Shown: piece by piece, positions 1 to 30,119 of the stretch
How the letters are laid out: every line of letters starts with the position of its first letter
Numbering within the stretch: the first letter of the stretch is position 1
Source: a virus
DNA: 30,119 nt
Virus record (IMG/VR): IMGVR_UViG_3300025671_000338
Coordinates: 1-30,119 of that record
Strand: one strand, 5' to 3'
Translations under genes and position numbers: made by a program
The notes under the pieces: generated by a model
Seen by the model: the letters and a program-made list of their open reading frames with translations, nothing else
What the model was told of the DNA's origin: nothing
Databases searched by the model: none

Positions 1-1
1 G

Positions 2-619
<618 letters not shown>

Positions 620-621
620 TT

Positions 622-807
622 ATGGCTTACACTGGACTGACTATCACGACTAAGGTTCATAGCGCAACCTTGTCGTCTCATTGCATCCCTGCTTATCCTG
701 AGTATAATACTGGCACCACGTTTGATGCTTCTTTTTATACTGCCCGTCGTGCTTCTAACGACGAGCTTGTTGGTGATACGATTACTTATTCTGTCACTAC
801 TCCTTGA
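622..807 (+). CDS. Small hypothetical protein downstream of psbA (61 aa)
   Basis: ATG lies 2 nt after the psbA stop, so the gene is probably translated from the same message. The 61-residue product is rich in Thr, Ser and Tyr, has no membrane segment or Cys-pair motif and looks beta-prone (MAYTGLTITTKV..., ending DTITYSVTTP). I do not recognise the family. Tight coupling to psbA and the following terminator at 857 make it the last gene of the psbA transcript. The coding call rests on an open frame, an adjacent start and compact packing; the function is unknown. Confidence 0.7.
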   Translation: MAYTGLTITTKVHSATLSSHCIPAYPEYNTGTTFDASFYTARRASNDELVGDTITYSVTTP

Positions 808-854
808 CAGAGGGAATTACCTATAAACCACTTCCATAACTGTCACACCACTTC

Positions 855-883
855 TTGCACGGGGTGCTTTTTTATTGTATAAT
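855..883 (+). promoter_or_regulatory. Sigma70-like promoter overlapping a terminator stem
   Basis: TTGCAC (855-860), a 17-nt spacer and a perfect TATAAT (878-883). The -35 is a partial match (3 of 6). It points at the two-gene unit starting at 907. The -35 hexamer shares bases with the 5' arm of the terminator hairpin at 857-867. Confidence 0.6.
857..873 (+). terminator. Rho-independent terminator after the psbA unit
   Basis: GCAC-GGG-GTGC hairpin (857-867) followed directly by six T (868-873). The stem is short but GC-rich, and its position after the 61-codon gene suits the end of the psbA transcript. Confidence 0.6.
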
Positions 884-906
884 ACTCTTATAGTCAATCA
901 AGAACC

Positions 907-1335
907 ATGACCTACGAAGCAACTGTCCAATTCAAGTTTGATGCTACTTACACTCATGATTATAATCGCGGGTTTGCATCTCACCTTGGCGATGATGACT
1001 TCCTACCTGAAGAACATTACCTGATCACTGCACCCGCTGCTGACCTCAACTGCAAGCAATATTTCAAACTGTTTGAGAAGTTTATGCTCTGTGTAGGTAT
1101 GAGTCCCAAATCTATTCGCAGTGGTGCTATGTCGTTGGTCTTCAATGATATGGTGCTTGAAGAAGAGCAGCGTAAGGTCTGTAACGAGTATGATCTAACC
1201 ATGAATGAAGATCTCCATGATAAGTTCAAAGAATGGAAGAAACTTGATACAGCATTTGAACACCATAAAGAGAATGTTGTAAGTGAACCCAAGATTAAAG
1301 GTGAGTGGGTAGATAGTGCTGATGGAGTAGCATGA
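907..1335 (+). CDS. Hypothetical protein (142 aa)
   Basis: An acidic 142-residue soluble protein with Asp/Glu-rich stretches (SHLGDDDFLPEEHY, MVLEEEQRKV) and a helical C-terminal half (HDKFKEWKKLDTAFEHHKEN). It has no membrane segment or catalytic motif I can name. The start ATG is 24 nt after the TATAAT at 878-883 with only a weak ribosome-binding sequence, so this is the first gene of its transcript. The stop overlaps the next start in an ATGA, which indicates translational coupling with the 99-residue gene. The family is not recognised. Confidence 0.85.
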   Translation: MTYEATVQFKFDATYTHDYNRGFASHLGDDDFLPEEHYLITAPAADLNCKQYFKLFEKFMLCVGMSPKSIRSGAMSLVFNDMVLEEEQRKVCNEYDLTMNEDLHDKFKEWKKLDTAFEHHKENVVSEPKIKGEWVDSADGVA

Positions 1336-1631
1336 TGAACTGGTGGGATTATTGGATTGGTCATTGTTGGATGACAGGGTGGCAGAGTATCCGTCGTAAC
1401 TTCCGTATGTGGGCAGATCTCATAGGATCAAACTATGAGGACTATGCTCTACCAAGAACAGTAGATGATCCAGAACAAGAATGTCTTGAATGGTTTTGGG
1501 TTGGACTAAATGTAGATGACACATATTCTAAAGAGTTCCTGGAGTATCTGATGCAAATGTTAGAAGACATTAAGTTAGGTAAGGTGGAGACATATCCTAT
1601 GGATGAAGTTATGGACCAAGTAAAGAAGTAA
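1332..1631 (+). CDS. Hypothetical Trp-rich protein (99 aa)
   Basis: Coupled to the preceding gene by an ATGA overlap. The first third is unusually rich in Trp and other aromatics (MMNWWDYWIGHCWMTGWQSI), then an acidic, helical C-terminal half follows (EFLEYLMQMLEDIKLGK). The N-terminal region could be an amphipathic or membrane-associated helix, but Arg residues soon after (RRNFR) argue against a clean membrane span. The function is unknown. It and its partner form a two-gene cassette between psbA and the capsid gene. Confidence 0.8.
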   Translation: MMNWWDYWIGHCWMTGWQSIRRNFRMWADLIGSNYEDYALPRTVDDPEQECLEWFWVGLNVDDTYSKEFLEYLMQMLEDIKLGKVETYPMDEVMDQVKK

Positions 1632-1648
1632 CTGTTTCTTTTAATTAA

Positions 1649-1719
1649 TTCGTACGTTCAACCCATTGGGTCGCATGTTGCCTAGTCATGGAACGGGGGC
1701 TAGGTTTATTTTGTACGAA
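1649..1719 (+). ncRNA. Candidate three-way-junction RNA element or phage RNA polymerase promoter before the capsid unit
   Basis: TTCGTAC (1649-1655) pairs perfectly with GTACGAA (1713-1719). Inside are a hairpin ACCC-ATT-GGGT (1661-1671) and a hairpin CCTAG/CTAGG (1681-1685 with 1700-1704) with a 14-nt loop, followed by a T-rich run. The AACCCATTGGGTC core (1660-1672) recurs with one change at 26626-26638 after terL, again inside an enclosing stem. A T7-like phage is expected to have a polymerase promoter before the capsid gene, so a phage promoter is the main alternative. Confidence 0.45.
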
Positions 1720-1721
1720 CT

Positions 1722-1823
1722 ATGTCTATTAATCTCATTCGTTTCCTTGATAATCAGCGCCGCCGTGCTGAGCGTTATCGTGTTGATACGCTCCGCTATC
1801 GTGGTGTTGAATACAAGAAGTGA
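1722..1823 (+). CDS. Very small basic protein (33 aa), candidate
   Basis: ATG at 1722 opens a 33-codon frame (MSINLIRFLDNQRRRAER, then a tail ending LRYRGVEYKK) and stops with TGA at 1821. It is Arg-rich. The tail resembles the Y-R-G-x-x-Y signature of small cyanobacterial DUF4278-type proteins, which is a similarity by eye only. It starts 3 nt after the structured element at 1649-1719, which could act as its leader. No Shine-Dalgarno sequence is seen. The 3' end overlaps the tRNA-like hairpin at 1818-1862. It is in the gap between the psbA-side genes and the capsid gene. It could be a chance frame, but the basic, compact composition favours a real peptide. Confidence 0.5.
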   Translation: MSINLIRFLDNQRRRAERYRVDTLRYRGVEYKK

Positions 1824-1862
1824 TCTGGTGACTTTGGGGAGGTTCGATTCCTCCCTTCACTT
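1818..1862 (+). ncRNA. tRNA-like T-arm plus acceptor-like stem (remnant or mimic)
   Basis: GGAGG-TTCGATT-CCTCC (1838-1854) is a canonical tRNA T-arm including the GGTTCGATTCC box. It is enclosed by AAGTGA (1818-1823) pairing with TCACTT (1857-1862). Only 14 nt separate the two 5' strands, so no D-arm or anticodon arm fits between them. D-loop-like sequence (TTGGTTAGAGC) lies just after it at 1864-1874. It is not a normal tRNA gene; a tRNA remnant, attachment-site-like fragment or tRNA mimic are all possible. Confidence 0.4.
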
Positions 1863-1875
1863 ATTGGTTAGAGCC

Positions 1876-1906
1876 GGTACGCCGATACCTCTGACCGTCT
1901 AGACGG
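1876..1906 (+). other. Two small hairpins in the capsid leader
   Basis: GGTA-CGCCGA-TACC (1876-1889) and the palindrome CCGTCTAGACGG (1895-1906). With the tRNA-like element before them and the 16-base palindrome after them they fill the gap of about 160 bases between the 33-codon ORF and the capsid gene. No gene is seen here. Confidence 0.5.
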
Positions 1907-1934
1907 CTGGAAAGACAGCAATACAAATTAAATA

Positions 1935-1950
1935 CTCTGAACGTTCAGAG
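1935..1950. promoter_or_regulatory. Perfect 16-base palindrome 31 bases before the capsid start
   Basis: CTCTGAACGTTCAGAG is fully self-complementary. It lies 30 bases upstream of the capsid ATG (1981), in an AT-rich leader that has no Shine-Dalgarno sequence. It could be an operator, an RNA stem that stabilises or exposes the capsid ribosome site, or a processing site. Confidence 0.6.
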
Positions 1951-1980
1951 AGTCGATTCTTATTTACTCTCTTTTTAACA

Positions 1981-3006
1981 ATGGCTGATACTATTATCAC
2001 TCCTGGTGGCTCGCTTAATAGCGTGCCCTCTACTATTGCTCTGTCCCAAGGCTACAACGATGGTAGCACGACAGGCAAATACGCCACTTACCTGAAACTG
2101 TTTAGTGGCGAGATGATCAAGGCTTATGAGTCTGCCTGCATCGCTAAGGATACTGTCCAGAACCGTACCCTGCGTAACGGTAAGTCTCTGCAGTTCATCT
2201 ACACCGGTCGTATGACCGCTGGTTACCATACCCCTGGTACTCCTATCCTGGGTAGTGGTGATCCCCCGGTTGCTGAGAAGACCATCCTGATGGATGACCT
2301 CCTCGTGTCCTCCGCCTTCCTGTATGATCTCGACGAGACCCTGGCTCACTACAGCCTGCGTTCTGAGATCTCTGCTAAGATCGGTCATGCTCTGGCTGAA
2401 GCTTACGACAAGAAGATCTTCCGTGTGATCGCTAAGGCTGCTCGCACCGCTCATCCTATCACTGCTGCTCCTGGTCCTGAGCCCGGCGGTTCTGTGATCA
2501 ACCTGGGTGCCGGTAACGAGTTCAATGCTCAAGCTCTGGTTGACGGCTTCTTCGAAGCTGCTTCCATCCTTGATGAAAAGAATGTGCCCCGTCAGGGTCG
2601 TACCGCTGTGCTGTCTCCTCGTCAGTACTATGCACTCGTGTCTCAAGTTGACACCAACATCCTGAACCGTGACTTCGGTAACACCTCTGGTAGCCTCACC
2701 TCTGGTGAAGGTCTCTATGAGATTGCCGGTATTTCTATTCGTCGTTCTAACAACCTGCCCTTCATGGCTGGTACTGTTGCTCGTGTCGATGGTGAGAACA
2801 ACGATTACAGCGGTGACTTCTCTTCCAGCTGTGGTCTGATCTACGGTCGTGATGCTGCTGGTGTTGTCCAAGGCATCGGTCCTTCTGTCCAAACCACTGG
2901 TGGCGATGTGAAGACCATGTATCAGGGTGACATCATCGTTGGTCGCCTTGCAATGGGCGCTGATTGGCTGAACCCTGCTGCTGCTATTGAACTGCAAGCA
3001 GCTTGA
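1981..3006 (+). CDS. Major capsid protein, T7 gp10-like
   Basis: A 341-residue protein of the T7/cyanopodovirus capsid family (HK97 fold), about the size of T7 gp10A (345). Features that fit are the N-terminal Thr/Ser-rich arm (GSTTGKYATYLKLFSGEM), the NRTLRNGKSLQF stretch, and the central ILMDDLLVSSAFLYDLDETLAHYSLRS-type spine written here in part only. The C-terminal half ends QGDIIVGRLAMGADWLNP followed by an Ala-rich tail. It would assemble the icosahedral head around DNA. Codon use is visibly more biased to C-ending codons than in its neighbours, as expected for the most abundant virion protein. Start: the ATG at 1981 follows a leader with a palindrome and no ribosome binding sequence. 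No portal or scaffold gene is in the window; they should lie upstream. Confidence 0.96.
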   Translation: MADTIITPGGSLNSVPSTIALSQGYNDGSTTGKYATYLKLFSGEMIKAYESACIAKDTVQNRTLRNGKSLQFIYTGRMTAGYHTPGTPILGSGDPPVAEKTILMDDLLVSSAFLYDLDETLAHYSLRSEISAKIGHALAEAYDKKIFRVIAKAARTAHPITAAPGPEPGGSVINLGAGNEFNAQALVDGFFEAASILDEKNVPRQGRTAVLSPRQYYALVSQVDTNILNRDFGNTSGSLTSGEGLYEIAGISIRRSNNLPFMAGTVARVDGENNDYSGDFSSSCGLIYGRDAAGVVQGIGPSVQTTGGDVKTMYQGDIIVGRLAMGADWLNPAAAIELQAA

Positions 3007-3024
3007 TAACTAAAGGAGAACACT

Positions 3025-3204
3025 ATGTCTTTGACTCCTGGTACTCAACAATATTGTACCATTGAGGCAGCACGAGGCATTGGTGGTGTGGAGTCTATCA
3101 CTCAAGATGGCTCCACTCCTGTAGAGTATGGTCGCACTGCGGCTGACTCCCAATGGACTGAGGTTGCTTCACTTGGTGCTGAAATCCCTGATCAAGGTTC
3201 GTAA
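3025..3204 (+). CDS. Small hypothetical protein after the capsid gene (59 aa)
   Basis: ATG at 3025 is preceded by a strong ribosome binding site, AAAGGAGAA (3012-3020), one of the few clear ones in the window, and the frame runs to TAA at 3202. The product begins MSLTPGTQQYCTIEAARG and is acidic and Gly/Ser/Thr-rich with one Cys. The position directly after the capsid gene and before a strong terminator suggests co-expression with capsid, so it may be a minor head or decoration protein. That is inference from position only; I recognise no family. Confidence 0.75.
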   Translation: MSLTPGTQQYCTIEAARGIGGVESITQDGSTPVEYGRTAADSQWTEVASLGAEIPDQGS

Positions 3205-3209
3205 TTATT

Positions 3210-3425
3210 ATGGCTAATCCTACTACCGCTGCTGGCGATAATGGTGTCTCTGGAGCTACCTCTGGTATCTCTGGTGGTAACACTGCTATCCGCAATTCTG
3301 TGGCTAAAACTTCTCAAGGTTTCGGTTCTGCTGTTGCAGCTTCGACTGTGTACAGCGAGACCAAGAACCTTCGTTTTGCTTATCATCCGGTTGAGGCAGA
3401 TTCTCCTGCCCGCAGCCGTGCTTGA
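3210..3425 (+). CDS. Small Gly/Ser/Ala-rich protein (71 aa)
   Basis: Starts 5 nt after the previous stop and ends 8 nt before the terminator stem at 3434. The sequence is low-complexity and flexible in its first half (repeated Gly-Ser-Ala-Thr, for example SGATSGISGGNTAI), then has a more ordered tail (ETKNLRFAYHPVEADSPARSR). There is no membrane segment. As the last gene of the capsid transcript it may be a structural or head-associated protein, unproven. Codon use resembles the capsid gene. Confidence 0.75.
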   Translation: MANPTTAAGDNGVSGATSGISGGNTAIRNSVAKTSQGFGSAVAASTVYSETKNLRFAYHPVEADSPARSRA

Positions 3426-3433
3426 TTTTTATG

Positions 3434-3457
3434 GGGACCTTCGGGTCCCTTTTTTTT
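3434..3457 (+). terminator. Strong Rho-independent terminator after the capsid unit
   Basis: GGGACC-TTCG-GGTCCC (3434-3449) followed by eight T (3450-3457). A UUCG tetraloop on a 6-bp GC-rich stem is a very stable terminator. It would separate high capsid expression from the lower-dose tail genes starting at 3483. Confidence 0.93.
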
Positions 3458-3463
3458 AACTTT

Positions 3464-3483
3464 TTATTGAGAATGATAATCAA
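3464..3483. promoter_or_regulatory. Fur-box-like site overlapping the tail tube A start
   Basis: TTATTGAGAATGATAATCAA ends on the A of the ATG at 3483. Positions 3469-3487 match the classical E. coli Fur consensus (GATAATGATAATCATTATC) at 15 of 19 bases by my count. A related sequence is at 27909-27928 (17 of 20 identical). Function is unknown and chance similarity is possible in AT-rich DNA. Confidence 0.35.
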
Positions 3484-4103
3484 TGGCAACTCCAACTACA
3501 TTTGATACTGATACCGAACTATCCAGTGTGAACTCAATCTTGGGTGCCATTGGTCAATCCCCAGTTACAACACTGGACTACACCAACCCTGAGATTTCCT
3601 TTGTTAAGCATCTTCTTGACGAGGCTAACACTGATGTACAGAATGAAGGGTGGGTGTTCAACCGTGAACTACACTACCCATTTGTTCCTAATTCCAACAA
3701 TCAGATTGTTATTCCCAATAACATCTTGAGGATGGACATCTATGAGAATGACATCTATAGAAGCTCAAACGTTATCAAGCGTGACGGTAAACTATACGAT
3801 AAAGAAAAACATTCTTACGAATTTACTAATAAAATATCTGCAGATATTGTGTGGAAGTTTCCCTTTGAGGATCTACCTAGTGTCTTTAAGCGTTACATTA
3901 CCTATCGTGCTGCTGTACGTGCTGCTACTCAACAAGTAGGCAATCCTCAACTCGCTGCCATGTTGGCTCAACAGGAAGCCTATTCTCGTGCTGCATGTAT
4001 GGAGTATGAATGTGAACAAGGTGATTACAGTATGTTTGGGACTCCAGCTAACACAGCATACCGCCCGTATCAACCATACCAAACACTCAGTAGGTTAGCA
4101 TGA
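3483..4103 (+). CDS. Tail tubular protein A, T7 gp11-like
   Basis: A 206-residue protein close to T7 gp11 (196), the gatekeeper ring joining the portal to the tail nozzle. Characteristic features are the N-terminal helix that starts ELSSVNSILGAIGQSPVTTL, then the EANTDVQNEGWVFN segment, a central beta region (NNQIVIPNNILRMD), the FKRYITYRAAVRAA helix and a long C-terminal helix with Gln/Ala (AAMLAQQEAY). It would act in the short tail as the first adaptor ring. Its start follows the capsid terminator by 25 bases, so transcription must read through or restart there. The stop overlaps the gp12-like start (ATGA at 4100-4103), which suggests translational coupling of the two tube proteins. Confidence 0.95.
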   Translation: MATPTTFDTDTELSSVNSILGAIGQSPVTTLDYTNPEISFVKHLLDEANTDVQNEGWVFNRELHYPFVPNSNNQIVIPNNILRMDIYENDIYRSSNVIKRDGKLYDKEKHSYEFTNKISADIVWKFPFEDLPSVFKRYITYRAAVRAATQQVGNPQLAAMLAQQEAYSRAACMEYECEQGDYSMFGTPANTAYRPYQPYQTLSRLA

Positions 4104-7100
4104 CAAGTATCACTCAAAAGATTCCTAACTTTGTTGGTGGTATTTCCCAACAACCTGACGAACTTGTTAACACAGGTAGTGTTAAAGATTTGGTTAATGG
4201 TGTTCCTGACATTAAAGGTATCCTGAGTAAAAGACCTGGTTCTAAACTTGTCGATACTTTGTCTACGCATGTTGAAGGTACGTGGCATCATTATTTTAGA
4301 GATGGCAATGAGCAGTACTTTATGCGTGTTCGTCGTAACGGACATATAGATGTTTGGGATGCTTTAACTGGTAAGCCTCGTCTTGTTCGTTACAGCAGCA
4401 ACCCTGTAGATTTTGATGGGTTGAGTAATACAGAACCTGATGGGTATTATCAAACAACCTGGAATGACAATACGACACCACCTGATGTTTTAACTATCAC
4501 TGGTATTAGCAGCACAGATCAAGCTAATGATTTTTTCTGGGTGTGGGAAGGTAATTCTCCAGACACTGCTTCTGAAACTTTAACTGGTACATCCTGGGGT
4601 GATGCTGAAGGTGTATCTATTTATAACGGAGATCGTATCTTCTTCTACCACAGGGTTACAGATGCTGGAGTTACAGAGACTGGTTTCACAGTTGAAAGAA
4701 TCAGGGGTTCTTTACCTATTTGTCTTGAGTGTGACATCACTGCATTTAAAGCAGCTCAAGATAATGTTTATGCTGCGTCACGAGCTCTTACACAGATTGG
4801 TGTTGACATTGAAAAGGTTGAACTAGACCTTCAAGACACAACACTAACACCAACAGAAATTGCTGCTCTTGAATTAAAAAAGAGTCAGCTTGAAGCTCAG
4901 ATTCCTGGTGCTGTGTCAACATACAACAGTGCACTAGCTACTTACGGTCCTCTTGCTGAAGATTGTGGTGTTTTTGCTGCTGGTTATTCTACTGACTCTG
5001 TACCAACTTGCAGTACAACTAACGTGATTCCTTACTTGGCTCACGAGAACGACCATGAGTTACAACTAACAACCATCAACGACTACACCTTTGTAACCAA
5101 CAGAGAAGTAGTTACAAACATGGACAGTGGTTCTACAGAAGGATCAGGTTCTGTTGACTATCCGTACGAAGCCTTCTTGTATCTTAACCAGCTTCAAGCT
5201 GACACTGTGTACACTGTACGGTGGTGGGATGAAGATGATACTGTTGTAAACTCAACTTACAAACAAGCATCGGCTATTGCTCTTAGGTATACAACGTATG
5301 GCGATTCAGCGGCTTGTTCTGCTGCTACGTATAACGAAGTACATACCGATGCTGCATCAGGAATTACTTTTAGGTTGACTGTTACAAGGCAGACCGTTCC
5401 CGAAGCGGAACCTGATGGAAATGATGCTTTTGATTGTGCCTGGCAAGCAAGTGTGTCTTTGATCGCTACTGATCCTAGTAAAAATTCTGGTACTGATACT
5501 CCTGATATAACTATTAGTGCTTTAGATAGACCTTGGGTTATCTATGTTTCTGCTGAGCGTGATTACACCACAACTGCTGACTACACGATCACTGCTGGTC
5601 CTTATGTGACGGGTACTGATCAACTCAATCCTGAAACTATTTTACAAGACCTGTTAGGGGCTGTTGAAAGTTATGATGACACAGTATCACCTACTGCTTA
5701 CACAGCTGGTACGGGTTTCTTAGCTTTAAATACAGTAGATAATCCTGATACTGCAGAAGACGAGACCGACACGCTTATACAAGCAGAAATTATCGGTAAC
5801 GGTATCTTCCTTAGATCACGTGAACCTTTCGTTATTGATACCCCTGGTACACAGCTTATCACTGTAATCAACGGTGAAGTCAACAACGCTTCACTGCTAC
5901 CAACTCAATGTAAAGATGGTTATGTCGTAAAGGTAAACAACAGCTTTACCGAAGAAGATGACTACTATGTTAAATTTGTTTCTAAACTATCTGCCGACTC
6001 TAGTGCTGGTGTATGGGAAGAAACAGTTAAACCTGGTCTTCTAACTAGGTTTGACTACACCACGATGCCACACCAGATCAGGCGTTTGTCGGATCTTACA
6101 TTTGAAGTAGCACCTATTGATTGGGCAAACAGAGAGGTTGGTGATAATGTCACTAACCCTAAACCTAGTTTTGTAGGTAACAAGATCAATAAAACTATGT
6201 TCTTTAGGAACAGGTTTGTGTTCTTAAGTGGTGAGAATGTTGTAATGTCTCGCCCTAATGAGTACTTCAATATATGGGCATTCACTGCACAAACTGTTTC
6301 AGATGCAGATCCGATTGACCTGTTAGCCTCCAGTACATTCCCATCTATTCTGTACGATGGTTTGTCTACATCTGCTGGTCTACTGGTGATGTCAAACAAC
6401 CAACAGTTCCTTGTTGTGACAGACACTACAGATGTGTTCAGTCCTAGAACTGCAATGATCAAGAACATTGGTCAGTATAAGTACAACACTAAAGTTAGAC
6501 CTGTTCACATGGGTCAGACCGTTGGATTCTTAAATGATGCAGGTTATCGTAGTAGATTCTTTGAATTGATTCCTAGTCGTGACTTTGACTATCAAGCAGT
6601 TGAAACTAGCAAACCTGTTGACCAGTTAATCCCTAGTAATGTATCTTTGATTGCTGATTCTAAGGATGATAACATGCTAGCATTAGCTGTTAAACAAGAT
6701 ACTTCTGGTACAGTAGAGGAGGGTGCAGAGAACCCTACACTTACATTAGATGATACCTCTAGGTTTGTTTGGATCTATCGTTACTTCACTCAAGGTGATC
6801 GTAGGATTCAATCTGCATGGTTTAAATGGAAACTAACTGGTAACATCCTTTACCAAGGTATTATGGATGATAAGTACTATGCTGTTTTGACTATTGCTAC
6901 TGGTGATGCTACTACACCTTATGTGGTAACACTACAATCATTTGACTTGAAGTTAGACAGACAAAGTTATCTTATTAATGTCACAAGTGATGATATGCGT
7001 GAGTTTGATTATCAAGTTCACATGGATAACTACACTATGATTCTACCGTCAGCTATGACGTATGATTCAGTTACAGATACAACCAGTTGGAGACTACCAC

Positions 7101-7645
7101 TTGGCTTTAATGGACCTGAGACTGTCGTTGCTTATGAGTTAGAACTACAAGCTAATGAAGGTTATAATGCTTCTGGACGCTATACTGAACTGACTACATC
7201 ATACTCATCTGGTGGTATTGATGCTACAGCACCAGGTGACTGGACAAATAACCATGTATTATGTGGTTATAACTTTGAGTTCCTTGTACAGATGCCTACA
7301 TTCTATCCCACTAAACAGGTTACACAAGAGAGCGTCAGGTCTGATACACGTGGTTCATTGATTCTACATCGTTGTCACTTTAATTTTGATAGCACTGGTG
7401 TTTGTGAGTTTACAGTTAACAGAAAAGGCAGAGATCCTTATACTGTTCAACTAGAGCAAACATTACAGGATGGCTATGTAGCTGATCATCCTGCTGTTGA
7501 AACCAATGTTGAACATACTGTACCTTTATATGACAGGAACACTAACGTAGATATTACACTTAAATCTAAATACCCTACACCTACTAATCTGATCTCTGCA
7601 GATTGGGAGGGAGATTATAATCCTAAATTCTACAAACGTGTCTAA
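4100..7645 (+). CDS. Tail tubular protein B (nozzle), T7 gp12-like, enlarged
   Basis: 1181 residues, much longer than T7 gp12 (about 794). The N-terminus (ITQKIPNFVGGISQQPDE, then ILSKRPGSKLVDTL) is the classic nozzle start. The central block containing RNRFVFLSGENVVMSRPNEY and the C-terminal block containing FVWIYRYFTQGDRRIQSAWFKW are also typical of the family. It forms the hexameric nozzle below the gp11 ring that holds fibres and gates DNA. The extra length lies mainly between about residues 200 and 600. It includes a helical, coiled-coil-like stretch at about 212-290 (VELDLQDTTLTPTEIAALEL) and beta-rich Thr/Asp-rich segments. Its ATG overlaps the previous stop, and its last 8 bases overlap the next gene, which uses GTG. 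Confidence 0.95.
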   Translation: MTSITQKIPNFVGGISQQPDELVNTGSVKDLVNGVPDIKGILSKRPGSKLVDTLSTHVEGTWHHYFRDGNEQYFMRVRRNGHIDVWDALTGKPRLVRYSSNPVDFDGLSNTEPDGYYQTTWNDNTTPPDVLTITGISSTDQANDFFWVWEGNSPDTASETLTGTSWGDAEGVSIYNGDRIFFYHRVTDAGVTETGFTVERIRGSLPICLECDITAFKAAQDNVYAASRALTQIGVDIEKVELDLQDTTLTPTEIAALELKKSQLEAQIPGAVSTYNSALATYGPLAEDCGVFAAGYSTDSVPTCSTTNVIPYLAHENDHELQLTTINDYTFVTNREVVTNMDSGSTEGSGSVDYPYEAFLYLNQLQADTVYTVRWWDEDDTVVNSTYKQASAIALRYTTYGDSAACSAATYNEVHTDAASGITFRLTVTRQTVPEAEPDGNDAFDCAWQASVSLIATDPSKNSGTDTPDITISALDRPWVIYVSAERDYTTTADYTITAGPYVTGTDQLNPETILQDLLGAVESYDDTVSPTAYTAGTGFLALNTVDNPDTAEDETDTLIQAEIIGNGIFLRSREPFVIDTPGTQLITVINGEVNNASLLPTQCKDGYVVKVNNSFTEEDDYYVKFVSKLSADSSAGVWEETVKPGLLTRFDYTTMPHQIRRLSDLTFEVAPIDWANREVGDNVTNPKPSFVGNKINKTMFFRNRFVFLSGENVVMSRPNEYFNIWAFTAQTVSDADPIDLLASSTFPSILYDGLSTSAGLLVMSNNQQFLVVTDTTDVFSPRTAMIKNIGQYKYNTKVRPVHMGQTVGFLNDAGYRSRFFELIPSRDFDYQAVETSKPVDQLIPSNVSLIADSKDDNMLALAVKQDTSGTVEEGAENPTLTLDDTSRFVWIYRYFTQGDRRIQSAWFKWKLTGNILYQGIMDDKYYAVLTIATGDATTPYVVTLQSFDLKLDRQSYLINVTSDDMREFDYQVHMDNYTMILPSAMTYDSVTDTTSWRLPLGFNGPETVVAYELELQANEGYNASGRYTELTTSYSSGGIDATAPGDWTNNHVLCGYNFEFLVQMPTFYPTKQVTQESVRSDTRGSLILHRCHFNFDSTGVCEFTVNRKGRDPYTVQLEQTLQDGYVADHPAVETNVEHTVPLYDRNTNVDITLKSKYPTPTNLISADWEGDYNPKFYKRV

Positions 7646-8078
7646 TTACATCCATCCTATTACGTTAGAGGCTGCCTATCAGGTGGCTTCTAATCTACGT
7701 CAGGATGACCTGAGAGAGTGCGTAGAGGGTCATGGTATACAACCTACCATAGACATACCTCTCGCCTCTCTGGAGGGCTTCTGTCGATACTTTACGGTGC
7801 CTAACGGCGAGACCGCCGGTATTGTCGGCATCAATAAAGATAAGATCTGGATGCTTACTACACCTGCAATCCATGATTACCCTATCACGTTTGCTCGTGA
7901 GGCTAAACGCTTCATTGACTCACGTACTGAACCATACCTGTGGAACGTAGTGGACAAGCGTAACACAGTACATATAAAACTTCTTAAGTTCTTAGGGTTT
8001 AGTTTCCATGAAGAACTATTGTTTGGTCCGAACAACTTACCCTTTATTCGATTTAGCAAATGGTTATCAACCCATTAA
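7638..8078 (+). CDS. Internal virion protein, T7 gp13-like (GNAT-like fold)
   Basis: 146 residues, matching T7 gp13 (138) in size and place, between nozzle and gp14-like genes. The C-terminal half looks like a reduced GNAT-acetyltransferase fold (PYLWNVVDKRNTVHIKLLKF, then LGFSFHEELLFG), as in DUF2833-type phage proteins. I see no clear acetyl-CoA loop, so a structural or assembly role is more likely than catalysis. T7 gp13 is needed for correct morphogenesis of the internal core. The start is a GTG at 7638, overlapping the end of the nozzle gene by 8 bases. Its end overlaps the gp14-like gene by 19 bases. This tight overlap suggests co-translation. Confidence 0.85.
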   Translation: MSNYIHPITLEAAYQVASNLRQDDLRECVEGHGIQPTIDIPLASLEGFCRYFTVPNGETAGIVGINKDKIWMLTTPAIHDYPITFAREAKRFIDSRTEPYLWNVVDKRNTVHIKLLKFLGFSFHEELLFGPNNLPFIRFSKWLSTH

Positions 8079-8815
8079 CTCTTGGTTTGGTTACGGGTGG
8101 TCTAGGTGCCGCTCAATCTCTTCTAGGATTCTCATCCGCTCAACAACAAACTGCTCAACAAAACAAACAAATACAGGAACAGTATCGACAGCGGTTGCGC
8201 ATTCAAGCAATGCAAGACGTGCAACGCTTCGGTCAATATAACCTTAAAGTAGCGTCTTACAAAGACCAACTCGTTAACCTAAATAAAACTTTTGGTAGAG
8301 GTGGTCTACAGGATGTACAAGAACAGCTTCGTATCAATCAACTTGAGAAGCAACAACGGTTTGCAGCCCAAACTGAAAACATTAATCGTACACGTGCTCT
8401 TGGTAAAATAGCTGCAAGGGGTCAACAAGGCGCATCTGCTGCTAGGATGCAAGCACTTGAAGGCGCTCAGTTTGGTAGACAAGCTGCTGCACGTCAAGAA
8501 CGTATGCTTGGTGAATACTATGCATCTGAACTGAGGGGTCAAGCACGGACTCAACAGCTTGAAGCAGCACAAAAGGCAGCATATAGTCAAGTTGCTTATG
8601 CTCCTACTAGAACTCCTGCACCACTAGCACCTACTATGCTTCAAGGTCCTAGTACTGCTGGTTTGTTTGCTAACTTGGCTGGTAATGTGCTCAGCGGTGT
8701 GACTGCTGGTTTCGGTCAAGCTAACTTTGAAAAGCAGTTGGCAAGTAAGAATCCAAATGAAACCAGTGTTCCTAACTATAACTTTGACCTATTAAACAAT
8801 GCTTTTGGAGGCTAA
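8060..8815 (+). CDS. Internal virion protein, T7 gp14-like
   Basis: 251 residues, near T7 gp14 (196) in size and equivalent in order. It has a short hydrophobic N-terminus (NPLTLGLVTGGLGAAQSLLG, about residues 4-23), which could insert in the outer membrane. A long Gln/Ala/Arg-rich amphipathic helical middle follows (about 25-165), then a Pro-rich linker (PTRTPAPLAP). A second hydrophobic Gly/Ala segment lies near 200-217. In T7, gp14 leaves the capsid first and makes the outer-membrane pore of the ejection channel. The call rests on position, composition and hydrophobic pattern; sequence similarity across this family is weak. Confidence 0.85.
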   Translation: MVINPLTLGLVTGGLGAAQSLLGFSSAQQQTAQQNKQIQEQYRQRLRIQAMQDVQRFGQYNLKVASYKDQLVNLNKTFGRGGLQDVQEQLRINQLEKQQRFAAQTENINRTRALGKIAARGQQGASAARMQALEGAQFGRQAAARQERMLGEYYASELRGQARTQQLEAAQKAAYSQVAYAPTRTPAPLAPTMLQGPSTAGLFANLAGNVLSGVTAGFGQANFEKQLASKNPNETSVPNYNFDLLNNAFGG

Positions 8816-8826
8816 TCTAAGTAATC

Positions 8827-11157
8827 ATGGAACAACTTAATTATCAACCAGTATCGTTTCAAGGCATTGTTCCACAGTTGGATGTAGGTGATCCTAGCCA
8901 GTCTTTTGTGGCTTCAATGCAAGGTGCTGTTGCTGGTGAGCAAGCTAATCTACAGCAGATGGCTCGTAATGCTCAGGTTGAAAATATGAACCTTAAGACC
9001 AAACTTGATGGTCTTCAATCTTTAGCACAGATTTCTGGTAAAGCATACGAAACTTATGTTAACATCAGCAACCAAAACCTTAAAAACAGGTTAGCTGAAA
9101 AATTTGCTCAAGGGCAAAAAGACGGTTATGAGAATTATAGAAATATTGACATTAAACCTTACGAGCAAGATGAAAAAGAAGCTAGTGATGCTCAACAACA
9201 AGTTGGTGAAGCTACAGCAGTAGAGGTTAATAGCGACAAAGAACCTGATGTTCAAAAAATTGCGGCAGCAGGTCAATTACGTAACTCTATCGGTTTAGAT
9301 GAAATTGTTTATCGTAATGGACTGACTCAAGCAGCTTTGTTAAGCTATAGACCTGCTTTAGAAAACTGGGTTTCTAAAATTCCAAACTTACAACCAGATA
9401 AGTATAATGACATGGTTGACGAGTTTAATAGACGTTGGGGAGCATCAACTGGTTTGGCACTAGCTAACGAGCAGTTCTTAGCTAAATACGTTCATCCTGA
9501 AATTAACAAACAAATAATTCAACACAAAGATCAATTTACTCGTCAATGGAATGCTAGTCATGCCGATAAACAAACTGTAATTTTACAGCAAAGGTTAAAA
9601 AATGGAGAAATAACTCCTAGTTCTTTTTTCTTACAGATAACTGGACTAACTAAAAGTGACGGTAAAACTTTAAAAACGTATGAAGATGGGTGGGAGGCGC
9701 TTAGTCAAGCTGAATTAACTGAAACAGAGCTTGAAAAAATTGGTAACGATCCTTTTAAATTAACTGGTAAACCTTATTCAGCGCATCCACGTTTCCAACG
9801 TTTAATTAGAGAAGCTCGTAATCGCCGGATTACAGCGGATACTCTTAGGAGAAAAGAGCAGGATATTTTGTCACGAGATGGGTTTAGTGATGTTGATTCT
9901 TTGGCATCAGGAGCGGCTGAACGAGATAGACAACTTGCAATAGGTGTAGATCCTGACATTGTAGAAAGTAACTACAATACTTTCCGGCGCCGTTCAAGTG
10001 AAGCAGTTGAAATCCGTGAGTGGACTGATAAAATCAACATTTGGTTGAATAATAATCCTGATAAAAAGATTCCATATGATGTAATTGCTGACGCACCATT
10101 TCAAGTGAAGCAGCAATTCAAAGGTCAGATGGAACCTGATGCTAACGCTGCAACTACTGAAGAGCTGATCAGAGATAGTGATCAGTTTAAAGCTCTTACT
10201 AAAGATATGGAAGCAACAATGGTGAAGGTTGCTGGTCAGGATGTTATTAAGCTTTCTGATTTGGCGACTGGCGGTGTTGGTCCTACTAATTTGCACTCAT
10301 ACAAAAGTGAAGCACTTACAAACATTGCCCAACGGGCTCAAGTGCTTATGCTTGGTGAAGAAGGCATGAATCTTCAAGATGCACTGACAACAGCAAAACA
10401 AGAATGGGTTGAAAATGCCAAAGCACTTAACGAACAAGGTAAGTATTTTGATAAAAACACCAACAGCTTTGTACAGCAAAGAGCCAATGTTGGTCTTACT
10501 CAAGCTACACGTATGATGGCTCAGCAGTTGGAACAAACAACACTCCAAGATCTTTCTAAAGGGTTGTATGAGTCTGACTACACTCAACCTCCCGTACAAG
10601 GTAGGTACAGTGAGCGTGTACGTTTCTTGGCTAGGAGGTATGGTATGCGTCCTAAAGAAATTGTAGACACGGCACGTCAACAACAAGGGCTACCAGCGTT
10701 GAACAGTACACCTGTCGATGATATTCTTGGCATGGTAGATCCAGTTATGGATAGAAGAATCAATTCTCTTGATACTTCTTCAGCAACTGCCGCCATTCGT
10801 GCTCAAATTAGATCAAATCAAAGGTTGTCAGGAAGTGCAAAAGATAGAACTATTGCAGTTGGTCAACAACTATTAACACTTGGTATTACTGGTATCTGGC
10901 AGCACCCTGATTTTGAGTATCACTCTGGGTTTACTGGAAGTGGTAAAGAACGTGTAATGCCGAGGAGTGGGGGTTATCATCCTCGTAATGAAGCTCTTGA
11001 CATTGGTCTAAATGGTAATGGTAAAAGAAAATTGGATTTAGTGTACGCTTATCTTCTCAAAAACAAAGAACGATTTGGTATTGCTGAATTAATCTGGGAT
11101 CCATATAATCTCCGCAAAGATAATCATGACACTCATGTACACGTTTCATTTGAATAA
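8827..11157 (+). CDS. Internal virion protein, T7 gp15-like, with C-terminal M15-type peptidase-like domain
   Basis: 776 residues (T7 gp15 is 747), in the gp15 position. The first about 650 residues are helical and Gln/Glu/Lys-rich, as in the periplasmic ejection-tube protein. The last about 90 residues differ. They show GYHPRNEALDIG, giving H718-x6-D725, and the end shows NHDTHVHVSFE with H770-x-H772. An HxxxxxxD pair followed by a late HxH is the zinc-ligand pattern of M15/D-D-peptidase-like cell-wall enzymes. The domain would cut peptidoglycan during DNA ejection. In T7 the wall-cutting lytic transglycosylase sits at the N-terminus of gp16; none is visible in the gp16-like protein here. 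The gene is more AT-rich than the capsid gene. The enzymatic call is inference. Confidence 0.85.
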   Translation: MEQLNYQPVSFQGIVPQLDVGDPSQSFVASMQGAVAGEQANLQQMARNAQVENMNLKTKLDGLQSLAQISGKAYETYVNISNQNLKNRLAEKFAQGQKDGYENYRNIDIKPYEQDEKEASDAQQQVGEATAVEVNSDKEPDVQKIAAAGQLRNSIGLDEIVYRNGLTQAALLSYRPALENWVSKIPNLQPDKYNDMVDEFNRRWGASTGLALANEQFLAKYVHPEINKQIIQHKDQFTRQWNASHADKQTVILQQRLKNGEITPSSFFLQITGLTKSDGKTLKTYEDGWEALSQAELTETELEKIGNDPFKLTGKPYSAHPRFQRLIREARNRRITADTLRRKEQDILSRDGFSDVDSLASGAAERDRQLAIGVDPDIVESNYNTFRRRSSEAVEIREWTDKINIWLNNNPDKKIPYDVIADAPFQVKQQFKGQMEPDANAATTEELIRDSDQFKALTKDMEATMVKVAGQDVIKLSDLATGGVGPTNLHSYKSEALTNIAQRAQVLMLGEEGMNLQDALTTAKQEWVENAKALNEQGKYFDKNTNSFVQQRANVGLTQATRMMAQQLEQTTLQDLSKGLYESDYTQPPVQGRYSERVRFLARRYGMRPKEIVDTARQQQGLPALNSTPVDDILGMVDPVMDRRINSLDTSSATAAIRAQIRSNQRLSGSAKDRTIAVGQQLLTLGITGIWQHPDFEYHSGFTGSGKERVMPRSGGYHPRNEALDIGLNGNGKRKLDLVYAYLLKNKERFGIAELIWDPYNLRKDNHDTHVHVSFE

Positions 11158-11159
11158 TT

Positions 11160-14100
11160 ATGAATGAAGAAGATATGCTGCAGCTAGCAGAGAGTATGTC
11201 ACCCACCCCTGACTACACTGCTGCTGCACAAGAAGCTGAGTCTAAGGACCAGTTAACTGAACAGGTCGAACAACAAGACCAAGTTCAAAAGGATAAACAA
11301 AAAGCTGAAGAGGATTCACAGGGCGCCTACGGGTGGTCTACAAAGAAAACTGGTATCCGTGACCTTGAAGTTGACGCTGATATGAGTGCCATTGCGGAAG
11401 ATCCTCGTTCCGCTACAGAGTATTTTACAGCACCAGCAACTGGTATTTTGGATACTTTGGTTGGTGCTTATAACATGGTTATGCCTGGTTATGACTTACC
11501 AACACTACCTAAGTATCAAAACGAAGGTGCACAATTAGTTAGAGACTTATCCTCCATTGTCATCCCTGGCATAGGTATGAGTAGTGTTCTCGCTAAAGGT
11601 GGTAAAGCAGTTGCTGCTGCAAGAAGTGGTAGACTTGGTGCATTCCTACGTGACCCGTTTGTCGCCTGGGCAGGCAGTAACGCAGCTAATATTGGCGGTG
11701 GTGCTGTTGCTGACCTTGCTGCACCTGTTCAAGGTGATGTAGAAGGTCAAACTGCTTTAGGTACTATTAAAGAAACCTTTCCAACTTGGATGGGTTGGAT
11801 TCCAGACGATCTAGTGGTGCAAGAAGGAGACAACACAGACACTGTTCGGCTGAAGAATATTACCGAAGGTGGTATGTTTGGTGCCGTTGGTGGGTTGATT
11901 GAAGGTCTTGGACAGCTTAGTCGTGGTCTACGTGGCATGGATTCTGCTACTAAATATGTACCTAAAAATGAACTTGCTGAACAATACTTTGCTAAGAATC
12001 AACCAACAGTAAACCTTGATGTGGATGAAACTGTTGATAATGCTCTTTTTAAAGTAGAAGGGGCTCGTTCAGAAATTGGTGATTACAACACTTACCTTGC
12101 AGGATCACGTGGTGAACTAGATGAATCTTCTATTGTTTTTGGTAAGGATGACATCTTGTTTAGCCCTGCTGAAAACGGTATCCGCAGTGTTGATGACATG
12201 GGTATTGTTGGTGCTGCAGTTGATGTAACACGCATTGATGGTAACATCGAAACTGTTTATGGTCGTATCCGTAACCCAATGTCTGAAGCTGCTCTTAAGT
12301 TTTCATTGAGCGAAACTGGTACTATCCCACGGGTTATGTACGGTTTAGGTGATCAACTTAGATTAGCTGGTGACTTTGATTATGTTACCACTACTGGTAA
12401 GTACATCGACAACAGTAAGATTAAGAATACAGTAGATCGTCTCACTGCTGAGATGTTGGATATGAATCCTAATCAGCTTAAGTCAGTGTTGCGTTCTTTT
12501 ACTAAGATTGAAGAAGGGCTGCCTGTACTTGATAAGACTGCTGAACAAGCTGTTAAAAGGACACTTAACAAAACCCTAAAAGACCTTGCTGATTTAAATC
12601 AACTCAGGGCTTATGCTTTGACTGAAGGTGCAATGGCAGGGCAAGTTTCTGACTTTGCTATGCAGATGCGTCTTAATGATGGTACTGAAGGTATGCTACG
12701 TACACAAGAGCAGATGCTTGATCGCATTGAGTTCTTGATGGATCTTCGTGGTACAACTACTTACGCAAAGAACAAGCTTGTTCAAGTTGATAATCTAGTC
12801 AATAAAATTACTGGCTTAAGTGGTAAAACTGCTGACCAAAAGTATGCTCGTAAGATCCTGGATCAAATGACAGGTGAATATGATGCAAGCTTGGAAGCAT
12901 TGGAACTTATTCAAGCAGACACACGTGGTATGATGCAAAGTCTACGGCAATTGTCTGTAGAGCGTCCTTTGTTCCTTAAACCATTAGCAATTGCTTACGA
13001 GCTTACTGATGGCAACGTGCGTTCTGTTTCTGAACTAAATAACTATCTGCGTCATTCTACTGGTGTTATTAGGAAAGCATTTGTAGATGGTAACCCTGAG
13101 ATTCCTTCAGTAATTATGCAGGGATTCCACTCTACTATGTTTAACTCAGCTTTGAGTGGTGCTAAAACTCCTATTAAAGCAGTTGTCGGTAACCTATCTA
13201 CTTGGGTGTTTAAGCCTAGTGCTCACGTCATCGGTGCTTTCATGCAAGGAAACCGTCGTGAGATGGACCGTGCAATGTATGCCTACGGTAGTGTGATGGA
13301 TACCATTAACAATGCCGGTCAATACATGAAACAGATGTGGGTTAGGTCTGCACAAGACCCCACGGCTATCCTTGGTCGTGATGAGATTGTGTATAAGACT
13401 GAAGCTCAGATGGATTTGTTCAAAGCTACTGCAGATGCTGCTGCTGCTGAGGGTAATGATGGACCTACCATTCTTTATGAAATCATGAAGAATCAAAAGG
13501 ATCTAGCAGAACACCCCTGGTTGCGTATTGGTAACCGTACAATGGGTACTCAAGATGCTTGGCTGCAAGCTGTTAATGGACAGATGATTGCTAGGATGCG
13601 TGCTTATGATAAAGTTACGGAAAACGGCTTGAAGCCTTTTAGTAAAGCTGATGCTGATAAAGCAGCTAAAGAGATTTACAATCAAATGTTTGACGAAAAA
13701 GGCATCATCAAAGACGAACAAACTCTTAGTATGACAGCTGATCAAACATTTAGTGCTGACAATCCTATTTCTAAAGGATTCCAAGAGATCTCACAACGTA
13801 TTCCTGGTCTTAAACCATTCTTGATGTTTACTAGAACTCCTGTAAACTCACTAAAATATGGTGCTTCTTTCCAACCTGTTGGTGCTTTTATCGACAAAAC
13901 TAAGAAGTTTGATCTTCCATTTGATGAGCAACCTTTTGTTAAGGTAGAACGCCTCCTTCAAGAGGAAGGTGTAGACATTGCTAAAGTAGATCCTCAAGCT
14001 GAGTACACCCGCCTTCGTAATGAATACAAAGGGCGTGCAGCTCTTGGTGCTAGCTTTGTGATGCTAGGTGTCTACGGATACCTGTCTGGTAATATCACTG

Positions 14101-15077
14101 GTCGTGCTGGTCTTTATGATAGAACCAAGCAACAGGCACGTGTAAAGCAAAATCAATGGAAACCAATGACAGCTTTTGGTGTTTACTACGGTGATATACC
14201 TGCTGTTTCTGATTGGCTTGCTTTGACTGTTGATGTTTTAGACAATGCTAATTCACTACAGTCTTATGATGTTGAGGAGACACTACGTGCTCTTGGACAT
14301 ATCATTGGTGCTAACATTTCTGAACGAACTACTCTGCAAAATGTAGAACAGTTTAGTGATGTTCTAAGTGGTAACCCTGCTTCTATCCAACGTTGGGCTT
14401 CTAACGTGACATTTACTAGTCAATTCAAAGTTGCAGGTGCATTGGGAACTATGAATCAATTGATGTCACCACAACTAAAAGCAGTAGAAAATAACTTCTA
14501 TCAACTGCTGTCTAACCGTATTCCTGGTAAAACAGGTTTGCCTGATAAGTATGACTGGATTGATGGTGGTAAAGTAAACGAACTTGGAAACCCCCTGCAT
14601 CGTATTTATAATGCACTAAGCCCCTTTGCTTATCATGAACGTCCTAGTGAAGTTAAAGAATACCTAAGTCAAGTTGAGTGGGATGGACATCCTGGAGCAC
14701 GTTCTAGATCCGATGGTGTTCCATATACTAAAGCCGAGCAAGAACAGATCAATCAAGTTATGGGTGAAGATGGTTATTTCCGTAAAGAAGTTAAACGTAT
14801 TATGAAAAAGCATCCTGCTGAACAAGTACGTAAACTATTCTTTGAAGCCCGTAGTGCTGGTTTAAGTCCAGCTATTGATGACATTGATACTGTTCATAAT
14901 CAACTCGACATGGCACTTGTTAGAGCTAAAGCAAGAGCTGAGTTGAAACTACCTGAGTTGATGGCTAAAAAACGTGAGGAAGCTACACGCCTTAAAGGTG
15001 CTAAAGCTTATGTAAAGCGTGGCGACATTGAAGGCGGAGTACGCTTTCTAAACGACATGCAAAACCAGTCTTATTAA
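11160..15077 (+). CDS. Internal virion protein, T7 gp16-like
   Basis: 1305 residues, almost exactly T7 gp16 in length (1318), and last of the ejection-protein set. In T7 gp16 spans the inner membrane and drives entry of the first DNA. This protein starts with an acidic, charged, Gln/Glu-rich tail (about 1-60, EESKDQLTEQVEQQ-like composition) rather than the lytic transglycosylase domain of T7. Hydrophobic, Gly/Ala-rich segments are at about 125-150 (SSIVIPGIGMSSVLAKGG) and about 960-985 (AALGASFVMLGVYGYLSG). The rest is mostly helical. It begins 2 nt after the gp15-like stop and is followed by the fibre gene after 6 nt. Confidence 0.9.
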   Translation: MNEEDMLQLAESMSPTPDYTAAAQEAESKDQLTEQVEQQDQVQKDKQKAEEDSQGAYGWSTKKTGIRDLEVDADMSAIAEDPRSATEYFTAPATGILDTLVGAYNMVMPGYDLPTLPKYQNEGAQLVRDLSSIVIPGIGMSSVLAKGGKAVAAARSGRLGAFLRDPFVAWAGSNAANIGGGAVADLAAPVQGDVEGQTALGTIKETFPTWMGWIPDDLVVQEGDNTDTVRLKNITEGGMFGAVGGLIEGLGQLSRGLRGMDSATKYVPKNELAEQYFAKNQPTVNLDVDETVDNALFKVEGARSEIGDYNTYLAGSRGELDESSIVFGKDDILFSPAENGIRSVDDMGIVGAAVDVTRIDGNIETVYGRIRNPMSEAALKFSLSETGTIPRVMYGLGDQLRLAGDFDYVTTTGKYIDNSKIKNTVDRLTAEMLDMNPNQLKSVLRSFTKIEEGLPVLDKTAEQAVKRTLNKTLKDLADLNQLRAYALTEGAMAGQVSDFAMQMRLNDGTEGMLRTQEQMLDRIEFLMDLRGTTTYAKNKLVQVDNLVNKITGLSGKTADQKYARKILDQMTGEYDASLEALELIQADTRGMMQSLRQLSVERPLFLKPLAIAYELTDGNVRSVSELNNYLRHSTGVIRKAFVDGNPEIPSVIMQGFHSTMFNSALSGAKTPIKAVVGNLSTWVFKPSAHVIGAFMQGNRREMDRAMYAYGSVMDTINNAGQYMKQMWVRSAQDPTAILGRDEIVYKTEAQMDLFKATADAAAAEGNDGPTILYEIMKNQKDLAEHPWLRIGNRTMGTQDAWLQAVNGQMIARMRAYDKVTENGLKPFSKADADKAAKEIYNQMFDEKGIIKDEQTLSMTADQTFSADNPISKGFQEISQRIPGLKPFLMFTRTPVNSLKYGASFQPVGAFIDKTKKFDLPFDEQPFVKVERLLQEEGVDIAKVDPQAEYTRLRNEYKGRAALGASFVMLGVYGYLSGNITGRAGLYDRTKQQARVKQNQWKPMTAFGVYYGDIPAVSDWLALTVDVLDNANSLQSYDVEETLRALGHIIGANISERTTLQNVEQFSDVLSGNPASIQRWASNVTFTSQFKVAGALGTMNQLMSPQLKAVENNFYQLLSNRIPGKTGLPDKYDWIDGGKVNELGNPLHRIYNALSPFAYHERPSEVKEYLSQVEWDGHPGARSRSDGVPYTKAEQEQINQVMGEDGYFRKEVKRIMKKHPAEQVRKLFFEARSAGLSPAIDDIDTVHNQLDMALVRAKARAELKLPELMAKKREEATRLKGAKAYVKRGDIEGGVRFLNDMQNQSY

Positions 15078-15083
15078 TAAATT

Positions 15084-17858
15084 ATGCCATACTCTAATCC
15101 GTGTGATTCAGCTAAAGATGAATACCAAGGTGATGGGACAACAGTTCTATTCTCCGTTACATTTGAATATGCAGAGCAATCAGATGTCAAAGTTTATTTA
15201 TGGAATGATAACCAGTATGAACTGACAACTGATTGGACGTGGGCTAATGCTACACAAATCCAATTTAATACTGCTCCTGCGGTTCCCTCTAATCCTGCTA
15301 CAATTAATAATGTAAGGATTGTTCGGGAAACGTCAATTGAGCCGCTGAGCGCACAGTTTTATCCTGGCGCATCCATTAAGGCAAAAGACCTTAATGATAA
15401 CTTTGAGCAACTTAAGTTTGCTGTTGAAGAGAATCGTTGTATTGCTGATTCTGATTATTGGAAGAAGTATGAAGGTACTGTCCACTCCAATGAAACGTGG
15501 TCTAGTTCTGATAATTTGATTGCCACGACTGCTGCGATTGATAACCGCATTGATACTGCTATCACTAATGACATTGGTACTGATGGTACTGGTATTACTG
15601 TAACTGATGATGGAGACGGTACAATCACTCTTGGTCTTGCTGATGATTCTATTGATTTCAGTAAGATCAAAAACGTAGACATCATCACCGTGGCTGAACA
15701 GGATGCTGGTAGTCCTGATCCTGCTGATACTAACCTCTTCACTGGTGCTGCATCCTCTAAGCGGTTTGATACCATTGTCTCTGACTCTACCCCTGATGGT
15801 AGTGACTGGGAAGTAGGTAAGACATGGCTTCAACAGTCTCCTGATAATACCCTTTCTATTTGGAATGGTACTGGATGGATTGGTGTTGCGTCTGGCGGTA
15901 CATTCCTTACTCAACCTACTGTTATCTACGTTGATGCAGCAAACGGCAATGATAGTTTTGATGGTCATCGCATCATTAACCCCAAAAGGACAATTAAGAA
16001 TGCTGTAGCTTCTGCTAATGCTGGTGATATTGTCTATGTGGTTCCTGGAGTTTATCAAGAAACCCTGCCTATTGATATTACGGTATCTAACCTCTCTATT
16101 GTTGGTCAGTCGATTCGTAGTTGCTTTATCCATCCTACTGCTGCTACTGAAACTGAGACGATGTTCCGCTGTAATAGCGGTACGTACATCACTGGTTTCA
16201 CTTTTGCTGGTTTGAAGGCAAGTGGTACGCGAGGAGGTAATCCAATTGATAGTGATTCTACCTATGGTCTGCCTACTAATCAAGGTTGGGTTGCTGGATT
16301 CTATCCTGGTTGTGTAGTTAAGAAGAGTCCTTATATCCAGAACTGTACTAACTTTGCAGACTCTGGCATTGATAACAATAGTTTTGACCCTAATAACTTC
16401 CAAGGTACTGGTGGTGATCTTACCTCAGCTCCTACTGGTGGTGGTATTTTGGTTGATGGCTCCCTTCCCTCAGTTTCTAGCCCACTCCGTAGCTTTGTTG
16501 TTGATAGCTTCACTCAGATCTGCCTTAATGGTCCTGGGTGTTTGGTTGCTAATAACGGCTATGCACAGCTTGTTAGCTTCTTTGGTACGTTCTGCCATTA
16601 TCACACCAAAGCACTTAGCGGTGGTCAAGTTAATCTTACCAACAGCACTACTGACTTTGGTCTGTATGGTTTGATTGCTGACGGTAAGAGTACTACTGCT
16701 ATCTTTACTGCTACGGCTAACGGTGATGCAACTGCAGGTGACATTACCTTTGCTATTAACCAGCCTGTTGATAACTGGTTTGGTTCTGCTACCCGTCCTT
16801 TGGACAACATGCTGGTACAGGTTGGTAGTGATATCTACCCGATCTTGTCTTCTAGTCCTAATGGTCTTGGTTGGAACATTACCATTAGTAACCCCAATCC
16901 AAGTAACCGTGCTGAGAACCGTGGTCTTACTAATAGTCATATTAACGGCGCTGCTGTCAGCTTTTATTTGAGGTCTCTTGTTAGTACCTCTGGTCATACG
17001 TTTGAGTATGCTGGTAGTGGTACTGATTACACAGCACTGCCTGAGAATGGTGGTGTTGCTAATGAACTAAACCAAACAATTAACATAAATGAAGGTCGTG
17101 TATGGCAATCCAGCACTGACCAAAACGGTAAGTTTAAAGTTGGTGATACGTTTGAAGTGGATCAAAAGACTGGTTTTGTTACCATTGATCCCCAGGCGTA
17201 TTCTACTAACCTTGTTTCTGATCTAAGTCCTCAACTTGGTGGTGACTTGGATGTACTTGATAAGGTCATTACAACAACACTTGGTAATGGTGATGTTGTT
17301 ATTACTCCTAACGGTAATGGTAAGGTTGTCCTTGATGGCTTGCGGTATCCAGAAACTGATGGTACAACTGGTCAGTTCCTTCAAACTGATGGTACTGGGA
17401 ACCTTACGTTCCAAGATGCTATTACTGAAGTTCTAGAAGATACCACTCCTCAACTTGGTGGTAACCTAGACGTTCAAACTTATGCAATCAATACGTCTAC
17501 CACTAATGGAGATATTGATCTAGATGCTAACGGTAGTGGTCTGATTAAAGTTACTGAGTATAACCTCAGTCAAGTTCCTGTTGTCACTCAACATGATATT
17601 GGTACTGCACCCAATGAAGTGCCTCTTAATGGGATGCTTGGAACAATGGCGTACCAAGATTCAACAGCAGCTAGTGTTGATGATATTGTTATTAGCAATG
17701 GTGTGCTTGTTACAGATCTGCCTAGTGGTCCAATTGGGATGATTGCAAGAGTAACTGATGCAACTACACCTGCTGTTGGTTCAACCGTGACTGGTGGTGG
17801 TGCAGCCGCTGCCTTGTGCTGGTATAATGGTACCAATTGGACTGTAATTGGAGTTTAA
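15084..17858 (+). CDS. Tail fibre with T7 gp17 N-terminal domain and beta-helix body
   Basis: 924 residues. Residues 1 to about 150 are the T7 tail-fibre attachment domain, with the markers YQGDGTTVLFSVTFEY, INNVRIVRETSI and ASIKAKDLNDNFEQLKF. This part docks on the gp11/gp12 junction. Residues about 275-480 look like a right-handed beta-helix opening with IYVDAANGNDSFDG, PKRTIKNAV and GDIVYVVPGVYQET, the layout of pectate-lyase-like receptor-binding or glycan-degrading spikes. Two repeats of the pattern PQLGG-x-LDV...NGD...NG-x-G occur near 715-830. The C-terminus (LCWYNGTNWTVIGV) is of a kind common in phage fibres. It would be the main cell-surface attachment protein. Enzymatic activity cannot be told from sequence alone. 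Confidence 0.93.
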   Translation: MPYSNPCDSAKDEYQGDGTTVLFSVTFEYAEQSDVKVYLWNDNQYELTTDWTWANATQIQFNTAPAVPSNPATINNVRIVRETSIEPLSAQFYPGASIKAKDLNDNFEQLKFAVEENRCIADSDYWKKYEGTVHSNETWSSSDNLIATTAAIDNRIDTAITNDIGTDGTGITVTDDGDGTITLGLADDSIDFSKIKNVDIITVAEQDAGSPDPADTNLFTGAASSKRFDTIVSDSTPDGSDWEVGKTWLQQSPDNTLSIWNGTGWIGVASGGTFLTQPTVIYVDAANGNDSFDGHRIINPKRTIKNAVASANAGDIVYVVPGVYQETLPIDITVSNLSIVGQSIRSCFIHPTAATETETMFRCNSGTYITGFTFAGLKASGTRGGNPIDSDSTYGLPTNQGWVAGFYPGCVVKKSPYIQNCTNFADSGIDNNSFDPNNFQGTGGDLTSAPTGGGILVDGSLPSVSSPLRSFVVDSFTQICLNGPGCLVANNGYAQLVSFFGTFCHYHTKALSGGQVNLTNSTTDFGLYGLIADGKSTTAIFTATANGDATAGDITFAINQPVDNWFGSATRPLDNMLVQVGSDIYPILSSSPNGLGWNITISNPNPSNRAENRGLTNSHINGAAVSFYLRSLVSTSGHTFEYAGSGTDYTALPENGGVANELNQTININEGRVWQSSTDQNGKFKVGDTFEVDQKTGFVTIDPQAYSTNLVSDLSPQLGGDLDVLDKVITTTLGNGDVVITPNGNGKVVLDGLRYPETDGTTGQFLQTDGTGNLTFQDAITEVLEDTTPQLGGNLDVQTYAINTSTTNGDIDLDANGSGLIKVTEYNLSQVPVVTQHDIGTAPNEVPLNGMLGTMAYQDSTAASVDDIVISNGVLVTDLPSGPIGMIARVTDATTPAVGSTVTGGGAAAALCWYNGTNWTVIGV

Positions 17859-17861
17859 TCA

Positions 17862-19049
17862 ATGACTATCAAACATCTATATCCCTCTCAACGTCCTTCA
17901 TTGGACCTTAATTTTGCTCGTACAAAGCGTTTGGATCCTCGTGTAGATTTCGAACGCTTTTCTGTTGGCACTTATGTTGGCAACGATGGATTGATTAAAA
18001 CTGCCGTTGACCATGAACCACGATTTGATCATGATCCAGAGACTGGTGAATCATTGGGGTTGTTGGTGGAGGAAAGTAGGACTAACTATGCGCTGTATTC
18101 AGAAAGCCCTAGCAACTGGTCTGTTACGGCTAGTAACGGTGAAGCTTTACCAACTATAACTCCCAATTTCTTGGACCCTAGTGGTCAAATGAATGCTGGC
18201 AGGTTTCAAGGTGTAAGAGCTGGTACAGGAAATGTTCGAGTAGTGTTTCCAACTTCTGCAACACTACCAAACCCTCATGATGTCATTTATTCTGTTTGGC
18301 TGAAGTCAAATACTGGTGCAAATCAAACTATTAAACTTTATATCGCAGTTGCAGATACCATTGTAGAAGTCACTCCAGAGTGGAAGAGGTTTAATTGTCC
18401 AGTAAGAACTGCCAGCAGTACTAGTGAGTTTATAGCTTTGGAAATGGATAATTTTACTTCACAAAATTGTGATATTCTTGTTTGGGCTCCTCAACTAGAG
18501 GTAGGTACCTTCCTTACCTCCAACATCCCCACCACCTCCAGTACCGTCACCCGAGCAGCAGATGTAGCAAGTATTACAGGGAGTAACTTTAGTAGTTGGT
18601 ATAACCAGAGTGAAGGTAGTTTGTTCAGCCAGTACATCCCTACGGCTGGATATGGGCAAGTTAAATTTTTAGGTAATAGTTTAAATTCCTGGGGTAATGG
18701 GCCTCGATCCGTTGCGGGAGGTGTGTTTGATTTTTCAACAAGATCGAACCAAGGATCAACTTCAGGTGTTTATATTAGAGGCAGAATTGAAGACTCTACA
18801 AACTATGGATATGTAATCAAACATGCTGCGGCTATTGCGGACAATGATTTCGCTTGCTACACAAGTAGTTCGAGTGGAGATGTAGATCTAAATACTGGAT
18901 CGCCTATTCCTGCAACTGGTGGGTATCTCACTCCACTTGTTGATAGACTCATTTTAACTGACGATTTAACAGGAGTAATTCATTTATCCCGCCTCACCTA
19001 CTACCCCGTCCGCCTCTCTGACACGATCCTCCAGAATTTGACGTTATGA
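17862..19049 (+). CDS. Tail adhesin-like protein A (395 aa), paralogue of the next gene
   Basis: Starts MTIKHLYPSQRPSLDLNFA, then a Y-V-G-x-D-G-L-I-K-T motif and LLVEESRTNYALYSES. This is the start of a module widespread in phage tail proteins that combines a short anchoring segment with a jelly-roll, carbohydrate-binding-like domain. The module closes with WAPQLEVGTFLTSNIPTTSS and VTRAADVASITG. The C-terminal domain ends RLTYYPVRLSDTILQNLTL. It holds one such module. The stop overlaps the next start (ATGA at 19046). I infer surface-glycan binding, either as a fibre accessory or as a virion-surface protein. The N-terminal 75 residues and C-terminal 20 residues closely match the next gene. Confidence 0.88.
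   Translation: MTIKHLYPSQRPSLDLNFARTKRLDPRVDFERFSVGTYVGNDGLIKTAVDHEPRFDHDPETGESLGLLVEESRTNYALYSESPSNWSVTASNGEALPTITPNFLDPSGQMNAGRFQGVRAGTGNVRVVFPTSATLPNPHDVIYSVWLKSNTGANQTIKLYIAVADTIVEVTPEWKRFNCPVRTASSTSEFIALEMDNFTSQNCDILVWAPQLEVGTFLTSNIPTTSSTVTRAADVASITGSNFSSWYNQSEGSLFSQYIPTAGYGQVKFLGNSLNSWGNGPRSVAGGVFDFSTRSNQGSTSGVYIRGRIEDSTNYGYVIKHAAAIADNDFACYTSSSSGDVDLNTGSPIPATGGYLTPLVDRLILTDDLTGVIHLSRLTYYPVRLSDTILQNLTL
18054..18082 (+). repeat. 29-base identical DNA repeat, copy 1 (adhesin A)
   Basis: 29 bases beginning TTGGGGTTGTTGGTGGAGG are identical to 19235-19263. They encode the LLVEESRTN motif. The identity at DNA level, including all third positions, indicates recent duplication or gene conversion. 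Confidence 0.85.
18506..18575 (+). repeat. C-rich module-end repeat, copy 1
   Basis: C-rich seam coding for T-F-L-T-S-N-I-P-T-T...VTRAADVAS. Related copies lie at 19777-19846 and 21068-21133. They share ACATCCCCACC-like and CACCCG(A/C)GC-like blocks. The seams stand out against AT-rich surroundings. Confidence 0.7.
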
Positions 19050-21607
19050 CGATTAAACATCTTTATCCAGTTATTGAACCGTCGCTCAATCTGGACTTTG
19101 CTAACAGCAAGAAGTTAGATCCACGGATTACTTTTATCCGTGGGTCTATTGGTACATACGTTGGAGATGATGGTCTTATTAAGACTGCTGCACAAGATGA
19201 GGCACGGTTTGACCACGACAGTGATGGGAATAGCTTGGGGTTGTTGGTGGAGGAAAGTAGGACGAACTTGCTGCCATATAGCGAAGATGTAACCGATTAT
19301 GCTTTAAGAAGTGTAACTACCCCTTTTGATTCTTCTTCAGTCAATCCAACTGGATCACTGGGGTCCTATAAAATTCTTTCCAATCCGGGTCCAAGCGCAG
19401 CTAGAATAAATAAAAGTTTAAACAGTGCAAATAATATTGTCGTAAGTGCGTTTGTCAAAAAAAGCACTCATAGATACGTTTTAGTTGGGTTTGGAGGAGG
19501 AATAAATTCTTTTACTGCACTATTTGATATTGAGCCAGGACTTACGTCTAATCGTCTTTTGGGACAAGGAGGAAACGGAACATTTACAAACATCGATGCA
19601 GGGTATCAAAATTTTCCTAATGACTGGATTCGTATTTGGGCAGTTGGAACAACATCTGGCACGGATGGACCAACAGTTGGTCTTGGTCCAGATGCTACTA
19701 CTTTTAATATCACCACTTGGACGGCTGCAGGCACCGAAGAAATTTACGCTTGGGGATTGCAGTATGAAGATGACACATCCTTCCCCACCAGCTACATCCC
19801 CACCGAAGGCTCCACCGTCACCCGCGCTGCTGACGTGGCGAGTATTAGTGGCGATAACTTCGGGACGTTTAGGACAAACCTGCTGCAGTATTCGGAGGAG
19901 TTTGATCAGGCGGCGTGGACTAAAACTGGATCTAGTGGTAGCGCAAACGCAATCACGGCCCCCAATGGACTTGTAACGGCAGATAAATTGGTTGAGGATA
20001 ACTCAACGGGGTCACACTTTGCGAGACAAGACGTTAGCACAACAGCAGCAGTTAGAACTGCATCTATTTACCTGAAAGCAGGGGAACGCTCTCTTCTCAG
20101 GATTGAACATGTCGGCAATACTGGCAACGCAGGCAGGAGGATAACTATTGACTTAGCCGCTGGCTCAATTACTGCCGCGTCCACTATTGGGTCCGGCGGC
20201 CTTGCATTTGCAGACCAAAGCATTGTTTCTGTTGGCAATGGCTGGTATCGCTTTATATCAACAATCGAGCCAACCACAACAACTGGAGACACGGCTTCGC
20301 TCTTGGTGTTCCTGTTAGATGCAGGTGGCAACTCTTCCTACACCGGAGACGGCACCTCCGGCATTTACCTCTGGGGAGCCCAGCTCGAAGAAAGTTCAAC
20401 CGCAACCGACTACATTAAATCGGATGTGGACTTTGTCTCTCGTGCATCGTCTGCTACTTATTACGATGCTAACGGTGTTATCCAGACTGCTGCAATTGAT
20501 GAAGCACGCACTGCTGCCTACCTCCCGGATGGCAACGGTAACTTCGCGAGTGCTGGTCCGCTGTTGCTGGAAGATGCGGGGACGAATTTGTTGCTGAGGA
20601 GTGAGGATTTTTCCGCCACCAATCCAGAGCAATTAACTTTCAGAGGGGCTGTAACCGCAGATCAAGCTATTGCACCAAACGGAACTTTAACCGCTGATTC
20701 TTTTCTTGAGACTGTTGATACTGGCAATCACATCGTTCAGTGCCATGCATATAGCTATACATCCGGCATAACTTATACTTATTCCGTGTTTTTAAGGCCA
20801 AACGGGCGTGATACTGGTATCCGTGTAAGAGCTGCAAACACTACTACTTTTGCGGTAGAAGCGTATTTTGATTTAATAGGTAGTGGCTCTGTGGCTTCTG
20901 TTGTTGGGGGGACAGCAGAAATACAGAATTACAATAATGGCTGGTATCGTTGCATTCTGACAGGCGTTTCAAATGCAACCGCCCTCACAGGAATGCAGGT
21001 TCATTCAAGCAATAGCGTTGGAGATGTAACAAAGGGATTATACATCTGGGGCGCCCAACTAGAGCAATCCTCCTACGCCACCTCCTACATCCCCACCACT
21101 ACATCTACTGCCACCCGAGCAGCGGATGTAAGCACGTCAGCCGCGACAACGGTGGTTGAAAGCGATTGGTATCGGCAGGATGAGGGGACGGTGTTTGCCA
21201 ATATATTCAATCGCGCAATTTATTCAGGGACAAATTTATTTCCTTATGTCGCTCAGTTTGATGACGGCACAAATACAGAACGTATCTCTTTGGACCACTC
21301 GGTTCTTGCAGGTGGATACCGTACTCAATATGTCGTGCGCGATGGTAATGTAAATCAGGCAAGCATCTCAGCCCAAACAGGCTTGGCTACAAGCGCAGCT
21401 AAATGGAGTGCCGCTTACGGCTTAAATTCTTTTGCATCGGCTTCCAACGGAGCAGTAGCTGTGACAGACAGTAGTGGAACAGTCCCTACTGTTAATCGAC
21501 TGCAAATAGGAATCGGCTTTGGCGCACAGTACAACGGCACCATCTCCCGCCTCACCTACTGGCCCCAGCGTCTCCCTAATGCTACACTACAAGCACTAAC
21601 CCTTTAA
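19046..21607 (+). CDS. Tail adhesin-like protein B (853 aa), three-module paralogue
   Basis: Same head (MTIKHLYPVIEPSLNLDFA) and same tail (RLTYWPQRLPNATLQALTL) as the gene before it, but with three internal modules. Each opens with a TNLL-x-Y/R-SE motif (near residues 71, 277 and about 514) and closes with YxWGxQ(L)E...S, ATDY or TSYIPT. Residues about 450-510 repeat the linker type of the head (ATYYDANGVIQTAAIDEAR). The modules are jelly-roll, carbohydrate-binding-like; no catalytic residues are evident. Local base composition changes from AT-rich to GC-rich inside the gene, notably around module ends, which suggests that modules have been exchanged. It is probably receptor-binding or host-range determining. 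Confidence 0.88.
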   Translation: MTIKHLYPVIEPSLNLDFANSKKLDPRITFIRGSIGTYVGDDGLIKTAAQDEARFDHDSDGNSLGLLVEESRTNLLPYSEDVTDYALRSVTTPFDSSSVNPTGSLGSYKILSNPGPSAARINKSLNSANNIVVSAFVKKSTHRYVLVGFGGGINSFTALFDIEPGLTSNRLLGQGGNGTFTNIDAGYQNFPNDWIRIWAVGTTSGTDGPTVGLGPDATTFNITTWTAAGTEEIYAWGLQYEDDTSFPTSYIPTEGSTVTRAADVASISGDNFGTFRTNLLQYSEEFDQAAWTKTGSSGSANAITAPNGLVTADKLVEDNSTGSHFARQDVSTTAAVRTASIYLKAGERSLLRIEHVGNTGNAGRRITIDLAAGSITAASTIGSGGLAFADQSIVSVGNGWYRFISTIEPTTTTGDTASLLVFLLDAGGNSSYTGDGTSGIYLWGAQLEESSTATDYIKSDVDFVSRASSATYYDANGVIQTAAIDEARTAAYLPDGNGNFASAGPLLLEDAGTNLLLRSEDFSATNPEQLTFRGAVTADQAIAPNGTLTADSFLETVDTGNHIVQCHAYSYTSGITYTYSVFLRPNGRDTGIRVRAANTTTFAVEAYFDLIGSGSVASVVGGTAEIQNYNNGWYRCILTGVSNATALTGMQVHSSNSVGDVTKGLYIWGAQLEQSSYATSYIPTTTSTATRAADVSTSAATTVVESDWYRQDEGTVFANIFNRAIYSGTNLFPYVAQFDDGTNTERISLDHSVLAGGYRTQYVVRDGNVNQASISAQTGLATSAAKWSAAYGLNSFASASNGAVAVTDSSGTVPTVNRLQIGIGFGAQYNGTISRLTYWPQRLPNATLQALTL
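19235..19263 (+). repeat. 29-base identical DNA repeat, copy 2 (adhesin B)
   Basis: Identical to 18054-18082; both copies precede the variable part of a module, a good crossover point for swapping adhesin modules. Confidence 0.85.
19777..19846 (+). repeat. C-rich module-end repeat, copy 2
   Basis: Codes for the FPTSYIPTEGSTVTRAADVAS seam, here at the end of module 1 of adhesin B; compare 18506-18575 and 21068-21133. Confidence 0.7.
21068..21133 (+). repeat. C-rich module-end repeat, copy 3
   Basis: Codes for SSYATSYIPTTTSTATRAADVS at the end of module 3 of adhesin B, the third copy of the seam. Confidence 0.7.
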
Positions 21608-21612
21608 ACTAT

Positions 21613-21942
21613 ATGACTACTACTTACCTTCGTTTCCCTTCTCAAGAAGTGTGGAAACAAGCTGCTCAAGCAGTTGGCATCCTTAATGTCGTTAACGTAG
21701 GCACTGAAGAAGAGCCTGATCTTCAAGAACAATGGAGTTACTACACCCACGAGTGGGCATGTGATGAAGTTGGTACCATTTATAACGACGATGGTGTCTA
21801 TAACCAAGAGACTGGGGAGGTAATTACTCCCCCTACTCCTATGGACGGCTGGCACGTCAACTTTAAAACCGACAAAGACATTGACTGGAGCGGTTTCCCC
21901 GTTCACCCCCAAACCCCTTACCGCAAATTTGCTGGAGAATAA
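21613..21942 (+). CDS. Hypothetical protein after the adhesin genes (109 aa)
   Basis: 109 residues, acidic, with several Trp (EVWKQAAQAVGI, LQEQWSYYTHEWACDEV, MDGWHVNFK). It starts 5 nt after the adhesin B stop, in the same transcript. Proteins of this size and pattern often follow tail fibre genes in phages and can be fibre-assembly factors, but I see no diagnostic motif for a known chaperone family. It ends VHPQTPYRKFAGE. The next 54-codon gene starts 2 nt later. Function unknown. Confidence 0.88.
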   Translation: MTTTYLRFPSQEVWKQAAQAVGILNVVNVGTEEEPDLQEQWSYYTHEWACDEVGTIYNDDGVYNQETGEVITPPTPMDGWHVNFKTDKDIDWSGFPVHPQTPYRKFAGE

Positions 21943-21944
21943 CA

Positions 21945-22109
21945 ATGATCACCCTTATCCGTCCAATTCTTTTTTCTTTTCTTCAATCTCAAAGTGTCAA
22001 ACTACTTATCGTAGATCTGCTTGCTAAACTAGCTGAGTCTACTGATAACGACATTGATGACAAAGCGGTTGAATTTGTTCGTAACGGTCTTTTTCCGAAT
22101 AAGCAATGA
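21945..22109 (+). CDS. Small protein with hydrophobic N-terminus (54 aa)
   Basis: ATG at 21945, 2 nt after the previous stop, runs 54 codons to TGA at 22107, where the next ATG overlaps (ATGA). The sequence begins MITLIRPILFSFLQSQSVKL, continues with a Leu/Val/Ile-rich segment (LLIVDLLAKLA) and ends acidic then aromatic (TDNDIDDKAVEFVRNGLF). The hydrophobic stretch is short, so it may be amphipathic rather than a full membrane span. Small genes like this often accompany lysis genes in phages; that role is a guess from its partner at 22106. Confidence 0.75.
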   Translation: MITLIRPILFSFLQSQSVKLLIVDLLAKLAESTDNDIDDKAVEFVRNGLFPNKQ

Positions 22110-22339
22110 TTGAAGCAGTAGTATCTGCTACCGTAGCTGTATTAGCAGCAGGAGCAGCACTTACAAATAGACTACACAACAGAATAACAGAATTAGATAC
22201 ACGTGTTGACGCTTTTGAATTACGGATTGCAACCAGTTATGTTCCACAAGAACAGTTTGGTGAAGCAATTACTAAAATGGAAGCACATATGATCCGCATT
22301 GAAAACAAACTTGACCAAATGTTACTTAAGAACAGTTAA
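22106..22339 (+). CDS. Membrane-anchored coiled-coil protein, possible holin or spanin type (77 aa)
   Basis: Residues 1-20 (MIEAVVSATVAVLAAGAALT) form one clear membrane helix. The rest is a heptad-like coiled coil (RLHNRITELDTRVDAFELRI, then EAHMIRIENKLDQML). The start overlaps the previous stop. A single N-terminal membrane span with a helical tail is seen in small phage lysis proteins and also in some virion accessory proteins. I see no signal-peptidase or lipobox cysteine. It belongs to the block between adhesins and terminase, where T7 itself has its holin (gp17.5). Lysis is therefore the leading guess, but unproven. Confidence 0.85.
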   Translation: MIEAVVSATVAVLAAGAALTNRLHNRITELDTRVDAFELRIATSYVPQEQFGEAITKMEAHMIRIENKLDQMLLKNS

Positions 22340-22341
22340 TT

Positions 22342-22566
22342 ATGACTATTCCCGCAGGTCGTTACCCTATTTTTAGCGATTTTGATACAGATAATGTAAC
22401 GTTTACTGGTACAACTACTATCGCTACTGGTGTAGTTACTGGTAATGTACATTTCTCCAACCTACCAGGACCTTATGGTAATGATCAAACTGCTGCCACT
22501 AATGGTGTGTTGGTTGGTCAACTTTATTATGATGGTAATGGTCATGTTAAAGTAAGGGTTGTATGA
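22342..22566 (+). CDS. Small beta-rich protein, probably virion-associated (74 aa)
   Basis: 74 residues, Thr/Gly/Val-rich, with alternating hydrophobic residues (NVTFTGTTTIATGVVTGNVHF) and a tail of the type GVLVGQLYYDGNGHVKVRVV. That tail motif resembles the C-terminal ends of phage tail or fibre proteins. It starts 2 nt after the previous gene. The stop overlaps the terminase small subunit start (ATGA at 22563). The call rests on composition and context; no catalytic motif is seen. Confidence 0.8.
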   Translation: MTIPAGRYPIFSDFDTDNVTFTGTTTIATGVVTGNVHFSNLPGPYGNDQTAATNGVLVGQLYYDGNGHVKVRVV

Positions 22567-22814
22567 TGAAAAAGAAAGCAACCGAAGACCAGTTCAACGA
22601 GTTGCATAATCTAGTTACGAAGGAGTTCCTCGCCCGTATTAAATCGGGTGAGGCAACTACTCAAGACTTGAAAGCCGCTTGTGACTGGCTAAAAACTAAT
22701 GACATCAGTGGTGTCGCTTTTGAAGGCAGCCCACTGGATAAACTGGCAAACATCATGCCTCAAATTGACCCAGAACTTGTCCAAACGAGGCTTTATGGCA
22801 AGCAGAACGTCTGA
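22563..22814 (+). CDS. Terminase small subunit, T7 gp18-like
   Basis: 83 residues, similar in size to T7 gp18 (89). It has the shape of marine T7-like small terminases: a helical N-terminus (ATEDQFNELHNLVTKEFLAR), a GEATTQDLKAACDWLKTNDI helix pair, and GSPLDKLANIMPQIDP near the end. It would recognise concatemer DNA and recruit the large subunit. ATGATG offers two starts; the first (22563) overlaps the previous stop. It ends inside the next gene by 20 bases. The large subunit lies 2 kb downstream, separated by three genes, which is unusual compared with T7. Confidence 0.85.
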   Translation: MMKKKATEDQFNELHNLVTKEFLARIKSGEATTQDLKAACDWLKTNDISGVAFEGSPLDKLANIMPQIDPELVQTRLYGKQNV

Positions 22815-23052
22815 GTACTACAAGAAAAACCCTAAAGCTGCGGCTAAACGCCGTAAGCAACAGGCTAAATATCAAAAACAGGATAAGGTTGTCAAGAAAC
22901 GAGTAGAGCTAAACCGTATTAACCGTCAAAAAGGTACCTACGGTAACGGTGACGGTAAAGATGTATCACACTGTAAAGGTGGTGGTACTCGTATGGAAAA
23001 AGCATCTAAAAATCGTGCTCGTAACCGTGGCAAACTTAAGTGTAAAAAATGA
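22795..23052 (+). CDS. Lys/Arg-rich small protein of the packaging cassette (85 aa)
   Basis: I place the start at ATG 22795, inside the terS end, because the residues after it (MASRTSEYYKKNPKAAAKRR) begin a recognisable basic domain and the upstream part of the open frame is only the terS shadow. The product is extremely basic, with the pattern GTYGNGDGKDVSHCKGGG followed by KASKNRARNRGK. Proteins with this NGDGKD-(V/M)-SH signature sit beside terminase or HNH genes in many T7-like and cyanophage genomes. A nucleic-acid-binding role is likely from its charge. It overlaps HNH by 4 bases (ATGA). Confidence 0.85.
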   Translation: MASRTSEYYKKNPKAAAKRRKQQAKYQKQDKVVKKRVELNRINRQKGTYGNGDGKDVSHCKGGGTRMEKASKNRARNRGKLKCKK

Positions 23053-23378
23053 CCCCTCTGTTTCCTACCCCTGATTACTACTTGCAAAACTTGATAGCTA
23101 TGACCTCACCAGAAGCGAAGCGCCTGTGGAGGCGCAGTATCAAGGAACATTTCGACCATACATGTATTTATTGCGGAAAGACTTATGACTTATCTCAACT
23201 ATCTATTGATCACGTCCATCCTCGCAGTCGTGGGGGTGAAGACGTTGCAACGAATGTCGTATGTGCTTGCACCAGTTGTAATCAGGACAAAGGAAGCGAA
23301 CCCGTCATCTCTTGGATGAGAGACAAATTTGGAGTTAATAGACTCCGTGAAAAACTTATTATGGAGTATATTACTTAA
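23049..23378 (+). CDS. HNH endonuclease
   Basis: 109 residues. It has the zinc knuckles C39-x2-C42 (HTCIYCGK) and C74-x2-C77 (CACTSCN), with the HNH core S-I-D54-H55-V-H57-P-R-S-R-G-G and N69 in between. This is a complete HNH metal-dependent nuclease. In many tailed phages an HNH protein next to the terminase genes supports DNA packaging and cohesive-end or concatemer cutting. Alternatively, free-standing HNH genes are homing endonucleases. Its place inside the terS-terL interval favours packaging. The start overlaps the Lys/Arg-rich gene and the stop overlaps the next ATG (TAATG). Confidence 0.93.
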   Translation: MTPLFPTPDYYLQNLIAMTSPEAKRLWRRSIKEHFDHTCIYCGKTYDLSQLSIDHVHPRSRGGEDVATNVVCACTSCNQDKGSEPVISWMRDKFGVNRLREKLIMEYIT

Positions 23379-24892
23379 TGGATAGAGAAACGAAGCGAGC
23401 GTATCAGCTTGTTCAGCTTAGAATTATAGAACATTTAGATCGTTTAGAAGCAGCTCAAAAAGCAAAAATAAAACTACCCAGCGGTGATGTAAATACTATA
23501 AAAAAATGGCGGCGATTTGGAGCTGCTTTTGCATGGGATCCTTCAGTATTTAAAGAAGTTCTTGAGGAACCCTTTATGTCTGACGTTGACTTAATTAGTA
23601 CACTTAGAAAAGGTGAAGACACTTTAATGAGGCGTTGGGGGTACATTAAAGGTATCCCTTTACATCATATTATTGCTGATCGTACTGGTGGTGATCTTGG
23701 AATTAGAACCCCAATTGATATTTGGGAAGACACTAAAAAACGTATTTTTGATTTAACAGGAGCAACACCGGGCGATGGTGCTGCTAATTTAAACGCAGCT
23801 GGAGCTTTTGATGAACTATGGCATCAAGGTCGATTAGGAGCTAAAGGGACTGTTTTTGCAAAAGCGGGTCTTATACGTCCTGAGGATTTTCCTTATTTAC
23901 ATAGAGCTGGGCAAAATTTAGCTGAAAAACTAGGTAAAGATCCTAAAATAGTCATGGCAACAGCTAAAGAACAAGCTGAGCTTTTGCTTCCCTCTATTAG
24001 ACAACAACAAGAAAGGTATCAACAGGTTTTAAATTCTGCTCAATACAAAAACCAACTTAAAGCTTTTAGTTTATTTCCTGAGTTTGAAAATTTAGCTGCT
24101 GCTAGTCTTCCAGAAATTGAAGAAATTGAAAGCTCAACAAGAAAGACACCAATACCAAGTATTTATGCTAGAGCTGGTTCTTTAATATATGACCCTGTTC
24201 AAGCATTAACTGAGTTTTTGTCTTCTGCTGAAGGGCAAAATTGGTACGCTAAAACTACGGCAGAACGCTTGTCTAAAGGCTTAGCTCCATTAAACCCATT
24301 TGAAACTATTCAAAAAATAGAATTAGGCTCAGGTTTTGGAACACAAGCATATGAACAATTACAGGATTTTGTTAAGAAAAATGCTGCAGGGGAAGCAATT
24401 GGCAGCTTATATTCTATTATGTTGGATCCTGAAATGAAAAAAGCAGTAGAAACAGGAGACATTAACAAAATTACGTCTACTTTGACACGTGATGTTGTTT
24501 TAGGTGGTATTGGTCAAGAAGTTTCTAGAAATCTTATGAAACTTTTACCTCAAAAAGCGGTTACAGCTATTGGTTCAGTCGCACCGGCATTACAGGCTGC
24601 TGCGCCAATTGCAGCTGTGTCTCAAATTAAAGGTTCCACTGATCCTTTTGTTGAGCAACAACGTAATATAAGAGAATTAGAATCGGGTGATCCGTTTTAT
24701 CAAAAAGCAGCTCAACGTGTTCCCCAAAAATTTGGCAAACAAGGTCCTGGTGTTGATCGGCAAGGTACCCCAATTGTAGAGCCTGAACCTATGTTTAAAA
24801 TTGAAGATCCCTTGAACGAACTTGAATACGCTGGTAAACAAATACTTGGTGGTCTTAAAACTGTAGGTGGTGCAATATTGTTTGGCTTTTAA
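23378..24892 (+). CDS. Unknown 504-aa protein inserted before the large terminase
   Basis: 504 residues, starting MDRETKRAYQLVQLRIIEHL with a TAATG overlap. It has a GYIKGIPLHHIIADRTGGDL segment near residues 88-107. This recalls the G-x-x-HH-I entry of HNH/GH-E-type nucleases and toxins, but no clear second metal-binding motif follows, so activity is doubtful. Residues about 180-240 are helical and Glu/Gln-rich; about 375-410 is Ala-rich and moderately hydrophobic (LQAAAPIAAVSQIKG), and the C-terminus is hydrophobic (QILGGLKTVGGAILFGF). The mix of hydrophobic end, helical body and late-gene position suggests a virion or internal-core protein. Base use is more AT-rich than in terL. It is not recognised. 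Confidence 0.85.
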   Translation: MDRETKRAYQLVQLRIIEHLDRLEAAQKAKIKLPSGDVNTIKKWRRFGAAFAWDPSVFKEVLEEPFMSDVDLISTLRKGEDTLMRRWGYIKGIPLHHIIADRTGGDLGIRTPIDIWEDTKKRIFDLTGATPGDGAANLNAAGAFDELWHQGRLGAKGTVFAKAGLIRPEDFPYLHRAGQNLAEKLGKDPKIVMATAKEQAELLLPSIRQQQERYQQVLNSAQYKNQLKAFSLFPEFENLAAASLPEIEEIESSTRKTPIPSIYARAGSLIYDPVQALTEFLSSAEGQNWYAKTTAERLSKGLAPLNPFETIQKIELGSGFGTQAYEQLQDFVKKNAAGEAIGSLYSIMLDPEMKKAVETGDINKITSTLTRDVVLGGIGQEVSRNLMKLLPQKAVTAIGSVAPALQAAAPIAAVSQIKGSTDPFVEQQRNIRELESGDPFYQKAAQRVPQKFGKQGPGVDRQGTPIVEPEPMFKIEDPLNELEYAGKQILGGLKTVGGAILFGF

Positions 24893-24895
24893 CCT

Positions 24896-26626
24896 ATGAA
24901 CACAGTAGAACTATTACAAAGCGATTTCAAACTGTTCCTACAGGCTCTCTGGAGTGAACTAGACTTACCTTCACCTACCCGTGCACAATACGCTATTGCT
25001 GACTACCTACAACACGGTCCAAAACGTTTACAAATCCAAGCCTTCCGAGGTGTGGGTAAGTCCTGGATTACCGGTGCTTTTGTTCTTTGGACTTTGTTTA
25101 ACGATGCTGAGAAAAAGATAATGATTATCTCTGCCTCTAAAGAACGGGCAGATAACATGTCAATCTTTCTACAAAAACTAATCATTGAGACACCTTGGTT
25201 AGCCCATATGAGACCTAAGTCTGATGACTCTCGTTGGTCCAGGGTGTCCTTTGATATTAATTGTAGCCCTCACCAAGCACCTTCTGTTAAATCAGTTGGT
25301 ATCACGGGTCAGCTTACGGGTAGCCGGGCTGACCTCATGATTCTTGATGACATTGAAGTTCCTGGTAACTCAATGACTGAATTAATGCGTGAAAAACTAC
25401 TTCAACTCTGTACAGAAGCTGAATCTATCCTTACTCCTAAACAGGATTCACGTATTATGTATCTGGGTACACCTCAGACAACCTTTACAATCTATCGTAA
25501 GCTAGCTGAGAGGTCCTACAAGCCCTTTGTTTGGACTGCTAGGTACCCTAGGGCCATTTCTAAATACGAAGGGCTTCTAGCGCCTCAGCTGGCTGAAGAT
25601 TTAGATAATGGTGCCGAACCTTGGGATGTTACTGATCCTGATCGTTTCGACAGCAATGACCTACTTGAACGTGAAGCTTCAATGGGTCGTAGCAACTTTA
25701 TGTTGCAGTTCATGTTAGATACGAGTCTTAGTGATGCAGAAAAATTCCCACTTAAAATGGCTGACCTTATTGTCACCTCTGTTAATCCTAGCTCTGCCCC
25801 TGAAGCCGTTGTATGGTGCTCCGATCCCCAAAATGTCATCAAAGACCTCCCAACTGTTGGTCTTCCTGGAGATTATTTCTACTCTCCAATGCAGCTCCAA
25901 GGAAACTGGGATCCCTACACAGAAACAATCTGCAGTGTTGACCCGTCGGGTCGTGGCTCGGATGAAACGGCAGCAGCTTTTATCTCCCAACGAAACGGTT
26001 TCTTGTACTTGCACGAGATGCGTGCTTACCAAGACGGATACTCAGACCAAACGCTTCTGGACATTCTAAAAGGATGTAAGAAGTATGGCGTTTCTAAACT
26101 TCTTATTGAAACTAACTTTGGTGATGGTATTGTTGCAGAACTTTTTCGTAAACACCTACAACAAACTAAACAATCCGTTGATATTGAAGAGGTGCGTGCC
26201 AACGTACGAAAAGAAGACAGAATCATTGATGCTTTAGAACCTGTTATGAATCAACATCGGTTGGTTATTAACCGTGATGTGATTGAATGGGATTTTAAAT
26301 CTAATTCAGATGCTGCACCAGAAGAACGACTCCTATACATGCTGTTCTATCAAATGAGTAGAATGTGTCGTGAAAAAGGTGCAGTTAGACACGACGACAG
26401 ATTAGACTGTCTTGCACAAGGTGTTAAGTATTACACAGATGCAATGGCAATCTCTGCCTATGAACAAATGAAAATTGATAGGCAACAAGATTGGCAAGAT
26501 ATGAACGAAGCGTGGCTTGATGATCCACAACAAGCAGCTAATCATATGGCATTTGGTATGTCCTTAGAACAACGAAAAAAGGCTAGAATGCTTAATGGTA
26601 AGAAGTCAGTCCCCACCTGGGTGTGA
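24896..26626 (+). CDS. Terminase large subunit, T7 gp19-like
   Basis: 576 residues (T7 gp19 is 586). The ATPase has a Walker A at 49-57 (AFRGVGKSW, K55) and a Walker B LMILDDIEV with D151-D152, followed by coupling motif-like LGTPQTTF. The C-terminal nuclease domain has acidic residues in SVDPSGRGSDETAAAF, IETNFGDG and HDDRLDCLAQG. It cuts concatemers and pumps DNA into the head. The start ATG is 3 nt after the 504-residue gene stop. The last codons lie inside a foldable element at 26616-26670, so the terL 3' end shares bases with an RNA structure or a phage promoter. Confidence 0.98.
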   Translation: MNTVELLQSDFKLFLQALWSELDLPSPTRAQYAIADYLQHGPKRLQIQAFRGVGKSWITGAFVLWTLFNDAEKKIMIISASKERADNMSIFLQKLIIETPWLAHMRPKSDDSRWSRVSFDINCSPHQAPSVKSVGITGQLTGSRADLMILDDIEVPGNSMTELMREKLLQLCTEAESILTPKQDSRIMYLGTPQTTFTIYRKLAERSYKPFVWTARYPRAISKYEGLLAPQLAEDLDNGAEPWDVTDPDRFDSNDLLEREASMGRSNFMLQFMLDTSLSDAEKFPLKMADLIVTSVNPSSAPEAVVWCSDPQNVIKDLPTVGLPGDYFYSPMQLQGNWDPYTETICSVDPSGRGSDETAAAFISQRNGFLYLHEMRAYQDGYSDQTLLDILKGCKKYGVSKLLIETNFGDGIVAELFRKHLQQTKQSVDIEEVRANVRKEDRIIDALEPVMNQHRLVINRDVIEWDFKSNSDAAPEERLLYMLFYQMSRMCREKGAVRHDDRLDCLAQGVKYYTDAMAISAYEQMKIDRQQDWQDMNEAWLDDPQQAANHMAFGMSLEQRKKARMLNGKKSVPTWV

Positions 26627-26670
26627 ACCCATCGGGTCCGTAGGACACGAACCCAGGCCCACACTGGGTT
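26616..26670 (+). ncRNA. Foldable RNA element or phage promoter on the terL stop codon
   Basis: CCTGGGT + GTG (26616-26625) pairs with CAC + ACCCAGG (26646-26657). Inside are ACCC-ATC-GGGT (26627-26637) and TCC-GTA-GGA (26637-26645). An alternative hairpin AACCCA/TGGGTT (26650-26655 with 26665-26670) would exclude the outer stem. The AACCCATCGGGTC core (26626-26638) matches 1660-1672 at 12 of 13 bases. Confidence 0.45.
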
Positions 26671-26692
26671 TAAGACCAATCCGACACTAAGA

Positions 26693-26763
26693 CAGCCGGA
26701 GGGAAGGGTGGACCCAATGGCTGGAGGGAGGAGTTCGAGACAAGCTCTCACTCCTCCTTTTAT
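26693..26763 (+). terminator. Hairpin plus Rho-independent terminator, end of the late operon
   Basis: First CAGCC/GGCTG (26693-26697 with 26719-26723) encloses GGGT-GG-ACCC (26706-26715). Then GGAGGAGT (26727-26734) pairs perfectly with ACTCCTCC (26750-26757), followed by TTTTATT. This is a strong intrinsic terminator about 100 bases after the terL stop. Confidence 0.85.
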
Positions 26764-26764
26764 T

Positions 26765-26865
26765 AATGTCCCCGGGAATGGACATTCTGTAAGGACTGGC
26801 TAAAGCCAAACGACACAAAATTTACTTCCACCTGACTCTCTACCTATGATACCGTTAATTTTGTG
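26765..26865 (+). other. Hairpin-rich gap between terL and thyX
   Basis: Perfect hairpin AATGTCC/GGACATT (26765-26771 with 26780-26786). Then a 9-bp inverted repeat CACAAAATT (26814-26822) with AATTTTGTG (26857-26865). I see no gene in this stretch. The second repeat flanks the leader of thyX and may be an operator or an mRNA fold. Confidence 0.6.
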
Positions 26866-26913
26866 AAACAAGCAATCTCTGATTGCGTTACTACTTATTA
26901 TACTGTTCATTCT

Positions 26914-27564
26914 ATGCACACCGCCACCCTCGTACACGTAACACCTGATGCTGAATCCTTGATTGCTTATATGGCACGGGTATCTAATCCAAATAATCAA
27001 GATAACCCCGAATCAGAAAGACTGATTAAATACCTAATTAAACATCGTCATTGGTCACCCTTTGAAATGGTTAATATGTGCGTACAAATTGAGACAACCC
27101 GAAGTGTTGCTGCTCAAATCTTACGTCATAGATCATTCTCCTTTCAAGAATTTAGTCAAAGGTACGCACAGGTGACGGAACCAGCCGCTATCCCACACCT
27201 TAGAAGGCAAGACCTAAAGAATAGACAGAATAGTACTGATGATTTACCAATTAATACAATAAAAGAGTTTAATGTAAAGATTAATAGCTTATTTGACCTT
27301 AGTGAAGCACTATATGAAGAAATGTTGATGGCTGGTGTAGCAAAAGAGTGCGCAAGAGACATCTTACCACTTGCTAGCCCTACTAAACTCTATATGAACG
27401 GTACTCTTCGCTCTTGGTTGCATTATACTGACCTAAGATGCTCCAAAAGTGCGGACGGTACGCCCACCGGTACGCAGTTAGAACATAAACAAATCGCAGA
27501 TCAAGTGAAAAGTTTGATTAAACAGGAGTTTCCTACCGTTTATGCTGCTATGTTCCTTTGTTGA
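26914..27564 (+). CDS. thyX: Flavin-dependent thymidylate synthase ThyX
   Basis: 216 residues from ATG 26914 (MHTATLVHVTPDAESLIAYM), the usual ThyX beginning; the frame is also open upstream to a GTG at 26863, which I reject. The diagnostic ThyX motif RHRxxSxxxxSxRY is complete at residues 71-84 (RHRSFSFQEFSQRY). LRSWLHYTDLRC and the EHKQIA helix near the C-terminus also fit. It converts dUMP to dTMP using FAD and methylene-tetrahydrofolate and would supply dTMP for phage DNA synthesis. Lying behind the late terminator and before a palindrome-rich gap, it is probably expressed from its own promoter or by read-through; no convincing promoter was found. Confidence 0.97.
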   Translation: MHTATLVHVTPDAESLIAYMARVSNPNNQDNPESERLIKYLIKHRHWSPFEMVNMCVQIETTRSVAAQILRHRSFSFQEFSQRYAQVTEPAAIPHLRRQDLKNRQNSTDDLPINTIKEFNVKINSLFDLSEALYEEMLMAGVAKECARDILPLASPTKLYMNGTLRSWLHYTDLRCSKSADGTPTGTQLEHKQIADQVKSLIKQEFPTVYAAMFLC

Positions 27565-27568
27565 TCAT

Positions 27569-27608
27569 GGGCTAACCTGGGTGAAAAATGGTAAAAATTT
27601 GTTAGCCC
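27569..27608 (+). other. Inverted repeat after thyX
   Basis: GGGCTAAC (27569-27576) pairs perfectly with GTTAGCCC (27601-27608), with a 24-nt loop. It lies 4 bases after the thyX stop. It could protect or end the thyX message. Confidence 0.55.
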
Positions 27609-27629
27609 TATCTGCTAATAAGAATTACA

Positions 27630-27659
27630 AATAAATCCCCCCTAGGGGGTCTATTTATT
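27630..27659. terminator. Strong symmetric hairpin, probable bidirectional terminator
   Basis: AATAAAT (27630-27636) pairs with ATTTATT (27653-27659) around CCCCC-TA-GGGGG (27638-27649). A and T flanks on both sides allow termination in either direction. A further ATTACAAAT/ATTTGTAAT pair (27624-27632 with 27678-27686) encloses it. Confidence 0.65.
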
Positions 27660-27716
27660 CCTATGTAATCATGATTGATTTGTAATAAGAATAGCCCGCT
27701 CGCTATGCCTCGTTCG

Positions 27717-27867
27717 TTAACACTCACTCGGCTCCGCTCGCTTAATCGGATTTTATCCGATCATCCTGTCATTTCTGATCGTTTTTACAGTGATTGCCCT
27801 ATGTAAATATTTATTACACGAGATGATTAGGGGAGCGAGCGCGTAGCGCGAGCGGCATAAGTGTTAA
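27717..27867. repeat. Large imperfect inverted repeat in the late-early gap
   Basis: TTAACACT (27717-27724) pairs with AGTGTTAA (27860-27867). CGCTCGCTTAATC (27735-27747) pairs with GATTA-GGGG-AGCGAGCG (27825-27841) apart from a G4 bulge. The span contains ATCGGAT-TTT-ATCCGAT just after the left arm and GCGCGTAGCGCG in the right arm. It is GC-rich against AT-rich flanks. There is no gene from 27565 to 28064. A cruciform, a concatemer or terminus-related site, an origin, or a noncoding RNA are candidates. Confidence 0.6.
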
Positions 27868-27908
27868 ATAGGGGCGACACAGTTGGTAATAGATAGCGGA
27901 GCTATTCC

Positions 27909-27928
27909 TTATTGAGAACGATTCTCAA
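27909..27928. promoter_or_regulatory. Fur-box-like palindrome before the early genes
   Basis: TTATTGAGAACGATTCTCAA contains the inverted repeat TTGAGAA-CGA-TTCTCAA (27912-27928). It is 17 of 20 identical to 3464-3483 and has the 7-1-7 layout of Fur-family operators with one deviation. It lies 80 bases upstream of the -35 of the first early promoter, further than usual for direct repression. Confidence 0.4.
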
Positions 27929-28007
27929 AACATCTGTTTGCCCATATTAGCACATCTTATGCATTATTACCCATTGATGAGTATATTGAGATTGGTGTAA
28001 TCAGGGG

Positions 28008-28036
28008 TTGACTTATAGCGTGTTTGGTGCTATGCT
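28008..28036 (+). promoter_or_regulatory. Sigma70-type promoter, first early gene
   Basis: TTGACT (28008-28013), 17-nt spacer, TATGCT (28031-28036), with TG-C before the -10 (extended -10). It drives the 49-codon gene at 28065, which has its own AAAGGAG ribosome site at 28053-28059. No GTG-N8-CAC site is present here, unlike the next two promoters. Confidence 0.82.
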
Positions 28037-28064
28037 TACAGCATCGACAATCAAAGGAGTGATT

Positions 28065-28214
28065 ATGTTTCATGTATTTATGTTAGACAGTGAGGGCAAT
28101 CCTAAACTGTTAGAGGTATGTATTGATGAGGAAAGAGCTGATGCAGCGGTAGATTTGTGGAGTGAAATGTATCCACACGCTTTGGTTGATTATGTTTACA
28201 AAGACACCAACTGA
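28065..28214 (+). CDS. Small acidic early protein (49 aa)
   Basis: I use ATG 28065 because AAAGGAG (28053-28059) sits 5 nt before it and a promoter with its -10 at 28031-28036 leaves a 5' leader of about 22 bases. The upstream in-frame start at 28008 lies inside the promoter and is rejected. The product (MFHVFMLDSEGNPKLLEVCI, then ERADAAVDLWSEMYP) is acidic, with one Cys. Small acidic early proteins of T7-like phages often inhibit host enzymes, but I recognise no family. It overlaps the next gene by one base (TGATG). Confidence 0.8.
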   Translation: MFHVFMLDSEGNPKLLEVCIDEERADAAVDLWSEMYPHALVDYVYKDTN

Positions 28215-28399
28215 TGACAACATCCCAACGTGTTAAACTCAAAGAAGTCACATTCACGCGCAACAGTAAACCTATGCGTACGTTGATGTGGTGTGATCGT
28301 GTGCCAAAGGGTAAGCGTAACAAACCTGCTAAGATCAATGGCATTCAGCATCATGAAATCAGCAGCAGCGTAGAGCATGTGTACTATCAGCCACTCTAA
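28214..28399 (+). CDS. Small basic early protein (61 aa)
   Basis: TGATG junction with the previous gene, so translation is likely coupled. The 61-residue product is basic (VKLKEVTFTRNSKPMRTLMW, then VPKGKRNKPAKINGIQHHE) with a His pair and a beta-prone start; no zinc site is obvious. It may bind nucleic acid. The codons for residues 12-15 contain the sequence TCACATTCAC (28248-28257), which recurs before downstream genes. The family is unknown. Confidence 0.75.
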   Translation: MTTSQRVKLKEVTFTRNSKPMRTLMWCDRVPKGKRNKPAKINGIQHHEISSSVEHVYYQPL

Positions 28400-28429
28400 T
28401 GAGTCAGATAAGCAGCACTGATGGAAACT

Positions 28430-28478
28430 GTGATCTGGATCACTTGACTTTTGCCTCAACCTGTGCCATACTAAGAGC
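28430..28478 (+). promoter_or_regulatory. Early promoter cassette 1 with CRP-like site and predicted leaderless start
   Basis: GTGATCTGGATCAC (28430-28443) matches TGTGA-N6-TCAC(A) (CRP family; TGTGATCTGGATCACT). It abuts the -35 TTGACT (28444-28449), then a 17-nt spacer with TGC, CATACT (28467-28472), AAGAGC, and ATG at 28479. Expected transcription starts about 6-7 bases after the -10, on the ATG. The site centre is 42.5 bases before the ATG, or 41.5 if transcription starts one base earlier. The spacing equals that of cassette 2. Confidence 0.75.
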
Positions 28479-28736
28479 ATGAACAAAACAACTCAATTCG
28501 CTACTAACTATCCTATGACTTTTCGTTACGCTATTTCTGTGCTTGAAGAACAATATGATGCCATTTATCGTGGTATCAAAACTGTTGATGAGATGTGCTC
28601 AACTCTGACTGATTACATGTCTTGGGAGAATGAACCACTCGACAAAGTTTATCACCAATTCGAGACTAAAGTTGGTGCCAATACTATTGTCGCTGATGAT
28701 GACATTCTGCAACTAGCTAACCACTATGCCAGCTGA
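28479..28736 (+). CDS. Acidic early protein (85 aa)
   Basis: 85 residues, acidic, starting MNKTTQFATNYPMTFRYAIS, with one Cys (DEMCSTL), and helical and beta mixed. There is no Shine-Dalgarno sequence: the ATG is separated from the -10 box by only AAGAGC, so the mRNA probably starts at the ATG and is leaderless. The family is not recognised. It lies in a run of small genes between the late-operon end and an ArdA-like gene. The early, host-directed role is inference from position, size and its own promoter. Confidence 0.85.
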   Translation: MNKTTQFATNYPMTFRYAISVLEEQYDAIYRGIKTVDEMCSTLTDYMSWENEPLDKVYHQFETKVGANTIVADDDILQLANHYAS

Positions 28737-28740
28737 CAAG

Positions 28741-28789
28741 GTGCACACTACCACTTGACTTTCACCTGATTTTCTGCCATACTAAGAGC
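28741..28789 (+). promoter_or_regulatory. Early promoter cassette 2, copy of cassette 1
   Basis: GTG (28741-28743) N8 CAC (28752-28754), TTGACT (28755-28760), 17-nt spacer with TGC, CATACT (28778-28783), AAGAGC, ATG at 28790. Distance from GTG to ATG is 49 in both cassettes. The CRP-like half-sites are weaker here because the inner bases differ. About 20 bases around the -10 and start codon are shared with cassette 1. Confidence 0.72.
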
Positions 28790-29011
28790 ATGACACAAAC
28801 ACAGTACACACGACAACAACTCATCGACGCACTTACTCACGAGTATGACTATCTTTGCCACGATGATCCTTATGATCCCGAAGATCCTTATGATATGACA
28901 GTTCCTGAATATGTAGAGTATCTCAGCTCATTATCTATTGAGCAACTTATCGACGAGACATCAACCGGTGACGGTTACACTCTCGATGAGTATATGTTCA
29001 ACCACAATTGA
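28790..29011 (+). CDS. Very acidic early protein (73 aa)
   Basis: 73 residues with many Asp/Glu (HDDPYDPEDPYDMTVPEYVE), a DNA-mimic-like composition; ends LDEYMFNHN. It starts at the ATG of promoter cassette 2 with no ribosome site, so again leaderless by prediction. Acidic early proteins of T7-like phages (for example Ocr, gp0.3) block host restriction by imitating DNA charge, but this one shows no sequence similarity I can claim. The function is unknown. Confidence 0.8.
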   Translation: MTQTQYTRQQLIDALTHEYDYLCHDDPYDPEDPYDMTVPEYVEYLSSLSIEQLIDETSTGDGYTLDEYMFNHN

Positions 29012-29021
29012 TATCTACACT

Positions 29022-29058
29022 GAGACATTCATGTCTCTCTGTAGGTTTCATACCTACA
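29022..29058 (+). other. Two adjacent perfect hairpins in an early-gene gap
   Basis: GAGACAT-TC-ATGTCTC (29022-29037) and TGTAGGT-TTCAT-ACCTACA (29040-29058), 7 bp each. A T-rich but weak tail follows. They may end the acidic-gene message or mark an RNase site before the KTSC gene at 29088. No other gene lies in the gap 29012-29087. Confidence 0.6.
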
Positions 29059-29072
29059 CTTTATCCACCTTA

Positions 29073-29087
29073 TTTTCACATTCACAA
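29073..29087 (+). promoter_or_regulatory. CACATTCAC leader motif, copy before KTSC gene 1
   Basis: TTTTCACATTCACAA lies directly before ATG 29088, where no Shine-Dalgarno sequence is present. Related copies are at 29338-29351, 29621-29636 and 30060-30070, all upstream of gene starts, and one inside the gene at 28248-28257. Confidence 0.55.
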
Positions 29088-29330
29088 ATGTTCATCAAAC
29101 GTACTTCTGCTGCTATTCACTGCATCAGCACCGACTTTCTCAACGGTGTAGTTGATGTTATGTTTAGCAACGGTAGTGTTTATCGTTATTCCAATGTGTC
29201 TCGTCGTGCTATTGCTAACCTGCAATTGCAGCGTAACATGTCACTTGGTTTCTGGGTTAACAACAACTTGCTTGGTAACAAGCGTGTCAAGTCAACTCAA
29301 ACCTATGGTGCAATCCCTGCGATTGCTTGA
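29088..29330 (+). CDS. KTSC-domain-like small protein 1 (80 aa)
   Basis: I use ATG 29088, directly after the leader motif. The longer frame to 28938 overlaps the previous gene and is rejected. The product (MFIKRTSAAIHCISTDF...) has the KTSC pattern: a beta stretch with V-V-D-V-M-F-S-N-G-S-V-Y-R-Y-S-N-V, then a helix (RRAIANLQL) and S-L-G-F-W-V-N-N. KTSC is a small widespread domain of uncertain biochemical role, often in phages and mobile elements. It is followed by a second, similar gene. I treat the fold as likely but not proven. Confidence 0.85.
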   Translation: MFIKRTSAAIHCISTDFLNGVVDVMFSNGSVYRYSNVSRRAIANLQLQRNMSLGFWVNNNLLGNKRVKSTQTYGAIPAIA

Positions 29331-29337
29331 TAACTAG

Positions 29338-29351
29338 TTTCACATTCACAC
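29338..29351 (+). promoter_or_regulatory. CACATTCAC leader motif, copy before KTSC gene 2
   Basis: TTTCACATTCACAC, 23 bases before ATG 29375. No Shine-Dalgarno sequence is seen in between, only a pyrimidine-rich stretch. Confidence 0.5.
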
Positions 29352-29374
29352 ACTTTTTTCTACCCATTTTCATC

Positions 29375-29599
29375 ATGTTCTTTAAGCCTAACACCATCAA
29401 TTCTTCTATCGTTCGTAACATCTTGTTGAATCCTTCTACCAATCAAGTGATTGTTCAGTTCAAGAATAACAGCAAGACTTATCTCTATGACAACGTAAGT
29501 GTTGATGCAATTACTGATGTTTTCTTTGGTGAGATTGAGTCGTTTGGTAAGTTTGTCAATGCATATTGCAAACCCAATATGACAACCGTTGTCGGCTGA
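29375..29599 (+). CDS. KTSC-domain-like small protein 2 (74 aa), paralogue
   Basis: Start chosen at ATG 29375; the frame is open 16 codons upstream, but that part is pyrimidine-rich leader. The product begins MFFKPNTINSSIVRNILLNP and has the same layout as its neighbour: a beta core QVIVQFKNNSKTYLYDNVS, then VDAITDVFF, E-I-E-S-F-G-K-F-V-N. The two genes probably arose by tandem duplication and then diverged strongly. It may work as a pair with KTSC gene 1 or replace it. Biochemical role unknown. Confidence 0.82.
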   Translation: MFFKPNTINSSIVRNILLNPSTNQVIVQFKNNSKTYLYDNVSVDAITDVFFGEIESFGKFVNAYCKPNMTTVVG

Positions 29600-29620
29600 A
29601 TTTTTGTCACTTATTAAACA

Positions 29621-29636
29621 ACACATTCACAACACT
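29621..29636 (+). promoter_or_regulatory. CACATTCAC leader motif, copy before the ArdA-like gene
   Basis: ACACATTCACAACACT lies immediately before ATG 29637, again without a Shine-Dalgarno sequence. Confidence 0.5.
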
Positions 29637-29981
29637 ATGCTTCTTGCTCCTTCCATGTCTGACTATCAACAACGCGTGTCTGAGTTGTTTGATACTATTG
29701 ATCCTGATCGTATCGAGCACTTTATCAACGAGCTCGAAGGTTGGGGTATCGATAGTGAAGAGCAACTCGACGATGCTTACTATGGTTGTTATCCATCAAC
29801 TGACGGATTTGTCGAGGATTTGTGTGAAGATTGCTATGCAGATGTGATTCGTTCGATGCCTACATTCATGCAAACTGCACTCGATTATGAACTCATGTGG
29901 CATCAATCCTTCCAGCATGATTTCTTTACTATTTACGATCGTGATTCTGGTGATTACTATTTCTTCAATCGTAACTTCTGA
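29637..29981 (+). CDS. ArdA-like antirestriction protein candidate (114 aa)
   Basis: 114 residues from ATG 29637; an upstream TTG (29589) and an internal ATG (29655) are alternative starts. It is strongly acidic. The C-terminal half shows a pattern like ArdA ends: EEQLDDAYYGCYPSTDGFVE, D-x-x-x-D, a P-x-F-M-Q-x-A-L-D-Y-E-L segment and FFTIYDRDSGDYYFF. ArdA-type proteins mimic bent DNA and inhibit type I restriction enzymes. The match is by eye and covers only the C-terminal part of classical ArdA, which is about 165 residues. It could be an unrelated acidic early protein. It is followed by a terminator. Confidence 0.8.
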   Translation: MLLAPSMSDYQQRVSELFDTIDPDRIEHFINELEGWGIDSEEQLDDAYYGCYPSTDGFVEDLCEDCYADVIRSMPTFMQTALDYELMWHQSFQHDFFTIYDRDSGDYYFFNRNF

Positions 29982-30008
29982 TCATTAGTTATTAGCTACA
30001 ATTACAAT

Positions 30009-30046
30009 CCGTCGCTATTAACAACATTTAGCGGCGGTATTTTTTT
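30009..30046 (+). terminator. Rho-independent terminator after the ArdA-like gene
   Basis: CCGTCGCTA (30009-30017) pairs with TAGCGGCGG (30029-30037) with one G-T wobble and an 11-nt loop, followed by TATTTTTTT. It ends the KTSC/ArdA-like transcript. Confidence 0.88.
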
Positions 30047-30059
30047 GTGACTCACAGTC

Positions 30060-30070
30060 ATCACATTCAT
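30060..30070 (+). promoter_or_regulatory. CACATTCAT leader motif, copy before the last gene
   Basis: ATCACATTCAT, 20 bases upstream of the start at 30091. Here a Shine-Dalgarno-like AAGGACG (30074-30080) also follows. Confidence 0.45.
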
Positions 30071-30090
30071 CCCAAGGACGCAGAATCAAA

Positions 30091-30119
30091 ATGCAATGGT
30101 CTGAAACTAACATCATCCT
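30091..30119 (+). CDS. Start of a further gene, cut by the window end
   Basis: ATG at 30091 opens a frame M-Q-W-S-E-T-N-I-I that runs off the window. It is preceded by AAGGACG (30074-30080) and follows a terminator, as expected for the first gene of a new unit. Only nine complete codons are visible, so the product cannot be named. Confidence 0.45.

Follow-up and report, generated by a model that had tools for sequence, protein, structure and literature searches.

What drives two small genes that stand close together in the early region of a cyanophage, each behind the same short sequence? The stretch of DNA considered here (the window) is a virus record of 30,119 bases, a fragment of a T7-like cyanophage close to Synechococcus phage S-RIP1 (Autographiviridae, Kajamvirus; host Synechococcus WH8101), which matches the right part of the window at 88% over 82% of positions 27400-30119. 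An original prediction, made from the letters of the window, had placed two promoter cassettes here, with leaderless messages and a host regulator of the CRP family, possibly NtcA, acting on both. We propose that the two sequences, hereafter cassettes A and B, are copies of a modular cyanophage early promoter that is read by the host polymerase, gives leaderless messages and carries exchangeable upstream elements. The probability that we attach to this reading is about 0.78.

A promoter core shared by T7-like and T4-like cyanophages

Both cassettes are positioned just past the packaging genes, in the early region (Table 1), and the corresponding region of S-RIP1 lies upstream of the T7-like RNA polymerase gene. 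They were found where they had been predicted, with 49 bases from GTG to ATG in each (28430 to 28479; 28741 to 28790) and with the expected spacing of -10, AAGAGC and ATG. The two share TTGACT-N17-CATACT-AAGAGC-ATG with 0 mismatches. TTGACT-N17-CATACTAAGAGCATG has exactly two matches in the window, both without mismatch, and 100 dinucleotide shuffles gave 0. A generic promoter scan around the cassettes returned no more sites than it did in shuffled sequences; the case depends on the conserved composite and not on sigma-70 matches. CATACT agrees with TATAAT at 4 of 6 positions. Upstream lies a sister early promoter, P1, which is leadered: a ribosome binding site, AAAGGAG, is found at 28053-28059 and an ATG at 28065.

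Table 1. Features of the window discussed in the text. TSS, transcription start site; PWM, position weight matrix trained on host csoS1 sites.
Feature	Positions	Strand	Remarks
Large terminase ORF	24896-26626		
TATTAGCACATCTTATG, best csoS1-operator match of the window	27945..27961	+	PWM 14.7, rank 1; centre -90 from predicted TSS of P1
P1, leadered sister early promoter	28008-28043	+	TTGACT-N17-TATGCT-TACAGC-A(+1)
Box 2-like element of cassette A, GATAAGCAGCACTGATG	28407..28423	+	GATAAG-N5-CTGATG; PWM 14.4, rank 2/30,103; centre -64 from predicted TSS
CRP-like palindrome of cassette A, TGTGATCTGGATCACT	28429..28444	+	at the Box 1 place; one mismatch to TGTGAN6TCACA
Cassette A	28430-28481	+	
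Promoter core A	28444..28472	+	TTGACT (-35), 17-nt spacer with extended -10 TG, CATACT (-10) at 28467-28472
AAGAGC then ATG, cassette A	28473..28481	+	predicted TSS (+1) = A at 28479, leaderless
Gene A	28479..28736	+	85 aa
Cassette B	28741-28792	+	
Box 1 of cassette B, GTGCACACTACCAC	28741..28754	+	family STGTCCACTACCNC, -49 to -36
Promoter core B	28755..28783	+	TTGACT, 17-nt spacer with TG, CATACT at 28778-28783
AAGAGC then ATG, cassette B	28784..28792	+	predicted TSS = A at 28790, leaderless
Gene B	28790..29011	+	73 aa; PHROG 734 (function-unknown family)

Comparison of the proteins of genes A and B agrees with the earlier statement that they are unrelated. The former matches no Pfam, PHROG or NCBIfam family above cut-off; gene B is the orthologue of a conserved cyanopodovirus early gene. 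At the place of cassette A in S-RIP1 (L003:7236-7345), the -35 and -10 are kept and the ATG and gene A are lost, a natural deletion. Between the terminase gene and P1 (window 26863-27950) we also noted GC-rich repeats (gagcgagcgcgtagcgcgagcgg) and a terminator-like hairpin at 27635-27650; right-end genes pass here directly into left-end early genes, like joined genome ends.

When viral contigs were scanned for the core with no ATG required, 19 contigs with 17 distinct promoters were recovered, and an ATG stands exactly at the +1 place, 6 nt after the -10, in 16 of them. Scanning IMG/VR for TTGAC-N15-TGCCATACT-N5-CATG recovered the core in 95 contigs. Clustered together with the window and other loci, these gave 79 distinct cassettes, a minority of which, in unrelated surroundings, are probably chance matches or belong to other phages. 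The cassette is present in T7-like and T4-like cyanophages ahead of many unrelated genes, and the same genes occur elsewhere without it, as expected of the portable promoter that had been postulated. Genes behind the cassette include the gene B family, two families whose proteins begin with MNK...RFNS and with MNKQTFRFVLTRT, respectively, and, in T4-like phages, DUF6267 / PHROG 455. In the T4-like phage S-BM3, the gene start annotated by the depositors is the cassette ATG, and a weaker form of the cassette occurs in S-RIM12 and ACG-2014g. Homologues of gene B are found both with and without the cassette, the copy in the T4-like phage S-RIM2 being without.

The features of a sigma-70-type extended -10 promoter (TTG, TG and -10 AT..T) are each present in 100% of the 52 other leaderless cassettes compared, a figure owed in part to how these were selected. 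Of the unit first described, AAGAGC varies (TACAGC, AACAGC, TAACGC, TAGTTC, ACGTAC and others in relatives), and GTG-N8-CAC is not the conserved unit, as set out below.

The ATG at the predicted transcription start

Leaderless cassettes have the A of ATG as the seventh base past the -10, and a purine occupies this place, +1, in 28 of 29 leadered sister promoters. Where sister promoters lack an ATG at +1, the start codon comes 22-28 nt downstream, with a GGAG ahead of it in several. No Shine-Dalgarno sequence precedes the cassette ATG in any of the 79 distinct cassettes, and the claim that the cassettes are without a ribosome binding site stands. Substitutions in codons 2-14 after the cassette ATG fall mostly at third positions in one family (156/237) and often in another (106/244), the pairs not being independent; this bias supports a predicted start of both transcription and translation at the cassette ATG. 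Leaderless transcription by the host RNA polymerase, as originally foreseen, is the best reading of these observations, the start being placed by the distance between -10 and ATG.

We suggest that, on entry, P1, A and B would be read by host RNA polymerase carrying its main sigma factor, which would recognize TTGACT and the extended -10 (TGcCATACT) at a time when the phage has yet to make an RNA polymerase of its own. Transcription would begin at the A of ATG, and the resulting leaderless mRNAs of A and B, encoding small proteins of unassigned function, would be translated from their 5'-terminal AUG; the exchangeable upstream elements would set promoter strength or conditions. Host-type early promoters of T7-like phages are likewise read by the host polymerase and precede the phage RNA polymerase gene in the early region. 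The cassettes differ from them by the extended -10 with CATACT, the leaderless ATG and the conserved upstream boxes.

Leaderless messages have precedents, among them lambda cI transcribed from PRM. They also occur in cyanobacteria, with 19 such TSSs in Synechococcus elongatus UTEX 2973 (PMC6091082), and are considered likely in Prochlorococcus (PMC5607370). As in lambda cI and S. elongatus, the TSS (here predicted) coincides with the A of AUG and a Shine-Dalgarno sequence is missing; the difference is that here a whole family of phage promoters keeps the spacing between -10 and AUG constant.

Alternatively, the leaderless messages could go unused, the first AUG being merely start-site sequence, with translation from an inner AUG (M13 in gene A) or from a longer P1 transcript. 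Homologues of gene A in other viral contigs are without the cassette and align only from M13, which speaks against the leaderless reading for this gene and leaves room for translation from the inner AUG. Moreover, there is no + strand terminator-like site between positions 27651 and 30119, and P1 transcripts probably continue through both A and B. However, the third-position bias begins directly after the cassette ATG, and gene B and its homologues are without any other suitable start near the 5' end. Inner AUGs also lack a preceding Shine-Dalgarno sequence, save in two distant relatives (L086, L087) where the inner ATG has an SD-like sequence. We consider this alternative unlikely; gene A of the window appears to be another gene body to which the cassette and its first codons have been joined.

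It is about equally unlikely that the main reason for keeping the conserved stretches is the homology they offer to gene shuffling between phages, as has been proposed for the PeSL of T4, with regulation secondary. Recurrence of the same stretch ahead of unrelated genes in both T7-like and T4-like cyanophages would fit such a role, as would the core of copy A that outlived its gene in S-RIP1. Conservation nevertheless follows the pattern of a promoter (-35, TG, -10, +1) while the spacer varies, and the cassettes have no stem-loop terminator. PeSL cassettes of T4-type phages, as presented in PMC4503421 (citing Arbiol 2010 and Comeau 2014), likewise consist of a repeated, travelling, host-type early promoter before small unrelated early genes. 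Compared with that description, the present cassettes lack the stem-loop or terminator, include the start codon, extend to T7-like phages and have upstream boxes of their own. Membership of the PeSL class was rejected on the lack of a terminator-like site downstream of 27651 noted above.

Box 1 and the CRP-like palindrome of cassette A

Returning to the modular promoter, its first upstream element, Box 1 (STGTCCACTACCNC), is conserved at -49 to -36 in the base matrix of the 52 other leaderless cassettes; this set was partly fetched via Box 1, whereas the 19-contig and 95-contig scan sets were not. Cassette B has Box 1 (STGTCCACTACC) as its upstream module, which in our model would act abutting the -35. 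Box 1, and not GTG-N8-CAC, is the real conserved upstream unit of the cassette-B type: GTG...CAC recurs in 2 of 77 other cassettes, and the A of 'CAC' falls on a free position, -37 (A 10%, C 12%, G 50%, T 29% in the 52 cassettes). At the Box 1 place, cassette A carries GTGATCTGGATCAC, a good CRP-type palindrome whose centre lies at -42.5 from the A of ATG; the element is present as described and is not shared by the family. The S-RIP1 cassette at place A has Box 1 and not the palindrome.

Binding of a CRP- or NtcA-type host protein to GTG-N8-CAC at about -42 in both cassettes, with class II activation, is very improbable: the palindrome of cassette A is near Synechocystis SyCRP1-type sites such as TGTGATCTGGGTCACA (PMC2633013), and CRP-type HTH proteins, NtcA included, are found in 41 of 41 host-family genomes tested, but the TGTGA-N6-TCAC palindrome expected for class II CRP promoters occurs in 0 of 77 other cassettes, cassette B is not CRP-like, S-RIP1 carries Box 1 instead, GTG-N8-CAC shows no enrichment over the window (4 sites vs 8.7 expected), the -35 is already near consensus, and crp is missing from several marine Synechococcus, having been lost in WH8102, WH7803, CC9902 and RCC307 (PMC2633013). 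GTA-N8-TAC, looked for as the signature of NtcA-activated promoters, is absent at cassettes A and B. We rejected CRP/NtcA as the common regulator on the family-wide counts of GTG...CAC and of the palindrome; cassette A may have a private CRP site.

Box 1 as a host element was likewise rejected. Scanned for exact copies, 84,980 species genomes gave four matches, none of them in marine Synechococcus or Prochlorococcus, and in 201 host-family genomes Box 1 showed no excess over the reversed control.

Box 2 and a candidate carboxysome operator

Box 2 (GATAAG-N5-CTAATC) is an alternative upstream module to Box 1. GATAAGCARTACTAATC stands 9 nt before the -35 in the leadered first promoters of many cyanopodoviruses and in leaderless DUF6267-type cassettes of other viral contigs. 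The Box 2-like element of cassette A agrees with the phage consensus at 14 of 17 positions and lies 11 bp farther from the -35 than usual. The module of cassette A would accordingly be of the Box 2 type and csoS1-operator-like, placed one helical turn upstream of the usual position, with the CRP-like palindrome at the Box 1 place.

A search of the 201 host-family genomes with Box 2 led to sites beside csoS1, which opens the alpha-carboxysome operon; this gene and its divergent neighbour were named by their sequences. Exact GATAAGC-N4-CTTATC sites lay just upstream of csoS1 in 13 of 20 cases examined, with none for the reversed control. In a gene-based search, the palindrome ATAAG-N5-CTTAT was found 124-129 nt before the csoS1 ATG in all 26 Cyanobiaceae genomes examined (among them L204, L201, L205, L209-L213, L215, L216 and L219-L222), and shuffled regions seldom scored as high. 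The palindrome is not a terminator, because the neighbouring gene is divergent in L201 and L204, and we regard it as a candidate operator of the alpha-carboxysome operon.

A PWM trained solely on the 26 host csoS1 sites was run over the 30,103 positions of the window. Its two highest scores fell at 27945 (14.7) and 28407 (14.4), upstream of P1 and of cassette A, the third being 10.7; a dyad of the host Rubisco/carboxysome promoter type, sought as the mark of an RbcR/CbbR (LysR-type) operator, is present at these two positions. The P1 site TATTAGCACATCTTATG is identical in S-RIP1, where it is the best match in 44.9 kb. Applied to 90 non-redundant viral loci, the matrix gave 1.25 matches per kb within 100 nt upstream of promoter cores vs 0.029 elsewhere, a 42-fold enrichment, and permuted matrices gave 0 matches before the cores. 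P-SSP7 and Syn5 have no PWM site scoring 10 or more; the csoS1-like element is therefore not in every T7-like cyanophage.

Which protein might bind these sites? Exactly one LysR-type gene is found in 31 of 41 host-family genomes, which makes its product the candidate binder. This protein is most likely RbcR; NCBIfam gives it no name, and CbbR, one of its better matches there, stays below cut-off. The -64 centre of the cassette A element fits LysR-type proteins generally, and the usual Box 2 centre in other phages, -53, is closer than typical. The csoS1 dyad has a 5-N5-5 layout, as does the RbcR consensus ATTA(G/A)-N5-(C/T)TAAT in PMC13249358 (citing Bolay 2022), and the P1 site, at -90, fits the distance reported there for RbcR activation. 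Compared with the RbcR operators, half-sites here read ATAAG/CTTAT or CTAAT, and the other phage sites lie at -53 or -64. The published consensus alone was rejected as a discriminator, 8 places in the window matching it at 9 of 10 positions; only the csoS1-trained matrix discriminates.

At P1 and A, both with csoS1-like operators, a LysR-type protein would activate transcription or merely tune it. The earlier suggestion of a link between early genes and a host carbon regulator may hold in an altered form, through an RbcR-like protein and not through the CRP family. We tentatively extend this, at somewhat less than even odds, to a scheme in which early cyanophage genes stand under the host carboxysome/Rubisco operator and the single LysR-type regulator (RbcR), sensing the state of carbon fixation, gates the start of infection. 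The operator would then be one of at least two interchangeable modules on the leaderless core.

Host PhoB sites in cyanophage promoters (S-PM2d, PMC10976474; P-SSM2 pstS) likewise place a phage gene under a host nutrient-regulator operator. The candidate operator here differs in being of the LysR type and csoS1-like, and the genes concerned are general early genes of unassigned function, not phosphorus-related ones. Taken singly, portable early promoters (PeSL), leaderless mRNAs and host-regulator sites in cyanophages (PhoB, PMC10976474) have all been described. A literature search that took in few subscription papers turned up neither the combination of the three in one family nor the csoS1-like operator.

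Whether a cyanophage infection gets under way depends on early transcription, and little is established about how it senses the state of the host. With its swappable boxes, the leaderless module common to T7-like and T4-like cyanophages is compact in design and open to test. Should the csoS1-like operator prove functional, the timing of infection would be linked to host CO2 fixation, the PhoB precedent would be extended to a core carbon regulator, and an operator of carboxysome control would be defined in marine picocyanobacteria.

Two minor observations concern the neighbourhood of these boxes. In several host genomes (L207, L208, L223), GATAAGC-N4-CTTATC is also found near a ferredoxin gene, either beside a prmA-like gene or directly behind it, where it could be a terminator or an operator. 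DUF6267 / PHROG 455, the T4-like gene commonest behind the cassette (L007:3051-3920; L039, L042, L044, L111, L115 and others), has Box 1 upstream in some copies and Box 2 in others, and its product contains a K(I/W)DG motif that recalls motif I of nucleotidyltransferases/ligases.
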